Assembly: GCF_011634835.1 (NCBI RefSeq)
Contig: NZ_SIRP01000001.1
Coordinates: 248,001 to 312,000 of the forward strand
Source of the DNA: Isoptericola sp. BMS4
GTDB taxonomy: Bacteria; Actinomycetota; Actinomycetes; Actinomycetales; Cellulomonadaceae
Reading direction: 5' to 3'
DNA length: 64,000 nucleotides
Positions 1-64,000 of the stretch are shown here, one piece after another. How positions within the stretch are numbered: the stretch's first letter is position 1; every line of letters begins with the position of its first letter. The notes beneath the pieces were generated by a model. The model saw only the letters and a program-made list of their open reading frames with translations, was not told the DNA's origin and ran no database searches. Position numbers and translations under genes: made by a program.

Positions 1-151
1 GCCCGAAGAGGATCAGCCCCATCTGAGCCGTCGACGCGTCGAGGGCGTCACGGATCGCGGGCGTGCGGGTGACCCACGACGAGATCCCCAGGCCGACGAG
101 CAGCGTGAGGGCGAACAGCGACAGGCGTCGTCGGCGGACGGTGACGGGCAT
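1..151 (-). CDS. MFS transporter, N-terminal fragment cut by window edge
   Basis: The first 50 codons of a minus-strand gene are visible, starting at the ATG at 151. The protein begins MPVTVRRRRLSLFALTLLVG and then has a hydrophobic first membrane segment followed by SSWVTRTPAIRDALDAS. That loop is typical of the N-terminus of major facilitator superfamily exporters, after TM1. The rest lies outside the window, so substrate and full length are unknown. It is divergent from the toxin-antitoxin pair that starts at 260, with 108 bases between them. Confidence 0.7.
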   Translation of the reverse strand, partial: MPVTVRRRRLSLFALTLLVGLGISSWVTRTPAIRDALDASTAQMGLILFG

Positions 152-235
152 GGGGTCGACGGTATCCGTTCTCGTATCGTTTCGACGGTTGACCCGTCGA
201 CGCCCGGCCCGACCTCCCGTGCGACCGCCAGCGTC

Positions 236-259
236 GTATACCACGCGTATACTGGTCGG
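236..259 (+). promoter_or_regulatory. Promoter/operator of the MazEF-like pair (paired GTATAC)
   Basis: Two copies of the self-complementary hexamer GTATAC (236-241 and 247-252) are separated by five bases. The second overlaps a good -10 hexamer, TATACT at 248-253, which lies exactly six bases before the ATG at 260. This suggests a leaderless transcript, with the operator on the -10 for autorepression by the antitoxin. The spacing and repeats are seen directly; autoregulation is inferred from what is known of such modules. Confidence 0.6.
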
Positions 260-490
260 ATGAGTGCGACGACGATCAAGGTCGACTCCACGCTCCGGGA
301 CCGGCTCAACGCCGAGGCGAGCCGCACGGGCGAACCCGTGGGCTCGTTCGTCGAGCACCTGCTGGAGCTGTGGCTGCGGGAGCAGCGCTTCGCCCAGCTG
401 CGCGAGGCGCTCGCCCAGCATCCACGGGACGCGACGGCGATCGACGAGGACGACGCCTGGGACACGGCTCCCGCTCCGTCCGCCCCGTGA
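260..490 (+). CDS. Ribbon-helix-helix type antitoxin (MazE-like)
   Basis: This 76-residue protein begins with a short beta strand (TTIKVDSTLRDRLNAEA) followed by a helix, matching N-terminal ribbon-helix-helix antitoxins. The acidic tail from about residue 60 (AIDEDDAW) would be the toxin-neutralising segment. It overlaps the toxin gene by four bases (GTGA), as expected of a translationally coupled toxin-antitoxin operon. The start at 260 sits six bases after a -10 hexamer, with no ribosome binding site, so the mRNA is probably leaderless. The role is inferred from fold pattern and context. Confidence 0.75.
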   Translation: MSATTIKVDSTLRDRLNAEASRTGEPVGSFVEHLLELWLREQRFAQLREALAQHPRDATAIDEDDAWDTAPAPSAP

Positions 491-822
491 CCCTCGTGAG
501 AGGCGCTGTCGCCTGGGCGGCGCTCGACCCGACGCGAGGGCGCGAGCAGAGCGGCCACCGCCCCGTGCTCGTCATCGCGAGCCGCCAGTACCTCGACGTC
601 GTGACCCACCTGGCCGTGATCCTGCCGGTGACGACGACGGACCGGCACTGGCCGAACCACGTCCTGCTCCGCGGCTCGCACGGGCTCGACCGTCCGAGCT
701 GGGCGATGACCGAGCAACCACGGACCCTGGCCCGCGAGCGCCTCGGCCGGGTCGCGGGCGTCGTCGACGACGCGACCCTGCGCGACGTCGACCTGTGGCT
801 ACGCGACTTCCTCGCTCTGTAG
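487..822 (+). CDS. MazF/PemK-family endoribonuclease toxin
   Basis: The protein has 111 residues, the usual size for MazF-like RNA interferases. It starts at the GTG at 487 inside the antitoxin stop. Near the N-terminus it reads GAVAWAALDPTRGREQSGHRPVLVIA, corresponding to the MazF pattern V..v.ldp..G.Eq.g.RPvlvis, including the conserved Arg of GREQSGHRP. A later strand (LAVILPVTTT) and PSWAMTEQPRTLARERLG match the second conserved segment. Family members cleave single-stranded mRNA and are held inactive by the co-transcribed antitoxin. Its 3' end overlaps the convergent DUF5808 gene by 24 bases. Confidence 0.85.
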   Translation: MTLVRGAVAWAALDPTRGREQSGHRPVLVIASRQYLDVVTHLAVILPVTTTDRHWPNHVLLRGSHGLDRPSWAMTEQPRTLARERLGRVAGVVDDATLRDVDLWLRDFLAL

Positions 823-1122
823 CCGACGCCGCACCAGCTCCACCACGCGCCCGACGTTCACCGACCAGCCCACGCCGAACACGTGCGGCCCGACGAGGTG
901 CTCGCCCTCCGGGTCCCACAGCCGCTCACGCAGCCGCTCGACGGTCGGCGCCCGGAACTCGTAGGGGACGAACCCGACCGTGCCGTGCCAGGTGCGGTCC
1001 TCCGGGTCCTTCTGCAGCTCCTTGGTGACGGCCGCGACCACCAGGCCGAACATCACCAGCCGGAACAGCCTCGCGCCCCCGCCCTTGCGGCAGCGCCGCT
1101 CGTCGTCCGGTCCCTTGCCCAT
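799..1122 (-). CDS. DUF5808 domain protein
   Basis: This 107-residue protein starts at the ATG at 1122 behind a GGAGG site. A hydrophobic stretch (LFRLVMFGLVVAAV, about residues 21-34) may be one membrane segment. The C-terminal half carries the DUF5808 signature of small actinobacterial membrane proteins: TWHGTVGFVPYEFRAPT, then LRERLWDPEGEHLVGP and FGVGWSVNVGR. Function is unknown for the family. It lies downstream of aztC on the same strand with a 77-base gap. Confidence 0.75.
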   Translation of the reverse strand: MGKGPDDERRCRKGGGARLFRLVMFGLVVAAVTKELQKDPEDRTWHGTVGFVPYEFRAPTVERLRERLWDPEGEHLVGPHVFGVGWSVNVGRVVELVRRRLQSEEVA

Positions 1123-1199
1123 CTCGACCTCCGATCGTCCGTCCTCGACCCCATCGTGCACCGAGGCGGCGCGGCCCGCGACGGCCCGGACGGCCGGCG

Positions 1200-2129
1200 T
1201 CAGGAACGACAGTTCAGCCCCTCCCGGAGGGCGGTGAGGTTCTCGCGCATGATGTCCATGTAGTCGGAGCCCTCGGTCCACCCCTCGATGGGGTCGAGCT
1301 TGGCGGCGCCGACGCCGAGGTCCTCGGCGAGGGTGGTCGTCACCTTGGGGCTGGTGAGCACCTCGAAGTACAGCGTCTCGACGTCGTTCTGCCGCACGAT
1401 CGCGCCGACCTCGCGCAGCCGGGCGGGCGACGGCTCCACCTCCGGGTCGAGGCCGGAGATGCCCTCCTGGACCAGGTCGTACCGCTCGGCGAGGTAGCCG
1501 AACGCCTCGTGCGAGACGACGAGGGTCGCGCCCGCGCACTGCGCGAGCCCGTCGCGGTAGTCGCCGTCCAGGGCGACAAGCTCGGCCTCCAGGGCGTCTG
1601 CGTTCGCGGCGTAGTCGGCGGCATGGTCGGGGTCGGCGGCGGCGAGCTCGTCGGCGACGTCGTGGCCCACGGCCGCGAGCCGCGTCGGGTCGAGCCAGAA
1701 GTGCGGGTCGAGCGCACCCGCGTCCAGGGCCGCCGCACCCCCGCCGTTCGGGCCGTGCTCCAACCCGGCGGCGTCGGCCGAGTCGACGACACGCTCGGGC
1801 GCCTGCGCCTCGACCGCCTCGTCCGTGGCGGCCTGCATCCCCGACAGGTACACGACGAGGTCCGACTCGCCGACGGCGCGCACCTGCGCGGGCGACAGCT
1901 CCAGGTCGTGCGGCTCGGCGGCGGGCGGGGTCAGGCTGCTGACGCTGACGTGCTCGCCGCCGACCTGCTCGGCGACGTACTGCAGCGGGTAGAACGACGC
2001 GAGGACGTCGAGGCCGTCGTCGGCCGACGACGCGGTGCACGCGGCGAGCGCCGGCGCGGCGAGCAGCGCGCCGGCGGCGGCGACGCGGGTCCGGCGACGG
2101 GTGGGCCGGTGGTTCGGGTGGCTGGGCAC
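1200..2129 (-). CDS. aztC: Zinc ABC transporter substrate-binding lipoprotein AztC-like
   Basis: The 309-residue protein starts at the GTG at 2129 with GGAGG ten bases upstream. Residues 1-31 form a lipoprotein signal ending at Cys31 (PALAAC). The rest matches cluster A-I metal-binding proteins (ZnuA/AztC). Candidate zinc ligands are the His of AAEPHDLEL, DPHFWLDP and VVSHEAFGYL, and the Asp of GWTEGSDYMD. The long His-rich loop of ZnuA is absent, as in AztC, which receives zinc from AztD encoded just upstream. No ATPase or permease gene is adjacent. Export and lipidation are inferred from the signal. Confidence 0.85.
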   Translation of the reverse strand: MPSHPNHRPTRRRTRVAAAGALLAAPALAACTASSADDGLDVLASFYPLQYVAEQVGGEHVSVSSLTPPAAEPHDLELSPAQVRAVGESDLVVYLSGMQAATDEAVEAQAPERVVDSADAAGLEHGPNGGGAAALDAGALDPHFWLDPTRLAAVGHDVADELAAADPDHAADYAANADALEAELVALDGDYRDGLAQCAGATLVVSHEAFGYLAERYDLVQEGISGLDPEVEPSPARLREVGAIVRQNDVETLYFEVLTSPKVTTTLAEDLGVGAAKLDPIEGWTEGSDYMDIMRENLTALREGLNCRS

Positions 2130-2176
2130 GGGTGGCCTCCTGGATGACGGGTCGCTGGGTCGGGGCGGGGAGCACG

Positions 2177-2213
2177 ACGGCCGCGGCACCGGGGTCGCCG
2201 GTGCCGCGGCCGT
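2177..2213 (-). terminator. 14-bp perfect hairpin between aztD and aztC
   Basis: ACGGCCGCGGCACC at 2177-2190 pairs perfectly with 2200-2213 around a nine-base loop. It begins about 15 bases after the aztD stop codon and has no T-run. It could be a partial terminator or processing site that lowers aztC expression relative to aztD. The structure is seen in the sequence; the function is inferred. Confidence 0.6.
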
Positions 2214-2227
2214 GCGGTGGGCGTCGG

Positions 2228-3619
2228 TCAGTGCGACGCGGCCTCCTCCTCGGAGTGGTCGTGCTCGTCCTCGGAGTGCTCGTGGCCCTCCTCGGAGTGG
2301 TCGTGCCCCTCGTGCTCGTCGGACCCGCCGTGCTCGGCCGAGCCGGCCTCGACGTTCCCCGAGATCCCGCTGATCTCGTTGGGGGCGACGTCGAGCTCGG
2401 CGGTGTTCCACACCTCGCCCGACTCGATGTCGACGGCGTGGATGGCCTGGTTCGCGGGGTCGGTCACGTAGGCCGAGCCGTCGAGCGTGAAGATCGCCGG
2501 GCGGGGCTCCTGCCACTCCATCGGCTCGGTCCACTCGTCGATCACCGGGATCGACTTCTCCAGCTCTCCGCTCTTCGGGTCGATGACGTGGATCTGCCCG
2601 TCGGTGCCGAGCACCAGCGCCTCGCCGTCCTCGCCCCGCGCCAGGGAGCGGAAGGTGTAGCTCGACGGCAGGTCGACGAGCGTCAGCTTGCCGGTGGCGG
2701 TGTCGGTGAGCGAGACGCGGGTGGGACGCTCGAGCTCGGCGTCCGGGTCGGACTTGTAGTCGCCGAGGACGACCGTGGACTCCTCGCTGCCGGCCTGGTT
2801 GCCGATGCGACCGTAGTCGTCGGGGCTGTCGACCTTGGTGATCGTGCCGCCGGAGTAGATCAGGACGCCGTCCTCGCAGCCGATGAGCACGGCCTCGTCG
2901 GCGGCCATCGCCTCGCCGTGCACGCCGGGGCACTCGTCGGAGGCGGCGATCTCCTCGCCGTCGGCGTCGAGCACGCGGATGCCGGTGCGGGCCTCCTCGG
3001 TGCCCTCGGAGACGACGAGCGAGCCGTCCGACAGCTCGACCGCGACGCCGTGGTGCGCCTCGGCGGTGGTGTGCTCGCGCGTCTCGCGCTCCGGGTCGGC
3101 GACGTCGACCGCGTCGAAGACCGTGACGTGGCCGGTGCCGTCGTCGAAGAGCGCGGTGCGCCCGTCGTGGCGGACGACGTGGCCGGGCTTGGTGGCCTCG
3201 AACACGACGTCGGTGAGCTCGGGGTCGGCGGTGTAGTAGTGCGAGTGGTCGCCGTGCGGCTCGGCCCAGGCGCCGCCGTCGAGCAGCTGGAAGCCACCGG
3301 TGGTCGAGACGAGCAGGTGGCGGCCGTCGCCGACGGCGTTGAGCCGGTTGAACCCCTCCAGGGCGAAGTCGTCCACGACCTCGAGGCTGCCGGCGTCGAG
3401 CACCTGGATGCCGCCGTCGTACGTGACGGCGATGCGAGGCGTGTAGGTGGCGGCCTCAGTAGGCGCGCTCGCCTCTTCCTCGGCAGGGGTGCCGGAGGCG
3501 CCGGCGGCGGGCTCCTCGGCGTCGCCGGAGCCGCAGGCCGCGAGGGCCAGCAGCGGGAGGGCCAGTCCGAGGGAAGCCAGGCGCCTCGTGCGCGTGCGAT
3601 GGGGTGCGGTGTGCGTCAT
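2228..3619 (-). CDS. aztD: Zinc metallochaperone AztD-like lipoprotein
   Basis: The 463-residue protein has a lipoprotein signal ending at Cys29 (LLALAAC) and beta-propeller-like repeats (RIAVTYDGGIQVLDAG, TVFDAVDVADP, SGEVWNTAELDVAPN). It ends in a striking His/Asp/Glu-rich tail (HEGHDHSEEGHEHSEDE...). AztD is a beta-propeller protein that passes zinc to AztC. The start at 3619 is chosen because the upstream ATG at 3643 lies inside the Zur-like box. AztC follows 98 bases downstream on the same strand. In actinobacteria the protein is probably anchored outside the membrane; this is inferred. Confidence 0.85.
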   Translation of the reverse strand: MTHTAPHRTRTRRLASLGLALPLLALAACGSGDAEEPAAGASGTPAEEEASAPTEAATYTPRIAVTYDGGIQVLDAGSLEVVDDFALEGFNRLNAVGDGRHLLVSTTGGFQLLDGGAWAEPHGDHSHYYTADPELTDVVFEATKPGHVVRHDGRTALFDDGTGHVTVFDAVDVADPERETREHTTAEAHHGVAVELSDGSLVVSEGTEEARTGIRVLDADGEEIAASDECPGVHGEAMAADEAVLIGCEDGVLIYSGGTITKVDSPDDYGRIGNQAGSEESTVVLGDYKSDPDAELERPTRVSLTDTATGKLTLVDLPSSYTFRSLARGEDGEALVLGTDGQIHVIDPKSGELEKSIPVIDEWTEPMEWQEPRPAIFTLDGSAYVTDPANQAIHAVDIESGEVWNTAELDVAPNEISGISGNVEAGSAEHGGSDEHEGHDHSEEGHEHSEDEHDHSEEEAASH

Positions 3620-3623
3620 AACC

Positions 3624-3648
3624 GGAATAGTAATCATTCTCATTCTCG
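3624..3648 (-). promoter_or_regulatory. Zur-like zinc box upstream of aztD
   Basis: Read on the minus strand, the stretch contains GAATGAGAATGATTACTATTC, an imperfect palindrome close to the actinobacterial Zur consensus TGAAAATGATTTTCA. It is an AT-rich island in GC-rich DNA and ends five bases before the chosen aztD start. Repression by zinc-loaded Zur is the expected regulation, inferred from site similarity and gene function. Confidence 0.7.
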
Positions 3649-3692
3649 CCTGTCACTTCGCCTCGTGAACCCCGCCCTGGTAGGACATGCCC

Positions 3693-4466
3693 ATGGCCTA
3701 CTTCCGGCGGACCGGCGCCACCACCTTCGAGCCCACCGACCTGGTCGGCGGCGCCTGGCGCACCGACGAGCAGCACGTGGCCCCCACCCTGGGGCTGCTC
3801 GCGCACCTGGTCGAGACCGACCGCGACGCACGGGGGCGCCACGACCTGGCGCTCGTCCGCCTGTCGTTCGATATCTGGGGCACCTACCGGCTGGAGACGA
3901 TGGAGACCGCCGTCCGCCTGATCCGCCCCGGGCGCGGCGTCGAGCTCGTCGAGGCGGAGGTGAGCTGCGCCGGACGGCGCGCGGTCACGCTGCGCGCCTG
4001 GCTCGCCCGGACGGGCGACTCCGCCGCGCTGGAGGGCGGCGCCCCCGAACCCGTCCCGGGGCCGGACGCGACCCCCGCGTGGGACCCCACCACGGTGTGG
4101 CCCGGCGCGTTCGTCGAGTCGATCGAGGTGCGCCGCACGGCCGCCGAGCCGGGACGCGGCATGGTGTGGGTCCGCACCCCGCACCCGCTCGTCGCGGACG
4201 AGGAGGTCTCCGGCACGGCCCGCGCGGTCGGCCTGCTCGACGTCGCCAACGGCATGTCGGTGCGCGCCGACCCCCGCGACGTCGCCTTCCCGAACCTCGA
4301 CCTCACCGCCCACCTGCACCGGGCGCCGGCGGGCGAGTGGCTCGGCCTCGACACGACCGTGGCGTTCGGCGCCACCGGCGCCGGCCTGACCAGCGCCGTG
4401 CTGCACGACGCGCACGGCTCCTTCGGCGCGAGCCAGCAGTCGCTGGTCGTCCGGGCGCGCGGTTAG
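3693..4466 (+). CDS. Acyl-CoA thioesterase family protein (double hotdog)
   Basis: The protein has about 257 residues and starts MAYFRRTGATTFEPTDLVGG; an in-frame ATG two codons upstream (3687) is possible but leaves no room for a ribosome site. It has the layout of tandem-hotdog TesB-like thioesterases (4HBT_3). The first half contains LVRLSFDIWGTYRLETMETAVRLIR, and the second has PNLDLTAHLHRAPAGEWLGLD and ends HGSFGASQQSLVVR, where the HDxxGxxgxxxQs pattern is typical. Members hydrolyse acyl-CoA thioesters. The substrate is unknown. Confidence 0.8.
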   Translation: MAYFRRTGATTFEPTDLVGGAWRTDEQHVAPTLGLLAHLVETDRDARGRHDLALVRLSFDIWGTYRLETMETAVRLIRPGRGVELVEAEVSCAGRRAVTLRAWLARTGDSAALEGGAPEPVPGPDATPAWDPTTVWPGAFVESIEVRRTAAEPGRGMVWVRTPHPLVADEEVSGTARAVGLLDVANGMSVRADPRDVAFPNLDLTAHLHRAPAGEWLGLDTTVAFGATGAGLTSAVLHDAHGSFGASQQSLVVRARG

Positions 4467-4476
4467 CGTCCTGCAC

Positions 4477-5169
4477 GTGGGCCTCGAGGAGCTGATCGCG
4501 CGGGTGCACGGCGAGTACGCGCGCGCCGGGATGCCGTCTTGGCCGCCCCCGCGGCCCGACGGCGCCGAGGCCCGCGAGGAGGAGTACTCGCGGGTGAGCG
4601 ACGTGCACAAGTACCGGGTCGTGCACGCCCGTGCCCGAGCATGGACGACGGCGCTCGCCGACCTGCCCGGCGTCCGGGTCGAGCATCGGGGACCGGTCGA
4701 CGGCGTCGCGCAGGCCTACAGCGACCTCCCCGGCTCCTTCGACCGCGCCACACACCTGACCTGTGACCGATCCGGCACGCTGCCGCTCGTCCTGCTCGAA
4801 CGCGATGCCGTGTCGTACGAGCACGGCGACTCGGTCGACCTGCTGCAGATCACCGTCGGGGAGCCACCGTTCCCCGTCGACATGCAGCCCGACTGCGGGT
4901 GCGACGCCTGCGACGTCGGCTCCGCCGGCCTGCTCGAAGCCATCGACGACCGCGTCGTCGAGATCGTCGGCGGGCCGTTCGTCACCGTACGCGGCAGACG
5001 CTGGTCGGCGACCTGGCACCCCGACGGCGGGGGCATGTCCGGAAGTCCACGAGCTCCCCACGGCTTCACCAGCGTCATGGCGGCCTGCCGGCGGCTCGCG
5101 GCCGGCGAGGCGGCCCGGCTCCCCGAGGGGTGCGCGGTGCAGGTCGGCCACGCATGGATCGACCGGTGA
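4477..5169 (+). CDS. DUF6226 family protein
   Basis: The 230-residue protein starts at the GTG at 4477. The hexamer TAGCGT at 4464-4469 lies seven bases before it, so the mRNA may be leaderless, with the -10 overlapping the stop of the preceding gene. The most distinctive segment is CGCDACDVGSAGLLEAIDD (about residues 145-163), found in the actinobacterial DUF6226 family. No catalytic motif is recognised and the function is unknown. Confidence 0.65.
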   Translation: MGLEELIARVHGEYARAGMPSWPPPRPDGAEAREEEYSRVSDVHKYRVVHARARAWTTALADLPGVRVEHRGPVDGVAQAYSDLPGSFDRATHLTCDRSGTLPLVLLERDAVSYEHGDSVDLLQITVGEPPFPVDMQPDCGCDACDVGSAGLLEAIDDRVVEIVGGPFVTVRGRRWSATWHPDGGGMSGSPRAPHGFTSVMAACRRLAAGEAARLPEGCAVQVGHAWIDR

Positions 5170-5170
5170 T

Positions 5171-5213
5171 ATTATCGATCTCCGGTCGACATCGATTGAC
5201 TTTCAATAGATTT
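5171..5213 (+). promoter_or_regulatory. AT-rich operator/promoter of the DUF2975-XRE operon
   Basis: This is a short AT-rich island before the DUF2975 gene. It has two ATCGAT copies (5174-5179 and 5191-5196) and a TTGA-CTT-TCAA inverted repeat at 5196-5206 that contains a -35-like TTGACT. The XRE protein encoded in the operon is the obvious candidate regulator. No convincing -10 was fixed. Confidence 0.4.
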
Positions 5214-5230
5214 GTGACGACGATCGAGCC

Positions 5231-5710
5231 ATGTCACGGACACAACGGGTCGTCGGCCCGCTCCGCCTGCTGCTCGTCGCGGTCTTCGTCGCGCTCCTCG
5301 CCGCCCAGGTCGTGATCCTGCCAGGAGCCTTCGCCCGCATGGCCGCGCAGTCGGCCGACCTCGCCCCGCTGCGCTGGCCGCTGCTGGTGCTGTCCGTGGT
5401 GGTGCTCGCGTGCGTGCAGGTCGTCATCGCCTGCACCTGGCAGCTGCTCGCGATGGTGGAGCACGACCGGATCTTCTCCGCCGCGGCGATGCGGTGGGTC
5501 AACGGGATCGTCGGGGCCGTGGCCCTGGCCTGGATCGTCGTGCTGGTGGCGTTCGCGCTCCTCGTGGCCGCCGGCGGCCTCTCCGCGACCGCGGTGCTGC
5601 TCCTCCTCGCGCTCCTCGCGGGCGCCGCGCTCGGCCTGCTCATGGCGGTGCTGCGCGCCCTGCTGCGCCAGGCGACGACGCTGCGCACCGACCTGGACGG
5701 CGTGATCTGA
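5231..5710 (+). CDS. DUF2975 membrane protein
   Basis: The 159-residue protein has four predicted membrane segments, about residues 11-33, 47-69, 85-110 and 115-137. The pattern, with the central LLAMVEHDRIFSAAAMRWVN loop, is that of DUF2975, a small integral membrane family usually encoded next to an XRE regulator. The downstream regulator start overlaps this stop codon by one base (TGATG), so the genes are translationally coupled. Function is unknown. Confidence 0.8.
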   Translation: MSRTQRVVGPLRLLLVAVFVALLAAQVVILPGAFARMAAQSADLAPLRWPLLVLSVVVLACVQVVIACTWQLLAMVEHDRIFSAAAMRWVNGIVGAVALAWIVVLVAFALLVAAGGLSATAVLLLLALLAGAALGLLMAVLRALLRQATTLRTDLDGVI

Positions 5711-5931
5711 TGCCGATCGTCGTCCGGATCGACGTGGAGCTCGCCCGCCGCAAGATGAGCGTCGGTGAGTTCGCCGAGCGCGTCGGCCTCACCCCCGCGA
5801 ACGTCGCGGTGCTCAAGAACGGGCGCGCCAAGGCCGTACGGTTCTCCACGCTGGAGGCCATGTGCCGGGTGCTGGAGTGCCAGCCCGGCGACCTGCTGGA
5901 GTGGGTCGACGACGGCGGCGACGATGAGTGA
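5710..5931 (+). CDS. XRE-family helix-turn-helix regulator
   Basis: The 73-residue protein consists almost entirely of one DNA-binding domain: LARRKMSVGEFAERVGLTPANVAVLKNGRAKAVRF, then LEAMCRVLECQPGDLLEW. It belongs to the YozG-like XRE group commonly paired with DUF2975. It starts at 5710, one base into the preceding stop, and overlaps the FAD reductase by eight bases, making a tight three-gene operon. It probably autoregulates through the repeats at 5171-5213 (inference). Confidence 0.85.
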   Translation: MPIVVRIDVELARRKMSVGEFAERVGLTPANVAVLKNGRAKAVRFSTLEAMCRVLECQPGDLLEWVDDGGDDE

Positions 5932-7084
5932 CGCGCACGCCGACGTCCTCGTCGTCGGGGCCGGGCTCGCGGGCCTGCACACCGCGCTGTCGCTGGCCCG
6001 GCGCGGGCACGACGTCGTCCTGGCCGACCGGCGCACCCGCCTGGACGTCGCGGTGCGCACCACCGGCATCTTCGTGCGGCGCACGCTCGAGGACTTCGAG
6101 CTGCCGGCCGCGCACCTCGGCCCGCCGGTGCGCCGCATGGTGCTCTACCCGCCGTCGCACCGTCGGCCGGTGACCCTCGACAGCGCGCACGACGAGTTCC
6201 GCGTCGGCGACATGGCCGCGCTGTACCTGGACCTCGCCGCGCGGGCTGTCGCGGCCGGGGTCCGCCTCGAGCTGGGCACCCGGTACCGGGGGCGCGACGG
6301 CGGCGACCACGCGCTCGACGGGCCCCGCGGCCGCCTGCGGGTGCGAGCCCCCTTCGTCGTCGGGGCCGACGGCGCACGCTCCGCCGTCGCGCGCGAGCTC
6401 GGCCTCGACGTCAACCGCGAGCTGCTGGTCGGCGCCGAGGAGGTCTTCGCCCTGCCTGGCCGGGACGCCGTCCCGGCGTTCCACTGCGTCGTCGACCCGC
6501 GCCTCGCGCCCGGCTACCTCGCCTGGGTGCTCGACGACGGCCACCACGCCCACGTCGGCGTCGCCGGGTACGCGCACCGCTACCCGGACGGGATGCGCGC
6601 GGCCCTCCGGCGGTTCGCCGCGACGGCGCCCGGCCTGGACGGGGTCCCGACGCCCGGCGCCGTCGAGCGCCGCGCCGGGCCCATCCCCGTGGGCGGCCTG
6701 CTGCGGCGCATCGCGAGCCCTGACGGCCTGCTGGTCGGCGACGCCGCCGGGGCGGTCTCCCCCCTGACGGCGGGCGGCCTCGACCCCTGCCTGCGCCTGT
6801 CGGAGCGCGGCGTCGACGTCCTCGACGCCGCGCTCCGTGCCCGGGACCGCCGCCTGCTGGCCCGGTACGACGGCGCCGACCTGCGCGCGAAGTTCCGCGG
6901 GCGGCTCGCCCTGCGCCGCAGCCTGTCCCTGGTCCGCACGCCCTCCGTCGCGGCGGCGGGGGTGGCGGCCCTGCGCACCCCGCCCGGCCGCGCCGCGGCC
7001 CGGCGCATCCTGTTCGGCCACGGCTCGTTCCCCGACCCCGCGCCGAAACCCTCAGCGGCTCGTGCGGCCACCGTCGCTCAGTAG
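5924..7084 (+). CDS. FAD-dependent oxidoreductase, geranylgeranyl reductase-like
   Basis: The 386-residue protein opens with a dinucleotide-binding motif (VLVVGAGLAGLHTALSLARRG, residues 7-27). A second FAD motif, GLLVGDAAGAVSPLTAGGLDP, lies near residue 270, as in the geranylgeranyl reductase/PHBH-like family. Such enzymes reduce or hydroxylate lipids and isoprenoids; the substrate cannot be told. It overlaps the XRE gene by eight bases. Its 3' end overlaps the YoeB remnant by seven bases, so the operon may end in rearranged DNA. Confidence 0.8.
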   Translation: MSDAHADVLVVGAGLAGLHTALSLARRGHDVVLADRRTRLDVAVRTTGIFVRRTLEDFELPAAHLGPPVRRMVLYPPSHRRPVTLDSAHDEFRVGDMAALYLDLAARAVAAGVRLELGTRYRGRDGGDHALDGPRGRLRVRAPFVVGADGARSAVARELGLDVNRELLVGAEEVFALPGRDAVPAFHCVVDPRLAPGYLAWVLDDGHHAHVGVAGYAHRYPDGMRAALRRFAATAPGLDGVPTPGAVERRAGPIPVGGLLRRIASPDGLLVGDAAGAVSPLTAGGLDPCLRLSERGVDVLDAALRARDRRLLARYDGADLRAKFRGRLALRRSLSLVRTPSVAAAGVAALRTPPGRAAARRILFGHGSFPDPAPKPSAARAATVAQ

Positions 7085-7277
7085 TGGAAGCGCGCCTGGA
7101 CGATCGTGACCGTCTCGTCGTCGACGTGGTAGACCAGCCGGTGCTCCTGGGTGATTCGTCGTGACCAGACGCCCGTGCCCTCGTGCCGGAGCGGCTCCGG
7201 CTTGCCCGTGCCCTCGGTCAGCATGCGCAGACACTCGTTGATCAGCGCGTTGATCCGTCGGAGAATCGTGCGGTCCG
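7078..7277 (-). pseudogene. YoeB toxin remnant, 5' end missing
   Basis: The minus strand encodes the last 65 or so residues of a YoeB/Txe mRNA interferase: DRTILRRINALINE, then EGTGKPEPLRHEGTG, VWSRRITQEHRLVYHV and a C-terminal ARFHY followed by a stop. The key Glu, Arg and His residues and the C-terminal Tyr are present. Similarity stops abruptly near 7277, where about 20 N-terminal residues should follow. Instead a YefM remnant begins on the opposite strand. No start codon or ribosome site is placed for it. Confidence 0.8.
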
Positions 7278-7417
7278 CACCACAAGGACGGCAGCGCGGT
7301 CATCATCAGCGAGGACGACTACGAGGCGCTGCAGACGAGCCTCTACCTGCGTTCGACGGCTGCCAACGCCCAGCGGCTCGACGAGTCCCTGGCTCAGCTG
7401 CGTGCCGCGCCTTCCGA
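7278..7417 (+). pseudogene. YefM antitoxin remnant, inverted relative to YoeB
   Basis: The plus strand from 7278 reads HHKDGSAVIISEDDYEALQT, then SLYLRSTAANAQRLDESLAQ. This is the middle and C-terminal part of a YefM/Phd antitoxin. The N-terminal DNA-binding half is missing, and the frame runs on without its proper stop. In intact modules yefM lies upstream of yoeB on the same strand. Here the two fragments abut back to back at 7277/7278, so an inversion or complex deletion has occurred. Confidence 0.75.
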
Positions 7418-7436
7418 TCGGTTCGTGCGCCGACCC

Positions 7437-8627
7437 TCAGCGCGCGGTCCGGCCACGGACGGCCAGCACGGCCCCGGCCGCGACGACGCAGACGACGGCG
7501 GTCGTGAGCAGCCCGACGGAGAAGCTCGTGCCCGCGGCGACGAACCCGACGACGAGCGACCCGAGCCCGGTGCCGGCGTCGAACCCGATGTTCCACACGG
7601 CGCTGGCGGTGCTGTGCGCCCGCTGCGGCACGGCGGCGAACGCGGCCACCAGGGTGAGGTTCTGCAGACTGCCGTAGGCGGTGCCGACCAGCGCCATCCC
7701 GAGCACGAGCACGACGGGCCGCGTTCCGCCGTCGGCGACCGCCCACGCGCACAGCACCAGCCCGGCCGCGCACACGGCGAGCAGCGGCGCCATGAACACG
7801 CGCGGCCCGTAGCGGTCGGCGAAGGAGCCGATCCCCCAGCGGGAGAGCGCCGTCGTGCCGGTGAAGGCGAGCAGGCCGGCGACGGCGAGCGCCGCACCGG
7901 CGAACTGCGGGGCGAAGGTCAGCAGCGCCCCGCCCGGCGTCGTCACTGCCAGCAGCACCAGGGAGGGCATGACCAGGGCGAGCACCACCCGGCCGCGCCC
8001 CGGCCCGGCCGTGGCGGAGGCCTCCTCGGTCTCCTCGGCGTCGAGGCGGTCGAGCCGTCGCCCCAGCGCGGCCGCGAACGGCACCGCGAGCGCGGGCAGC
8101 GCGCCCAGGGTGAAGGCGACGCGGAAGTCGAGGTCGGCGATCCAGGCGGCGCTCGGCACCAGGACGAGCTGCGGGAACGCGATCGACAGCCCGTACAGTC
8201 CGATCGCCCTGCCGTGCCGCGGACCGTCCACCAGCGCGGCGACGGCGCTCGACCCGCAGACGGTGAGGATCGCGAACCCCGTGCCCCGGACGGCGGACAG
8301 GGCCAGCAGCCACGGCAGCTGGTCGGTCGTCATGAACAGCAGCGACGGGACGCCGAGCAGCAGCACCCCCGCGATCAGGACCGGGCGCCACCCGATCCGG
8401 CGCAGCGCCGTCGGCACGGTCGTCTGGGTGAGGACGGTCGCCAGCATGAGGACGGCGTTGACCAGGCCCGCGCCGCCCTCGTCCGCTCCCCCGCGCACGG
8501 CCCACAGCGGCACCGACGGCAGCAGCAGCGCGTACCCGGCGAAGCCCAGCGCGGACATCGCCAGCAGGGGCCGGAACCCCGGCACCGTGGTGATCGGCTC
8601 GGGGGACGCGGGGGCGGGGCGGCGCAT
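7437..8627 (-). CDS. MFS transporter, 12-TM drug-efflux type
   Basis: The 396-residue protein has 12 hydrophobic segments. The start is the ATG at 8627. It opens GFRPLLAMSALGFAGYALLLPSVPLW, has the loop-2 motif A remnant LRRIGWRPVLIAG, and a central loop rich in Glu/Asp/Arg (LGRRLDRLDAEETEEAS). It resembles proton-driven exporters of the YcaD/arabinose-efflux type. The substrate is unknown. No regulator is adjacent. Downstream lie the TA remnants, with no clear terminator. Confidence 0.8.
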   Translation of the reverse strand: MRRPAPASPEPITTVPGFRPLLAMSALGFAGYALLLPSVPLWAVRGGADEGGAGLVNAVLMLATVLTQTTVPTALRRIGWRPVLIAGVLLLGVPSLLFMTTDQLPWLLALSAVRGTGFAILTVCGSSAVAALVDGPRHGRAIGLYGLSIAFPQLVLVPSAAWIADLDFRVAFTLGALPALAVPFAAALGRRLDRLDAEETEEASATAGPGRGRVVLALVMPSLVLLAVTTPGGALLTFAPQFAGAALAVAGLLAFTGTTALSRWGIGSFADRYGPRVFMAPLLAVCAAGLVLCAWAVADGGTRPVVLVLGMALVGTAYGSLQNLTLVAAFAAVPQRAHSTASAVWNIGFDAGTGLGSLVVGFVAAGTSFSVGLLTTAVVCVVAAGAVLAVRGRTAR

Positions 8628-8755
8628 CCGGTCGAATCTACCGTGCGCGGCGTCGGCGACCCTTCCCCGCGGCGGTCGACGCCTCCGGACGCGGTCGTCC
8701 CGGCGTGGGAGCCGTGCGGGAGAACGTGCGTCGACAACGCCCGCGTCGTGGCACG

Positions 8756-8802
8756 AGAATGGCCGCGCCGCACCATTCACGGTGCGACGCGGCCGGAATT
8801 CT
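8756..8802 (-). terminator. Hairpin terminator after the 26-residue peptide gene
   Basis: GGCCGCGCCGCACC at 8761-8774 pairs with 8781-8794 with a single mismatch and a six-base loop. The outer arms AGAAT and ATTCT (8756-8760 and 8798-8802) extend the stem. It starts about six bases after the stop codon of the small peptide gene on the minus strand, so it most likely ends that transcript. Confidence 0.65.
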
Positions 8803-8807
8803 CGGAC

Positions 8808-8888
8808 TCAGAGGCCCAGCGCGGCCAGGATGTCCGACAGTGCGCCGGAGACGGCGGCCAGCAGGTCGTTGAGCACGTCAGAAAGCAT
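8808..8888 (-). CDS. 26-residue amphipathic acidic peptide
   Basis: A minus-strand gene from the ATG at 8888 to a TGA at 8808 encodes a 26-residue peptide opening MLSDVLNDLLAAVSGALSD and ending ALGL. Leu, Val and Ile recur every three to four residues, so it would form one amphipathic helix with three Asp and no basic residue. A GGGGG purine site lies eight bases upstream, a promoter (TTGCCC, 17 bases, TAGGGT) further up, and a strong hairpin follows the stop. I recognise no family. A signalling, surfactant-like or membrane-active peptide is possible. Confidence 0.6.
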   Translation of the reverse strand: MLSDVLNDLLAAVSGALSDILAALGL

Positions 8889-8957
8889 TGGAATTCCCCC
8901 CGTATCGGATGTGGATCATCTCGACTGCACCGCCCCCATTCGGGTGCGGCGATTGCC

Positions 8958-8986
8958 ACCCTAAGATTGCTCGGACGAACGGGCAA
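8958..8986 (-). promoter_or_regulatory. Promoter of the 26-residue peptide gene
   Basis: On the minus strand TTGCCC (8986-8981) is followed after 17 bases by TAGGGT (8963-8958). This matches the housekeeping spacing, and TANNNT is the commonest actinobacterial -10. It predicts a leader of about 60 bases before the ATG at 8888. Confidence 0.5.
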
Positions 8987-9028
8987 GCGCTGGCTGCATG
9001 AACGTCTCGTGACAGAAGAATGATCCAA

Positions 9029-9050
9029 GAATGGCGCCGGTTCGCCATTC
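9029..9050 (-). terminator. Rho-independent terminator of the LacI gene
   Basis: GAATGGCG at 9029-9036 pairs perfectly with CGCCATTC at 9043-9050 around a six-base loop. On the minus strand it is followed by a T-rich stretch (TTGGATCATTCTTCTG). It lies 19 bases beyond the stop of the LacI-family gene and separates it from the small peptide gene. Confidence 0.65.
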
Positions 9051-9068
9051 CCCGTATCATCCGGCTTC

Positions 9069-10088
9069 TCATGAAATGGCGGGCCCGGGGGCGCTCGCGC
9101 GCACGACCAGCTCGGGCACGTGCGCCACGGGCCCGGTGTCCGCCACCTCTCGCCCGAGGCGCGCGAGCAGCAGCCGCGCCGCGGCACGGCCGATGGCGGC
9201 ACGCGGCTGGCGCACGGTGGTGAGCGGCACGGCCGAGTAGGCCGCGTAGGGGATGTCGTCGTACCCGACCAGGGCCACGTCGCCCGGCACCCGGACGCCG
9301 CCCGACAGGAGCGCGTGCTCGACGCCGAGAGCGTGCATGTCGTTCGTGGCGAACACGGCGTCGGGGCGCTCCCGCGCCGGAGTCGCCACGATCGCGCGGC
9401 CCACCGCCTCGCCGAGGCCCAGGCCGAGGTCGGGCGAGCGCACGACCTCGAGCGTGGCGCCCGGAACCGCCGCGACCACCTCCCGGAAGCCCTCCTCGCG
9501 CCGGGCTGTCTGCTGGACCCCGCGCGGGCCCGTGGCGACCATGAGGCGCCGCCGCCCGGACGCGAGCAGGTGGTGCGCCGCGGCCCTGCCGCCGGCACGG
9601 TGGTCCACGAGGACGCCGTCGAGCCCGTCCTGCCCGCCCCCGTCGTCGACCAGGACCACCGGCGTACCGCGGCCGTCGACCTCCCGCAGCTCCGCCGCCT
9701 CGGCGTCGGGCGTCGCCACCAGCACCCCGTCGACGCGCATCTGCTCGAACAGCCCGAGCAGCGTCGTCTGCTTGCGCGCCGACTCGTGCGCGCTGCTCAC
9801 GACGACGGACAGGCCGGCCTCCTCGAGCGCACCCTCCGCCGCCGCGACGACGTCGGCGAAGTACGGGTTGGCGGCGTTGACCACGCACATGCCGACGACG
9901 CCGGAACGCCCCCACCGCAGCTGGCGTGCCGAGAGCCGCGGCACGTAGCCGAGCTCCTCGACCACGGCGCGGATGCGCGACGACGTGGCCGGCGACACCT
10001 TGTGCGGCCGGTTGAGGAAGTTCGAGACCGTCCCGGCCGAGACGCCGGCGTCGCGCGCGACGTCATGGATGGAGACCACGGGAAGCAC
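9069..10088 (-). CDS. LacI-family transcriptional regulator
   Basis: The 339-residue protein carries the LacI DNA-binding domain at its N-terminus (SIHDVARDAGVSAGTVSNFL, then RAVVEELGYVP). A periplasmic-binding-protein-like sugar sensor domain follows, with AIVATPARERPDAVFATNDM and DVALVGYDDIPYAAY. Both the GTG at 10088 and another at 10079 are possible starts. It is divergent from the DUF2809-VanY gene. Its effector is unknown; with two LacI proteins in the window it could act on the pectin region or on its own neighbour. Confidence 0.85.
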   Translation of the reverse strand: MLPVVSIHDVARDAGVSAGTVSNFLNRPHKVSPATSSRIRAVVEELGYVPRLSARQLRWGRSGVVGMCVVNAANPYFADVVAAAEGALEEAGLSVVVSSAHESARKQTTLLGLFEQMRVDGVLVATPDAEAAELREVDGRGTPVVLVDDGGGQDGLDGVLVDHRAGGRAAAHHLLASGRRRLMVATGPRGVQQTARREEGFREVVAAVPGATLEVVRSPDLGLGLGEAVGRAIVATPARERPDAVFATNDMHALGVEHALLSGGVRVPGDVALVGYDDIPYAAYSAVPLTTVRQPRAAIGRAAARLLLARLGREVADTGPVAHVPELVVRASAPGPAIS

Positions 10089-10168
10089 AGTAGCCAGCGC
10101 GGCGGGGCCGTGTCCCTGCCGACGGCCCGCGTGCGGGCAGGTCGGCCGGGATCGGTAAGGTTCCGCGG

Positions 10169-11644
10169 GTGGCTCCCCCCGACGATCCCGGCACCGACGC
10201 GACCCCGCCGGCCCGCGCGCCCCGCGTGACGACAGCGGTCCTCGCGGCGGTCGTGCTCCTCGCGGGGCTCGGTGCCCGGGCCGTGCTCCCCGCCGCGGTC
10301 GGCGGGCCGGCGGGCGACACCCTGTACGCGACGCTGGCGGTGCTGCTCGTGGCGCTGGTGGTCCGCCGCCCGCTCCCCGCCGCCCTCCTCGGCCTCGTCC
10401 TCTGCGCGGCCGTGGAAGCGCTCCAGCTCACCGACCTCCCGGGGCGCGCCGCCGACGCGGTCCCGCAGGCCCGCTACGTGCTCGGCAGCACGTTCCACGC
10501 GCCCGACCTCGGCTGGTACGCGCTGGGGGCGGCGGTCGGCTGGGCGGCGCTCGCCCTGGCGGTGCCCGCGCGCCGCCACGAGCGCCACACGCGGTCGGCG
10601 CCCCGCCGCGGCCGCCTCGCCCTGCTGCTCGTCCCGGTCGTCGCGCTCGGCGCTGCCGGCGGCGAGCTCGCGGCGTCGATGGGGGCGGAGGCGGACGCGC
10701 TCGCGGTCGCCGTCGCCGACGGGGAGGACGCGCTGACCGGCTCCGAGGGCCGCGTCGACGACGAGTCGGTGCGGGACGCGATGGCGGAGTCGCTCGACGA
10801 CGCCCGGGCGGTGCTCTCCGCCACGCCGGTGCTCGAGCGGCGACCCGGCGCGGCGACCCGGGCGCGCGAGCGCGTGGCGGACGCCGCCGACGCGCTGCTG
10901 GACTCCCGCCACCAGTTCGCTCGGAGCCAGGCGAACGCCACACGCGACGCCCTCGCCGAGTTCACCGCCCGGGGCGATACCGTGCTCGCTGCCACGGAGG
11001 GCCTCGGCGCACCGCGCGCGCCCCGGGAGGCCCTGCGGTCCGCGCTCGAGAGCGCGGACACCGCCCTGGCCGCCGCGGCGCCCACGCTCCTCGACGCGGC
11101 CGAGCTCGCGGAGATCGAGCAGATCACGGCAGAGCTCGCCGACGGTGTCCCCGCCGTCGAGCAGGCGACGACGGCCCTGATGACGGCACAGGACGCCGTA
11201 ACCTGCCCGGAGGACGACCAGCTCTGGTTCCCGGGGGCCGGGCGGCTGGCCGACGACGAGCTCGCGGCGATCCCGTGGGACCCGGAGTACTCCGTGCGCG
11301 CGGACGTGCTGGACGGCCTCGTGGCCCTGGACGAGGCGTACCGGGCGCGGTTCGGCGAGCACCTCACGATCAACTCCGCGTACCGGTCCTACGAGCAGCA
11401 GGTCGCGGTGTACAACCCGGCGGACCCGAACCCCCTGGCCGCGCCACCGGGCTGCTCCAACCACGGCCTGGGCACCGCCGTCGACCTGGGCGGCGGCGTG
11501 CAGACGTTCGGCAGCGCGCAGTACGAGTGGCTGAAGGCGCACGCCGCGGAGCACGGCTGGACCCACCCGGGGTGGGCCGAGCCGGACGGCCGGCTCCCCG
11601 AGGCGTGGCACTGGCAGTCGGTGGAGACGCCCGAGACGTACTGA
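10169..11644 (+). CDS. DUF2809-VanY (M15B) fusion, membrane D,D-carboxypeptidase
   Basis: The 491-residue protein starts at the GTG at 10169, seven bases after TAAGGT, so it may be leaderless. Residues 20-130 hold four membrane segments with the DUF2809 signature (VEALQLTDLPGR, LGSTFHAPDLGWYALG). Another hydrophobic segment lies near 150, followed by a long alpha-helical stalk (about 165-345). The C-terminus is a VanY/M15B peptidase with INSAYRSYEQQ, CSNHGLGTAVDLG, GWTHPGW and EAWHWQ carrying the zinc His/Asp ligands. It probably trims peptidoglycan D-Ala-D-Ala outside the membrane. The fusion with DUF2809 is unusual. Confidence 0.8.
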   Translation: MAPPDDPGTDATPPARAPRVTTAVLAAVVLLAGLGARAVLPAAVGGPAGDTLYATLAVLLVALVVRRPLPAALLGLVLCAAVEALQLTDLPGRAADAVPQARYVLGSTFHAPDLGWYALGAAVGWAALALAVPARRHERHTRSAPRRGRLALLLVPVVALGAAGGELAASMGAEADALAVAVADGEDALTGSEGRVDDESVRDAMAESLDDARAVLSATPVLERRPGAATRARERVADAADALLDSRHQFARSQANATRDALAEFTARGDTVLAATEGLGAPRAPREALRSALESADTALAAAAPTLLDAAELAEIEQITAELADGVPAVEQATTALMTAQDAVTCPEDDQLWFPGAGRLADDELAAIPWDPEYSVRADVLDGLVALDEAYRARFGEHLTINSAYRSYEQQVAVYNPADPNPLAAPPGCSNHGLGTAVDLGGGVQTFGSAQYEWLKAHAAEHGWTHPGWAEPDGRLPEAWHWQSVETPETY

Positions 11645-11737
11645 CGGCCAGCGGACGACGGCGGTCCGCCCTGGTGGAACGGCGCGCTGACCCCCGGCGC
11701 CCCGGACGGCGGCACGGCAAGGCCGGACGGCGCCAGG

Positions 11738-12364
11738 TCAGGCGCTGAGGCGGCGGTGACGCTGCAACCGCGCGAAGCCGGCGGCGTCAGGCGCCTGGTC
11801 CGGCCGGAGCGCGTGCTCGACGCGGGCCCGCACGGCGTCGACGTCGAGGTGCATGCCGATCGCGACCAGCTCGCTGCGGGTCTCGCGCGCCGGGGCGCTC
11901 GTGACGTGCACCGACCGTCCGACGACGTGCACGACATATCCGCGCACACCGCGTCCGGTGGCGACGGCCACGCGCCCCTTGATCCGGTAGACGCCGGCGG
12001 GCGGGTCGACGCCGACGTCGACGGTCCGGAAGTGCTCGACGGCGTCCACCACGTCGACCACTCCCCCGGGCCGCACACGCTCGACGCCGCTGAACCTCAC
12101 GAGGCGCGCGAGGGCGAGCGGCTCGGCCAGCCCGCTCGCCTCGACGACGATTGCGTCGAGGCCGAGGCGCGGGTGGGTGAGCTGCTACAGCGCGTCGTCC
12201 AGGCCGCCGGCGTCCGGCAGGCAGCACAGGCAGCCGCCGGAGATCGCGGCGGGCTCGTCGACCTGGCCCGTGACGCGGCCCGCGTCCACGTCGACGTCCC
12301 CGAAGTCGTTCACCACCACGCCGACGCGGGCGCCCGGCTGCCGCAGCAGGTGGTTGAGCAGCAT
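11738..12364 (-). pseudogene. COG0523 (CobW-like) GTPase remnant with internal TAG
   Basis: One frame encodes LLNHLLRQPGARVGVVVNDF, GGCLCCLPDAGGLDDAL, then TAG (12187-12185), then QLTHPRLGLDAIVVEASGLA and YRIKGRVAVATGRG. These are the post-Walker-A helix, the CxCC metal motif, the switch region and the C-terminal domain of COG0523 metallochaperone GTPases. The Walker A loop is missing (the frame meets MLLNHLLR directly), a stop interrupts it, and the middle is short by about 100 residues. It is a decayed gene; the family is often zinc-responsive. Confidence 0.8.
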
Positions 12365-12469
12365 CAGAAAACCATCCACTGTGAGGTTTCTGCTACGCTG
12401 GCGATGTCGACCGGCGTCGCACTTCTGCGCGCTGGTCGACAGAAGGTACGTCCAGGCAGAGGAGCCGTC

Positions 12470-13270
12470 ATGTCCACACCGTCCGTGCAGCTGTACTCGC
12501 TGCGAGACGCGATCGCCGAGGATCTCGACGCCGCCGTCGCCCGCGTGCGCGAGATCGGCTACGAGCACGTCGAGCCCTACGCGTTCGTGGAGCGCGCCAC
12601 CGACCTCGAGCGCGCGCTCGCCGCGAACGGCCTGAAGGCGCCGTCCGGTCATGCGTCGGTCATCGACGCCGACGACCCGGACGTCGTCTTCGACGCCGCG
12701 GCCCGGCTCGGGATCGGGATCGTCATCGACCCGTTCGTGCCGACCGAGCGCTGGCAGACGGCCGACGACGCGAAGCGCAACGCCGACCAGGTCAACCGGC
12801 TCACCGAGCGCGCGGCCGCCCACGGCCTGCGCTTCGGCTACCACAACCACCAGTGGGAGTTCGCCAACACCGTCGACGGCCGGCCGGTCTACGAGCTGTT
12901 CGTGGAGCAGCTGGCGCCCGAGGCGGTGCTCGAGGTCGACACCTTCTGGGCGACCGTCGGCGGCGCGGACGCCCCCGCCGTGCTGCGCTCGCTCGGCGAC
13001 CGCGTCGTCGCGATCCACGTCAAGGACGGCAAGGTCTCCGGCGACATCGCCGACGTGCTGCCGTCCAGCGAGAGCGCGCTCGACGTGCCGGCCGCGCTCC
13101 AGGCGGCCTACAAGGACCAGGTCCCCGCCGGGCAGGGGGCCGTCGACGTGGCGTCGATCCTGGCCGCCGCGCCGCAGGCGCTCCGCGTGGTCGAGTTCGA
13201 CTCCTACGCCGGCGACATCTTCGAGGGCATCGCCACCTCCCTCGCCTGGCTGCGGGAGAACGACCGATGA
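12470..13270 (+). CDS. Sugar phosphate isomerase/epimerase (TIM barrel)
   Basis: The 266-residue protein begins MSTPSVQLYSLRDAIAEDLD and has the AP-endonuclease-2-like TIM barrel fold of sugar isomerases. Metal ligands are seen in GYHNHQWEF (His/Glu), LEVDTFW (Asp) and IHVKDGK (His). GGAG lies upstream of the ATG at 12470. It overlaps the next gene by four bases (ATGA). Together with the oxidoreductase it probably interconverts an imported or released sugar; the substrate is unknown. Confidence 0.85.
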   Translation: MSTPSVQLYSLRDAIAEDLDAAVARVREIGYEHVEPYAFVERATDLERALAANGLKAPSGHASVIDADDPDVVFDAAARLGIGIVIDPFVPTERWQTADDAKRNADQVNRLTERAAAHGLRFGYHNHQWEFANTVDGRPVYELFVEQLAPEAVLEVDTFWATVGGADAPAVLRSLGDRVVAIHVKDGKVSGDIADVLPSSESALDVPAALQAAYKDQVPAGQGAVDVASILAAAPQALRVVEFDSYAGDIFEGIATSLAWLRENDR

Positions 13271-14364
13271 GCCGCGTGGGGATCGGCGTCGTCGGGGCCG
13301 GCAACATCTCGACGCAGTACCTGGAGAACCTCACCAAGTTCGCCGACGTCGAGGTCCGCATGGTTGCCGACCTCGTCCCCGAGCGCGCCCGCGCCCAGGC
13401 CGAGGCGTTCGGCGTGGCGGCGCACGGCAGCGCCGAGGAGCTCTTCGCGCGCGACGACGTCGAGATCGTCGTCAACCTCACGACGCCCGCCGTGCACACC
13501 GAGGTCGGCCACCAGGCCGTCGCCGCCGGCAAGCACGTCTGGAGCGAGAAGCCCGTCGCGACCGACCACGCGTCGGCCGCCGCGCTCCTCGCCGCGGCCG
13601 AGGCGAAGGGGCTGCGCGTCGCCTGCGCCCCGGACACGGTGCTCGGCGCCGGCATCCAGACGGCGCTGCGCGCCATCGCGCGCGGCGACATCGGCGAGCC
13701 GCTCACCGCGACGACGATGTTCCACGTGCCCGGGCCGGAGGCCTGGCACCCGGACCCCGACTTCCTGTACGCCGTCGGCGCGGGCCCCCTGTTCGACATG
13801 GGCCCGTACTACGTCACGACGCTCGTGCACGCGCTCGGGTCGGCCACCCGCGTGCAGGCGGTCTCGTCGAGGTCCGTGGCCCGGCGGACGATCGGGTCCG
13901 GCCCACGCGCCGGCGAGACGTTCCCCGTCGAGGTACCGACCCACCACGCCGCGCTCATCGACTTCGAGGGCGGACGGTCGGCGCAGTCGACGTTCTCCTT
14001 CCAGCACGCGCTGCCGCGGATGGGCTTCGTCGAGGTGAACGGCACCGAGGGCACCATCTGCCTGCCCGACCCGAACACGTTCGACGGCGACTCGACGCTG
14101 TGGCGCTACGGGCAGGACGAGCCGACCACGATCGCCGCCACGGGCTCGACCTGGGGCCGCGGCACCGGCGTCGTGGAGCTCGCCCGCGCGATCCGCGAGG
14201 GCCGGCCGGAACGGGCCTCGGGCGCCGTCGCGCTGCACGTGCTCGACGTGCTCCTCGCGATCCGCGACTCGGCCGACTCCCGGACGGCCGGGGTGATCGG
14301 CTCCGGCGTCGACCCGGTCCCGCCGCTGCCGGTGGACTTCGACCCGGCGGCCGCGACCTTCTGA
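13267..14364 (+). CDS. Gfo/Idh/MocA-family sugar oxidoreductase
   Basis: The 365-residue protein has an N-terminal Rossmann domain with GIGVVGAGNIST (residues 5-16). The family motif SEKPVATDH, carrying the conserved Lys, lies near residue 97, followed by a C-terminal alpha/beta substrate domain containing GPLFDMGPYYVTTLVHALG. Family enzymes oxidise or epimerise sugars with NAD(P). The ATGA overlap with the isomerase gene marks a two-gene operon. A hairpin follows the stop. Confidence 0.85.
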   Translation: MSRVGIGVVGAGNISTQYLENLTKFADVEVRMVADLVPERARAQAEAFGVAAHGSAEELFARDDVEIVVNLTTPAVHTEVGHQAVAAGKHVWSEKPVATDHASAAALLAAAEAKGLRVACAPDTVLGAGIQTALRAIARGDIGEPLTATTMFHVPGPEAWHPDPDFLYAVGAGPLFDMGPYYVTTLVHALGSATRVQAVSSRSVARRTIGSGPRAGETFPVEVPTHHAALIDFEGGRSAQSTFSFQHALPRMGFVEVNGTEGTICLPDPNTFDGDSTLWRYGQDEPTTIAATGSTWGRGTGVVELARAIREGRPERASGAVALHVLDVLLAIRDSADSRTAGVIGSGVDPVPPLPVDFDPAAATF

Positions 14365-14372
14365 CGGCCGCC

Positions 14373-14406
14373 GAGGGGCTCGGGTCGGTCACGGCCCGGG
14401 CCCCTC
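14373..14406. terminator. Bidirectional hairpin between Gfo/Idh and TetR genes
   Basis: GAGGGGCTCGGG at 14373-14384 pairs with CCCGGGCCCCTC at 14395-14406 with one G-T pair. It sits between convergent stops at 14364 and 14422, so it can serve both transcripts. Confidence 0.55.
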
Positions 14407-14421
14407 GCGCGTTCCCGCGGG

Positions 14422-15051
14422 TCAGCCGTCGACCGGGCCGTCCTCCCCACCGCGGGCCCGGGGCGCGACGAGGCGCTCGAGCAGCCGCAGCACCCGCTCG
14501 CCGTCGACCGCCTCCGGGTCGAGCAGCCACTGCACCTGCAGCCCGTCTGACAGGGCGATCGCGAGCGACGCGAGGTCGGTGGGGTCGACGTCGGGATCGA
14601 CCCGGCCGCCGGCCTGGTCGGCGCGGACCTGGTCCGCGATCTCGCCACGCACGCGGGTGAACCGGTCGCGCACGAACTCCCGCGTGATCGGGTGGCCCTC
14701 CTGCACCGCGTCGCCGGCGAGCGTGGTGTAGAGCTGCACGAGCCCCGGGACCTCGCGATTGCGCACCGCGCTGTCGCGCATGTCCCCCACCGCCGACGAC
14801 CGGGTCTCCCCGGAGACGCCCCGACGCACCTCGTGCTCCCGGTAGACCGCCACGAGCAGGGCGTCGCGCGACGGGAAGTAGTGCCGCAGCGTCGCGTGCG
14901 AGATGCCCAGGGCGTCCGCGATCGAGCGCAGCGACGACGCGTCGACGCCCTGCTCCGCGACCATCCGGAGCACCTGGTCGAGGATCTGCGCGCGGCGCGC
15001 CGCCCCCTTGGCATAGCCGCGGTGGGGCGCCGTCTCCTCGGGTTCGTGCAC
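14422..15051 (-). CDS. TetR-family regulator, candidate regulator of the rhamnogalacturonan lyase
   Basis: The 209-residue protein has an N-terminal TetR domain: RRAQILDQVLRMVAEQGVDA, then LRSIADALGISHATLRHYFP at about residues 19-62. The C-terminal ligand domain has the TetR_C_6-like layout. The start is the GTG at 15051. It is divergent from the large pectinase gene, and a perfect 18-bp palindrome lies between them. It probably represses that gene, itself, or both. The ligand is unknown. Confidence 0.85.
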   Translation of the reverse strand: MHEPEETAPHRGYAKGAARRAQILDQVLRMVAEQGVDASSLRSIADALGISHATLRHYFPSRDALLVAVYREHEVRRGVSGETRSSAVGDMRDSAVRNREVPGLVQLYTTLAGDAVQEGHPITREFVRDRFTRVRGEIADQVRADQAGGRVDPDVDPTDLASLAIALSDGLQVQWLLDPEAVDGERVLRLLERLVAPRARGGEDGPVDG

Positions 15052-15096
15052 GGGCCCAACCTACCCACCCCGGGAGCGCCGTCCGGACCTCGGCCT

Positions 15097-15110
15097 TGTG
15101 AACGCTCACA
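15097..15110. promoter_or_regulatory. LacI-type operator upstream of the pectinase gene
   Basis: TGTGAACGCTCACA is a near-perfect 14-bp palindrome with a central CG, the form of LacI/GalR-family operators in actinobacteria. A Crp/GlxR site would need a six-base spacer, and this has four. It lies 112 bases before the pectinase start and 46 bases upstream of the TetR start. Two LacI regulators are encoded in the window (9069 and 30797). Confidence 0.5.
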
Positions 15111-15139
15111 GGGACGGGCATCATGGGGGCGCACCACGC

Positions 15140-15157
15140 GAATGAATCCATTCATTC
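15140..15157. promoter_or_regulatory. 18-bp TetR-type operator palindrome
   Basis: GAATGAAT-CC-ATTCATTC is a perfect inverted repeat with a two-base centre. It is an AT-rich island in the divergent region between the TetR gene and the rhamnogalacturonan-degrading gene. A further GAATG half site follows at 15161. Position and symmetry make it the likely TetR binding site. Confidence 0.65.
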
Positions 15158-15221
15158 GACGAATGCCCCGGTGGCGACGATGTCGCCGGGGCCCGCTCGA
15201 GGACGAGACGACGAGGTGACC

Positions 15222-18200
15222 ATGCGAGAACGAACGGCTCGACAGCTCCGACCACCCACGGTAAGCGCTTCCCTCCCTTCCTTCGGTCCCGGACGTGCGC
15301 GGCGCGCCCTGGCCGCCGGCGCAGCGAGCGCCGCCCTGGTGGTCCCCCTCCTGCCCCTCGGGGCCACGACGGCGGCCGCCGCGGTGGACGCGCCGACGTC
15401 CGTGCGCGTGGCACGCGCCGTCGACGGCGCGCTGTCGATGCGCTGGAACGAGGTCGAGGGCGCCACCGGGTACGTGCTCAGCCGCAGCGACGCGGTCGAC
15501 GGCGAGTACACCGAGGTGGCGCGCACCGACGAGCGGACCGTCTACGCCACCGACGGCGACGTCGACACCACCGCCGTGCACTACTACCGCGTCCAGGCGA
15601 TCGGTGCGGACGGCGCGCTCTCCACGGCGTCCGCACCCACGGTGAGGGCGCTCGTCGGCGACGGCGTCCCCGCGCCCGAGCTGCCCGACGGCGGGGCGCT
15701 GCGCCTCGACCTCGGCGGCGGTGCCGTGGCGGGCGGGTACCGGGCGCTCGACGCCTCCACCGCCTACACCGCCCAGAACCGGCTCGGGTTCGTGGACCCG
15801 GGCGCCGTCACCACGACGGACCGGGGCGGCGACGACGCGCTGCGCGGCGACCTCGTCACCGTCGGCGACACCGAGCTCGTGATCGACCTGCCGAACGGCG
15901 ACTACACCGTGGACCTCGTGGCCGGCGACCCGGAGGCCGCCACCGACGTCGCGATCACCGCCGAGCGGATGGCGAAGGTCCAGGCCACCCAGAAGCCGGC
16001 GGGCGAGTTCCTCGAGATGACGTTCGACATCGCCCTCGTCGACGGCCAGCTCAACCTCGAGTTCGCCGGCGACGCCGCGAACCTCGCCGGGCTGACGATC
16101 ACGCCGCAGTCGCCGCGCGAGGCGGCCGACACGCCGACGGCGTACATCGCCGGCGACTCGACCGTCCAGACGTACGACCCCTACTGGGCCCCGCAGGCCG
16201 GCTGGGGCCAGATGCTCGAGCGGTTCGTCTCCGACGACGTCACCGTGGACAACCACGCCATCGGCGGCCGCTCCTCGAAGAACTTCATCAGCCAGGGCCG
16301 CCTCGACACCGTGCTGCGCGAGATCCGTCCGGGCGACTACCTGTACGTGCAGTTCGGGCACAACGACGCCAGCTACGGCGTCGACGACCGGTTCGCGGCC
16401 CCCGCCGACTACCGCAACTACCTGCGCACGTTCGTCGAGGGCGCCCGGCAGCGCGGCGCCACCCCGATCCTCGTGACACCCGTGTCGCGGCGCAGCTACG
16501 ACGAGGACGGCCGGGCGAACGTCTCCTTCCCGGAGTACGTGCGGGAGGCGAGCGAGCTCGCCGCCGAGACCGGGACGCCGCTGGTGGACCTCTCCGCCTC
16601 GAGCCGGGCGTACCTCACCGAGATCGGCCCGGAAGAGGCCAAGAGCGTCTTCCTGCACGTGCCCGCCGGCGTCTACCCGAACAGGCCCGACGGCACCACG
16701 GACGACACGCACTTCCAGGAGTACGGCGCCATCCAGATGGCGCGGCTGGTGGCGCTCGACACGGCGGAGCTGGACCTCCCCCTCGCCGACGAGATCGTCG
16801 ACGCCGAGCCGCCCGCCGAGGTCCCGGCCGCACCCGCGGGGGTCGTGGCCGGGGAGGTCTCGGCCTCCGGCGCCACCCTCACGTGGACCGGGTCCGAGGG
16901 CGCGGACATCTACCGCGTGCTCGCGCGGACCACCGGCGCCGGCGACGACGCCTGGGAGCTGGTGACCACGTCCACGATCGGCGTGGCGGGCCTGACCGGG
17001 CTGGCGGAGGGCACGTCGTACGACGTGCGCGTCGTCGCGGTCAACGGCGCCGGCGAGTCGGAACCGTCGGCCACGGTGACGTTCGAGACCAAGGCGCCGA
17101 TCCACAAGTTCGACCTGCAGCTCGCGTCGAACGGCGTCACGAAGGACGGCTACACCCCGTTCGAGGACACCACGCTGTACACCGAGGAGCTCGGCTACGG
17201 CTTCACCTCGGACGCCGGCCCGGGCGGCCGCGACCGTGGCACCGGCGACGGGAAGCTCGACGACCTGCAGCGCGACTTCCTCCTGCCCGGCGAGGACACC
17301 CCGATGCGCGTCGACGTGCCGAACGGCACCTACGCCGTCGAGGTGATCTGGGGCGACCTCATCGGCACCGCCCGGCTGGGCGTGACGGTCGAGGGGACCG
17401 ACTACGGCTCCTCGAACGCCGGCCGCGGGGGCACGTCGAGCAAGGTGATCCAGCCGGTCGTCGTCACCGACGGCACGATCGACATCGTCGCCGAGGGCTG
17501 GTTCAACGGCCTGGAGATCACTCCCCTGCTGTACGCGCCGACCGACCTCGCCGCGGGCGACGTGACGGTCGACGGCAGCGCCGTCGAGGTCCCGCTGTCG
17601 TGGACCGCGGCGCAGGACGTCGCGGGCTACCGCGTGTACCGGCAGGCCGCGGGCGCCGCGGAGCCGACCTCGCTCGGCGACGTCGACGCCTCCGCGACCT
17701 CGTTCGTCGACACGACGGCGGACGTCGGCCTCGAGTACACGTACACGGTCGTCGCCCTGGACGACGCGGGCAACGAGTCGGTGCCGTCCGACGCGGTCGA
17801 GCTGACCACCGTGGACCCGGACGTGCCGACCGCGGCGACGCCGTCGGGCCTGGCCGTGGGCGACGTCGAGAAGAACGCGGTGTCGCTGGGCTGGGAGCCG
17901 GTCGACGGCGCGCTGTTCTACCACGTGTACCGCGAGGACAGGTCGGGCGACCTGGTGCTGCTCGACCGCGCCGCCGGCCCCGAGTACGTCGACACGGACG
18001 TGCTCACGACGGTCGGGTACACGTACGCGGTCGCCTCGGTGAACGCGGGCGGCGTCTCCGCGCTGTCGGGCACCGTCACCTCCGACGCGGCGACGAACCT
18101 GTCGCGGCAGGCCGAGCGGACCGGCCGGCAGCCGGTGGCGGCGCGGTCGTCCGACGGCGTCTACGTCGGCTGGCGCATGCTCGGCGACGACCCGGACGAC

Positions 18201-20261
18201 GTCGCCTTCCACGTCTACCGGGACGGCGAGCGGGTCACGGACGAGCCGCTGACCGGCTCGACGAACTACGTCGACGCCGGCGGCACCGCCGACGCGACGT
18301 ACCGGGTGGCCACCGTCGCCGACGGCATCGAGCACTGGGCCACTGAGTCGTTCGGCGTGTGGGACGGCCAGACGCTCGACATCCCGCTCGACAAGCCCGA
18401 GGACGCGTACACCAAGGACGGCCAGCCGTACTCCTACACCGCGAACGACGCCTCCGTGGCCGACCTCGACGGCGACGGCGAGTACGAGTACGTCGTCAAG
18501 TGGTACCCGACCAACGCGCAGGACAACTCCAAGGCGGGGTACACCGGGAACACGTACCTGGACGCCTACGAGCTGGACGGCACCCGCCTGTGGCGCATCG
18601 ACCTGGGCGTCAACATCCGCTCCGGCGCGCACTACACGCAGTTCCAGGTGTTCGACTACGACGGCGACGGGAAGGCCGAGGTGGCGACGAAGACCGCCGA
18701 CGGCACCACCGACGGCGTCGGGACGGTCATCGGGGACGCGCGGGCCGACTTCCGGCAGTCGAACGGCTACGTGCTCTCCGGCCCGGAGTACCTCACGGTG
18801 TTCGACGCGGAGACCGGCGCCGCGCTCGACACGATCGACTACGTGCCCGCCCGCGGGGACGTCGGGTCGTGGGGCGACACCTACGGCAACCGCGTGGACC
18901 GGTTCCTCGCCGGGACCGCGTACCTGGACGGTGAGCACCCGTCGATGATCTTCAGCCGCGGCTACTACACGCGGATCGTCATCGCCGCCTTCGACTTCGA
19001 CGGCGAGGAGATCCAGCAGCGCTGGGTCTTCGACACCGACGAGGCCGGGGACGAGTACCGCGGCCAGGGTGACCACTCGCTCGCGATCGCGGACGTGGAC
19101 GCCGACCAGAAGGACGAGATCGTCTTCGGCTCGGAGACGATCGACGACGACGGCACGGTGCTCTACAACACCGGGCTCGGGCACGGCGACGCCCAGCACG
19201 TGTCCGACTTCGACCCGTCGCGTCCCGGTCTGGAGGTCTACTCGGCCCACGAGGACATGGGCCGCTCCGGCAACGTCGGGTCGACCTTCCGCGCCGCCGA
19301 GACCGGCGAGGTCCTGTGGTCCACGCCGGCCGAGGTCGACACCGGTCGCGCGGCCATGGGCGACATCGACCCGCGGTACGAGGGTGCCGAGGGCTGGGTC
19401 ATCGGCGGCGACGCCTCCTGGGACTCGCCCGTCGGCATGCTGATGTCGGCCTCCGGCGAGCAGATCGCCGAGGACATCCCGGCGGCGAACTTCACGACGT
19501 TCTGGGACGGCGACCTGCTCACCGAGATCGGCGACCACGACTGGGACGGGGACGCCGGCGTCGGCGTGCCGACCATCGCCAAGTGGGACTGGGAGAACTC
19601 GACCGAGGTCGAGCTCTACCGGGCCGAGGGCACCTTCTCGAACAACTACACCAAGGGCACCCCGTCGCTGCAGGCGGACCTCTTCGGTGACTGGCGCGAG
19701 GAGCTCGTCACCCGCACCGAGGACTCGACCGCGCTGCGGATCGCGACCACGGTGATCCCGACCGAGCACCGCCTGCGGACGCTCATGTCGGACTCCCAGT
19801 ACCGCCTGGCCGTGGCCTGGCAGAACACCGGCTACAACCAGCCCCCGCACACGTCGTACTTCATCGGCGAGGGCATGGAGACGCCGGACGCACCGCGCCT
19901 GGCGTACACCACCGACGCGGCGGACCCGGAGCGGGTGCCCGGCCCGGCGACGGACGCGCCGGACCGCCCCCGCGTGCGGGTGAGCCTTCGTGACCGTGCC
20001 CAGCTCCTGCACGGTAGCGGTGAGGCGACCTTCCGCGTCACCGTGCCCCGGGGCCAGAACGGCCACACCCTCACCGTCCTCCAGGACGGCGAGGTCGTGG
20101 CCGAGCAGGACCTGGTGGACGCGACGCCCCGGCGGCAGCACGCCGAGGTGACCGTCGAGGGCATCGAGCCCGGCCGCCACACGTTCGTCGCGGTCCTGAC
20201 GAACCAGCACGGGTCGACCGAGAGCCGCGACCTGCGGCTCTTGGCCCGCGACCGGGGCTGA
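15222..20261 (+). CDS. Secreted bifunctional rhamnogalacturonan acetylesterase (CE12-like) and lyase (PL11)
   Basis: The 1,679-residue protein starts at the ATG at 15222 behind GAGGTGA. Order: signal peptide (1-54), fibronectin-III-like domain (55-140), a carbohydrate-binding-like domain (160-300), then an SGNH esterase (306-525) with GDST (Ser313), GHND (Asn381) and DDTH (Asp494/His497). Next come fibronectin III (534-625), a second binding-like domain (627-773), two more fibronectin III domains (774-956), a PL11 rhamnogalacturonan lyase (about 957-1575; DLDGDGEYEYVVKWYPTN, DYDGDGKAEVATKTADG) and an Ig-like C-terminus. It would deacetylate and cleave rhamnogalacturonan I outside the cell. 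Combining both activities in one chain is notable. Confidence 0.9.
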   Translation: MRERTARQLRPPTVSASLPSFGPGRARRALAAGAASAALVVPLLPLGATTAAAAVDAPTSVRVARAVDGALSMRWNEVEGATGYVLSRSDAVDGEYTEVARTDERTVYATDGDVDTTAVHYYRVQAIGADGALSTASAPTVRALVGDGVPAPELPDGGALRLDLGGGAVAGGYRALDASTAYTAQNRLGFVDPGAVTTTDRGGDDALRGDLVTVGDTELVIDLPNGDYTVDLVAGDPEAATDVAITAERMAKVQATQKPAGEFLEMTFDIALVDGQLNLEFAGDAANLAGLTITPQSPREAADTPTAYIAGDSTVQTYDPYWAPQAGWGQMLERFVSDDVTVDNHAIGGRSSKNFISQGRLDTVLREIRPGDYLYVQFGHNDASYGVDDRFAAPADYRNYLRTFVEGARQRGATPILVTPVSRRSYDEDGRANVSFPEYVREASELAAETGTPLVDLSASSRAYLTEIGPEEAKSVFLHVPAGVYPNRPDGTTDDTHFQEYGAIQMARLVALDTAELDLPLADEIVDAEPPAEVPAAPAGVVAGEVSASGATLTWTGSEGADIYRVLARTTGAGDDAWELVTTSTIGVAGLTGLAEGTSYDVRVVAVNGAGESEPSATVTFETKAPIHKFDLQLASNGVTKDGYTPFEDTTLYTEELGYGFTSDAGPGGRDRGTGDGKLDDLQRDFLLPGEDTPMRVDVPNGTYAVEVIWGDLIGTARLGVTVEGTDYGSSNAGRGGTSSKVIQPVVVTDGTIDIVAEGWFNGLEITPLLYAPTDLAAGDVTVDGSAVEVPLSWTAAQDVAGYRVYRQAAGAAEPTSLGDVDASATSFVDTTADVGLEYTYTVVALDDAGNESVPSDAVELTTVDPDVPTAATPSGLAVGDVEKNAVSLGWEPVDGALFYHVYREDRSGDLVLLDRAAGPEYVDTDVLTTVGYTYAVASVNAGGVSALSGTVTSDAATNLSRQAERTGRQPVAARSSDGVYVGWRMLGDDPDDVAFHVYRDGERVTDEPLTGSTNYVDAGGTADATYRVATVADGIEHWATESFGVWDGQTLDIPLDKPEDAYTKDGQPYSYTANDASVADLDGDGEYEYVVKWYPTNAQDNSKAGYTGNTYLDAYELDGTRLWRIDLGVNIRSGAHYTQFQVFDYDGDGKAEVATKTADGTTDGVGTVIGDARADFRQSNGYVLSGPEYLTVFDAETGAALDTIDYVPARGDVGSWGDTYGNRVDRFLAGTAYLDGEHPSMIFSRGYYTRIVIAAFDFDGEEIQQRWVFDTDEAGDEYRGQGDHSLAIADVDADQKDEIVFGSETIDDDGTVLYNTGLGHGDAQHVSDFDPSRPGLEVYSAHEDMGRSGNVGSTFRAAETGEVLWSTPAEVDTGRAAMGDIDPRYEGAEGWVIGGDASWDSPVGMLMSASGEQIAEDIPAANFTTFWDGDLLTEIGDHDWDGDAGVGVPTIAKWDWENSTEVELYRAEGTFSNNYTKGTPSLQADLFGDWREELVTRTEDSTALRIATTVIPTEHRLRTLMSDSQYRLAVAWQNTGYNQPPHTSYFIGEGMETPDAPRLAYTTDAADPERVPGPATDAPDRPRVRVSLRDRAQLLHGSGEATFRVTVPRGQNGHTLTVLQDGEVVAEQDLVDATPRRQHAEVTVEGIEPGRHTFVAVLTNQHGSTESRDLRLLARDRG

Positions 20262-20271
20262 GCCCGCAGCA

Positions 20272-20315
20272 CCACGAGCCGGCCGTCTCCCCCACGGGAG
20301 GTGGCCGGCTCGTGG
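20272..20315. terminator. Bidirectional terminator, 13-bp perfect stem
   Basis: CCACGAGCCGGCC at 20272-20284 pairs with GGCCGGCTCGTGG at 20303-20315, with an inner CTCC/GGAG stem. It lies between the convergent pectinase and M60 peptidase genes and starts 10 bases after the pectinase stop. Confidence 0.7.
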
Positions 20316-20327
20316 CGTGCGGACCCG

Positions 20328-21698
20328 CTACGGCGTCTCGACGACGGTGGTCGGGTCGACGGGCGGCGGCGTGAGGCCGGCCTCGGCGATCGCCGCGACG
20401 GCCCCGGCGTCGACCGGGAATCCCCACGCCCTGTAGAACGCGGACAGGTCGTATCCCGCCGTGCGGGAGGTGAGGACGACCATGTTCCGCAGCCGCAGGT
20501 CCGGCGGGTCCGTCCAGTCCCCGGCGTCGGGCCGCTCCTCGCGGGTGAGCCGGTGCAGGTCGGCCCAGAACCCGTCGCCGAACGTCATGCGGAGCTGCTC
20601 GAACATGACCAGCTTCTCGTAGGCGTCGAACGTGTCGAAGAAGTCGACGCCGGCGGAGCCGAGCTTCGGCACCGCGCTCTCCCACGGCGTCAGGCCGGTG
20701 CCGGAGTCCGGGTCGTGCAGCCGCAGCGACTGCCCGTACCGCTCGTGGAACGCCCGGTTGACCGCGAGCGAGTAGATGTTGACGTTGACCTCGGTGAGGC
20801 TGGACGGCTTGTAGTTGATCTGGTGATGCTGGTGCCCGAGCTCGTGGTAGATCCCCCAGCCCCGCATCCGCAGGCCCTCGACGGTGAGCAGGCGGTCCTG
20901 GATCGGTACCGGGAACGACATGTGCCCGTGCGTGGCGTACGCCCCCACGCCGTCGATGGCGCCCGGGAACCCGACGAAGTGGTAGGGGTGCACCAGCCGG
21001 TCGTGCACGGGCGCGGAGCCGTCCATGCCGGACACGACGACGTCCTCGATGTCGACGACGTCCTCGAGCGTCGATATCAGCGCCCCGTGGTCCTCGTCCC
21101 GGAACCTCAGGATCGAGTCCCGCTCGACCGTGACCAGCGAGTGCGGGCCGACCAGCTCGGCGTACGGTGTCGGGCGCGCATCGAGCTGCGCCTGGAACTG
21201 CGGCTCCGTGGTCTTCCCGAGCACGAAGTACGGCATCGGCTCGGCGCTCGCCCCGAGGCTCAGGCGGACGGCGCCCGCGTCGCCGACGACCTTGGCGTAC
21301 ACGACGCCGCCGGCGGGGTCGTTGACAGTGACCGTGCCCTGCTCGAGGGGGTACTCGCGGGGCGTGCGGTACTCGGTGTCCGGGTGCGAGTCCGGCGCGC
21401 CGACCACGATCTTCGCGTCGGGCGCCGTCAGCTCCGTGACCCGCACGTCGAGGTCGACGCCGGGCGGCAGGTAGTAGCCGGTGGTGCGCAGGTCGGACGC
21501 AGACAGCGCGCTGAACGTCCGCTCGATCTCGGTGGTCCGCGCCGAGATCTTCGCCGCGAACCGGAGCGAGCGCGGCTGGGAGGCCGGCGCCGCGAACGCG
21601 GACGCGCCCCCGAGGCCTGCCAGCGCGAGCCCGGCGGCGCCGACGGCGCCGGCCTTGAGGACGGTGCGCCGGCTCGTGGTGTGGTGCTCGACTCTCAT
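20328..21698 (-). CDS. Tat-exported M60 (enhancin-like) metallopeptidase
   Basis: The 456-residue protein has a twin-arginine signal (SRRTVLKAGAVGAAGLALAG, from residue 9). The zinc site HELGH (285-289) is followed by Glu303 in SLTEVNVN, fitting the HExxH-x(n)-E pattern of M60 gluzincins. GIYHELGHQHHQ and the preceding RMRGWG context agree with PF13402. M60 enzymes often cleave O-glycosylated proteins such as mucins. Here, among pectin genes, plant O-glycoproteins are a possible target (inference). It is convergent with the pectinase gene and lies downstream of the beta-helix gene. Confidence 0.85.
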   Translation of the reverse strand: MRVEHHTTSRRTVLKAGAVGAAGLALAGLGGASAFAAPASQPRSLRFAAKISARTTEIERTFSALSASDLRTTGYYLPPGVDLDVRVTELTAPDAKIVVGAPDSHPDTEYRTPREYPLEQGTVTVNDPAGGVVYAKVVGDAGAVRLSLGASAEPMPYFVLGKTTEPQFQAQLDARPTPYAELVGPHSLVTVERDSILRFRDEDHGALISTLEDVVDIEDVVVSGMDGSAPVHDRLVHPYHFVGFPGAIDGVGAYATHGHMSFPVPIQDRLLTVEGLRMRGWGIYHELGHQHHQINYKPSSLTEVNVNIYSLAVNRAFHERYGQSLRLHDPDSGTGLTPWESAVPKLGSAGVDFFDTFDAYEKLVMFEQLRMTFGDGFWADLHRLTREERPDAGDWTDPPDLRLRNMVVLTSRTAGYDLSAFYRAWGFPVDAGAVAAIAEAGLTPPPVDPTTVVETP

Positions 21699-21750
21699 CT
21701 TCCGCTCCCTTGCTGGATGGACTCAGGTCGTGCTCCCCCACGCGGTGGGG

Positions 21751-23994
21751 TCACTCGGTGGGGTCGGTGGGGTGCGCGTGGACGGCCACGGACGCGAGCT
21801 CGACGCCGCCGCCGGCGCGGCGCACGGTCACGGTGCGGCCCGTGGCTCCGACGTCGACATGCGTCGGGCGCCGCACGAGACCGTCGACGCGGACGCTCGC
21901 GGCGACCTCGCCGGCCGCGTCCGCGACCTCGACGACGACGTCGCGCGTCACCATCGACTGCGCGTTCCACAGCTCGACCGAGCCGACGTGGCGGTCCGCG
22001 CCCAGGTCGACGCGCCACCACGAGCCGGGCTCGTCGGCCGTCGCGGTGTCCGTGCCGGTGTCGCGGTCGAGTGCCACGGCCGCCGCGTGGGCGGTGGACC
22101 GGGCGACGACCGCGCCGTCGGACTGGCCCTCGGCGAGGCGCGACAGGTCCTCCGTGGTCCGCGCGACGGTCGCGGCGACCGACGACTGATCCGCCGTGCC
22201 GGCGCGCGCGAGGTCGAGCGCGCCCGCCCAGACGGCGCCCGGCACGTCGTCGTGCCACTCGTCAGGTACGTCCGCGCCGGCGTCGGCGGCGACCGCGAGC
22301 GCCTCGGGTGGAAGCAGGTCGAGCCGGACGTGGTCGCCGTCGGAGCCGGAGCCCTCCCCGCCGAGGGCGGGCGCGTCGGTGTCGGTCCAGTTGCCGCGCG
22401 ACCGGTTCCCGATGCCGTACGCGGCCCAGTTCGACAGCCACTTGTAGCCGACGCGGGTGACGACGTTCTCCTCGACCCGCAGGTGGGACGACTGCTCGTC
22501 GAGGTAGATGCCGTTGCCGTCGCGCTGCGTGCCGCCGTAACCGGACCGGTCGAGGTGGTTGCGGGCGATCACGGTGCCGGGCTGCGCGCCCTGGGTGTAG
22601 ATCGCCCCGCCGTCGTGCATGCCGGTGGCGACGCGCATGACGCGGGTGATGCGGTTGGCCGTGACCCGGTTGTCCCGCAGCACGCTGTCGCGCACCTCGG
22701 GCTGGTTCCAGCCCCAGCCGACGGAGATGCCGGAGTACGGCAGGTCGTCGAGGGTGTTGTGGTCCAGGGTCAGCTCGGCCACGTACCCGGCCCAGATCCC
22801 GACGGCGTCCGTGTACCGGGCTCCGGCGCGGCGCACGACGCAGCGGCTCACGGTGTTGCGTACCGAGGCGCGGTCGGGGCCGGGTCGGGGCTCCGTGTCG
22901 CCGACGTAGACCGCGCCGGAGCCGACGTCCTCGAACCGGGAGCGGGTCAGCACGGTGTCGCTCGTGCCGTGCTCCAGGATCGCGCCCGCTCCGGCCAGGC
23001 GGGTGAAGGTGCAGTCGGCGACGACGACGTGGGCTCCCCCGCGCACCAGCAGCGCGGCGGACGGCTTGGTGTAGTACCGGCCGGCCATCTCCTGCGGCCC
23101 CGTGGCGCCGGTGAGGGTCAGGCCGGCCTGGGCGCCGGCGTACCCCTCGGTGGTGGCCGGCTGCGCGTAGCCGGAGTGGCTGATGGTGAGGCCGTCGAGC
23201 CGCACGTGGTGCGCGCCGTCCAGCACGAGCAGCCGCTCGGTCGCGGGGACCACGGCGTCGGCGTCCGGGCGCTCGCCGGGCCGCGGCAGGTAGGTGATCG
23301 TGCGGTTCTCGGGGTCCCACACGTGGTCGCCGGGGGTGACCAGCAGCTCGATCGCGTTCTCCAGCACGATGCCGCCGGCGAACTGGCGGCCGTCGACCGC
23401 CGTCGTGTCCCAGTAGGGGCCGACGCGCCCGGTGCCGGACGTGACGTTGGTCCAGCACGGCTCGGGGAACGTCATGACGTCGCCCTCGACCCCGGTCACG
23501 GGCAGGTGGAACGCCCGCCAGCGGACCTTCACGACGCAGGTCACGGCGTCCGGGCGGGACCAGCGGTCGATGCCGAACGCCCGGGCGCCGGTGATGCCGT
23601 GCGAGACGGCGCGGCTGACGTCCGCGGGCTGCGGCGCGCTGCGGGCGCGGGGGCTGCGGCGCCCGCCGACGAACAGGTCGGTCGGGGTGACGCCGTCGGG
23701 GACGGTCGCGAGCCACCGGCCGTCGTCGCCCGGGCGCCAGGTGAGCGGCACCCCGCCGGACAGCACGGCGCCGGGCCCGGACCAGGTGACGGTCCGGGTC
23801 GCGTCGCCCGAGTGCTCCGGACCGAGGCGCAGCGGCTCGGCCAGGCGGTACGTCCCCGGGGCGAGGCGCACCTCGACGTCGCGCCCGGGGTGCTCCGCGA
23901 GCGCGGCGGAGAGGCGGTCGGCGGCGTCGGCGAGCGGCTCGTCCGGGCCGGCGGGGAGGACGAGGGGCGTCGTCGCGCCCGTGGCGAGGGTCAT
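21751..23994 (-). CDS. Right-handed beta-helix protein with discoidin-like C-terminal domain
   Basis: The 747-residue protein has no signal peptide and starts at the ATG at 23994, overlapping the DUF2264 stop by four bases. The central part (about 260-570) has parallel beta-helix repeats with Asn ladders (VRDSVLRDNRVTANRITRV, VIARNHLDRSGYGG, LRVEENVVTRVGY). The C-terminal 130 residues resemble an F5/8 type C domain (SWWRVDLGADRHVGSVELWN). Such proteins are usually polysaccharide lyases or glycosidases. The catalytic class is not assigned, and the lack of a signal suggests intracellular action on imported oligomers. Confidence 0.75.
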   Translation of the reverse strand: MTLATGATTPLVLPAGPDEPLADAADRLSAALAEHPGRDVEVRLAPGTYRLAEPLRLGPEHSGDATRTVTWSGPGAVLSGGVPLTWRPGDDGRWLATVPDGVTPTDLFVGGRRSPRARSAPQPADVSRAVSHGITGARAFGIDRWSRPDAVTCVVKVRWRAFHLPVTGVEGDVMTFPEPCWTNVTSGTGRVGPYWDTTAVDGRQFAGGIVLENAIELLVTPGDHVWDPENRTITYLPRPGERPDADAVVPATERLLVLDGAHHVRLDGLTISHSGYAQPATTEGYAGAQAGLTLTGATGPQEMAGRYYTKPSAALLVRGGAHVVVADCTFTRLAGAGAILEHGTSDTVLTRSRFEDVGSGAVYVGDTEPRPGPDRASVRNTVSRCVVRRAGARYTDAVGIWAGYVAELTLDHNTLDDLPYSGISVGWGWNQPEVRDSVLRDNRVTANRITRVMRVATGMHDGGAIYTQGAQPGTVIARNHLDRSGYGGTQRDGNGIYLDEQSSHLRVEENVVTRVGYKWLSNWAAYGIGNRSRGNWTDTDAPALGGEGSGSDGDHVRLDLLPPEALAVAADAGADVPDEWHDDVPGAVWAGALDLARAGTADQSSVAATVARTTEDLSRLAEGQSDGAVVARSTAHAAAVALDRDTGTDTATADEPGSWWRVDLGADRHVGSVELWNAQSMVTRDVVVEVADAAGEVAASVRVDGLVRRPTHVDVGATGRTVTVRRAGGGVELASVAVHAHPTDPTE

Positions 23995-26009
23995 GGCGAA
24001 CCTCCCGGTGAGGTGGGGATCGGCACGGTCGCGCCGTCCCAGGGGACGAACGTGGCGAGGTCGGTGGTGGTCTCGGCGCCGTCGTCGGCCCAGCGCACGC
24101 GCACGGTGGTGCCGGAGACCTGGACGTCGACGACGGCGCCCACGTCGGCGGCCGCGAGATCCTCGCCGGTGACGGAGGGGTCGAGACGGAGCAGGTGCAG
24201 CGCCACGTGCACGTGGTCCCCCGCGGGCTGGGTGCCCGTGAGGTACGGGGTGGCGGCGTACGTGCCGAGGGCGTTGGTGCTCTCGTCGCCGTGGACGTCG
24301 GCCGCCGCGTACCCGTGCAGCGGGACGACGGCGGCGAGCACGCCGCGGGCGCCGAGCGCCCAGCGGCCGGCGCCGGCGAAGACCCCGGTCCCCGGCGGCG
24401 TGTCGTCGGCGACGGCGTGCGCACCCTCGCGCACGGTCCGTTCCTCGGCCGTCCGGACCAGGTGGCAACGCACCTCCCACTCCCCGTGCACGACGCTGAC
24501 GGTGCGCACGGCCGCGCCGGGCACGGGGCGACCGCCGAGGTGCGGCAGGTGCACCGACCCGCTGACCGCGCCGTCGGCCCGCACGCCCCGCAGGTGGGTG
24601 CGGCGCGACGCCGTCCCGTCCGGGTCGAGGAGCGCGAGGTGGCCGTCGACGTTCGCCACGAACCCGGCGCCGGTGCCCGGCGCGGTGTGGGTGGAGTAGG
24701 AGAACTTGGCGTAGTGCGGGTCGTCGACGTCCGGCGTGGGTTCGAACGCCATCGTGCCGTGGTCGGAGCCGTGGTTGACGAGTCGGCTCACGCCCCCCGC
24801 GCGCACGACCGTCCACCCGAGATCCGGTAGCGGCGTGACGTCGTCGGGCACGGCGTCGTCCGGCTCGGCGGCGGTCCACACCTCGGCGTCGGGCGGCAGC
24901 GCCAGCCCGAGGAACCCGATCCCGGCGTAGTACGGGGACCCGAAGCCGCTGTACGACTGGGTGGTGCCGTCGTGCGGGCCGTACCAGCCGAGGGACGGTG
25001 GCCCGTCCACGCCGACCCCGTGGTCCACGAAGTCCCGCAGCACGCCCGAGGCGAGACGCCGCCAGCGGCCGGGCTCCAGCGCCGAGACGCCGGAGATCTC
25101 GGCGCACCAGCCCGCCGCCAGGGCCGCGGTGCGGTACGTGAGGGAGCGCCCCACGTGCAGCAGCGCGCCGTCGGGTGCCACGAACCGGTCGAACGACCGC
25201 GTGAACGCGGCGAGGCGCTCCAGGTGCCGCTCCCCCGCCGGGGTGCCGGTGGTGTCGGTCATCCGGTACCAGGCCCACAGGTAGGGGTGGATCGCCCAGG
25301 CGGTGTAGTAGTCGAACCGGTGCTCGGGGCCGTCGGTGTACCAGCCGTCGCCCGCGTACCAGCCCTCGACGCGCGCCACGTGGTGCGCGCCCGTCCCCGG
25401 CGCGTCCTCCCCGACCGACCGGAGGAAGCCCTCCGCCATCGTGGGGAACAGCTGCCAGTTGTTCTGCCAGGCGTCGAGCGCCGCGTGGTGCCGCAGCCAG
25501 CCCGCCACCTGCGCCTTCTCCCCCGGGGCCAGCGGGTCCCACAGCCGCTCCCGCGCGACGTGCAGCGCGAACGCCGCGTTCGCCGTCTCCACCAGCGGCT
25601 GCGTCATGCCCGCCAGCGGCGGGCGGCACGTGACAGCGCGCGGCCACTCCTCCGGCCCGCCCGGGGTGGTCCCGGCGACCAGCGCGTCGCGGTACCGGCC
25701 GGCGACCTCCGCCGCCGCGGCGTCGCCAGGCGACGCCCCGGCGACGCGGGACGCCGCCAGGATCATGCTCCGGCAGACCGTCTCCATGGCCTCCCGCCGC
25801 ACGCCGTCGCGGGTCACCCGGCCGGGCAGCCGCGGGAGCGCGCCGCCCGGCGAGGCGTGGTCCGCGACCCAACCCAGCCAGTGGTCCGCGACGGCCGTCC
25901 ACCGGTCCCGCGTCCAGCCCGTGACCGGGCTGAGGGCGTGGTCGGCGGCCGGGAGCCGCAGCGTCCGGGGCGCCACGTCGAGCATGCTCGGCTCCGTCGG
26001 GGCACTCAC
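23991..26009 (-). CDS. DUF2264 domain protein, putative intracellular glycan-processing enzyme
   Basis: The 672-residue protein matches DUF2264: an N-terminal all-helical region (about 15-390), with TQPLVETANAAFALHVARERLW, AWQNNWQLFPTMAEGFLRS and DGPEHRFDYYTAWAIHPYLW, followed by a beta-rich C-terminal domain. The helical part resembles alpha/alpha toroids of glycosidases and lyases. The start is the GTG at 26009, overlapping the binding-protein stop (GTGA). It has no signal peptide. Activity is not established; the context suggests a role on imported pectin oligomers. Confidence 0.75.
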   Translation of the reverse strand: MSAPTEPSMLDVAPRTLRLPAADHALSPVTGWTRDRWTAVADHWLGWVADHASPGGALPRLPGRVTRDGVRREAMETVCRSMILAASRVAGASPGDAAAAEVAGRYRDALVAGTTPGGPEEWPRAVTCRPPLAGMTQPLVETANAAFALHVARERLWDPLAPGEKAQVAGWLRHHAALDAWQNNWQLFPTMAEGFLRSVGEDAPGTGAHHVARVEGWYAGDGWYTDGPEHRFDYYTAWAIHPYLWAWYRMTDTTGTPAGERHLERLAAFTRSFDRFVAPDGALLHVGRSLTYRTAALAAGWCAEISGVSALEPGRWRRLASGVLRDFVDHGVGVDGPPSLGWYGPHDGTTQSYSGFGSPYYAGIGFLGLALPPDAEVWTAAEPDDAVPDDVTPLPDLGWTVVRAGGVSRLVNHGSDHGTMAFEPTPDVDDPHYAKFSYSTHTAPGTGAGFVANVDGHLALLDPDGTASRRTHLRGVRADGAVSGSVHLPHLGGRPVPGAAVRTVSVVHGEWEVRCHLVRTAEERTVREGAHAVADDTPPGTGVFAGAGRWALGARGVLAAVVPLHGYAAADVHGDESTNALGTYAATPYLTGTQPAGDHVHVALHLLRLDPSVTGEDLAAADVGAVVDVQVSGTTVRVRWADDGAETTTDLATFVPWDGATVPIPTSPGGSP

Positions 26010-27628
26010 GAGGCGAGCCCCTCCTCGTACTCGCCGCGGATCGTGTCGCCGCCCTTGCCGGCCCACGCCGCGATCGCCGCCTCGAGGTCCTTCATCGTCT
26101 TGCGCCCGGCGATGACCTCCTGCGTGGTGTCGCTCACCGGCTGACCGAGGGTCCCGCCCTCGTCCGTGTCGGTGGGGCTGTAGACGCTCGCCACCGGGTT
26201 GGGCACCGACAGCGGGATGAGCGAGGAGTACCCGCCGTGCACCACGCGCGTCTGGTCGTCGTGGCCGGGGAAGTAGACGGCCTGCTGCGGGGCCGCGAGG
26301 TACCGCCACGGCACGGCGACGTCGGCCGGCCCACGGTCCGTGGGGATCGGGTTGCCCGCGCCGTCCATCTCGTAGTCGACACCCGCGACGCCGTACGTCA
26401 GCAGCAGGTACTCCTGGGACCCGAACGGGGCGGCGAGGAAGTTCGCGACGCGCAGCACCTTCTCGACGTGCTCGGGGTCGCCCTTCTTGATCATGACCGG
26501 GCTGAAGAGGACGTTGTCCTGGTAGGTCTGGGCGGCCGCGCCGTCGTACCCCGGCGGCACGAACGGGGTGGGAGCGAACGTGTCGCCCGCCGAGGGCGCG
26601 TAGGTGGCGTAGCCGGGCAGGCCGTCGTACACGAGGGCGGTGGAGCCGCCCACGAACTTGTTGACCATCTGGTTCTTCTCCCACGCCTCCGACCCGGGCA
26701 CGAAGTACCCGGCCTCCCGCAGGCCCGCGACGTACTCCACCATCGCGAGGTACTCGTCGGTCTCGAAGTCCTTGACCAGCCGGTCGCCGTCGAGCCGCCA
26801 CGTGTACGGCACCCGGAACATGTGCCGGAAGGGAGCCAGCCCGAAGGCCGTCGACCCGAGCGCCCACCGGTTGCGCTCCGGGTTCGTGAGCTCGCCCATC
26901 AGCTCCGCGAACGCCTCCGCGTCCGCGACCTCCGCGGGGTCGGACACGCCGACCTCCTCGAACCGCGCCGCGTTGTAGAAGCCGGACCCGCCGGTGACGG
27001 CGCGCGGGATCGGGAGGTAGTAGAGCTTGCCGGCCGCGACGCACTGCTGCCAGAACAGCTCGGGGATCGCCGCGAGGTTCGGGTACGCCTCGACCGCGTC
27101 CCCGCCGAGGTGCGGCGTGAGATCCTCGCAGGCGCTGTCGAGGAATCCCGCGTGGTCCTGCATCGTCGTCGCGTACAGCATCATGTCCGGCAGGTCGCCG
27201 CCGGCCACCGTCGTGGAGAAGCGGGACGCGAAGTCGGCGTCGGAGACCGCGTCGATGTCGAGGGTGCCCCCGAGCCGCTTCTCGACCTCCTGCCACGCCG
27301 GGTTGTCCTTGCGGGAGTTGGGCACCGTCGCGAAGAACATCGAGATCGCGCTGATCGTCTCCCCGCTCAGCGGGGTCTCCGCGACCGACGTGAACGGCTC
27401 CGGGTACGTGAAGAAGCCGGGAGGCACACCCTCGGCGGACCCCGCGAGGTCCGGGGTCAGACCCTCGACCGGTCGGAACGACGGCAGGTGAGCGTCCTCG
27501 GTGGTCGAGACCTGACCGGTCTGCTCCGAGCGGGACCCGCACGCGGCGAGGGTCGCCGCGAGCGCGCCGGCGCCGCTCAGGGCGAAGAAGCGCCGGCGGG
27601 AGAGGACGGAGGCGGAGATCGCAGACAT
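26006..27628 (-). CDS. Extracellular oligosaccharide-binding lipoprotein of ABC importer (LplA/YtcQ-like)
   Basis: The 540-residue protein starts at the ATG at 27628 behind GGAGCC. RRRFFALSGAGALAATLAAC gives a twin-arginine-like signal with lipobox Cys30. Size and motifs (AISMFFATVPNS, DLPDMMLYA, ALGSTAFGLAP) fit the long LplA/YtcQ/YesO-type binding proteins for acidic or complex oligosaccharides. It lies between the permeases and the DUF2264 gene in one long minus-strand operon. Capture of rhamnogalacturonan-derived oligomers is inferred from context. The cognate ATPase is absent, as is common where a shared MsmX-like ATPase serves. Confidence 0.85.
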   Translation of the reverse strand: MSAISASVLSRRRFFALSGAGALAATLAACGSRSEQTGQVSTTEDAHLPSFRPVEGLTPDLAGSAEGVPPGFFTYPEPFTSVAETPLSGETISAISMFFATVPNSRKDNPAWQEVEKRLGGTLDIDAVSDADFASRFSTTVAGGDLPDMMLYATTMQDHAGFLDSACEDLTPHLGGDAVEAYPNLAAIPELFWQQCVAAGKLYYLPIPRAVTGGSGFYNAARFEEVGVSDPAEVADAEAFAELMGELTNPERNRWALGSTAFGLAPFRHMFRVPYTWRLDGDRLVKDFETDEYLAMVEYVAGLREAGYFVPGSEAWEKNQMVNKFVGGSTALVYDGLPGYATYAPSAGDTFAPTPFVPPGYDGAAAQTYQDNVLFSPVMIKKGDPEHVEKVLRVANFLAAPFGSQEYLLLTYGVAGVDYEMDGAGNPIPTDRGPADVAVPWRYLAAPQQAVYFPGHDDQTRVVHGGYSSLIPLSVPNPVASVYSPTDTDEGGTLGQPVSDTTQEVIAGRKTMKDLEAAIAAWAGKGGDTIRGEYEEGLAS

Positions 27629-27671
27629 GTGGGGCTCCGTTCGTGAGGTGGCGGGCGGGGGCACGGTGCGG

Positions 27672-28655
27672 TCAGCCCTTGACCGCGCCGGTGATGACGC
27701 CCTTGGTGAAGTAGCGCTGCAGGAAGGGGTAGGCGACGACGATCGGGACGAGGCTGACGATGACGACGGCCATCTGGATCGCCTGGGTGGGCGCCGACAT
27801 CTCCGAGGCCATCGCCGCGTTCTCCGCGACCGGCTGCCCGAGGAGCACGTACTGGCGCAGGATCATCGACAGGGGCCACTGCTCCATGTCGAGGTAGAGC
27901 ATCGCGTTGAAGAACGCGTTCCAGTACGCGACGCCGTAGAACAGCGAGACGACGGCGATGACGCCCTTGGACAGCGGCAGCACCATCGTCGCCAGGATCC
28001 GCAGGTCGCCGGCGCCGTCGATCCGGGCCGCCTCGAACAGCTCGGCCGGCAGACCCATGAAGAAGCTGCGGACCACGACCAGGTTGAACGCCGAGATCAG
28101 CACCGGGAGCACCACCGCGGCGTAGCTGCCCAGCAGGCCGAGCTCGCTCACCACGAGGAAGTTGGGGATGATCCCGGCCGAGAAGAACATCGTGAACAGC
28201 ACCGACAGCAGCCAGAAGCGGCCGCCCACCACCCGCGGCCGCGACAGGCCGTAGGCCATCAGCACGGTGAAGAACACCGAGCACAGGGTGCCCACGACGG
28301 TGATGCCGATACTGCGCACCAGCGCGTCGGTGACGACGCCGCCGCTGAGGATCTGCTGGTACGCCGCCAGCGTCGGACGGTCCGGCCACAGCACCAGGCC
28401 GTCCTTCGCGACGATCTCCTCCTGGGACGACAGGCTCGTCGCGAGCACCGAGAACATCGGGTAGATCGCGAGGAAGCAGATCACGAGCAGGGCGAGGGCC
28501 TTGGCGGCGCTCGCGGCGAGGCCGGGCTCCTCGTCCCACACGGGGCGGCGGCTGTTCCGGCGGGGCGCGAGGCGTCGGCGCGGTGGAGCGGGCGCCGGGT
28601 CGTTCCCGCCCGGGGGCGCGACGTCGGTGCGGGGGGCGCGGGTCGTGGTGGTCAT
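27672..28655 (-). CDS. Carbohydrate ABC transporter permease (YtcP/YesQ-like)
   Basis: The 327-residue protein has a long polar N-terminus, then six membrane segments starting near residue 55. The permease EAA loop reads ELFEAARIDGAGDLRILATMVLPLSKG (around 205-230). MFFSAGIIPNFLVVSELGLLGS is typical of the YtcP subgroup partnered with LplB. It starts at the ATG at 28655, overlapping the upstream permease stop by four bases. It imports oligosaccharides together with that permease. Confidence 0.9.
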   Translation of the reverse strand: MTTTTRAPRTDVAPPGGNDPAPAPPRRRLAPRRNSRRPVWDEEPGLAASAAKALALLVICFLAIYPMFSVLATSLSSQEEIVAKDGLVLWPDRPTLAAYQQILSGGVVTDALVRSIGITVVGTLCSVFFTVLMAYGLSRPRVVGGRFWLLSVLFTMFFSAGIIPNFLVVSELGLLGSYAAVVLPVLISAFNLVVVRSFFMGLPAELFEAARIDGAGDLRILATMVLPLSKGVIAVVSLFYGVAYWNAFFNAMLYLDMEQWPLSMILRQYVLLGQPVAENAAMASEMSAPTQAIQMAVVIVSLVPIVVAYPFLQRYFTKGVITGAVKG

Positions 28656-29638
28656 TTGCGGTAGATCCCGTCCTGTCCGAGGAGGTGCGCCAGCTTGTTG
28701 GAGCCGAGGACGAGCGCGAAGCCGACGATGCCCTTGACCAGGCCGACCGCGGTGGCCGGGCCCCACTCGCCGTCCTGGATGCCGTGGTAGTAGACCCACG
28801 TGTCGAGCACCTCGGCGGCCTCGGGGCCGACGGCGTCGCGCTGCAGGATGATCTGCTCGAAGCCGACCGACAGGATCGTGCCGATCTGGAGGATGAGCAG
28901 CAGGATGATCACGGGCATGATGCCCGGGAGGGTCACGTGCCAGGTGCGGCGCCACTTGCTCGCGCCGTCCATCGCGGCCGCCTCGTAGAGGTCGCTGTTG
29001 ATGTTCCCCAGGGCCGCGAGGAAGATGATCGTCCCCCACCCGGCGTCCTTCCAGATCGTCTCGATGACCATGAGGAACGGGAAGAACCAGGGCTCGGTCA
29101 TCGCGGAGAAGGGCGGCAGGCCGACGGCCTCCATGAGGTTGGGCAGCACCCCGAGCGGGCCGAGGATCTGGGTGAAGATCGAGACCAGCAGGACCCACCC
29201 GATGAAGTGCGGCAGGTACACCACGCTCTGGACGAAGCTGCGGATGCGCGGCGTCATGATGCTGTTGAGCAGCAGGGCCAGCGCGATCGGCACCGGGAAG
29301 AAGAGCACGAGCTGCAGCACCGTGATGACGATCGTGTTGCGCAGCGCGTAGTAGAACGTCGGGTCCCCGAAGACGGTGGCGAAGTTCTCGAAGCCGACCC
29401 AGACGCTGTCGATGAAGCCGCGGTACGGCTGGTAGTCGACGAACGCGATGACGTTCCCGGCCAGGGGCAGCCACTGGAAGACGGCGAAGTACAGGAAGCC
29501 CGGGACGATCATCGCGAGCAGGACCTTGTCCCGGCGGATCCGCGCAAGGAGCGACACCTTGCGCTCGCGGGACGGGTCGTCCGGTCGTCGTCGGCGCGCG
29601 CCGCCGACCGTCGTCGCCCCCACCGGCACCGTCGCCAT
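28652..29638 (-). CDS. Carbohydrate ABC transporter permease (LplB-like)
   Basis: The 328-residue protein has six membrane segments. It carries the LplB-type features MIVPGFLYFAVFQWLPLAGN, RSFVQSVVYLPHFIGWVLL and an EAA loop LYEAAAMDGASKWRRTWHVTLPGIMP. It is the first gene of the importer operon, starting at the ATG at 29638. It lies downstream of a promoter region with two LacI-type operators shared with the divergent dehydrogenase gene. Confidence 0.9.
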   Translation of the reverse strand: MATVPVGATTVGGARRRRPDDPSRERKVSLLARIRRDKVLLAMIVPGFLYFAVFQWLPLAGNVIAFVDYQPYRGFIDSVWVGFENFATVFGDPTFYYALRNTIVITVLQLVLFFPVPIALALLLNSIMTPRIRSFVQSVVYLPHFIGWVLLVSIFTQILGPLGVLPNLMEAVGLPPFSAMTEPWFFPFLMVIETIWKDAGWGTIIFLAALGNINSDLYEAAAMDGASKWRRTWHVTLPGIMPVIILLLILQIGTILSVGFEQIILQRDAVGPEAAEVLDTWVYYHGIQDGEWGPATAVGLVKGIVGFALVLGSNKLAHLLGQDGIYRK

Positions 29639-29668
29639 CCTCGTCCCCTTCGTCGCAGTGCGGATCAG

Positions 29669-29686
29669 ATAGTAACCGCTTGCTAT
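29669..29686. promoter_or_regulatory. LacI-type operator 1 in the divergent importer/dehydrogenase promoter
   Basis: ATAGTAACCGCTTGCTAT is an 18-bp near palindrome with central CG. It shares AGTAANCGNTTGCT with a second site 76 bases away and lies 31 bases upstream of the importer start. The likely ligand is the LacI regulator encoded at 30797. Confidence 0.65.
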
Positions 29687-29744
29687 GGTCGAGTACCGTA
29701 GGAGACCTGAATCCCGGTGTCAACGGGGAAGTTCAGAAACGAAA

Positions 29745-29762
29745 CTAGTAAGCGATTGCTAT
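29745..29762. promoter_or_regulatory. LacI-type operator 2 in the divergent importer/dehydrogenase promoter
   Basis: CTAGTAAGCGATTGCTAT repeats the pattern of operator 1 with 14 of 18 identical bases and lies 30 bases before the dehydrogenase start. Paired operators near each divergent start suggest coordinate repression, possibly with looping. Confidence 0.65.
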
Positions 29763-29792
29763 GCTCGACGTCCCACCGCGCGAAGGAGACCC

Positions 29793-30797
29793 ATGGGCGA
29801 CCACCGGCCACCAGCACTGCTGCTGATGAACGCCGAGACCTACCGCGAGGCGTTCGGCCCCGAGCTCCGTGCCGAGCTGGCGTCCCGCCTCGACCTGAGC
29901 GCCCCCGGCCCCGTGACGGACCTCGACCTCCCCGACGACGTCACCGAGCGCGTCGAGATCCTCGTGACCGGCTGGGGCGTGCCCCGCCTCGACGACGAGG
30001 CGCTCGCGCGCATGCCCAAGCTCCGGGCCGTCTTCCACGCCGCCGGGACCATCCGGACGTTCCTGTCCCCCGCCGCCCTCGAGTCCGGGATCACCGTGTG
30101 CGCCGCCGCGGACGCGAACGCCGGCCCGGTCGCGGAGTTCACGTTCGCCCAGATCGTGCTCGCCCTCAAGCGCGTCGGGCGCCTGGTGGACCGGTACCGC
30201 ACGCAGCGTCGCCCCCGCGACCTCAGCGGGCTGCCGGGCCTCGGCACCCACGGCGTCACCGTGGGCGTCGTCGGGGCCTCCCGGGTGGGGCGCAGGGTCA
30301 TCGAGCGTCTCCACACCCTCGACGCCCGGATCCTCCTCGCGGACCCCTACGTCGAGGCCTCCGAGGCCCGTGCGCTCGGCGCCGAGCTGGTCCCCCTGGA
30401 CGCGCTGTGCTCCCGCAGCGACGTCGTCACCTTGCACGCGCCGCTCACGCCCAGCACGATCGGGCTCGTGGGAGAACGACAGCTGGCACGGATGCGCGAC
30501 GGCGCCGTCCTCGTGAACACCGCCCGAGGCCCCGTCGTGGACCACGACGCCCTGACCCCGCACCTGGTCGCCGGGCGCCTCGACGCCTGGCTCGACGTCA
30601 CCGACCCCGAGCCGCTGCCCGCCGACTCGCCGCTGTGGGACCTGCCGAACGTCGTCCTCACCCCGCACGTCGCCGGGGCCCTCGGCAACGAGGTCTCACG
30701 CCTCGGCGACCAGGCGACGGCCGAGCTGTGCCGGTTCCTCGACGGCGCACCGCTGCGGCACCAGGTCCGCCCCGACGACCTCCCCCGGATCGCCTGA
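29793..30797 (+). CDS. D-isomer-specific 2-hydroxyacid dehydrogenase
   Basis: The 334-residue protein starts at the ATG at 29793 behind GAAGGAGA. It has the NAD-binding core GVTVGVVGASRVGRRVIERLH (around 150-170). It also has the substrate/catalytic segments VLVNTARGPVVD (Arg), DVTDPEPLPADSPLW (Glu) and LTPHVAG (His). Family enzymes reduce 2-ketoacids to D-2-hydroxyacids. Next to the importer and LacI gene it may process a keto or uronic acid product (inference). TGATG coupling joins it to the regulator. Confidence 0.85.
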   Translation: MGDHRPPALLLMNAETYREAFGPELRAELASRLDLSAPGPVTDLDLPDDVTERVEILVTGWGVPRLDDEALARMPKLRAVFHAAGTIRTFLSPAALESGITVCAAADANAGPVAEFTFAQIVLALKRVGRLVDRYRTQRRPRDLSGLPGLGTHGVTVGVVGASRVGRRVIERLHTLDARILLADPYVEASEARALGAELVPLDALCSRSDVVTLHAPLTPSTIGLVGERQLARMRDGAVLVNTARGPVVDHDALTPHLVAGRLDAWLDVTDPEPLPADSPLWDLPNVVLTPHVAGALGNEVSRLGDQATAELCRFLDGAPLRHQVRPDDLPRIA

Positions 30798-31861
30798 TGC
30801 CGTCCAGCCCGAGCGCCGGGGTCACCCTCGCCGACGTCGCCGCCGCGGCGGGCGTCTCGACCGCCACCGTCTCCCGCGTCCTGTCCGGCAACTACCCGGT
30901 CGCCGTGCGCACCCGGGCGCGCGTGACCGCGGCCGTCGACGAGCTCGGCTACGTCATGAACGCCAACGCGCGGGCGCTCGCCCGGTCCCGGGCGTCGACG
31001 ATCGGCATCGTGGTCGAGGACGTGGTCGAGCCGTTCTTCGGGTACATCGCCCGCGGGGTGGAGCGGCGCGCCGCCGAGCTCGGCCTCGCCTGCCTCATCA
31101 TGGCGTCCCGCGGGTCCAAGGAGCGCGAGCTCGAGCTGGTGGACCTCCTGCGCGCCCACCGCGCCGGCGGCGTCATCCTCGTCGGCGGCTCCGCCGACGA
31201 CCGCGGCTACCGGACCAAGATGGCGCAGCGCGCCCGGGCCCTCGCCGACGAGGGCGGCCACCTCGTCCTCTGCGGGCGCCCGCCGCTGAGCGACGGCGTC
31301 CCCACACGCAGCGTCAGCTACGACAACGAGGGCGGCGCGTTCGCCATCACCAGCCACCTTCTCGCCCACGGGCACCGCCGGATCGCGTACGTCGGCGGGC
31401 CCGACCGGCTCTCGACGCACACCTTCCGGCTCGCGGGGCACCGGCGGGCACTGGAGCAGCACGGCGTCGTCTGGGACGACGACCTGGTGCACGTCGGCCA
31501 GTTCGGCGCCGAGTTCGGCCACGCCACCCTCACCGCGCTCCTGCGCGAGGGGCTGGACGCGACCGCCGTCTTCGCCGCGAACGACGCCGTCGCGGTGGGC
31601 GTGTACGAGGCCGCGGAGGAGGCCGGGATCTCCATCCCCGGCGACCTCTCCGTGGTCGGGTACGACGACGTCCCCGTCGCCACCCAGCTCCGGCCCCGGC
31701 TCAGCACCGTGTCCGTGCCGCTCGAGGAGCTCGGTCGGCGCGCGGCCGAGCTCTGCGTGGCCGAGCCCGGCACGCTCGACACCGACGCCACCGTCGGCAC
31801 GCACCTGGTGCTGCGCGACTCCGTCGCCGCGCCGCGCACCACCGGGCCGCTGCGCGCCTGA
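30797..31861 (+). CDS. LacI-family regulator of the importer region
   Basis: The 354-residue protein has a LacI headpiece: TLADVAAAAGVSTATVSRVLSGNYPV, then VDELGYVMNANARALA. The sugar-binding core contains TAVFAANDAVAVGVYEAAEEAG and DLSVVGYDDVPVATQLRP. It is translationally coupled to the dehydrogenase by TGATG. The twin operators just upstream of this operon and of the importer make autoregulation and control of the importer likely. The inducer is unknown. Confidence 0.9.
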   Translation: MPSSPSAGVTLADVAAAAGVSTATVSRVLSGNYPVAVRTRARVTAAVDELGYVMNANARALARSRASTIGIVVEDVVEPFFGYIARGVERRAAELGLACLIMASRGSKERELELVDLLRAHRAGGVILVGGSADDRGYRTKMAQRARALADEGGHLVLCGRPPLSDGVPTRSVSYDNEGGAFAITSHLLAHGHRRIAYVGGPDRLSTHTFRLAGHRRALEQHGVVWDDDLVHVGQFGAEFGHATLTALLREGLDATAVFAANDAVAVGVYEAAEEAGISIPGDLSVVGYDDVPVATQLRPRLSTVSVPLEELGRRAAELCVAEPGTLDTDATVGTHLVLRDSVAAPRTTGPLRA

Positions 31862-31972
31862 TCTCTCCGTCAGCCGGCGCCGCCCAGCCGGAACGGACGG
31901 GGCGCGGCGGTGCCCGTGGCGGCGTCCGCGACGATCGCGCCCAGCACCGGGGCGAACCTCGCCCGTGGCCGG

Positions 31973-33868
31973 TCATCGCGCCCCACGGTCGGATGCCGTC
32001 CGCCGCCCGCCACGCACCGCCCGCAACGAGTTGAGGATCGTCACCAGGTCCACGACCTCCTGGCTGACCGCACCGGCGACGGCGGGGACGACGCCGGTCG
32101 CGGCCGCGAGCATGAGACCCACGGAGAGAGCGATGCCGATCCAGATGCTCTGCAGCGCGACCCGCATGGTGCGGCGGCCGGCGCGGACGGCGGTGGCGAC
32201 CTTCGTGAGGTCCTCGGTGAGGACCACGACGTCGGCGGACTCGCTCGCCGCCGTCGACCCGCGTGCCCCCATCGCCACGCCGACGTCGGCGACCGCGAGG
32301 AACGGGGCGTCGTTGACGCCGTCGCCCACGGCGAGCACGGGCCGCTCGGCGAGCTCACGCACGAGGCGCACCTTGTCCTCGGGCAGGCACTCGGCGTGCA
32401 CCCGCGTCAGCCCCACGGCGTCCGCGACGTGCTCCGCCGTCGCCCGGGCGTCGCCGGTCACCATGACCAGCTCGGTGACGCCGAGCCGCGCGAGGTCGTC
32501 CATCGTGGTGCGGGCGTCGTCGCGGGGCCGGTCGCTCATCACGAGCGTGCCGGCGAAGCGTCCGTCCACGCCGACGTAGACGGCCAGCTCCCCCGGGCCC
32601 AGCGGCTGCTCGTCGACGCCGGTCGCGGACCGGGCGACCCGGGCCCGCTTGCCGACGACGACGTCGTGCCCGTCCACCGTGGCGGCCACCCCGTGGGTCG
32701 CCTCCTCGTGGGCGGCGGAGGCCGCGGACAGCGGCAGCCCGCGCCCCGTCGCCGCCTCGCGGACCGACGTCGCCAGGACGTGCGAGGAGTACTGCTCGGC
32801 CGACGCGGCCAGCCGCAGCAGGTCGTCCGCCGTCCACGGCGGGCGCGGGTGGACGGCCAGCAGCTCGGGGCGCCCGTAGGTGAGCGTCCCGGTCTTGTCG
32901 AACGCGGCGGCACGGACGGCCGCCAGCCGTTCCAGGGTGCCGGCGTCCTTGACGATGACGCCGGAGCGGGCCGCCCGGCTCATGCCGCCGAGGAACGCCA
33001 CCGGCGCGGCGATGAGGAGCGGGCACGGGGTCGCCACCACCAGCACCTCCGCGACGACGGTGGGCTCCCCGTGGTACCACCACGCCACGCCCGCCAGCAG
33101 GAACGCGAACGCCGTGAACGGCACGGCGTACCGGTCGGCGAGGCGGACCACCGGGGCCCGGGACTCGGCGGCGTCGCGCACCATCGCGACGATGCGGGCG
33201 TACTGGCTGTCCCGCGCGGCCGCCGTCGCGCGGATCGTCACGGCACGCTCGGTGTTCAGCGCCCCGGACAGTACCCGGTCGCCCGCGCGGCGGGTGACGG
33301 GCAGGCTCTCGCCGGTGAGGGACGACTCGTCGAGGTCCACCTCCGGGCTGAGCAGCTCCCCGTCCACGGGGACGACCTCGGACGGGCGGATCAGCAGCCG
33401 GTCGCCGGGGCGCACGTCGTCGACCGGCACCTCGGCGACCGACTCGTCGGCGGCCAGGCGGTGCGCCCGCGTCGGGGCCCGTTCGAGCAGGTCGCGCAGC
33501 TCCCGGCGGGCGCGGTGCGCCGCGTAGTCCTCGAGCGCCCGGCCGCCCGTGAGCATGAGCACGACGACGAGGGACGCCACGTACTCGCCGACGGCGACGG
33601 TCGCGACGATGGCGGTCAGCGCGAGCAGGTCGACGCCCCGGTGGCCGGCCAGGAGGTCGCGGACCATGCGGACTCCTACCCGCCCCGCCACGAGCAGCGC
33701 CCAGCCCGACCCCACCCACTGCGCCACCCGAGGCTGCCCGCCGACCACGAGGACGAGCACCAGCGCCCCGATCACCAGCGTGGCCGTCACCCAGGGGTAG
33801 CCGCGCAGGATCCCGTCCCCCCGCCGCGCGACGGCGGAGCGCTCGAGCACGGACGGTGCCGATGCCAT
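31973..33868 (-). CDS. Heavy-metal P1B-type ATPase with TPCP motif
   Basis: The 631-residue protein lacks an N-terminal metal-binding domain. It has the actuator TGES motif in DESSLTGESLPVTRR, the membrane metal motif TPCP (280-283), and the phosphorylation site DKTGTLT (Asp324). The HP-like SSHVLA and the hinge VGDGVNDAPFLAVADVGVAMG are also present. TPCP in place of CPC is reported for the P1B-5 group (nickel/iron/cobalt). QEVVDLVTILNSLRA in the last helices is a second ligand candidate. It probably exports a transition metal; the metal is not fixed by sequence alone. Confidence 0.85.
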   Translation of the reverse strand: MASAPSVLERSAVARRGDGILRGYPWVTATLVIGALVLVLVVGGQPRVAQWVGSGWALLVAGRVGVRMVRDLLAGHRGVDLLALTAIVATVAVGEYVASLVVVLMLTGGRALEDYAAHRARRELRDLLERAPTRAHRLAADESVAEVPVDDVRPGDRLLIRPSEVVPVDGELLSPEVDLDESSLTGESLPVTRRAGDRVLSGALNTERAVTIRATAAARDSQYARIVAMVRDAAESRAPVVRLADRYAVPFTAFAFLLAGVAWWYHGEPTVVAEVLVVATPCPLLIAAPVAFLGGMSRAARSGVIVKDAGTLERLAAVRAAAFDKTGTLTYGRPELLAVHPRPPWTADDLLRLAASAEQYSSHVLATSVREAATGRGLPLSAASAAHEEATHGVAATVDGHDVVVGKRARVARSATGVDEQPLGPGELAVYVGVDGRFAGTLVMSDRPRDDARTTMDDLARLGVTELVMVTGDARATAEHVADAVGLTRVHAECLPEDKVRLVRELAERPVLAVGDGVNDAPFLAVADVGVAMGARGSTAASESADVVVLTEDLTKVATAVRAGRRTMRVALQSIWIGIALSVGLMLAAATGVVPAVAGAVSQEVVDLVTILNSLRAVRGGRRTASDRGAR

Positions 33869-33936
33869 GCCTCAGTCTGACCTGCGCCGCCCCGGCACGC
33901 TCCAGGTACCCGGGCGGAGGACGACCGGGACCCGCG

Positions 33937-34599
33937 TCAGCCGTCGACCGCCTCGCCGGTCGGGTCGAGGGCGACGACGGACTCCAGCTCCTCCCCGCCG
34001 ACGGGCCCGCTCCGCCACTCCACGAGGTGCCATCCCGACTCGGGGTCGCCCTCGACCTCGACGAGGCCCGTGTTGTCCAGCGGCTCCCACTCCATCGCGT
34101 CGACGTCCACGCCGCGCACCCGGGCGCACGACCACGCGCGGATCGCCGCACCGTGCGACACCGCGAGGACGGCGTCGTGGCCTGTCGCGGACAGCTCGGC
34201 CACCGCCGCGTCGAAGCGGCCCAGGAACGCGCGCCCGTCCGGCCCGCCGGGCATGGGGCGGTGCAGGTCGCCCCGCGCCCAGCCGAAGACCGTCCGCAGG
34301 TAGGTGCCGTGGTCGTCGCCGTTCCCGGACATCTCCAGCGCCCCCGCCTCGATCTCCCGCAGCCCGTCGACGACGGCGGGTCGCAGCCCCCGGTGCTCGG
34401 CCAGCGGCGCGACCGTGAGCGACGTCCGCACGAGCGACGACACCGCGAGCGCGTCGATGCGGCGGCCAGCCAGGGCGCCCGGCACCGCCGCGGCCTGCCG
34501 CTCGCCCAGCGGCGTCAGGCCCGGTCCGGGCGCACCTGTGTCGAGCAGGCCCGCCACGTTCGAGGGTGTCTGACCGTGGCGCAGGAGGAGGAGTCGCAT
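33937..34599 (-). CDS. Histidine phosphatase family protein
   Basis: The 220-residue protein begins MRLLLLRHGQTPSNVAGLLD, with the catalytic RHG motif at residues 7-9. A second His lies in AVLAVSHGAAIRAW, the two signatures of the phosphoglycerate-mutase-like superfamily. Further conserved residues are the Arg of SSLVRTSLT and the Glu of REIEAGALE. The ATG at 34599 is preferred over the adjacent GTG at 34602. The substrate is unknown. Confidence 0.85.
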   Translation of the reverse strand: MRLLLLRHGQTPSNVAGLLDTGAPGPGLTPLGERQAAAVPGALAGRRIDALAVSSLVRTSLTVAPLAEHRGLRPAVVDGLREIEAGALEMSGNGDDHGTYLRTVFGWARGDLHRPMPGGPDGRAFLGRFDAAVAELSATGHDAVLAVSHGAAIRAWSCARVRGVDVDAMEWEPLDNTGLVEVEGDPESGWHLVEWRSGPVGGEELESVVALDPTGEAVDG

Positions 34600-34603
34600 C
34601 ACC

Positions 34604-35250
34604 TCAGCATCCCAGGCCCGGGGGCGGGTCGTGCCACCACCTTCGCACGTTCATCCGCAGGTGCAGGACGCCGTCACCCCGGACGACAGTGTGCGGGTCG
34701 TCGAGCAGGTGCTGACCGGTGACGCTACCGAAGTAGCGCCTGCCCGACCCGAAGACCACGGGGACGACGTCCATCGCCACCTCGTCCACCAGCCCGGCCG
34801 CGAAGGCCTGGCCCCCACCTCACCGGCGTTGACGGCCACCGCACGGTCGCCCGCGAGCTCACGGGCTCGCGCGACCGCCGCCGCGACGTCGTCGACGAAG
34901 TGGTACGAGGCTTCGGGGTGCCAGCCCTCGGGCTTGGCACGGTGCGACACCACCACGACGTGGTCGCCCGTCGGGGGGCTGCCCTCCCAACCGTTCACCA
35001 GGTCGAAGAGCCGTCGGCCCATGACGATGGTGCCGATCGACGCCCACATCTGGCGCACGTAGGGAGCCGAGGCAGCAGCCGAGACACGGAACCCCGAGCC
35101 GGCGCCCGAATGGTCGAACCCGGCGCCGTCGTCGGCGGTGATCGGCGTGTCGCCGGCGAAGTACCAGTCGTGCAGCGGCCCGACGCCGTCGTCGTCGTCC
35201 GCGATGAAGCCGTCGACCGAGACGACGCTGTGCATGATGACCTTGCTCAC
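34604..35250 (-). pseudogene. RibD-like dihydrofolate reductase family gene with frameshift
   Basis: From the ATG at 35250 the protein reads MSKVIMHSVVSVDGFIADDD, typical of RibD C-terminal/DHFR-like reductases, and continues to LAGDRAVAVNAGEVG. At a run of five C at 34812-34816 the frame is lost. The expected continuation FAAGLVDEVAMDVVPVVFGS is found in the next frame down to 34604. One missing base in the run explains it. It could be a real pseudogene or a sequencing error in a homopolymer. Confidence 0.8.
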
Positions 35251-35325
35251 GGCAGGCTCTCCTCTCGTCCGGAAATCGTTCCTGCCGATCCTGTCGCCGC
35301 ACGAGACCCGGTGTCTTGGAGAAAA

Positions 35326-36165
35326 TCACTCCGCGGGCATGGGCCCCTGGTCCGGAGGAAATCCCCTCTCGGCAGGGAAGCGGCGGCGCAGCTCGAGGTA
35401 CGCGGTGGGCGTCAGGCCGGTGAAGGCCTTGAACTCGTTGCTCAGGTGCGACTGGTCGACGTAGCCGACGGCGTGCGCGAGCTCCGCAAGTCCGACGTCA
35501 CGACGCGTGTCGACCGAGAGGATCAGGCGTGCGAAGCGGTAGATCCGTGCCATGCGCTTCGGTGTGACACCGACGTGGTCCTTGAACCGGGCAGCCAGGT
35601 GGTTGCCGCTGACCCCGGCTCCTCCGGCCAAGGCCGCCACCGAGATCCCGCCCCACGAGGCGGCCAGCACCCCGGCGGTCCGGTGGACCAGCTCGAGGCC
35701 CCCAGGGCGCCCCGGCCGCAGCCGGGAACGGAGCTCGTCCTCGAGCACCCGCAGGGCACCGCTCGAGGTCGTCCCGTCCAGCCGGTCACGGATCCCGTCC
35801 AGCGCGCCTCCCCAGAGCGCGTCCACGGGAACCCACCGGTCCGTGAGCGCCGATGCCGGCAGGCCGACGAACGACGAGAGGCCCCACGGCGTGAAGTGCG
35901 CCCCGACGAGTCTCACCACCGGCGGGTACTCGATGACGACGCGCCTCGTGCAGAGGCCCATGAACCAGCCGTCGCTGAACACCGCCGGCGGCCCGGCGCC
36001 CCCCGGGTCGTGCACGGCCACCGGACCCGCGAGATTGACGAAGAGGTGCGCCGACGGCATCGGCGGCACGTTCAGCCGCCGGTGTCGCGGCACCCCGGAG
36101 AGGCAGTAGATGTCGTCGATGTACCGGTCGAGCGGCGGAGCGGGGACGCGCCCGGCGTAGTCCAC
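35326..36165 (-). CDS. AraC-family regulator with DUF6597-like N-terminus
   Basis: The 279-residue protein starts at the GTG at 36165. The N-terminal part (RVPAPPLDRYIDDIYCLSG, PSAHLFVNLAGPV) resembles the DUF6597/cupin-like sensor of this AraC subgroup. The C-terminal part has two helix-turn-helix motifs: ISVAALAGGAGVSGNHLAAR, and LAELAHAVGYVDQSHLSNEF with KAFTGLTPTAYLELRR. It lies 75 bases upstream of the frameshifted reductase on the same strand, which may be its target gene. Confidence 0.85.
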   Translation of the reverse strand: MDYAGRVPAPPLDRYIDDIYCLSGVPRHRRLNVPPMPSAHLFVNLAGPVAVHDPGGAGPPAVFSDGWFMGLCTRRVVIEYPPVVRLVGAHFTPWGLSSFVGLPASALTDRWVPVDALWGGALDGIRDRLDGTTSSGALRVLEDELRSRLRPGRPGGLELVHRTAGVLAASWGGISVAALAGGAGVSGNHLAARFKDHVGVTPKRMARIYRFARLILSVDTRRDVGLAELAHAVGYVDQSHLSNEFKAFTGLTPTAYLELRRRFPAERGFPPDQGPMPAE

Positions 36166-36274
36166 CCCGTCATGGTCGCGCGACGAACGCCTCGCGGCCT
36201 CCCGTGACCCGGATCATGTCCTCTTCGTCGGAATCCGGTCCGTCCTCGACCGCACCACGCGCGAGGATCGACCG

Positions 36275-37678
36275 GTGAGCATCCCACCGACGCCGGCAGA
36301 CGGACCGGCCCCCGCCCCTCGCCGCCGCACGCGCCGGTGGTGGATCGGCGTGCTCGTCGTCGTGACGGTCGTGGCCGGCTGCCTCGTCGCCGCGGTGCTG
36401 GAGCACGAGGCGTGGGTCGACACCGTGGCCGAGCACGACGCCGAGGTCGCCCGCGTCACCGACGAGGCCGAGGGGTCGCGCGCCCGGGCCGAGGAGGCGT
36501 ACGCCGACAGCCGCAGGGCGCTCGTCGCGGCGATCGACGACGGCCGTCCCGTCCAGGCCGCCAGCAAGGGCCAGGTGGACGACCCCGCGGTCCGCAGGAC
36601 GCTGGGCGCGGTGCTCAGCGACGCCGAGGAGCTCCGCGACGCGGACGTGTCCTACCCGTCGGAGGTCCGCACCGTCGAGGCGGTCACCCGGCCCAACCCG
36701 TTCCACCGGGAGACGCTGGCGGAGGTGGAGGCCGAGGTCGTCACCGGTTCCGACCCCGCGCCCGACGACCTCGACGCGGCCGCGAGCGCCGTGGGCGAGG
36801 CGACCGAGGCGGTCGCCGCGGCGCGCCGACACTGGACCTACGACGCGCTGGACGCCGCCGACGGCGAGGCGCGTGACGCGCTGGAGGACCTGCGGACCGA
36901 GGGCGTCGGCGCCGGTGACCTGCGCTCGCTCCGTGCGGCCGTCGACGACGCCGACGGCGTCCTCGATGCCGGCGTGGCTGCCGTCGACCCCGACGAGGCC
37001 GTCGCGTTGCGCGACACCGTGCTCGACACCACGGAGTCCCTGTGGTCCGACCGGTTGGACGAGATCCTCACCGAGCGGCGTCGGGCCGCCCGCGCCGACG
37101 GCGTCGACTGCCGCAAGGACAGGTGCGTCGCGCTGACGTTCGACGACGGCCCCGTGGCGGACACCCGGCGCCTGCTGCGGATCCTCGACAGGAAGGACGC
37201 GCCGGCCACGTTCTTCATGCTGGGCGAGAACGTCGCCGCCCGGCCGGGCGTCGCCCGCGCCGTCGCCCGCCACGGTCACCTGGTCGCCAGCCACTCGTGG
37301 GACCACCCGCAGCTCACCACCCTCGACGACGCGGCCGTGCGCGACCAGCTCCGCCGCACCCAGGACGCGATCGCCGACGCGACCGGGACCGCCCCGTTCC
37401 TGCTGCGGCCCCCGTACGGCGACGTCGACGACCGCGTCCGGTCGCTCGCCACGCGCACCGGGCTCGACACCGTCCTGTGGAACCTCGACACCGAGGACTG
37501 GCGCACCCTCGACGCGAAGGAGACGCGACGGCGGGTCCGCGACGAGGTGCGGCCCGGCAGCGTCATCCTCATGCACGACATCCACCCGACGAGCATCGAC
37601 GCCGTGCCGGGGATCGTGAAGGACCTGCGCGACGACGGCTACGTCCTGGTCACGGCGGACCTGCTCGTCGGCCGGTGA
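36275..37678 (+). CDS. Membrane-anchored polysaccharide deacetylase (NodB/CE4)
   Basis: The 467-residue protein starts at the GTG at 36275. It has a basic N-terminus, one membrane anchor (about 22-44) and a long Glu/Asp/Arg/Ala-rich helical stalk (50-275). A C-terminal NodB domain follows, with motifs TFDDGP, HSWDHP, RPPYG, DTEDW and ILMHDIH in the canonical order. It would remove N- or O-acetyl groups from cell-wall or extracellular glycans outside the membrane. The extended stalk suggests reach into peptidoglycan. It is monocistronic. Confidence 0.9.
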   Translation: MSIPPTPADGPAPAPRRRTRRWWIGVLVVVTVVAGCLVAAVLEHEAWVDTVAEHDAEVARVTDEAEGSRARAEEAYADSRRALVAAIDDGRPVQAASKGQVDDPAVRRTLGAVLSDAEELRDADVSYPSEVRTVEAVTRPNPFHRETLAEVEAEVVTGSDPAPDDLDAAASAVGEATEAVAAARRHWTYDALDAADGEARDALEDLRTEGVGAGDLRSLRAAVDDADGVLDAGVAAVDPDEAVALRDTVLDTTESLWSDRLDEILTERRRAARADGVDCRKDRCVALTFDDGPVADTRRLLRILDRKDAPATFFMLGENVAARPGVARAVARHGHLVASHSWDHPQLTTLDDAAVRDQLRRTQDAIADATGTAPFLLRPPYGDVDDRVRSLATRTGLDTVLWNLDTEDWRTLDAKETRRRVRDEVRPGSVILMHDIHPTSIDAVPGIVKDLRDDGYVLVTADLLVGR

Positions 37679-37799
37679 CGGACGAGCCCGGACCGCACTC
37701 AGTGAGGCGGCGTCGCAACCAGGCGATACACACCTCGGCCCGGGCCCGCGGAGCCGCACTCATGCACCGCCGCAAGGCTCCCGGGCGGATCCCTGTCGG

Positions 37800-37845
37800 C
37801 CCGGGTGGTGGGTGCGAGCACGCCGCGCGCCCCGCACCACCCGGG
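37800..37845. terminator. Hairpin between convergent deacetylase and ilvB genes
   Basis: CCCGGGTGGTG at 37800-37810 pairs perfectly with CACCACCCGGG at 37835-37845. It lies ten bases beyond the ilvB stop and 122 bases beyond the deacetylase stop, so it most likely ends ilvB. Confidence 0.55.
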
Positions 37846-37854
37846 CAGATCGTC

Positions 37855-39684
37855 CTAGTCGGCGTCCCCGAAGGCGAGCAGGTGCTCCCGGGCATACTGG
37901 ATGCGATCGTTGCCCACGCCCTGGGGCACCATGGGCCAGACCATCGCGTCGTTGCCGACGACGACGTCGAGCACCACGGGACGGTCGTTGATCGCCAGGG
38001 CGGTCCGGATCGCCTCGTCGACGTCCTCCTCCCGCTCGACCCGCAGCGCCGCACATCCGTAGGCGTCGGCCAGGCGGACGAAGTCCGGGATCCGGGCCGC
38101 CTCGTGCCCGGTGTGCAGGGCGCTGTTCGAGTAGCGCTCGGAGTAGAACAGCGTCTGCCACTGGCGGATCATCCCGAGCGCCGAGTTGTTGATGATCGCC
38201 ACCTTGATCGGGATGTCGTTCAGGGCACAGGTGGCGAGCTCCTGGTTCGTCATCTGGAACGAGCCGTCGCCGTCGATCGCCCACACGACACGGTCCGGCG
38301 CGGCGATCTTGGCCCCCATGGCGGCGGGGACGGCGAAACCCATGGTTCCAGCGCCTCCGGAGTTGATCCACTGGCGGGGACGTTCGAGCTCGAGGAACTG
38401 CGCGGCCCACATCTGGTGCTGCCCCACACCGGCGGTGAACGTGGCCTCGGGCCCGGACAGGGCGCTGAGACGTCGGATCACGTGCTGGGGTGCGAGGAGT
38501 CCGTCGCGCGGCGCGGTGTACCCCAAGGGAAACTCCTGGCGCAGGTCGTCGAGCCGCCTCCACCAGGAGGACAGGTCCCTCCACGTCGGGGCCAGTGGTC
38601 GCAGAGTCCGGCACAGTGCCGCGAGCGCCGTCCGCGCGTCGGCCACGATGGGGACGTGGGCGTGACGGATCTTGGAGATCTCCGCGGGGTCGATGTCGAT
38701 GTGGACCACGCAGGCATCCGGGGCGAAGAGCGTCGTGTCACCGGTGACCCGCTCGTCGAACCGCGCGCCGACGGCGATGATCAGGTCGGCCTCCTGCATC
38801 GCGAGCACGGCGGGGACCGTGCCGTGCATGCCCGGCATGCCGAGGTTCTGCGGGTGGGAGTCCGGCAGCACCCCGCGGGCCATCAGCGTGGTGACCACAG
38901 GTGCGCCGACGACCTCGGCGAGCTCACGCAGCTCGGACGCGGCATCGGCGCGCACGACGCCGCCCCCCGCGTAGAGGACCGGTCGGGCGGCACGCGCGAT
39001 CTCCTCGGCGGCGCGACCGATCTGCGTGGAGCTGACCCGGCGACGCCCTGGGCGTTCCTCCTCGCCTTCAGGAGGCCACGCGAGGGCCGTCGTCGCTTGC
39101 TGGGCGTCCTTGGTGATGTCGACGAGCACGGGACCGGGGCGGCCCGAACCTGCCAGGTGGTACGCCTCGGCGAGCACACCGGGGATGTCCTCGGCCTTCG
39201 TGACGACGTACGAGTGCTTGGTCAGCGGCAGCGTGATCGCCTCGATGTCGGCTTCCTGGAACGCGTCGGTGCCCATGAGGTCGGAGCGCACCTGCCCGGT
39301 GATGACCAGGAGCGGCACGGAGTCCGCCTTGGCGTCCATGATCGCCGTCACGAGGTTGGTGGCACCCGGGCCGCTCGTCGCCATCGCGACTCCTACCCTG
39401 CCGGAGGCGACGGCGTACCCCTCGGCGGCATGGCCGGCGCCCTGTTCGTGACGCACCAGAACGTGTCGGATCCTCTGGCTGTCCATCAGGGCGTCGTAGG
39501 TGGGCAGGATCGTGCCCCCGGGAATCCCGAAGACGTCGGTGACGCCGAGACGTTCGAGCGTCCGCACGACGGCGCGGGCACCAGTGATGGTCTCGGCAGC
39601 CGGTGCCGCGTCGTCGGCGACGAGCCGCGGTGTCGTTCTTGCAGAGGGGATCGGTCCGCACGAGGCGGCGGCGAGAAGAGTCAT
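37855..39684 (-). CDS. ilvB: Acetolactate synthase large subunit
   Basis: The 609-residue ThDP enzyme starts at the ATG at 39684 behind AGGAG. It has [15 protein letters not shown] and [18 protein letters not shown] with the catalytic Glu. [22 protein letters not shown] and the ThDP-Mg motif [20 protein letters not shown] followed by NN are also present. It condenses pyruvate in valine and isoleucine synthesis. The small regulatory subunit gene ilvN is not adjacent. A leuA fragment lies upstream on the same strand, so this may be a second, orphan copy. Confidence 0.9.
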
Positions 39685-39702
39685 GTCGTACTCCTGGACA
39701 GG

Positions 39703-39729
39703 GGCACCACGACGCCGAGCGTCGGTGCC
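39703..39729 (-). promoter_or_regulatory. Hairpin in the ilvB leader
   Basis: GGCACC and GACGC pair with GCGTC and GGTGCC around a TCG loop, with a two-base bulge. The hairpin ends 18 bases before the ilvB start, just upstream of its ribosome site. There is no T-run and no branched-chain leader peptide in the three frames above it, so classical attenuation is not supported. Confidence 0.35.
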
Positions 39730-40419
39730 GGGATCTCTGAGGGAGGCGGTCACGAGGCTCGCGACATCGATGAGCCCTCGTCTCGGCCGCGGGGCGGCGG
39801 ATGTTTCCACGCCAGCCTGCCGCGACACGATCGCGCTGGGAGTGCCGAGTGTCCAGGGTAGGAACGCCGACGCAGCGACGATAGCACCCGGTCCACCGGC
39901 AGACACCAGTCCATTTCGACGTCCGGCAGGGGCTGCTACCCGCATGACCGCGCGGAGGTTCGCGTCCAGCGCGAAGCCGGCGACACCGGCGGCCCAGCAC
40001 GAGCCGCCGCCGACGCTCCGGGGCTGTGGCCTCGCTACCGCTGGGGTCGGTGTACCGGTGAACGTGCCGGGCGAAGTCGATCTGCAGCCGGCGCGGCAGC
40101 TCGGTGCCGTACTCGGACTCGAGCAGGGAGGCGATGCCGCCCTCTCCGGACTGTCAGTTCACGCGGATCACGGCGTCGTCGATGCGTCCGAGATCAGCGG
40201 GGTCGATGGGGAGGTACGGCACACGCCACTCGAGCCCACCCTCGGAGCGGCCTGTCGCCGCGGTGCGTGCGCCGTGCTCGGGTAGACCTTGTCGGTCATG
40301 ACGTTCTTGCACTACCCCAGAAGTCGCTCCCGGACCCACCCCAGGTCCCCGGTCGCCCCCACGTCGCACGCCGCACCCGGCCATGACAGATGTGCTCCAC
40401 GTCGACGAAGGCGCTGGCA
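39730..40419. other. Gene-poor stretch between ilvB and dnaB
   Basis: About 690 bases lie between the ilvB leader hairpin and the dnaB stop codon. The only recognisable coding content is the leuA fragment at 40016-40237. The parts 39730-40015 and 40238-40419 contain short overlapping frames without family signatures. No transposase or terminal inverted repeat was recognised. Confidence 0.5.
40016..40237 (-). pseudogene. leuA (2-isopropylmalate synthase) fragment with stop codon
   Basis: One minus-strand frame reads [27 protein letters not shown], then TGA (40156-40154), then [33 protein letters not shown]. This is the conserved segment of LeuA between the catalytic and C-terminal regulatory domains (WxVPYLPIDPxDLGRxYEAVIRVNSQSGKGG). 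The Ser codon of NSQSG is replaced by TGA. The catalytic domain is missing upstream and the regulatory domain downstream. It is a gene relic of about 75 residues. Confidence 0.8.
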
Positions 40420-43017
40420 TCACACCTGCATGTCGACGAACCGCGAGTAGTGCCCCTGGAAGGCGACGGTGATGGTGTCGGTGGGGCCGTTGCGGTGCTT
40501 GGCGACGATGATGTCCGCCTCGCCGGCCCGCGGGGACTCCTTCTCGTACGCGTCCTCGCGGTGCAGAAGAATGACCATATCGGCATCTTGTTCGATACTG
40601 CCCGATTCGCGCAAATCGGACATCTGGGGCTTCTTGTCTCCGCGCTGCTCGGGCCCACGGTTGAGCTGTGACAGCGCGATGACGGGGACCTCGATCTCCT
40701 TCGCCAGCAGCTTGAGCGCGCGAGAGAACTCGGAGACCTCTTGCTGGCGCGACTCGACCTTCTTGCCCGAGGTCATCAGCTGCAGGTAGTCGATGACGAC
40801 GAGCTTGAGGTCGTGCTTCTGCTTGAGCCGGCGGCACTTCGCGCGGATCTCGGTGAGCGACATGTTGGGCGAGTCGTCGATGAACAGCGGCGCCTCGGAG
40901 ATCTTGCCCATCACCTTGGCGAGCTTCTGCCAGTCGTCCTCGCCCATGGAGCCGTTGCGCAACTTCTGCAGATGCACGCGCGCCTCGGCGGACAGCAGAC
41001 GCATCGTGATCTCGTTGCGGCTCATCTCCAGGGAGAAGACGACGGACGTCTGCTGGTTGTGGATGGACGCCGAACGCGCGAAGTCGATGGCGAGCGTCGA
41101 GTTGTGCGTCGGCACCATCCCGCTGCCGGCCAGGTAGAGGTGCGACGGGTGGTCGATCTCGACGCAGCGCACCGGGACCGACTCGACACGGCGCACATCG
41201 ACGATGTAGCGCGACGTGAGCTTCGCCGTGGCGGGGCGACGGCGTTCCTTGTGGACGAGTCGCTTGCGCTCCAGTCCGAACACGTCGTCGTCGGTCGTGA
41301 AAGTGATCGTGAAAGCCGTCGACGACGTCTTGTGCCGACCTCTGACGGGCTTCTCCCACCAGCCCGTGCGATAGCCGAGCGTGTGGAGCAGCTCACGAAC
41401 ATCCTCGGCCAGCCGGCGGCTCGTGACGACGAACTGTGGGCTACCGGTCCTGTTGACCGTGCCGTCGGTGTCGAGCAGCCCAGCCAGGAGCTCACGGCGC
41501 TGCGTCTCGCTGGCGCGCAGGTACTGGGTGGGGATGTGCTTGTTGCCCAGGACGTTCAGCGACCGGAGGATCGCCGGCACTGATCCGTGGTGCTCGTGGC
41601 ACGCCATGCACCGCCGGTGGCCCGAGCTCGGGCCTCCGCAGTCCGGGCAGGCAGGCGCGACGCCCGCGTCCCCGGAACGCGAGACCCTTCCGCCGCAGGA
41701 CCGCCCGCACGTCCGGACGTGCGACAGCTTCGGGACGAACGAGGCACCACAGACCTCACAGCTTCGGTGCTCCACGGCGCTGTCGTCAGGCAGTTGAAGC
41801 TGGTAGAGCCTTGCCCGTCCTGGCCGCGACGCCCGCTCGCCGACCACGTACCCCAGCCCTTCGAGCCGCATCGCGATCTCCGGATCCGCGGACGTGAAGC
41901 GTGCGGAGGCCGAGTGCCCGTCGCCCAACCAGACACCGAGCGCATACGGGTGCAGGGGCAGTTCGGCCTGATCGAGCCGGAGCGCGGACGCCGTCGCGAC
42001 GGAATGGTTGGCGCGGCGGTCAGCCGTGGCACAGCGCACACTCGCCGCGATGTCCTCGGTAGTGAGGATCGACGACTGCGGCTCTTCGCCGTTGCGCACC
42101 CTGCGACGCTGCGCTCGTGTGCTGGTCGCCCACTCGTGCCAGGCGTCGGCGACGATGGTGGTTCCGTCGTCGAACACGACCTCGTAGCACGGACGGCCCG
42201 TCATGACCTCGGTCGCGCGGACGACCGTCGTCGGGGTCCCGTCCGCGGCGACGAGGCTGTCGCCGACCCGGACGTCCCCCATCGTCGTCCAGCCCGACGG
42301 CGTCGGCAGCGGAGTGTCCAGGGCCAGCGCCTTGCCCATTGCCGGCCGCGCGGCGACGACGATCATCTGACCGGGGTGCAGGCCGTTGGTGAGCCGGTCG
42401 AGGTCGGAGAAGCCGGTCGGCACGCCGGTCATGCCCTCGCCGCGGTTCCCGGCGGCCTCGATCTCGTCCATGGTGCCGCCGATGATGTCGGCGAGCGGCA
42501 GGTAGTCCTCGGTGGTGCGGCGCTCGGTGACGGCGTAGATCTCCGCCTGCGCGTTGTTGACGACCGCGTCGACCTCGCCGCCGTCGGTGGCGTAACCGAG
42601 CTGCACGATCTTGGTGCCGGCCTCGACGAGGCGGCGGAGCACGGCGCGCTCGCGCACGATGCGCGCGTAGTAGCCGGCGTTGGCGGCCGTCGGAACGCCG
42701 GCCATGAGGTCGTGGATGTACGGGGCGCCGCCGACGCGCTGGAGCTCGCCGCGCTTGGTGAGCTCCGCGACGACCGTGATGGCGTCGGCGGGCTCGCCGC
42801 GACCGTACAGGTCGATGATCGAGTCGTAGATCGCCTCGTGGGCGGGGCGGTAGAAGTCGTTGCCGCGGATCTGCTCGACGACGTCGGCGATGGCGTCCTT
42901 GGAGAGCAGCATGCCGCCGAGGACGCTCATCTCGGCCGCGATGTCCTGAGGAGGTGTGCGGTCGAAACCGGCGCTCGACGACCCGGCGTACCCCGCCTCG
43001 AGCTCCTCGATCGACAT
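40420..43017 (-). CDS. dnaB: Replicative DNA helicase DnaB with in-frame intein
   Basis: The 865-residue precursor starts at the ATG at 43017 behind GAGGTG. Residues 1-229 are the DnaB N-terminal domain, linker and start of the RecA core, ending RPAMGK. Residues 230-639 are an intein. From Ser640 the helicase resumes STLAIDFARSASIHN, then VVIDYLQLM (Walker B), LSQLNRG and a C-terminal SRFVDMQV. Exteins sum to 455 residues, a normal DnaB length. Splicing is needed to restore the Walker A motif and hence ATPase activity. It unwinds the replication fork as a hexamer. Confidence 0.95.
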   Translation of the reverse strand: MSIEELEAGYAGSSSAGFDRTPPQDIAAEMSVLGGMLLSKDAIADVVEQIRGNDFYRPAHEAIYDSIIDLYGRGEPADAITVVAELTKRGELQRVGGAPYIHDLMAGVPTAANAGYYARIVRERAVLRRLVEAGTKIVQLGYATDGGEVDAVVNNAQAEIYAVTERRTTEDYLPLADIIGGTMDEIEAAGNRGEGMTGVPTGFSDLDRLTNGLHPGQMIVVAARPAMGKALALDTPLPTPSGWTTMGDVRVGDSLVAADGTPTTVVRATEVMTGRPCYEVVFDDGTTIVADAWHEWATSTRAQRRRVRNGEEPQSSILTTEDIAASVRCATADRRANHSVATASALRLDQAELPLHPYALGVWLGDGHSASARFTSADPEIAMRLEGLGYVVGERASRPGRARLYQLQLPDDSAVEHRSCEVCGASFVPKLSHVRTCGRSCGGRVSRSGDAGVAPACPDCGGPSSGHRRCMACHEHHGSVPAILRSLNVLGNKHIPTQYLRASETQRRELLAGLLDTDGTVNRTGSPQFVVTSRRLAEDVRELLHTLGYRTGWWEKPVRGRHKTSSTAFTITFTTDDDVFGLERKRLVHKERRRPATAKLTSRYIVDVRRVESVPVRCVEIDHPSHLYLAGSGMVPTHNSTLAIDFARSASIHNQQTSVVFSLEMSRNEITMRLLSAEARVHLQKLRNGSMGEDDWQKLAKVMGKISEAPLFIDDSPNMSLTEIRAKCRRLKQKHDLKLVVIDYLQLMTSGKKVESRQQEVSEFSRALKLLAKEIEVPVIALSQLNRGPEQRGDKKPQMSDLRESGSIEQDADMVILLHREDAYEKESPRAGEADIIVAKHRNGPTDTITVAFQGHYSRFVDMQV
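41101..42330 (-). mobile_element. DnaB intein, class-3 type, with LAGLIDADG endonuclease
   Basis: The 410-residue insert lies between Lys229 and Ser640 of the precursor. It starts with Ala, not Cys or Ser. Class-3 (WCT) residues are visible: Trp67 in block B (ADAWHEW), Cys389 in block F (VRCVEIDHPSHLYL) and Thr408 in the terminal THN. Initial attack would come from Cys389. Two DOD motifs, LGVWLGDGH and LLAGLLDTDG, keep their Asp residues, so the homing endonuclease may be active. Between them is an unusual Cys-rich insert (CEVCG, RTCGRSC, CPDCG, CMACHEHH) resembling zinc ribbons. Confidence 0.9.
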
Positions 43018-43143
43018 GCCCACCTCGCTCCCCCGGACGTCGCCGGTCTCAGGTCTGTGACCGGACTGGATCCCCTGCTGTCAGGTTCTCGTTCTAGCCT
43101 GAGCCACTGACACCGCGCCTGACGCTAGGCTCGCCCGGCCGGG

Positions 43144-43257
43144 TGTGCAACGAGTGCTGTGGACAGCGGTGTGGACAGTCCTGTGGACAGCGAGCCCCAG
43201 GCTGTGCACGGACGGTGGACAGCCCTGTGCACAACTGGGGATATCGGCTGTGCACAA
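43144..43257. repeat. Cluster of DnaA-box-like repeats between dnaB and the MATE gene
   Basis: TGTGGACAG occurs at 43158, 43170 and 43182, spaced exactly 12 bases. GGTGGACAG lies at 43214, TGTGCACGG at 43203, and TGTGCACAA at 43226 and 43249. The DnaA box is TGTGGATAA/TTATCCACA, with TTGTCCACA common in actinobacteria, so these are close relatives. They fill the leader of the MATE gene and the upstream side of dnaB. They could be a DnaA-responsive regulatory array. Binding is inferred. Confidence 0.55.
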
Positions 43258-43315
43258 CGCTCAGCGTCGCTGTGACCTGCGAGGACGCTGCCCTCAGCCT
43301 GTGGAGGAGAATCAG

Positions 43316-44779
43316 TTGGGTGACGTGCGCCGCACACCTCCCGCGGCCGACGATCCAGACGACGGCCACGGCGAGGACACCTGCGCGTCATCGTCCACAC
43401 CCGGCGTCCACCCGCCGGAGGCGCCGCAGGACCCCTCTGTCCACAGGTCCGGGACGGCACTCGACCGTCGCCGGATCGACCGGGACATCCTCGCGCTCGC
43501 CTGGCCGGCGTTCGGCGCGCTCATCGCCGAGCCGCTGTTCGTGCTCGTGGACAGCGCCGTCGTCGGCCACCTCGGCACGGCGCAGCTCGCCGGTCTCTCC
43601 CTCGCCTCCACGATCCTGCTCACTCTGGTCGGGCTGTGCGTGTTCCTCGCGTACGCCACCACGGCCGCCGTGGCCCGGCTGCTCGGCGCCGGGCACCGCC
43701 GGGAGGCCCTGCAGTCCGGGATCGACGGGATCTGGCTGTCCCTCGGCCTCGGCGTCCTGCTGGCCGTCCTCCTCGCCGTCGCCGCCCCCTGGGCGGTGGC
43801 GGCCCTCGGCGCGCAGGACGACGTCGCCACGCACGCCACGACGTACCTGCGCTGGTCCGTGGCCGGCCTGCCCGGCATGCTCGTGGTGCTGGCCGCCACC
43901 GGCGTCCTGCGCGGCCTGCAGGACACCCGCACACCCCTGTGGGTCGCGTCGTCCGGCGCGGTGGTCAACGCCGTGGGCGACGTCGTCCTCGTGTACGGGG
44001 TCGGGCTGGGCATCGCCGGGTCGGCGATCGCCACCGCCGCCACGCAGCTGCTCATGGCGGCCGCCCTGACCGCCGTCGTCGTCCGCGGCGCCCGCCGGCT
44101 CGGAGCGTCGCTGCGCCCCCACCACGCCGGCATCTGGGCGAACGCCGTCGCCGGCGCCCCGCTGCTGGTACGCACCGTCTCCCTGAGGCTCGCGATCCTG
44201 CTGACCGTGAGCGTCGCCACCAGCCTCGGGCCCGTGACCCTCGCGGCGAACCAGGTCGTCAACAGCCTGTGGGGGCTCGCGGCCTTCGCCCTGGACGCCC
44301 TCGCCATCGCCGGCCAGGCGCTCATCGGGCACGGGCTCGGCTCCGGCGATACCGTCCGCGTGCGAGCCCTGCTGCGCCGCTCCCTGCAGTGGGGCGTCGG
44401 CGCGGGAGTCGTCGTCGGCGTCGTCTTCGCCGCCGGCGGCTGGTGGCTCGCGCCGCTCTTCACCCCGGACCCCGAGGTGCGCGCCGCGGCCGCCGCCGGG
44501 CTGCTCGTGTGCGGGCTGTGCATGCCGATGGCCGGGTGGGTGTTCGTGCTCGACGGCGTCCTCATCGGCGCCGGCGACGGCCGCTACCTCGCCTGGGCCG
44601 GGATGCTGACACTCGTCGTGTACGCCCCGTTCGCGCTCGCCGTCCGCGCCTGGGCGCCCGACGGCGCCGCGGGGCTCGCCTGGCTGTGGGCCGCGTTCGC
44701 GGGCGTCTTCATGCTCGCCCGCGCCGTCACGACCGGAGTGCGCGCCCGCGGGGACCGCTGGATGGTCACGGGAGCCTGA
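43316..44779 (+). CDS. MATE-family efflux transporter (DinF-like)
   Basis: The 487-residue protein has 12 hydrophobic segments beginning near residue 60 (DILALAWPAFGALIAEPLFVLVDSAVVGHLGTAQLAGLSLA). This is the typical MATE start with PLFVLVDSAVVGHLG. The start chosen is the TTG at 43316 because GGAGGAGA lies seven bases upstream. Longer versions would run through the DnaA-like repeats. MATE exporters expel drugs or metabolites using Na+ or H+ gradients. It is divergent from dnaB. Confidence 0.85.
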   Translation: MGDVRRTPPAADDPDDGHGEDTCASSSTPGVHPPEAPQDPSVHRSGTALDRRRIDRDILALAWPAFGALIAEPLFVLVDSAVVGHLGTAQLAGLSLASTILLTLVGLCVFLAYATTAAVARLLGAGHRREALQSGIDGIWLSLGLGVLLAVLLAVAAPWAVAALGAQDDVATHATTYLRWSVAGLPGMLVVLAATGVLRGLQDTRTPLWVASSGAVVNAVGDVVLVYGVGLGIAGSAIATAATQLLMAAALTAVVVRGARRLGASLRPHHAGIWANAVAGAPLLVRTVSLRLAILLTVSVATSLGPVTLAANQVVNSLWGLAAFALDALAIAGQALIGHGLGSGDTVRVRALLRRSLQWGVGAGVVVGVVFAAGGWWLAPLFTPDPEVRAAAAAGLLVCGLCMPMAGWVFVLDGVLIGAGDGRYLAWAGMLTLVVYAPFALAVRAWAPDGAAGLAWLWAAFAGVFMLARAVTTGVRARGDRWMVTGA

Positions 44780-44804
44780 CCTCCGTCACACCACCCCCAC
44801 CCCA

Positions 44805-44863
44805 CCGGTGGTTCTGACGTGTCGCACAATGCCCGTCATTGCGCGACCGATCAGGACCACCGG
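44805..44863. repeat. Long hairpin repeat, copy 1 (CCGGTGGTTCTGACGT type)
   Basis: CCGGTGGTTCTGA at 44805-44817 pairs with 44851-44863 with one wobble. An inner stem GTCGCACAATG pairs with CATTGCGCGAC, giving a hairpin of about 24 pairs with a five-base loop. It follows the MATE stop by 25 bases and shares its outer arms with a second element at 45979. It could act as a terminator. Confidence 0.6.
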
Positions 44864-44879
44864 CGAGCGGGAGAGGTGG

Positions 44880-44888
44880 TTGTCCACA
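44880..44888 (+). promoter_or_regulatory. Perfect DnaA-box-like nonamer
   Basis: TTGTCCACA matches the actinobacterial DnaA box exactly. It lies 39 bases before the AbiEi-like gene and 1.6 kb from the repeat cluster beside dnaB. A single match could be chance. Confidence 0.35.
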
Positions 44889-44926
44889 GGCCTCGGCGCA
44901 GGGCCGCGAACCTCTGGTCAGATCTC

Positions 44927-45943
44927 ATGGTGCGCACCCCGGACGTCCTGCCCCCGGAGCTCCTCGCCGTCGCACGCGCGCAGGAGGGGCTCGTCGACGT
45001 CTCGCAGTGCGAGCGAGCAGGAGTGTCGCGCTCCCGCATCGCCAGGGCGGCAGGCGCCGGCCGGGTCACCCGCGTTCTGCCCGGCGTGTACGACCTGTGT
45101 CCGACGCCGCTGCTCGACCGCACCCACGACCCCGACCGCGCACGCGGAGACCTGTTCGAGCACCGTCGCCGTCGGGCGGCCTGGCGGGGGTTGCTCGCCC
45201 ACGGGCCAGCAGCCGTCGCAGTCGGGCAGACCGCCCTCGTGCTGCACGGGGTCCAAGGGCTTCCAGCCGCACCGAGGATCGACATCGCCCGGGTCGATCG
45301 TCGCCCGCGCGCCGCCCGGCAAGGCGTTGCGCTGCGTCGCTTCACCAGCCCTCGATACTTCGAGACCATCGGCGACCGGCTCGTCGTACCCGTCGAACAT
45401 GCGCTGGCACAGGCCGTACCCGAGCTCGACCGGATGCACGCCGTCGCCGCGATGGACAGCGCGCTGTACCAGCGCAAAGTGGACGCCACCGGACTGGGCC
45501 GCGCACACGACCTCGCCCGGGGACGGCGCGGAGTCGGCAAGACGCACGAGTGGTGGGATCTCGCCGACACCCGTGCGGAGTCACCCGCCGAGACCCGAGC
45601 GCGCCTCGGCTTCCTCGACGAGGGAGTACCTCCCGACACGCTGCAGCAGGTCTTCCTCGGCCCTGGCCCGGACGACAGGGCTCGCGTCGACCTGGCCTGG
45701 TGGCTCGGTCGAGGTCGCTGGCTCATCTGCGAGATCGACGGGCACGACGCCCACTCCATGACGAAGGCGCTCTACCGCGACCGTGCCCGCCAGAACAACC
45801 TCGTCGACGCGGGGCATCTGGTATTCCGCTTCACCGGCCGCGAGGCGGATGCCGGGGTACCGGCCCGTGTGCTGGCACCACGACTCCGGTCAACCGGGTG
45901 GCGACCCGACCAGGCTTTTCCTCGGGGCCCCTTCCAGCTCTGA
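44927..45943 (+). CDS. AbiEi-like N-terminal domain / endonuclease-like (DUF559-type) protein
   Basis: The 338-residue protein starts at the ATG at 44927. Residues about 10-70 (ELLAVARAQEGLVDVSQCER, AGVSRSRIARAAGAGRVTRV, LPGVYDL) form the winged-helix domain of AbiEi type IV antitoxins. The C-terminal part (DLAWWLGRGRWLICEIDGHD, LYRDRARQNNLVDAGHLVFR) resembles the PD-(D/E)xK-like DUF559 domain. No AbiEii toxin is adjacent, so it belongs to the common solitary actinobacterial group of unknown role. Two related hairpin repeats flank it. Confidence 0.75.
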   Translation: MVRTPDVLPPELLAVARAQEGLVDVSQCERAGVSRSRIARAAGAGRVTRVLPGVYDLCPTPLLDRTHDPDRARGDLFEHRRRRAAWRGLLAHGPAAVAVGQTALVLHGVQGLPAAPRIDIARVDRRPRAARQGVALRRFTSPRYFETIGDRLVVPVEHALAQAVPELDRMHAVAAMDSALYQRKVDATGLGRAHDLARGRRGVGKTHEWWDLADTRAESPAETRARLGFLDEGVPPDTLQQVFLGPGPDDRARVDLAWWLGRGRWLICEIDGHDAHSMTKALYRDRARQNNLVDAGHLVFRFTGREADAGVPARVLAPRLRSTGWRPDQAFPRGPFQL

Positions 45944-45978
45944 CCCCTCCCGGGCCCACCGACCCTCCCCGGACCCGT

Positions 45979-46035
45979 CGGTGGTTCTGACGTCTCGTGA
46001 AATCGCGCATATATCGCGACACGTCAGAACCACCG
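45979..46035. repeat. Long hairpin repeat, copy 2 (CGGTGGTTCTGACGT type)
   Basis: CGGTGGTTCTGACGT at 45979-45993 pairs perfectly with ACGTCAGAACCACCG at 46021-46035. The enclosed part is AT-richer and partly complementary (TCG..CGA). The arms match those of copy 1 at 44805. It lies 36 bases after the AbiEi-like gene, between convergent genes. Confidence 0.65.
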
Positions 46036-46084
46036 GCGGCGGGCGAGAGGGCGGCGGTACGGCAGGACGGGCGCGGGGACGGCG

Positions 46085-46115
46085 ACGGCCCGGCCCCTGG
46101 CGGGGACCGGGCCGT
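46085..46115 (-). terminator. Terminator of the rpsF-ssb-rpsR-rplI operon
   Basis: ACGGCCCGG at 46085-46093 pairs with CCGGGCCGT at 46107-46115, with an inner CCCC/GGGG stem and an A bulge. It lies 22 bases after the rplI stop. Confidence 0.6.
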
Positions 46116-46136
46116 GGTGCGTCAGGCGTCAGGCGT

Positions 46137-46583
46137 TCAGCCGGCGACGACCTTGACGGCGATCTTCGCCGACACCTCGGGGTGCAGGCGGATCTTCACG
46201 GTGTACTCGCCGGTCGACTTGATCGGCTGACCGATCTCGATCTTGCGCTTGTCGACCTTGGTGCCCTCGGCCTCGACCGCAGCGGCGATGTCCGCCGTGG
46301 TGACGGCACCGAACAGGCGGCCGGACTCGCCCGCGTGGGCGGTCACGACGACCTGCTTGGCCTCGATCGAGTCGGCCGCGGCCTTCGCCTCGTCGAGCGT
46401 CGCGATCTCACGGGCCTTGCGGGCCTTGCGGATCGCGGAGACCTGCGACTCCGCACCCTTGGTCCACGGGGTGGCCAGACGGCGCGGGACGAGGAAGTTG
46501 CGGGCGTACCCGTCCTTCACCTCGACGACGTCGCCGGGCTCACCGAGACCGGTGACCTCGTGCGTCAGGATCAGCTTTGCCAT
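46137..46583 (-). CDS. rplI: 50S ribosomal protein bL9
   Basis: The 148-residue protein begins [20 protein letters not shown] with the L9 signature [18 protein letters not shown] connecting helix and the C-terminal domain ending [12 protein letters not shown] follow. Length is normal. It is the last gene of the operon, 20 bases after rpsR, with GGAAGGGA upstream of the start. Confidence 0.97.
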
Positions 46584-46603
46584 GATTCAGTGATCCCTTC
46601 CGG

Positions 46604-46840
46604 TCAGCGGGCCGACGACGAGTACGGCAGCAGGGCCATCTCGCGCGCGTTCTTGACGGCCTTGGCGATCTGGCGCTGCTCCTGGACGGAGACGCCGGTG
46701 ACGCGACGGGCACGGATCTTGCCGCGGTCGGAGATGAACTTCCGCAGCAGGACGGTGTCCTTGTAGTCGACGGACTCGATCTTCGCCGTCTTGAGCGGGT
46801 TGGCCTTCTTCTTGGGCTTACGCACCACAGGCTTCGCCAT
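46604..46840 (-). CDS. rpsR: 30S ribosomal protein bS18
   Basis: The 78-residue protein contains the S18 signature: [20 protein letters not shown] followed by [20 protein letters not shown]. It lacks the Cys residues of the zinc-binding paralogue class, so it is a C-minus form. GAAGGAG lies eight bases before the ATG at 46840. Confidence 0.97.
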
Positions 46841-46929
46841 GGTGTTGCTCCTTCACAGGTGCAGTCCCGACCGGCCGCGCGAGGCGGCCGGCGAACCGGG
46901 ACGGGATGATCTGGGGTGTGGGCGGTCGA

Positions 46930-47472
46930 TCAGAACGGCGGCTCGTCCGAGAACCCGCCGCCCGACGACGCGGGGCCTGCCGTGGCCCACGGGTCGTTGC
47001 TCTGCTGACCGCCGGAGGAACCGAACCCTCCACCGGGCTGGCCACCCTGGGGACCGCCGAAGCCGCCCCCCTGCTGGCCGCCGCCGAAGCCGCCACCGCC
47101 ACCGGAACGCTGCATGCGGGTGACCTTCGCCGAGGCGTACCTCAGCGACGGGCCGACCTCGTCGACCTGCAGCTCGAAGACGGTGCGCTTCTCCCCCTCG
47201 CGGGTCTCGTACGAGCGCTGCTGAAGACGGCCCTGCACGACGACGCGCATGCCCTTCGTCAGCGACTCGGCGACGTTCTCCGCGGCGTCGCGCCAGACCG
47301 AGCAGGAGAGGAACAGCGCCTCGCCGTCCTTCCACTCGTTGGTCTGCCGGTCGAACGTGCGCGGCGTGGACGCGATGCGGAAGTTGGCGACGGCAGCACC
47401 TGACGGGGTGAAGCGCAGCTCCGGGTCCGCAACCAGGTTTCCGACGACCGTGATGACGGTCTCTCCAGCCAT
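46930..47472 (-). CDS. ssb: Single-stranded DNA-binding protein
   Basis: The 180-residue protein has an OB fold at residues 1-115 ([54 protein letters not shown]). A Gly/Gln-rich linker and the acidic tip DEPPF follow. The tip recruits replication and repair partners. Start at the ATG at 47472 behind GAAGGAG. It lies between rpsF and rpsR, the usual actinobacterial order. Confidence 0.97.
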
Positions 47473-47500
47473 GCCAAGCTCCTTCGTTCGTTCCGCGCGT

Positions 47501-47539
47501 GTGCGACTGCCTAGTGCGAGTGCATAGTGCGACTACCTA
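47501..47539. repeat. 13-bp tandem repeat upstream of ssb
   Basis: GTGCGACTGCCTA, GTGCGAGTGCATA and GTGCGACTACCTA follow each other without gap, and a degraded GGGCGA follows. They lie 29-67 bases before the ssb start in the 166-base rpsF-ssb gap. CTA-containing units could supply -10-like hexamers or bind a regulator; function is unknown. Confidence 0.6.
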
Positions 47540-47638
47540 GGGCGATCCCATCACGGGGTGGTGACATCCGGAAGGCGTCCGCGCGGGAGGCCTTCCGGGT
47601 TCGTCGCCCGGACGGGAGGGAGAGTCGGTTCGAGTGGA

Positions 47639-47929
47639 TCAGCGAGCGTCCGTGCGCAGGATCTTGGTGCGCAGCACGGCCTCGTTCAGGCCGAGCTGGC
47701 GGTCCAGCTCCTTCGCGGTGTCCGGCGTCGAGGTGAAGTCGACGACGGCGTAGATGCCCTCGGAACGCTTGTTGATGTCGTACGCCATACGGCGACGACC
47801 CCAGATGTCGACCTTGTCGACGGAACCACCCTCGGTCGAGATGACCGTCAGGTACTTGTCCAGCGACGGGGCCACGGTGCGCTCCTCGACCTCCGGGTCC
47901 AGGATCACCATCAGCTCGTACTGACGCAT
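47639..47929 (-). CDS. rpsF: 30S ribosomal protein bS6
   Basis: The 96-residue protein begins [20 protein letters not shown] and contains the S6 signature [20 protein letters not shown]. The usual acidic tail is absent, as in other actinobacteria. AGAGGAGG lies about 10 bases upstream of the ATG at 47929. It is the first gene of the ribosomal/ssb operon. Confidence 0.96.
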
Positions 47930-47960
47930 GTGTTCAACCCACCTCCTCTGGTCTTCGCGG

Positions 47961-48029
47961 TCACGGTCGTTCCGTGACAGGAGGGTTCTTGCGTGCGTCG
48001 GCCGCACTCCACGGTCATCAGGACCGTGG
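47961..48029 (-). promoter_or_regulatory. Two hairpins in the rpsF leader
   Basis: CCACGGTC/GACCGTGG (48009-48029) is a perfect eight-pair hairpin with a five-base loop. GTCACGG/CCGTGAC further down (about 47963-47981) is a perfect seven-pair hairpin. Many bacteria regulate rpsF through an S6:S18-binding leader RNA. The consensus could not be verified here, so the functional link is a suggestion. Confidence 0.35.
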
Positions 48030-48092
48030 GCACAGCCAGTCCACCAGAGTACCCGTCGGAGGGGACTCTGCGGTAATCGGGGCGGCGGCGGC

Positions 48093-50657
48093 TCAGCCGC
48101 CGCTGTCGGCCGAGCCGAAGATCCCGTTGCCGCCGCCGTTGTCCCCGCCGTCGGTCCCGGTGCCGTCGGTCGGCGTCGGGCTCGACGTCGGCTCCTCGGT
48201 CGGGGTCGGGTCGTTCCCACCACCGTTGTTGCCGTCGTCCTCCGGCTCCGGGCCCCGGGACACGACGAGGGTCACGGTCGAGGCGACCGGCAGACTGGTC
48301 CCGGCCGGGGGGTCGGTCGCGATGACCGTCCCGGCGGGCTGGTCGCTGTACTCCTCGGTGGTCGCCGGCTTCAAGGCGTCGCCGCGCATGATCTGCTCGG
48401 CGGTCGTCTTCGGCTGGCCCACGACGTCGGGCACGACCACCTGCTCCGGCTCCTCGGGCTGGCCCGTGGACACCACGAGGGTGATCGTCGAGCCGACGGG
48501 CACGGTCTGCCCCGCCCCCGACATCTGCAGGACCGTCCCCTTGGGCTGGTCGCTGTTCTGCGCCTGCGTGCGCACGACGAGCTCCAGCCGCTGGAGGGCG
48601 TTCGTCGCGCTCGCGACGTTCTGCCCGACGACGTCCGGCACCTCGACCGTCGTCTCCTCGGTCGGAGTGGGGGTCTCGCTCGGCGTCGGCGAGTACGTCG
48701 GCGTCGGGGGCACGTACTCCGGGAACTCCTCGACGTCCATCCCCTCGGTCGCGATCTGCATGTAGTCGGTCCAGGCCTGCACCGGCCAGGAGCCACCCGT
48801 GATCTCCGGGTACTCGCCGAAGTCGTCGATCTCGGCCTGCCCCGACATCAGGCCCTTCTCGAGGTCGAGCTTCTCGTACTGCCGCAGCCCGACGACGGTC
48901 GTGAGCTGGGGCACGAACCCGGCGAACCACGCCGACTTGTTGTCGTTCGACGTGCCCGTCTTGCCCGCCACCGGCCGGCCCAGCGCCTGCGCCTCGGTGC
49001 CGGAGCCCTCCTCCACCACGTGGGTCATCGCGTAGGTCGCGGCGGCGATGTCCTGGGGCTTGAACTCCCGCTCCTGCGACGTCGGCCCCTCGTAGACGAC
49101 CGTGCCGTCGAGCGTCTCCACCTTGTCGACCACGTGCGGCGTGGTGCGGTACCCGCCGGCGGCGATGGTCGAGTAGGCGCGCGCCAGGTCGATCGGGCGC
49201 ACGGAGTCGACACCGAGCACGTTCGACAGCCCCGTGGACAGCGGGTAGTCCTCGTCCTCGCGGATGCCGGCCCGCTTGGCGACGTCGATCGTCGTCTCCG
49301 GGCCGATCTCCTGGTTGAGCTCGACGAAGGCGGTGTTCACCGAGTGGGCCGTCGCCTTCACGAGGTCGATGCTGCTGCCCCAGTCCTCGCCGCCGAAGTT
49401 CGGGACCTCCCAGTCCTCGCCGTTGTTCGCCTCCGGGAAGATCTTGGGCGAGTTGCCGTCGAGCCGCTCGTCCAGGGTGTGGCCCTTCTCCAGGGCGCCG
49501 ATGAGGGTGAACGGCTTGAACGTGGAGCCTGCCTGCACGACGTCGTCCGTCGCGGTGTTGAGCGCCTGCTTGACGTAGTCGGGTCCGCCGTACAGCGCGC
49601 GGACGGCTCCCGTCTGCGGGTCGATCGACACCAGCGACATCCGCGCCTTCTTGCTCGCCTTGCCGTAGGTGCCGTCCTCGTGCATCGACTTCTCGACCTC
49701 GACGGCCGCCTTCTGCAGCTTCGGCTGGATCGTCGTGGTGATCTTCAGCCCGCGTGTGTCGAGCTCCTCCTCGGCGAACTGACCCGAGGCCACGAGCTCC
49801 TTGCGCACGGCCTGGAGCAGGTAGCCCTTCTGCCCGCCGCGGGTGTTCGTCGCCTCCTTCTTCTCCTTGAACTTCGGGAACTCGGCGTCGGAGAACTCCT
49901 GGTCGGTGATGTACCCCTGGGCGTGCATGCGGTCGATGCTGCGCTCCCAGCGGACCTTCGCCTGGTCGAGGTTCACCGACGGGTCCCAGTTCACGGGCGA
50001 CGGGATGATGCCGGCCAGGAGAGCGGCCTCGGACGGCGTGAGGTCCTTGGCGTCCTTGCCGAAGTACTCCTGCGCCGCGGTCTGGATGCCGTAGGTGCCG
50101 CGCCCCCAGTAGATGGTGTTGAGGTACCCCTCGAGCACCTCCTCCTTGGGGATCGACTGCGCGATCTTCAGCGAGATGATCGCCTCGCGGGCCTTGCCGG
50201 CGTACGAGGTCGTGGTGTCGAGCCGCGTGCGCTCCACGTACTGCTGGGTGAGCGTCGAGGCACCCTGCCGCTGGCCGCCCTTGAGGTTGTTCACCGCGGC
50301 GCGGGCGATGCCCTTGACGTCGATGCCGTTGTTGGTCCAGAAGGTGTCGTCCTCGGACGCCACGACCGCGTTGCCGACGTAGGGCGGGAGGTCCGCGAGC
50401 GCGATCTTCTCGCGCTTCTGCTCGGCGAACGTGCCCATCTCCTTGCCGTTCGCCCAGTACACCGTCGTCGCCTGCTGGTTGACGCTGTCCAGGTTGTCCG
50501 GGATGGTCGTGGTGCTCCACGCGGCGACGAAGAGGCCGGCGCCCAGGGCGGCGCCCGTGAGCAGCGTCCCGAGGACGATGCGCCACGAGGGCAGCCACCG
50601 CTGCACCACGCCCTTGTTGGGGCGTGGGTAGTTCCAGAAGCGACGCTTCCTCGCCAC
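48093..50657 (-). CDS. Class A penicillin-binding protein with PASTA domains
   Basis: The 854-residue protein starts at the GTG at 50657. A short basic cytoplasmic tail and one membrane anchor (about 28-48) come first. A GT51 glycosyltransferase follows ([20 protein letters not shown] with catalytic Glu; [13 protein letters not shown]), then a transpeptidase with STFK (Ser378-Lys381), SVN and KTGTS motifs. Two PASTA repeats follow ([34 protein letters not shown]), then a Pro/Thr/Asp/Gly-rich tail. It polymerises and crosslinks peptidoglycan outside the membrane; the PASTA repeats may sense cell-wall fragments. It is the PonA type conserved next to rpsF and ino1. Confidence 0.95.
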
Positions 50658-50979
50658 GTCAAGCCTTTCGTCGTGCGGGACCGGAGCTGCCCGACGGCGT
50701 CCTGCTCCGGCCTGCGGACCACAGGGAACCCTAGGCGATGCCCCGTCCGATTCGGGAGACTCGCGCGCCTCGGGCGACAGTTATCGCTGACCGTGCGCAG
50801 GGCTCTGGCTCCCGCTCCTCGGAACCTTCACAAGTCGGCGGGCCCGGACCGGCGTCCTCCCGGGACGGTTCCCGTTGCACCCACGTGTCGGCGCGTCCTA
50901 TTCTCTCGATGTATCGACTCGATAGGTCGATACGGTACGAGCCGCCCCGGGGCGGAGCATGGAGCGGAAGGAGTCGATC
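50658..50979. other. Divergent promoter region between the PBP and padR genes
   Basis: This 322-base region holds a TAGGGT -10 candidate for the PBP on the minus strand (50733-50728) and the PadR operator at 50911-50933 on the other side. Nothing coding was recognised in the middle. Confidence 0.45.
50911..50933. promoter_or_regulatory. PadR operator upstream of padR-ino1
   Basis: GTATCGAC at 50911-50918 and GTCGATAC at 50926-50933 form a perfect eight-bp inverted repeat with a seven-base spacer that itself contains TCGATA. TACGGT at 50931-50936 is a -10 candidate overlapping the right arm, so PadR binding would block the promoter. Confidence 0.65.
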
Positions 50980-51654
50980 GTGCGCAGCAGGTCTGCCGTG
51001 CTCGAGACCGCCATCCTCGGCCTCCTCAACTCCGCCCCGCTGCACGGGTACGAGCTGCGCAAGCGGCTCAACCTCCTGCTGGGCTCGTTCCGCGCGTTCT
51101 CCTACGGCACGCTGTACCCGGCGCTGAAGTCCCTCGTGGCCCGGAACCTCATCGAGGCTACCGAGCCCGACCCCGCGACGGCGGCACGCCCGTCGGCGCG
51201 CGGCAGTGCCCGCCCGTCGGCCAAGACGGCCAGGTCGTCCCGGACGGGACGGCGCGGCCGGATCGTGTACCGCCTCACGGCGGAGGGCAAGGAGTACCTG
51301 CAGACCGTCCTCGCGTCGTCGGGGCCGGCCGCGTGGGAGGACGAGAGCTTCGACGTCCGTTTCGCGTTCTTCGCGCAGACCGACGCCGAGACCCGCATCC
51401 GTATCCTCGAGGGTCGGCGCACCCGGCTCACCGAGAGGCTGGAGGCGGTCCGGGAGTCCGCCGCACGCACCCGCGAGCGGCTCGACGAGTACACCTTCGA
51501 GCTGCAGCGTCACGGGCTCGAACAGGTCGAGCGCGAGGTGCGCTGGCTCGACGGACTCATCACCACGGAGCGCGACCGGGCCCTCGGCCGCGACCGCGAC
51601 CACGACGCCGGGGCGCCAGGCGCCCCGGCCCCGAGAAACAAGGAGCGAGGATGA
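50980..51654 (+). CDS. PadR-family regulator
   Basis: The 224-residue protein starts at the GTG at 50980, eight bases after GGAAGGAG. The winged helix reads [20 protein letters not shown], then [21 protein letters not shown] and [13 protein letters not shown]. An Arg/Ser-rich insert (about 70-95) breaks the wing. A helical C-terminal dimerisation domain follows. ATGA overlap couples it to ino1, an arrangement conserved in actinobacteria; it probably controls inositol synthesis. Confidence 0.9.
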
Positions 51655-52742
51655 CCTCCGTCCGCGTTGCCATCGTCGGCGTCGGAAACTGCGCATCGTC
51701 CCTGGTCCAGGGCGCGCACTTCTACCGCGACGCCGACCCGTCCGACACCGTCCCGGGTCTCATGCACGTGCAGTTCGGCGACTACCACGTGCGCGACCTC
51801 GAGTTCGTGGCGGCGTTCGACGTCGACGCCAAGAAGGTCGGGTTCGACCTCTCGGAGGCGATCTACGCCTCCGAGAACAACACGATCAAGATCGCGGACG
51901 TGCCGCCCACGGGCGTCCTGGTCCAGCGCGGCCCGACGCTCGACGGTCTCGGCGACTACTACGCCGCGACGATCGACGAGTCGGACACGCAGCCGGTCGA
52001 CGTCGTGCAGGCGCTCAAGGACGCGCAGGTCGACGTCCTCGTCTCCTACCTGCCGGTGGGGTCGGAGGAGGCCGACAAGTTCTACGCGCAGTGCGCGATC
52101 GACGCGGGCGTCGCGTTCGTCAACGCGCTGCCGGTCTTCATCGCCTCGGACCCCGAGTGGGCGAAGAAGTTCGAGGACGCGGGCGTGCCGATCGTCGGCG
52201 ACGACATCAAGTCGCAGGTCGGCGCGACGATCACCCACCGGGTGCTCGCGAAGCTGTTCGAGGACCGCGGCGTCGTCCTGGACCGCACCTACCAGCTGAA
52301 CGTCGGCGGCAACATGGACTTCAAGAACATGCTGCAGCGCGACCGGCTGGAGTCGAAGAAGGTCTCCAAGACGCAGGCGGTGACGTCCAACCTCACCGGC
52401 GCGCTCGGGGGCAAGAAGGAGGACCGCAACGTCCACATCGGCCCGTCGGACTACGTGGCGTGGCTCGACGACCGCAAGTGGGCGTACGTGCGCCTCGAGG
52501 GCCGGGCGTTCGGCGAGGCCCCGATCAGCCTGGAGTACAAGCTCGAGGTGTGGGACTCCCCCAACTCCGCGGGCATCATCATCGACGCGATCCGCGCGGC
52601 GAAGATCGCGAAGGACCGCGGCACCGGCGGCCCGATCCTGTCGGCGTCGACGTACTTCATGAAGTCGCCGCCCGTGCAGATGGAGGACACCCAGGGGCGT
52701 GCGCACCTGGAGGCCTTCATCCGCGGTGAGGTCGAGCGCTGA
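51651..52742 (+). CDS. ino1: myo-Inositol-1-phosphate synthase
   Basis: The 363-residue protein begins [20 protein letters not shown] (NAD-binding). It has the family features [35 protein letters not shown] and [25 protein letters not shown] and [16 protein letters not shown] complete the set. It converts glucose-6-phosphate to inositol-3-phosphate, the precursor of phosphatidylinositol and mycothiol. The start at 51651 overlaps the padR stop by four bases. A very strong hairpin follows. Confidence 0.95.
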
Positions 52743-52753
52743 TCTCTCCGTGG

Positions 52754-52809
52754 TGACGTAGCGATTCCTCCCCGTTCCCGCCCGGGAAAGGGGAGGAATC
52801 GCTACGTCA
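52754..52809. terminator. 20-bp perfect hairpin, bidirectional terminator
   Basis: TGACGTAGCGATTCCTCCCC at 52754-52773 pairs perfectly with 52790-52809, and the loop itself contains TTCCCG/CGGGAA. It follows ino1 by 11 bases. Its right arm covers the stop codon of the convergent Gfo/Idh gene (52802-52804), so it serves both. Confidence 0.75.
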
Positions 52810-53845
52810 GCCGGACCACGGCCCCGCCCGCCCGGGCGGAGGCCTGGGCCGCGGCGACGACGCGCAGGGTGCGCAGGCCGGCCCTCCCGTCGGGGCCGGG
52901 CGTCCGCCCGGTGTCCACGCACTCGAGGAAGTGGTCGAGCATGAGGCAGTCGAGGTTCTCGCCGAGGCCGAGCCACGCGGGCCGGCCCCCGGCCCCGAGG
53001 CCGCCGACGTGCGCCCCGAACGGGTCGACGTCGACCACGCCCTCGGTGCCGTACACCTGCAGCGTGAGACCTCCCCAGGTGGGCGCGTCGTCGGGGACGG
53101 ACCACGAGCAGTCCACGGTGACCTCGGCACCGCCGGCGTAGGTGATGCTGACGAGGCCGCCGGTCTCCGCGCGCACGCGGGGGTCGTCGCCGTGCAGGAC
53201 GCGGTTGGTCACGGCCCGCACGGCGACCGCCTCCTCGGCGAGGAGCACGTCGAGCAGGTCGGCGACGTGCACCACGTGGTCGGCGAGCGCCCCTCCCCCG
53301 GACAGCTCGGGGTCGGTGAACCAGGCACGCCCGGCGGGCACCTTGCCGTTGTTGGTGCCGGTGGCGCCGAGCACGGTGCCGAGGGCGCCGGACTCGTGCA
53401 GGCGGCGCAGCGTCGCGAACTCGGGGCTGAAGCGGACCGGGTAGGCGGTCATGAGGACGACGCCGGCCTCGTCGCAGGCCGCGACCATCGCCTCGGCGTC
53501 CTCGACCCGCGTCGCGAGCGGCTTCTCGCAGAGCACGTGAGCGCCGGCCGCCGCCGCGGCGAGCACGACGTCGCGGTGCCGGGCGTTCTCGGCGCAGACG
53601 ACGACGGCGTCGGGCCCCCAGGCGAGCGCCTCGGCGTAGGTGTCGACGTACGCCGCGCCGTGCCGGTCGGCGAAGTCCCGACCGCGCAGCTCGCCCGGGG
53701 GCGCGGTCGCGGCGTCCGGGTCGGCCGTGAGCAGCTCGACGTCGGGCCGGTCGCGCAGCAGCTCCAGGTAGGACGCCGCGTGCACGTGGGCGAAGGACAG
53801 GACGGCGACCCTGCGGGGGGCGCCGGGCGTGTCGGTGCTGCTCAT
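52802..53845 (-). CDS. Gfo/Idh/MocA-family oxidoreductase
   Basis: The 347-residue protein has an N-terminal Rossmann fold (RRVAVLSFAHVHAASYLELL; the glycine-rich loop is degenerate, SFAHVHA). The family motif is CEKPLATRVEDAEAM. A C-terminal domain contains GGGALADHVVHVADLLDVLL. The start at 53845 overlaps the upstream oxidoreductase stop by four bases (ATGA). Sugar or inositol substrates are typical of the family; the specific one is unknown. Confidence 0.85.
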   Translation of the reverse strand: MSSTDTPGAPRRVAVLSFAHVHAASYLELLRDRPDVELLTADPDAATAPPGELRGRDFADRHGAAYVDTYAEALAWGPDAVVVCAENARHRDVVLAAAAAGAHVLCEKPLATRVEDAEAMVAACDEAGVVLMTAYPVRFSPEFATLRRLHESGALGTVLGATGTNNGKVPAGRAWFTDPELSGGGALADHVVHVADLLDVLLAEEAVAVRAVTNRVLHGDDPRVRAETGGLVSITYAGGAEVTVDCSWSVPDDAPTWGGLTLQVYGTEGVVDVDPFGAHVGGLGAGGRPAWLGLGENLDCLMLDHFLECVDTGRTPGPDGRAGLRTLRVVAAAQASARAGGAVVRLT

Positions 53846-54939
53846 GCGGGGCTCCCGGTGGTGGCGAGGCGGTGGGGCGCCGCCTCGGGGACTCCCCCGA
53901 GGTCACGGACCCGCGCGGCGGTGTCCAGGGCGACGGGCTCCCCCGACGCGATCGAGCCGAGCGCGGCCTCGGCGATCTCGACGGCGACCACGCCGTCGAC
54001 GGCGCTCGCCCGGGGGTGGAGCGGGTGGTCGGGGGCCAGCGCGGTCGGCGCGGCCACGAACGCGCGCGCGACCTCGCGGATCTCGGTGAGGTACGGGCTC
54101 TCCCTCTCCCCCGCCGCCGGGGCGGGCCGGTCCTCTCCACCGGTCGGGACGGGGGCGAGGTCGGTCCGCACGCCGCCGGACTCGGCGGAGTCGAACCTCA
54201 GCGTCCCGGCGTTGCCGGCGACGTGGAACGACGTCCGGAAGCTGGTGTGCGGCGCTCCCCACAGGCCGCGCACGTGGCTCAGCGCACCGCCGGCGTGGGT
54301 GAGGACGACGTGGGCGAGGGTGCGCGGCGCGCCGTCGGCGTCGAGGGACCGCCGGGTGGCGTGCACCGAGGTGACCTCCCCGGCGACCCACCGGGCGAGA
54401 TCGAGGTCGTGGAGCATGAGGTCGAGGACGACCCCGCCGGACCGCGCCTCGTCGGCGAACCAGGCCGACCAGGTGGGGAACGCCCCGCCCCGGGCGAACC
54501 GCAGGACGGCCGGGGTGCCGACCGCGCCGGCGCGCACGGCGTCCCGCATCCGCGCGTACTCGGGGAAGTACCGCACCACGTGCCCCGGGTAGAGCTGGCG
54601 GTCGGCGGCCCGGGCGGCCGCCAGGAGCGTCGCACCGTCGGCCCCGGTGCGGGTGAGCGGCTTCTCGCAGAGCACGTGGCGGCCCGCGGCGAGCGCCGCT
54701 CCGGCGACGGCGAGGTGCGTCGGCGTGGGGGTGACGACGTCGACCACGTCGACGGCGTCGAGCAGGTCGTCGAGCGTCGCGGCGGCCCGGCCGCCGTGCG
54801 CGGCGGCGACGTCGGCCGCGCCGTCGTGCGAGTGGACGACGAGGTCGGCGCCGAGGGCACGCCAGGCGGGCGCGTGCGCCCGTGCCATGCCACCGGCCCC
54901 GACGAGGCCGACCGTGAGTGTGGGCGTGCGGTGCGACAT
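53842..54939 (-). CDS. Gfo/Idh/MocA-family oxidoreductase
   Basis: The 365-residue protein starts at the ATG at 54939 behind GGAGGGA. It has a standard GLVGAGGMARAHAPAWRALG nucleotide motif, CEKPLTRTGADGATLL, and GGVVLDLMLHDLDLARWVAG in the substrate domain. It is the first gene of a two-gene operon with the oxidoreductase at 52802. Two coupled dehydrogenases suggest oxidation and re-reduction steps on one sugar or cyclitol (inference). Confidence 0.85.
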   Translation of the reverse strand: MSHRTPTLTVGLVGAGGMARAHAPAWRALGADLVVHSHDGAADVAAAHGGRAAATLDDLLDAVDVVDVVTPTPTHLAVAGAALAAGRHVLCEKPLTRTGADGATLLAAARAADRQLYPGHVVRYFPEYARMRDAVRAGAVGTPAVLRFARGGAFPTWSAWFADEARSGGVVLDLMLHDLDLARWVAGEVTSVHATRRSLDADGAPRTLAHVVLTHAGGALSHVRGLWGAPHTSFRTSFHVAGNAGTLRFDSAESGGVRTDLAPVPTGGEDRPAPAAGERESPYLTEIREVARAFVAAPTALAPDHPLHPRASAVDGVVAVEIAEAALGSIASGEPVALDTAARVRDLGGVPEAAPHRLATTGSPA

Positions 54940-55066
54940 GCGGTCCCTCCGTCGCGGCCGGGCGGTGGTCTCGCAACGTATCGCCGGTCGTCGCGCGACG
55001 ACAAGCGCCCGCCGTCGACGAGCCGGCACGGCGCCCTGAGCTCCCGGCGGCGCATAGGGTGCTCGT

Positions 55067-56413
55067 GTGGGTGTGATCTCGGAGCTGAAGGCGTTGCTGC
55101 GCCTGGACGGCTTCCGCAAGCTGTTCGCCGTGCGCCTCGTCTCGCAGGCGGGCGACGGCATGTTCCAGGTCGGGCTGGCGTCGCTGCTGTTCTTCTCCCC
55201 CGAGTCGCAGGGGTCCGCCGCGGCCATCGCGGGGGCGTTCGCCGTCATGCTCGCGCCCTTCACGATCGTGGGGCCGTTCGCCGGCGTCTTCCTCGACCGC
55301 TGGTCGCGCCGGCAGGTGCTCGTGTGGGGCAACGTCGTGCGGGTCGTCATCACCCTGGGCATGGCCACGCTCATGCTCACCGGCGGGGTGACGGTGGGCA
55401 TCTACGCCCTCGGCCTGGCCGCCCTCTCGGTCAACCGGTTCCTCCTGGCGGGGCTGTCCGCCGGCCTGCCCCGGGTGGTGGACGGGCCGCTCCTGCTCAC
55501 CGCCAACTCGCTGAGCCCGACGCTCGGAGCGGGCGCCGCGTTCGTCGGCGGCGGCGTCGGCTTCGTCCTCGGGCTCGCGTTCGAGCCCGGCCGCGTCAAG
55601 GACTCGTCCGCCCTGGTCTGCGCGGCGCTCGTCTTCGCGATCGCCTCGCTGCTGGCACTGCGGATCGGTCGCCGGCGGCTCGGCCCCGAGCATCCCGCCG
55701 AGGCGGACCTGCGCAGCGAGTTCGCCCGGGTGGCCCACGGCCTCGTCGACGGCGCCCGCTACCTCGCCGCCCGGCGGACCCCCGGCCAGGCGCTGCTGGT
55801 CATGGCGTCGCACCGCTTCCTGTACGGGGTGGTGTTCATCGCGTCGATCCTCATCTCGCGCAACCTGCTGGAGCCGGGCGACCAGACCGCCGGCATGGCG
55901 ACCTTCGCCACCGTCGTCGCGCTCACGGGGGTGGGCGGCGCCGGCGCGATGGTCCTCACCCCGACCCTGTCGCGGTTCACGGGCCCGCAGGTCTGGATCG
56001 TCCTCATGCTCCTCGTGGCGGCCGCCAGCCAGGTGCTGCTGCTCACGACGCCGGAGCGCGCCGTCATCTACACGGGCGCGGCGCTGCTCGGCCTGGCCGC
56101 CCAGGGCACCAAGATCGCGGTGGACACCATCGTCCAGCGCGACGCCGACGACGAGTTCCGTGGCCGCGCGTTCGCGTTCTACGACGTCCTGTACAACGCC
56201 GCGTTCGTGGGAGCCGCCGCCCTGGCGGCCGTCGCCCTGCCCGACACCGGCTGGTCCAGGCCGGTCTTCGCCGGCCTCGCCGTCGCGTACGTCGCGGTCG
56301 CGCTGCTCCTGTGGACCGCCGGGGCCCGGACCGCCGCCCCCGTGACGACCGCCGGCGCCGACGCCCCCGCCCGGGAGAGCGGATCCGCGCGGGTCGACGA
56401 ACCGGGTCGGTGA
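55067..56413 (+). CDS. MFS transporter
   Basis: The 448-residue protein has 12 membrane segments. It opens LLRLDGFRKLFAVRLVSQAG and has the motif-A-like FLDRWSRRQVLVWGNVVR. It resembles the macrolide-efflux/YfiS group (MFS_3). The GTG at 55067 lies six bases after TAGGGT, and no ribosome site is present, which suggests a leaderless transcript. Divergent from the oxidoreductase operon. Substrate unknown. Confidence 0.8.
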   Translation: MGVISELKALLRLDGFRKLFAVRLVSQAGDGMFQVGLASLLFFSPESQGSAAAIAGAFAVMLAPFTIVGPFAGVFLDRWSRRQVLVWGNVVRVVITLGMATLMLTGGVTVGIYALGLAALSVNRFLLAGLSAGLPRVVDGPLLLTANSLSPTLGAGAAFVGGGVGFVLGLAFEPGRVKDSSALVCAALVFAIASLLALRIGRRRLGPEHPAEADLRSEFARVAHGLVDGARYLAARRTPGQALLVMASHRFLYGVVFIASILISRNLLEPGDQTAGMATFATVVALTGVGGAGAMVLTPTLSRFTGPQVWIVLMLLVAAASQVLLLTTPERAVIYTGAALLGLAAQGTKIAVDTIVQRDADDEFRGRAFAFYDVLYNAAFVGAAALAAVALPDTGWSRPVFAGLAVAYVAVALLLWTAGARTAAPVTTAGADAPARESGSARVDEPGR

Positions 56414-56637
56414 ACCCGGACCGATGAGTCCCGGGCGGAAATCAGGTCGCCAGGGACGCGGGAATAACTGAGGATGGTTCGTGGTCGTACACAGTACGGT
56501 CACGCCTCAGGGCGACCGCACCGCGGGGTGACCAGCCCCCGGACCACGACCGAGCCGACGACGCCCCGCGCCCCCCGGCGCCGGTGCGCCCCTGCCCTCA
56601 GCCGGGAGCTCCCCGGCACGGACACGAGGAGACCAGC

Positions 56638-58200
56638 GTGCCAGCCCCGCGCCCGACCGACACGACCGCACCAGCCGGACCCAGCACCGACCCCTCGGAG
56701 GCGACCCTGACCGCGACCGACACCGCCCCCCGTGGCACCAGCCCGGAGGGCACCACCCCCGAACGCACCGACGGACGCCTCTCCCGGCAGAGCTTCGTCG
56801 TCATCGCGCTGCTCCTCGCCTCGGGCTTCGTCGTCATCCTCAACGAGACGACCATGGGCGTCGCGCTGCCGGCGATCATGGACGAGATGGGGGTCACCGA
56901 GGCCACCGGGCAGTGGCTCACGACGGCGTTCCTGCTGACCATGGCGGTGGTCATCCCCACCACGGGCTGGCTGATGCAGCGCCTCGGCACGCGCGGCGCC
57001 TTCATCCTCGCGATGTCGCTGTTCAGCACGGGGACGCTCCTCGCGGCCCTCGCACCCGTCTTCGGCCTGCTCGTCGCCGCGCGCGTCGTGCAGGCGACCG
57101 GCACCGCGATCATGATGCCGCTGCTCATGACGACGGTCATGACGCTGGTCGCGCCGGAGCACCGCGGCAAGCTCATGGGCAACGTGTCGATGGTGATCTC
57201 CGTCGCGCCGGCCCTCGGCCCGACGTTCGCCGGGCTCGTCGTGACGTCCCTCGGGTGGCGGGCGGTCTTCTGGATCGTGCTGCCGATCGCGATCGTGTCC
57301 CTGGTGGTCGGCACGCTCTTCGTGACCGACGTCGCCGACCGGGCCCGCCAGCGGCTGGACACCCTCTCGCTCCTGCTGGCGGTCGGCGCGTTCGGCGGCC
57401 TCGTCTACGGGCTGTCGAGCTTCGGCGAGGCCGCGCAGCACGACGTGGCGGTGCCGCCGGTCGTGTCGGTGGGTGTCGGCGCCGCGTTCCTGGCCGTGTT
57501 CGTCCGGCGCCAGCTCGTGCTGCAGCGCACGGACGCCGCCCTCCTGGACCTGCGCGTCTTCCGGGCGCCCGGGTTCGCCCTGGGCATCGGCCTCATGGTC
57601 CTGGCCTTCGGCACGATGCTCGGCACCTTCATGCTCCTGCCGGTGGTCGCCCAGAACGCCATGGGCATGTCGGCGGTGACGACCGGCCTGATCATGCTGC
57701 CCGGGGGTCTCGCGATGGGCCTGCTCGGTCCCGTGGTCGGCAACCTGTACGACCGCATCGGGCCGCGGCCCCTCGTGCTGCCGGGCCTGGGCGCGGTCGC
57801 GGCCGGGATGGGCGTGCTCGCCCTCCTGTCGTCGTCGACACCGGTGTGGGTGGTGCTCGCGGGCCACATCGTCATCAGCCTGGGGCTGGCGCTGGTGTTC
57901 ACCCCGACCTTCACCTCCACGCTCGGCGCCCTCCCGCCCCACCTGTACTCTCACGGCTCGGCGGTCATGGGCACCACCCAGCAGCTCGCGGGAGCCGCGG
58001 GCACGGCGCTGCTCATCGCCCTGATGACGGTGCGGTCGGTCGCGCTCGAGGCCGACGGTGTGAGCGAGACGGCGGCCATGTCGGGCGGCGCGCGGCTGTC
58101 CTTCATCGCCGCGGCGATGCTGGCGGTCGCCGCACTCGCCCTCGCGACGCGGCTGCGCAAGCCGGAGCCGGTCAAGGGCGGGGTGCCGGCCGCCCACTGA
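56638..58200 (+). CDS. MFS drug transporter, DHA2 (14-TM) family
   Basis: The 520-residue protein starts at the GTG at 56638, seven bases after GAGGAGA. A Thr/Pro-rich cytoplasmic tail (1-45) is followed by 14 membrane segments. DHA2 signatures include LNETTMGVALPAIMDEMGVT, WLMQRLGTRGAFILAMSLFS and LGPTFAGLVVTSLGWRAVFW. It resembles EmrB/LmrB exporters. The 224 bases upstream contain a GTAC-CACA-GTAC-like short repeat but no identified regulator gene. Confidence 0.9.
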   Translation: MPAPRPTDTTAPAGPSTDPSEATLTATDTAPRGTSPEGTTPERTDGRLSRQSFVVIALLLASGFVVILNETTMGVALPAIMDEMGVTEATGQWLTTAFLLTMAVVIPTTGWLMQRLGTRGAFILAMSLFSTGTLLAALAPVFGLLVAARVVQATGTAIMMPLLMTTVMTLVAPEHRGKLMGNVSMVISVAPALGPTFAGLVVTSLGWRAVFWIVLPIAIVSLVVGTLFVTDVADRARQRLDTLSLLLAVGAFGGLVYGLSSFGEAAQHDVAVPPVVSVGVGAAFLAVFVRRQLVLQRTDAALLDLRVFRAPGFALGIGLMVLAFGTMLGTFMLLPVVAQNAMGMSAVTTGLIMLPGGLAMGLLGPVVGNLYDRIGPRPLVLPGLGAVAAGMGVLALLSSSTPVWVVLAGHIVISLGLALVFTPTFTSTLGALPPHLYSHGSAVMGTTQQLAGAAGTALLIALMTVRSVALEADGVSETAAMSGGARLSFIAAAMLAVAALALATRLRKPEPVKGGVPAAH

Positions 58201-58220
58201 CGCCGGCGGTCCTCGCGGCA

Positions 58221-58260
58221 CGAGCGGGGTGGCGGTCCTCATGGACCACCACCCCGCTCG
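58221..58260. terminator. Bidirectional terminator between MFS and aldo/keto reductase genes
   Basis: CGAGCGGGGTGG at 58221-58232 pairs perfectly with CCACCCCGCTCG at 58249-58260. It lies between convergent stops at 58200 and 58282. Confidence 0.65.
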
Positions 58261-58281
58261 CGTGCGTCCGGGAGGCAGGAG

Positions 58282-59301
58282 CTACCGGTCGATGTTGGAC
58301 ATGTCGGCGTACCGCTCGCCGACGACGGACTCCGGGGGCACCGCGTCCGCGAGCGCCGTCAGGTCGTCGGAGGTCAGCTCGACGGCGGCCGCGCCGACGT
58401 TCTCCGTCAGGTACGTCCGGCGGCGCGTCCCCGGGATGGGCACGACGTCGTCGCCCTGGGCGAGCACCCAGGCCAGCGCGAGCTGTCCCGCCGTCACGCC
58501 CTTCGCGTCCGCGAGCGCGCGGACGCGGTCCACGAGGGCGAGGTTCGCGTCGAACGCGGCGCCGGCGAACCGGGGGTTGCTCCGGCGGAAGTCGTCGTCG
58601 GCCAGGTCGTCCGGCGAGGTGATGCGGCCGGTGAGGAAGCCGCGCCCGAGCGGGGAGTACGGCACGAGCCCGATGCCGAGCTCGCGGAGCGTCGGCAGCA
58701 CCTCGGTCTCGACGTGGCGGGTCCACAGGGAGTACTCGGTCTGCACGGCGGTGATCGGGTGCACCGCGTGGGCGCGCCGGATCGTGGCGGGCGACGCCTC
58801 CGAGAGCCCGAGGTGGCGGACCTTGCCCGCGGCCACGAGCTCGGCCATCGCCCCGACGGTCTCCTCGACGGGCACGTCGGGGTCCACGCGGTGCAGGTAG
58901 TACAGGTCGACGTGGTCGACGCCGAGGCGGCGCAGGCTCCCGTCGATCGCGCGCCGCACGTTGGCGGGGCTGCCGTCGAGGGCCCGCCCGCCGTCCGCCG
59001 TCGTCCCGATGCCGAACTTCGTGGCGAGGACGACGTCGTCGCGCCGGCCGGCGACCGCCCGGCCGACGAGCTCCTCGTTCGTCCAGGGCCCGTACATCTC
59101 CGCGGTGTCGAGGAGGGTGACGCCGAGGTCGAGGGCGTGGTGGACGGTCGCGACCGACTCGGCGTCGGAGGCCGAGCCGGCACCGCTGGTGGTGCCGTAG
59201 AAGGCGGACATGCCCATGCAGCCGAGGCCGAGGGCGGAGACGGTGAGCCCACGCGCGGGGTCGCCGAGGACGCGGGTGCCGAGGGGTGCTGGAGTGCTCA
59301 T
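58282..59301 (-). CDS. Aldo/keto reductase
   Basis: The 339-residue protein has the AKR barrel with the catalytic tetrad segments [21 protein letters not shown] (Asp, Tyr), [10 protein letters not shown] (Lys) and [10 protein letters not shown] (His). The C-terminal [20 protein letters not shown] binds cofactor. It is NADPH-dependent by family. Its start at 59301 lies just behind a MerR-type promoter palindrome and 57 bases from the MerR gene, which probably controls it. Confidence 0.9.
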
Positions 59302-59317
59302 GGGATCGACGATCGAT

Positions 59318-59339
59318 CTTCGAGCGCGCTCGAAGTCAA
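59318..59339 (-). promoter_or_regulatory. MerR-type promoter palindrome of the aldo/keto reductase gene
   Basis: CTTCGAGCG-CGCTCGAAG (59318-59335) is a perfect 18-bp palindrome. On the minus strand it directly abuts and overlaps a consensus -35, TTGACT (59339-59334), and so fills the spacer as in MerR-activated promoters. The -10 is weak (GATCGT at 59314-59309), as expected, with the start codon 8 bases further. Confidence 0.65.
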
Positions 59340-59358
59340 CTGCTCGGGCGGGCTCGGG

Positions 59359-59730
59359 TCAGCACCCGCCGGCGGTGCCGGCGTAGACCGCGATCTTGTC
59401 CTCGATCGCCGCGAGGTCGTGCCGCACGGTGGCGAGTCGGTCCAGCACGCGCTGCCGGTGCCGGCGCAGCAGCTCGAGGCGCTCCGGCTCGGTCCCCTCG
59501 CCGGCCCGCACCAGGTCGGTGTACGCCCGCACCTCGCTGATCGGCATGCCGGTGGAGCGCAGGCGGGTCACCAGGCGGACCCAGGCGACGTCCTCGTCGG
59601 TGTAGCGGCGGTGCCCGGACCTCGACCGCGCCACGGGAGCGCGCATGAGGCCGTCCCGCTCGTAGTACCGGAGCGTGTGGGTGGTGAGGCCGCACTCCGC
59701 GGCTGCCTCCGCGATGGTCCGGCCGGTCAC
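59359..59730 (-). CDS. MerR-family regulator
   Basis: The 123-residue protein starts at the GTG at 59730 inside the cca stop (GTGA overlap). It has the MerR helix-turn-helix TIAEAAAECGLTTHTLRYYERDGL, then GHRRYTDEDVAWVRLVTRLR. A long coiled dimerisation helix and a short tail ending GTAGGC follow. It belongs to the NmlR/YyaN group commonly paired with aldo/keto reductases. Its probable target is the palindromic promoter at 59318. Confidence 0.9.
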   Translation of the reverse strand: MTGRTIAEAAAECGLTTHTLRYYERDGLMRAPVARSRSGHRRYTDEDVAWVRLVTRLRSTGMPISEVRAYTDLVRAGEGTEPERLELLRRHRQRVLDRLATVRHDLAAIEDKIAVYAGTAGGC

Positions 59731-61199
59731 CGCGACTCCCACCACGCCCTCAGCTCCGCGGTGGCCGCCTCCTCGCCGAGCGGGCCGTGCTCCATGCGCA
59801 GCGCGAGGAGGTGCTTGTAGGCGGCTCCGACGTCGCGGCCGGGCGGGATGCCGAGGACCGCCATGATCTGCGTGCCGTCCAGGTCCGGGCGGATCGCGTC
59901 GATCTCCTCCTGCTCGCGCAGGGCGGCGATGCGCTGCTCCAGGTCGGTGTAGGCGTCGGCGAGGCGCTGTGCCTTGCGGCGGTTGCGGGTGGTGGAGTCC
60001 GCCCGGGTGAGACGGTGCAGCCGCTCCAGCAGCGGGCCCGCGTCCGTGACGTACCGGCGCACCGCCGAGTCGGTCCACCGGCCGTCGCCGTAGCCGTGGA
60101 AGCGCAGGTGCAGCTCCACCAGCCGGGAGACGTCCTTCACCACCTGCTTCTCGTACTTCAGTGCCCGCAGCCGCTTGGCGACCAGCTTGGCCCCGACCAC
60201 CTCGTGGTGGTGGAAGCTCACGCCGCCGCCCGGCTCGAACCGCCGGGTGGCGGGCTTGCCGACGTCGTGCAGCAGGGCCGCCAGCCGCAGCACGAGGTCC
60301 GGCGCCGGGACGGGGCCGTCCGGGCCCGTCTCCTGCGCGATCGCCTGCTCCAGCACCGTCAGCGAGTGCTGGTAGACATCCTTGTGCCGGTGGTGCTCGT
60401 CGATCTCCAGGCGCAGGGCCGGCAGCTCCGGGAGCACCTGGGCGGCCAGGCCCGTCTCCACCAGGACCTCCAGGCCGGCCCGCGGGCGGTCGGCGAGCAG
60501 CAGCTTGCTGATCTCCGCCTGCACGCGCTCCGCGGACACGATCTCGACCCGCTCGGCCATGTCGACGATCGCCGCCCACGTCGCCGGCTCGACGGTGAAG
60601 CCGAGCTGGGCCGCGAACCGCGCCGCACGCATCATCCGCAACGGGTCGTCGTCGAACGACCGCTCGGGGGCGATAGGGGTGCGCAGCACGCCGTGGGCGA
60701 GGTCCGTCAGCCCGTCGAACGGGTCGACGAACGACAGGTCCGGCAGCCGCACCGCCATCGCGTTCACGGTGAAGTCGCGCCGGGACAGGTCGCCGTCGAG
60801 CGTGTCCCCGAACGCCACGACCGGCTTGCGGGAGGCCGCGTCGTACTCGTCGCTGCGGTACGTGGTGACCTCGACGACCACGTCCCCGCCGTGGGTGCCG
60901 GAGCGCGCGAAGCGCCGGGCGCCGATGGTGCCGAACTCCTTGCCGATGTCCCAGTGCGCGTCACCCCACCGTGCCAGGAGGGCCTGCGTCTGGTCGGGGG
61001 TGGCCGACGTCGCGAAGTCCAGGTCGTGGCTCGCCCGGCCGAGGAAGGCGTCACGCACGGGCCCGCCGACCAGGGCGAGCTCGTGGCCGGCGTCGCGGAA
61101 GATCTCGCCGAGCTCGACGGCGGCCGGCGCCATCTCGGTGAGCACGGCGAGGGCACGGCGCAGGAGCGCTGCAGGGGCGGGAGGCTCAGGGGTCGGCAC
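59727..61199 (-). CDS. cca: CCA-adding enzyme / tRNA nucleotidyltransferase
   Basis: The 490-residue protein starts at the GTG at 61199. It has the class II nucleotidyltransferase head LVGGPVRDAFLGRASHDLDF (with DLD metal site), RRDFTVNAMAVRLPD and FDDDPLRMMRAARFAAQLGF. An HD domain (LRLAALLHDVGKPATRR) follows. It adds or repairs the 3' CCA of tRNA. It is divergent from the NUDIX gene, a conserved actinobacterial arrangement near the murJ region. Confidence 0.95.
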   Translation of the reverse strand: MPTPEPPAPAALLRRALAVLTEMAPAAVELGEIFRDAGHELALVGGPVRDAFLGRASHDLDFATSATPDQTQALLARWGDAHWDIGKEFGTIGARRFARSGTHGGDVVVEVTTYRSDEYDAASRKPVVAFGDTLDGDLSRRDFTVNAMAVRLPDLSFVDPFDGLTDLAHGVLRTPIAPERSFDDDPLRMMRAARFAAQLGFTVEPATWAAIVDMAERVEIVSAERVQAEISKLLLADRPRAGLEVLVETGLAAQVLPELPALRLEIDEHHRHKDVYQHSLTVLEQAIAQETGPDGPVPAPDLVLRLAALLHDVGKPATRRFEPGGGVSFHHHEVVGAKLVAKRLRALKYEKQVVKDVSRLVELHLRFHGYGDGRWTDSAVRRYVTDAGPLLERLHRLTRADSTTRNRRKAQRLADAYTDLEQRIAALREQEEIDAIRPDLDGTQIMAVLGIPPGRDVGAAYKHLLALRMEHGPLGEEAATAELRAWWESR

Positions 61200-61338
61200 G
61201 GCGGACCATGATCCCAGATCTGCTCGCCTCGTGCCGAACCGCCACGTCCCGCCGCCGGGTGCCGACGCGCGCCCGGGCGTGCGTCCGGCCCGGTCGGGCG
61301 CCGTACGACGCCCCTCGCGCACTCGGTAGGGTGGGCGC

Positions 61339-61980
61339 ATGTCATCCCCGGCACCGGTCCCCGGCCCGCGTCGCGGGCGTCCGGGTGTGCCGGTGCCCGT
61401 GCCGCCCGGCGGCCACCCGCTGCGCGTGGACCCCGCCCGGCTGACCCGCCAGCCGGGCGTCGCGACGCCCGGCATCGTCGGTGCCACGCCCGTGGGCTCG
61501 ACGGCGCACCTGCCCGTCGTGGAGGAGACCTCCGCCGGCGGTCTCGTGGTCGACGCGACGCCGCACGGCCCCCGGGCCGCGGTGATCGTGCGGCGCAACC
61601 GTGGGGGTCGTCTCGAGTGGTGCCTGCCGAAGGGCCATCTCGAGGGCGCGGAGACCCCCGAGGAGGCCGCGGTCCGCGAGATCCGCGAGGAGACCGGCAT
61701 CCACGGCACGGTCCGCAGCCGGCTCGGCGTCATCGACTACTGGTTCAGCGGCGAGGACCGGCGGGTGCACAAGATGGTCCACCACTTCCTGCTGCGCGCG
61801 GAGGGCGGCACGATCACCGCGGAGAACGACCCCGACGGCGAGGCCGAGGACGCCCTGTGGATCCCCGTCGAGGACCTGGGCGGGCGGCTGTCGTACCCGA
61901 ACGAGCAGCGCCTCGCGGGTGTCGCGCGGCAGGTGCTCGCCCGCCGGCCGGGTCTGCTCCTCCCCGGAGCCGGTGAGTGA
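61339..61980 (+). CDS. NUDIX hydrolase
   Basis: The 213-residue protein has a Pro/Arg-rich N-terminal 60 residues and then a NUDIX domain. Its box reads GHLEGAETPEEAAVREIREE followed by TGI (about 94-116). The ATG at 61339 lies six bases after TAGGGT with no ribosome site, suggesting a leaderless mRNA. It hydrolyses nucleoside-diphosphate-linked compounds by family. It overlaps the DUF6049 start by eight bases if the first GTG is used. Confidence 0.9.
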   Translation: MSSPAPVPGPRRGRPGVPVPVPPGGHPLRVDPARLTRQPGVATPGIVGATPVGSTAHLPVVEETSAGGLVVDATPHGPRAAVIVRRNRGGRLEWCLPKGHLEGAETPEEAAVREIREETGIHGTVRSRLGVIDYWFSGEDRRVHKMVHHFLLRAEGGTITAENDPDGEAEDALWIPVEDLGGRLSYPNEQRLAGVARQVLARRPGLLLPGAGE

Positions 61981-64000
61981 GGCCGCGCGCGTGACCAGCT
62001 CCCGCTCGGTGGGCGTGCTCGCCGCGCTCGTGACGTTCTTCGCCGGCCTCGTGGCGGTCCTGCTCGTGGCGGGGCTGGCCCGCCCGACGCCCGGCCCCGG
62101 CGACACGGCAGCGCGCGACGACGTGACGACCGGCCTCCCCGCGAGCGCCACCGCGGCCCCCGGAGCGGCGCCCGCGGCCGTCGACGGCGAGGTCACGGTG
62201 GAGCTCGTGAGCTCGCAGCCGGCCGTCGCGCGGCCCGGCGGGACGGTCACCCTGACCGTGCGCGTCACCAACGGCCGGGAGACCGCGCTCGAGGGGTCAC
62301 GGCTCGACCTGGGGGTCCACTGGCGCCCCGTCACGTCGCGCGACGACCTCGCAGCCTGGTCCGGGTCCACCTCGACGACGACCGCCTCGCGGCAGCTCGT
62401 CGAGGACGTCGGCAAGGTTCCGGCCGGCGACACGGTCGAGCGCGACCTGGAGCTCGACGTCGACATCCTCGACCTGGCCGAGGACGCGCCGTGGGGGCCG
62501 CGCGAGATGTCGGTCTCCGTCGTGGACCAGGCCGAGTCCACCCTCGACGTGCTGCACACCTTCCTGCTGTACGCCCCGGAGGGCTCGGCCCCGGACCCGG
62601 TGGGGATCAGCGTGGTGGCGCCCGTGACGGGCCCCGCCGTCCCCGTGACCCCGGACGGCACCGAGGAGGCCGGCGACACGGACGGGGCGAGCACCGCGGG
62701 CACGACGGACACCACCGACGGGACCGGCGACGAGCCCGCCACCACCGGCTACGCCGACGAGCTCGCGTCGCTCACCGCCGACGGCGGCCGGCTCTCCGCC
62801 CTCGCGGACGCGGCCACGCCCGACGGCGACGCGCCCGGCATCACGCTGGCCGCCGACCCCGCCCTCGTGTCCGCCGCGCAGGCCTCCGACGACGCGGCCT
62901 CCGCGGCGTGGGCGGCACGGCTCGTCGACGGCAGCGTGCCGGAGGTCGCCGCGCTGCCGGCGTTCGACCCGGACCTCGGCGCGCTCGCCCACGCGGACGT
63001 CTCGTCGGCGGACGTCCGCGCCGCGACGAACGCCGTGGGCACCCTCGGTGACACCTGGCGGACGCCGGCGTCGTGGGACCTGACCCTGGCGTGGCCGCAG
63101 GGCCGGCCCGACGTCGCCACCCTCGGAGCGGCCCGCGACGCCCGCGTCGACCACGTCGTCGTGGGCGACGGGCTGGCGCCCCGCGGCGACGCGCCCGCGA
63201 CCGCGCGCACCGCCGTCGCGACCCCCGGGGGCAAGGTCTCCGCCCTCGTCGCCGACGACCACCTCTCCGACGTCGTCGCGTCGCTCACCACCGACGACTC
63301 CGCCCCCACCCCCGGCGAGGCCGCGCAGCGTCTGCTCGCGGACGCCGCCGTCCTCGCGGTCGAGCAGGCCGACGCGACGGGCGGCGGGGACCCGCTGCGG
63401 CTCCTCGCCGCCGTACCGCGCGGCTGGACGCCCGACGTCGACGCCGTGCACCAGGTGCTCGCCGCCCTCGACCAGGCCGGATGGTCCGACGTCGTCCCGC
63501 TGGCGGAGACGATCGACACGCCCGCCACGGACACGCCGCGCGACGACCTGCCCGGCGCCGAACCGGACGGGGCCGAGCTGAAGCCGGCCTCGGTGCGCGC
63601 CCTCTCCGACGCGCGCCGGTCCGTCGCCGGCTTCGCGACCGTCGCCGACGACCCCGCCGCGCTCACCGCCCCCGTCGGGCAGGACCTCGTCGCCCCGCTC
63701 GCCGTCGCGTACCGCGACGCGCGCGACATGCGCTCTGAGGCCGTGTCGACCGCTGTCGCGCAGGCGTCGGCGCTGCGGCAGGGCATCAGCGTCGTGGAAC
63801 GCACCACCGTGACGCTCATCAGCGACAACGGCCAGCTGCCCGTCCTGGTGCGCAACGACCTGCCCACCGACGCGACCGTCACCGTCGTGCTGCGCCCCGA
63901 CGACCCGCGCCTCAAGATCGAGACGCGGCCCACGGTCGTGGTACCGGCGGGACGCTCCGCGGACGTCCCGGTGCAGGTGCGCGCGATCGGCTCGGGCAAC
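61973..64000 (+). CDS. DUF6049 family protein, 3' end beyond window
   Basis: The frame is open for 676 codons to the window edge. Start candidates are the GTG at 61973 (overlapping the NUDIX stop) and 61991. One membrane segment follows (VGVLAALVTFFAGLVAVLLV). Then comes a large extracellular region with beta-sandwich-like parts (VTVELVSSQPAVARPGGTVT) and an Ala/Asp/Thr-rich middle. DUF6049 genes typically sit between NUDIX and murJ in actinobacteria and may act in cell-envelope assembly. Function is unknown. Confidence 0.8.
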   Translation, partial: MSEAARVTSSRSVGVLAALVTFFAGLVAVLLVAGLARPTPGPGDTAARDDVTTGLPASATAAPGAAPAAVDGEVTVELVSSQPAVARPGGTVTLTVRVTNGRETALEGSRLDLGVHWRPVTSRDDLAAWSGSTSTTTASRQLVEDVGKVPAGDTVERDLELDVDILDLAEDAPWGPREMSVSVVDQAESTLDVLHTFLLYAPEGSAPDPVGISVVAPVTGPAVPVTPDGTEEAGDTDGASTAGTTDTTDGTGDEPATTGYADELASLTADGGRLSALADAATPDGDAPGITLAADPALVSAAQASDDAASAAWAARLVDGSVPEVAALPAFDPDLGALAHADVSSADVRAATNAVGTLGDTWRTPASWDLTLAWPQGRPDVATLGAARDARVDHVVVGDGLAPRGDAPATARTAVATPGGKVSALVADDHLSDVVASLTTDDSAPTPGEAAQRLLADAAVLAVEQADATGGGDPLRLLAAVPRGWTPDVDAVHQVLAALDQAGWSDVVPLAETIDTPATDTPRDDLPGAEPDGAELKPASVRALSDARRSVAGFATVADDPAALTAPVGQDLVAPLAVAYRDARDMRSEAVSTAVAQASALRQGISVVERTTVTLISDNGQLPVLVRNDLPTDATVTVVLRPDDPRLKIETRPTVVVPAGRSADVPVQVRAIGSGN

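What the first reader, a model, noticed from the sequence alone, without database searches (positions are those of the whole stretch)
8756..8986. Unannotated 26-residue amphipathic peptide gene with full transcription signals
A consensus promoter, purine-rich ribosome site, short frame encoding an anionic amphipathic helix and a strong terminator occur in order within 230 bases, between a LacI gene and an MFS exporter. Standard annotation would miss it. The exporter downstream on the same strand could be relevant if the peptide is secreted.
Basis: partly seen in the sequence, partly recalled or inferred. Interest (0 to 1): 0.6.

Follow-up and report, generated by a model that had tools for sequence, protein, structure and literature searches.

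The report
Orphan 26-residue amphipathic helix gene
A very short, so far unnamed bacterial gene that probably makes a 26-residue, acidic, leucine-rich helix that lies on membranes; similar free-standing mini-genes exist in another actinobacterial family, but the neighbouring exporter is probably not its partner.

Summary
On the minus strand, 8808-8888 encodes MLSDVLNDLLAAVSGALSDILAALGL, with a purine-rich ribosome site, an actinobacterial-type promoter (TTG...TANNNT) and a 14-pair GC hairpin after the stop. The promoter is not a sigma-70 consensus, and the hairpin has no U-run. Among 4138 short start-to-stop frames in 464 kb of this genome, five entries at two loci have a comparable acidic amphipathic design; this is one of the loci. 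No clean counterpart turned up in the other held genomes of its genus and family. A free-standing 28-residue gene of the same design occurs in 3 of 5 genomes of one genus in another family of the order (55% identical over 22 residues, same C-terminal end). There it is under purifying selection (dN/dS about 0.27) between fixed neighbours. Common ancestry is plausible but unproven: a pattern-keeping shuffle gives p = 0.016. The MFS link is not supported. In seven genus mates the MFS sits elsewhere without the peptide, with its own near-leaderless promoter. Leucine attenuation is unlikely, because the terminator folds at every stall position. Best reading: an autonomous small membrane-surface peptide, possibly surfactant-like (PSM/LspU-like). 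Expression, export and function are untested.

The parts
8958..8986 (-). likely promoter, TTGCCC-17 nt-TAGGGT (-35 at 8981-8986, -10 at 8958-8963)
   Evidence: pattern TTGNNN-16/18-TANNNT found here; not reported by the sigma-70 scan
8896..8901 (-). purine-rich ribosome site GGGGGG, 7 nt before the ATG
   Evidence: sequence
8808..8888 (-). 26-residue peptide gene MLSDVLNDLLAAVSGALSDILAALGL, stop included
   Evidence: frame; GC by codon position 0.77/0.38/0.88, high at third positions like its neighbours; outlier among small frames; related genes in another family
8761..8794 (-). GC hairpin after the stop codon, 14 pairs, -33.2 kcal/mol, no U-run: probable terminator
   Evidence: formed in the MFE with the ribosome stalled at any codon
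9014..9069 (-). hairpin right after the LacI gene, probable LacI terminator, separating LacI from the peptide gene
   Evidence: fold -25.8 kcal/mol
9069..10088 (-). LacI-family regulator (neighbour; no link shown)
   Evidence: Pfam PF00356, PF13377
7437..8627 (-). MFS transporter (neighbour; link not supported)
   Evidence: Pfam MFS_1; 74-82% identical in 7 genus mates without the peptide beside it
8635..8640 (-). -10-like box TAGATT of the MFS gene, 7 nt before its ATG
   Evidence: similar box 6-7 nt before the ATG in 7 genus mates

Best explanation
The locus is an autonomous, single-gene transcription unit for a 26-residue peptide. A promoter at 8986-8958 makes an RNA of about 190 nt, ribosomes start at the ATG behind GGGGGG, and transcription ends at the hairpin 8794-8761. 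The peptide has no signal sequence (by inspection) and no basic residue. Large hydrophobic residues recur every 3-4 positions over its whole length, with Ser/Asp/Asn on the other face, so it should fold into one helix lying on a membrane surface or on another hydrophobic surface. Its job is most likely at that interface: a leaderless surface-active or surface-anchoring peptide, comparable in working to staphylococcal PSM/LspU peptides, or a small partner of a membrane protein. Shown here: the frame, its signals, its outlier composition, and a selected gene of the same design in another actinobacterial genus. Inferred: transcription, translation, helix and membrane binding. Open: export, target, benefit. 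The MFS next door is probably an accidental neighbour.
For: Frame and order of signals. Moment reached by 616 of 100000 permutations. One of two loci, among 4138 small frames in 464 kb of own genome, with this acidic amphipathic design. Find by peptide search in 396 genomes of the order: a 28-residue free-standing frame, 55% identical over 22 residues and ending at the same point, with its own ribosome site and a strong hairpin behind it. That gene is in 3 of 5 genomes of its genus, between a rhamnogalacturonan lyase family 11 gene and the same downstream genes, with 3 synonymous and 0 other changes in one pair and dS 0.76, dN 0.21 in another.
Against: In its own genus and family the frame was found in this genome only. 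With the peptide in 221 family genomes, 8 have a match at E 1 or better: own and 7 inside frames of 124-2117 residues. With the profile in 220 genomes, 99 have a match at E 1 or better, none a clean short gene among those looked at. So selection on the window copy itself cannot be measured. With the large-hydrophobic pattern kept, 1590 of 100000 shuffles of the window peptide score as well against the 28-residue peptide and 16962 of 100000 against the third one, so likeness may be convergence. The E-value of the cross-family hit is only 0.72 for one genome. The G462 version falls just below my own amphipathic cut-off (moment 0.242 against 0.25). Promoter and terminator are weak by textbook measures. 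No transcript or protein data.
Confidence: 0.62

Rival explanations
1. Type I toxin-like peptide: a membrane peptide that depolarises the producer's own membrane, held down by an antisense or structured RNA (works like TisB).
For: Size and one-helix amphipathic design resemble the 29-residue TisB (PMC11449926, passages). Isolated gene with a folded 5' leader. A promoter-like site on the opposite strand, 8731-8760, could drive an antisense RNA.
Against: TisB, ZorO, AapA1 and SprG1 depend on C-terminal positive charges (PMC11449926, passages); this peptide and its two relatives have no Lys or Arg. This is not decisive: the same passages say that the rule varies, IbsC having one dispensable charge and Fst relying more on its N-terminal ones. 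No antitoxin RNA is shown, and Rfam at gathering thresholds finds nothing in the window.
Confidence: 0.12
2. Leader peptide of a leucine-responsive attenuator that controls the gene downstream.
For: 11 of 26 residues are Leu, Val or Ile (sequence); a hairpin and then a gene follow on the same strand. A 26-residue branched-chain-rich leader of ilvD is known in S. aureus (PMC12607899, passage).
Against: The terminator forms in the MFE with the ribosome stalled at each of 26 codons, and likewise for all 28 codons of the G443 gene (MFE only). The MFS has its own promoter and no such leader frame in 7 genus mates. No Rfam family matches the window. The downstream gene here is an MFS of unknown substrate; in G443 it has no Pfam match.
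Confidence: 0.06
3. Secreted antimicrobial or signal peptide exported by the adjacent MFS.
For: Same strand and adjacent; leaderless peptide.
Against: The MFS is conserved in 7 genus mates without the peptide beside it and has its own promoter. No exporter among the neighbours checked in the other genus. No LacI-MFS block in those genus mates.
Confidence: 0.05
4. No small protein: a non-coding RNA or a chance frame between two terminators.
For: No second copy found in its genus or family; weak promoter by consensus; the transcript folds better than most shuffles (z -2.37, 2 of 200 shuffles as good).
Against: Ribosome site, third-position GC of 0.88, outlier helix design and a selected coding counterpart elsewhere.
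Confidence: 0.12

Closest known systems
28-residue gene MAELLALLNGLLGTVSGLLDSLLAALPL in an unnamed genus of another family of the same order (L088/L095/L096; L097 variant)
   Same: free-standing, ATG with ribosome site, no basic residue, Leu-rich amphipathic helix, same C-terminal end (AALxL), strong hairpin behind the stop
   Different: two residues longer, different neighbours (rhamnogalacturonan lyase upstream), found in 3 of 5 genus members; common ancestry not proven
Phenol-soluble modulins and LspU of Staphylococcus
   Same: short amphipathic alpha-helical small proteins; LspU was likewise missing from annotation (PMC12607899, passages)
   Different: no match to any curated family; different phylum; no Pmt/AbcA link tested; no Lys or Arg at all; expression and secretion unknown here
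TisB-type type I membrane toxins
   Same: about 29 residues, amphipathic helix, own transcript
   Different: lacks the C-terminal positive charges on which TisB, ZorO, AapA1 and SprG1 depend (PMC11449926, passages); no antitoxin RNA shown

Membership tests
Phenol-soluble modulins (PSM) | 20-45 residue leaderless amphipathic alpha-helix | tested here: met
   26 residues; moment reached by 616 of 100000 permutations; no signal sequence by inspection; the size range is recalled; the helix itself is inferred from sequence
Phenol-soluble modulins (PSM) | sequence match to a known small-peptide family | tested here: not met
   0 families up to E 10 in NCBIfam, Pfam and PHROGs
Phenol-soluble modulins (PSM) | secretion through Pmt/AbcA-type ABC transporters | not tested
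   feature from PMC12607899 passages; no search for such a transporter was made
Phenol-soluble modulins (PSM) | surface activity on membranes | not testable with these tools
   needs peptide biochemistry
TisB-like type I toxins | C-terminal positive charges | tested here: not met
   no Lys or Arg in the peptide or in its two relatives; requirement for TisB, ZorO, AapA1, SprG1 from PMC11449926, which also names toxins that differ
TisB-like type I toxins | antisense or cis RNA antitoxin | tested here: inconclusive
   one opposite-strand promoter-like site 8731-8760; no Rfam match at gathering thresholds
Leucine/branched-chain attenuator leaders | alternative antiterminator when the ribosome stalls in the leader | tested here: not met
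   14 of 14 terminator pairs kept at all 26 stall positions in the MFE; MFE only
Leucine/branched-chain attenuator leaders | downstream amino-acid biosynthesis or transport operon | tested here: inconclusive
   downstream gene is an MFS of unknown substrate with its own promoter

The most novel reading that the evidence does not exclude
A dispersed, unrecognised class of actinobacterial mini-genes, each a lone 26-28 residue acidic Leu-rich helix with its own promoter and terminator, encodes surface-active peptides that coat the cell's own membrane or hold secreted hydrolases at the cell surface. In the second genus the gene lies directly behind a rhamnogalacturonan lyase gene, much as LspU and LspD flank the sal1 lipase in Staphylococcus.
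Probability: 0.15. Interest if true: 0.65.

Novelty: new variant of a known kind. Interest (0 to 1): 0.4.

Why it matters
Genes under 30 codons escape annotation. This one points to a free-standing acidic amphipathic helix, without any basic residue, that is kept under selection in at least one actinobacterial genus and has a look-alike in another family. It gives a concrete, cheap test case for small membrane-surface peptides outside Firmicutes.

Tried and rejected
DNA search with the 221-base locus in 58 relatives gave the own copy plus 12 matches of 24-54 bases in 11 other genomes, with no sign of homology. The genome-contig scan with LacI gave one distant Streptomyces locus. tblastn with both peptides in plasmids and with the 28-residue peptide in phages found nothing. 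The PDB search gave one match at E 4.4, taken as chance. At order level 30 of 396 genomes have a peptide match: own, G443 and 28 others in frames of 60-9292 residues, taken as chance.

Short-frame matches read one by one and rejected: L086; L068, L109, L119; L146, L147, L172, L177, L234, L235; and 20 further stretches fetched and read. None of these 20 is a clean counterpart. G956 (L250) is the nearest: a 33-residue frame that from a GTG would give 30 residues, with a part-length match and one basic residue; left open. L168 was read at a wrong offset and read rightly as L255. Of the profile searches, 99 of 220 family, 114 of 396 phylum (E 1) and 117 of 359 order genomes (E 0.5) have a match; I looked only at the shorter frames named above, not at every frame under 100 residues, and the listing was cut. 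The held sets overlap and are samples, so absence elsewhere is not shown. Structure prediction was not run, because the tool takes single proteins of 30 residues or more.

Literature: searches listed no paper that I recognise as being on this peptide. Listings were seen; passages were read in three papers and the abstract and outline of one. That is no proof that it is not in print.

Full report
What is there. The window is from a high-GC actinobacterial genome (4.43 Mb, 47 contigs; 'actinobacterial' is inferred from its genes and relatives). The genus is not named by any tool. One genus mate is a single contig of 3,307,740 bases, which I recall as the size of Isoptericola variabilis; that is recall only. 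On the minus strand the order is: LacI-family regulator (10088-9069), a hairpin right behind it (9069-9014), a promoter-like TTGCCC-17-TAGGGT (8986-8958), a 5' leader of about 60-70 nt, GGGGGG, the frame 8888-8808, a 14-pair hairpin (8794-8761), then the MFS gene from 8627.

How good are the signals. Against the E. coli sigma-70 consensus the promoter is weak and was not reported by the scan. The terminator scan also found nothing, because there is no T-run. Against the looser actinobacterial pattern (recalled) the site is one of five in the window where random sequences hold 1.15 on average, and a Markov copy of the intergenic stretch has such a site 1.75% of the time. The hairpin is -33.2 kcal/mol. 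Streptomyces terminators are reported to have long stable hairpins and few Us (PMC12207403, passages). GC by codon position in the frame is 0.77/0.38/0.88, against 0.82/0.52/0.95 for LacI and 0.75/0.57/0.98 for the MFS.

Is the peptide unusual. MLSDVLNDLLAAVSGALSDILAALGL has three Asp and no Lys or Arg. Its helical moment is reached by 616 of 100000 permutations. In the window plus 20 stretches of 20 kb from the same genome (464 kb), 4138 start-to-stop frames of 18-45 residues (nested starts counted apart) were scored. Five entries at two loci pass a filter for acidic charge, hydrophobicity and moment: this frame (two starts) and L199:11058-11189 (three starts), which looks like a small membrane protein or its tail. 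The filter was chosen after seeing the peptide. In 665 kb of other loci, 6 of 8240 entries pass. Three of these are the 28-residue gene below (two genomes, one of them in two overlapping loci); the other three are unrelated frames. The G462 version of that gene does not pass (moment 0.242).

Conservation in its own family. The peptide search found the own copy and 3 other genomes with matches inside frames of 279-906 residues in 98 relatives, and 7 others inside frames of 124-2117 residues in 221 family genomes. A three-sequence profile matched 99 of 220 family genomes at E 1, the best other match lying in a 654-residue frame. The short-frame matches that I read were no counterparts. The MFS is 74-82% identical in seven genus mates (G004, G011, G006, G009, G012, G008, G005). 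Around it there is no peptide-like frame in the fetched stretch (best scores 20-30 against 117 for self), and a TANNTT box stands 6-7 nt before the ATG, as in the window (TAGATT). The closest LacI homologues (56-59% in 12 of 17 genus mates) and VanY-like genes (49-58% over most of the length in 12 of 17) lie at other places than the MFS in those seven genomes. So the neighbourhood is a mosaic, and the frame cannot be tested against conserved flanks.

A counterpart in another family. In 396 genomes of the order, 30 have a match at E 1 or better. Apart from the own copy, one matches a frame of nearly the same length: G443, MAELLALLNGLLGTVSGLLDSLLAALPL, E 0.72, 55% over 22 residues, ending at the same residue. 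The E-value alone would not be convincing. The gene structure is what speaks for it: free-standing, AAAGGA before the ATG, a strong hairpin behind the stop. Searching with this peptide, 51 of 149 genomes of its family have a match at E 1, but only three are strong (E 3e-6 or better), all in its own genus, that is 3 of the 5 held genus members. G632 has the identical peptide with 3 synonymous and no other changes. G462 has MAELLALLTGLLSTVTGLLDGVLANLPA with dS 0.76 and dN 0.21; identity is 61/84 in the frame, 128/208 upstream and 61/106 downstream. The neighbours are the same in all three (by eye): upstream a gene that in G443 is a rhamnogalacturonan lyase of family 11, ending about 180 nt before the peptide; downstream a gene without Pfam match at 0.001, then further on a MaoC-like gene and murB (Pfam on G443 only; one 157-residue gene in between was not searched). 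So a gene of this design is under protein-level selection in that genus, as far as three sequences can show.

Homology or convergence. Aligned from the C-terminus the window peptide shares 14 of 26 residues with the 28-residue one and 10 with the third. Free shuffles reach those scores in 0 and 25 of 100000, but shuffles that keep the positions of large hydrophobics do in 1590 and 16962 of 100000. Common ancestry is plausible, not shown.

Mechanism. The design argues for a helix lying in a membrane interface. PSMs and LspU of Staphylococcus are of this design (PMC12607899, passages). TisB-like toxins are similar in size, but TisB, ZorO, AapA1 and SprG1 depend on C-terminal positive charges, while Fst and IbsC follow other rules (PMC11449926, passages); such charges are absent here. 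A leucine attenuator was tested by folding the transcript with a ribosome stalled at each codon: all 14 terminator pairs form every time in the window, and 17-18 in G443. Together with the MFS's own promoter this makes attenuation unlikely. The exporter link rests on adjacency alone.

Verdict. A probable real small-protein gene without a match in Pfam, NCBIfam and PHROGs, of a known kind of design, in an acidic variant without basic residues.

Noticed in passing
window 7078-7440: Remnants of a toxin-antitoxin pair: a 48-residue minus-strand frame matching the last half of YoeB (PF06769, 2.7e-21, profile positions 36-80 of 80), next to plus-strand sequence that reads like the end of a YefM/Phd antitoxin (by eye). 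Both look truncated.
   Followed up: no
window 8731-8760: Promoter-like site on the plus strand (TCGACA-18-GAGAAT) pointing into the hairpin and the peptide gene from the far side; could make an antisense RNA.
   Followed up: no
window 10169-11644: Fusion of a DUF2809 membrane domain with a VanY-type D-Ala-D-Ala carboxypeptidase domain, with long matches (49-58%) in 12 of 17 genus mates.
   Followed up: partly
L199 11058-11189 (own genome): 43-residue acidic frame MVIFLIYAVVTNPDAAANIVEAIWEFILSAFTGFGQFFANLAS, perhaps the end of or a whole small membrane protein.
   Followed up: no
L246 3783-6592 (G443): The 28-residue peptide gene lies about 180 nt behind a rhamnogalacturonan lyase family 11 gene, with the same order in three species, which recalls the small amphipathic proteins beside the sal1 lipase in S. 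aureus.
   Followed up: partly
L250 (G956:C222:2300-3050): A 33-residue frame, GAEVLGTVTGLVAELLAVMPESLTGLLRTATTW, matched in part by the profile; could be a short gene from a GTG or chance.
   Followed up: partly
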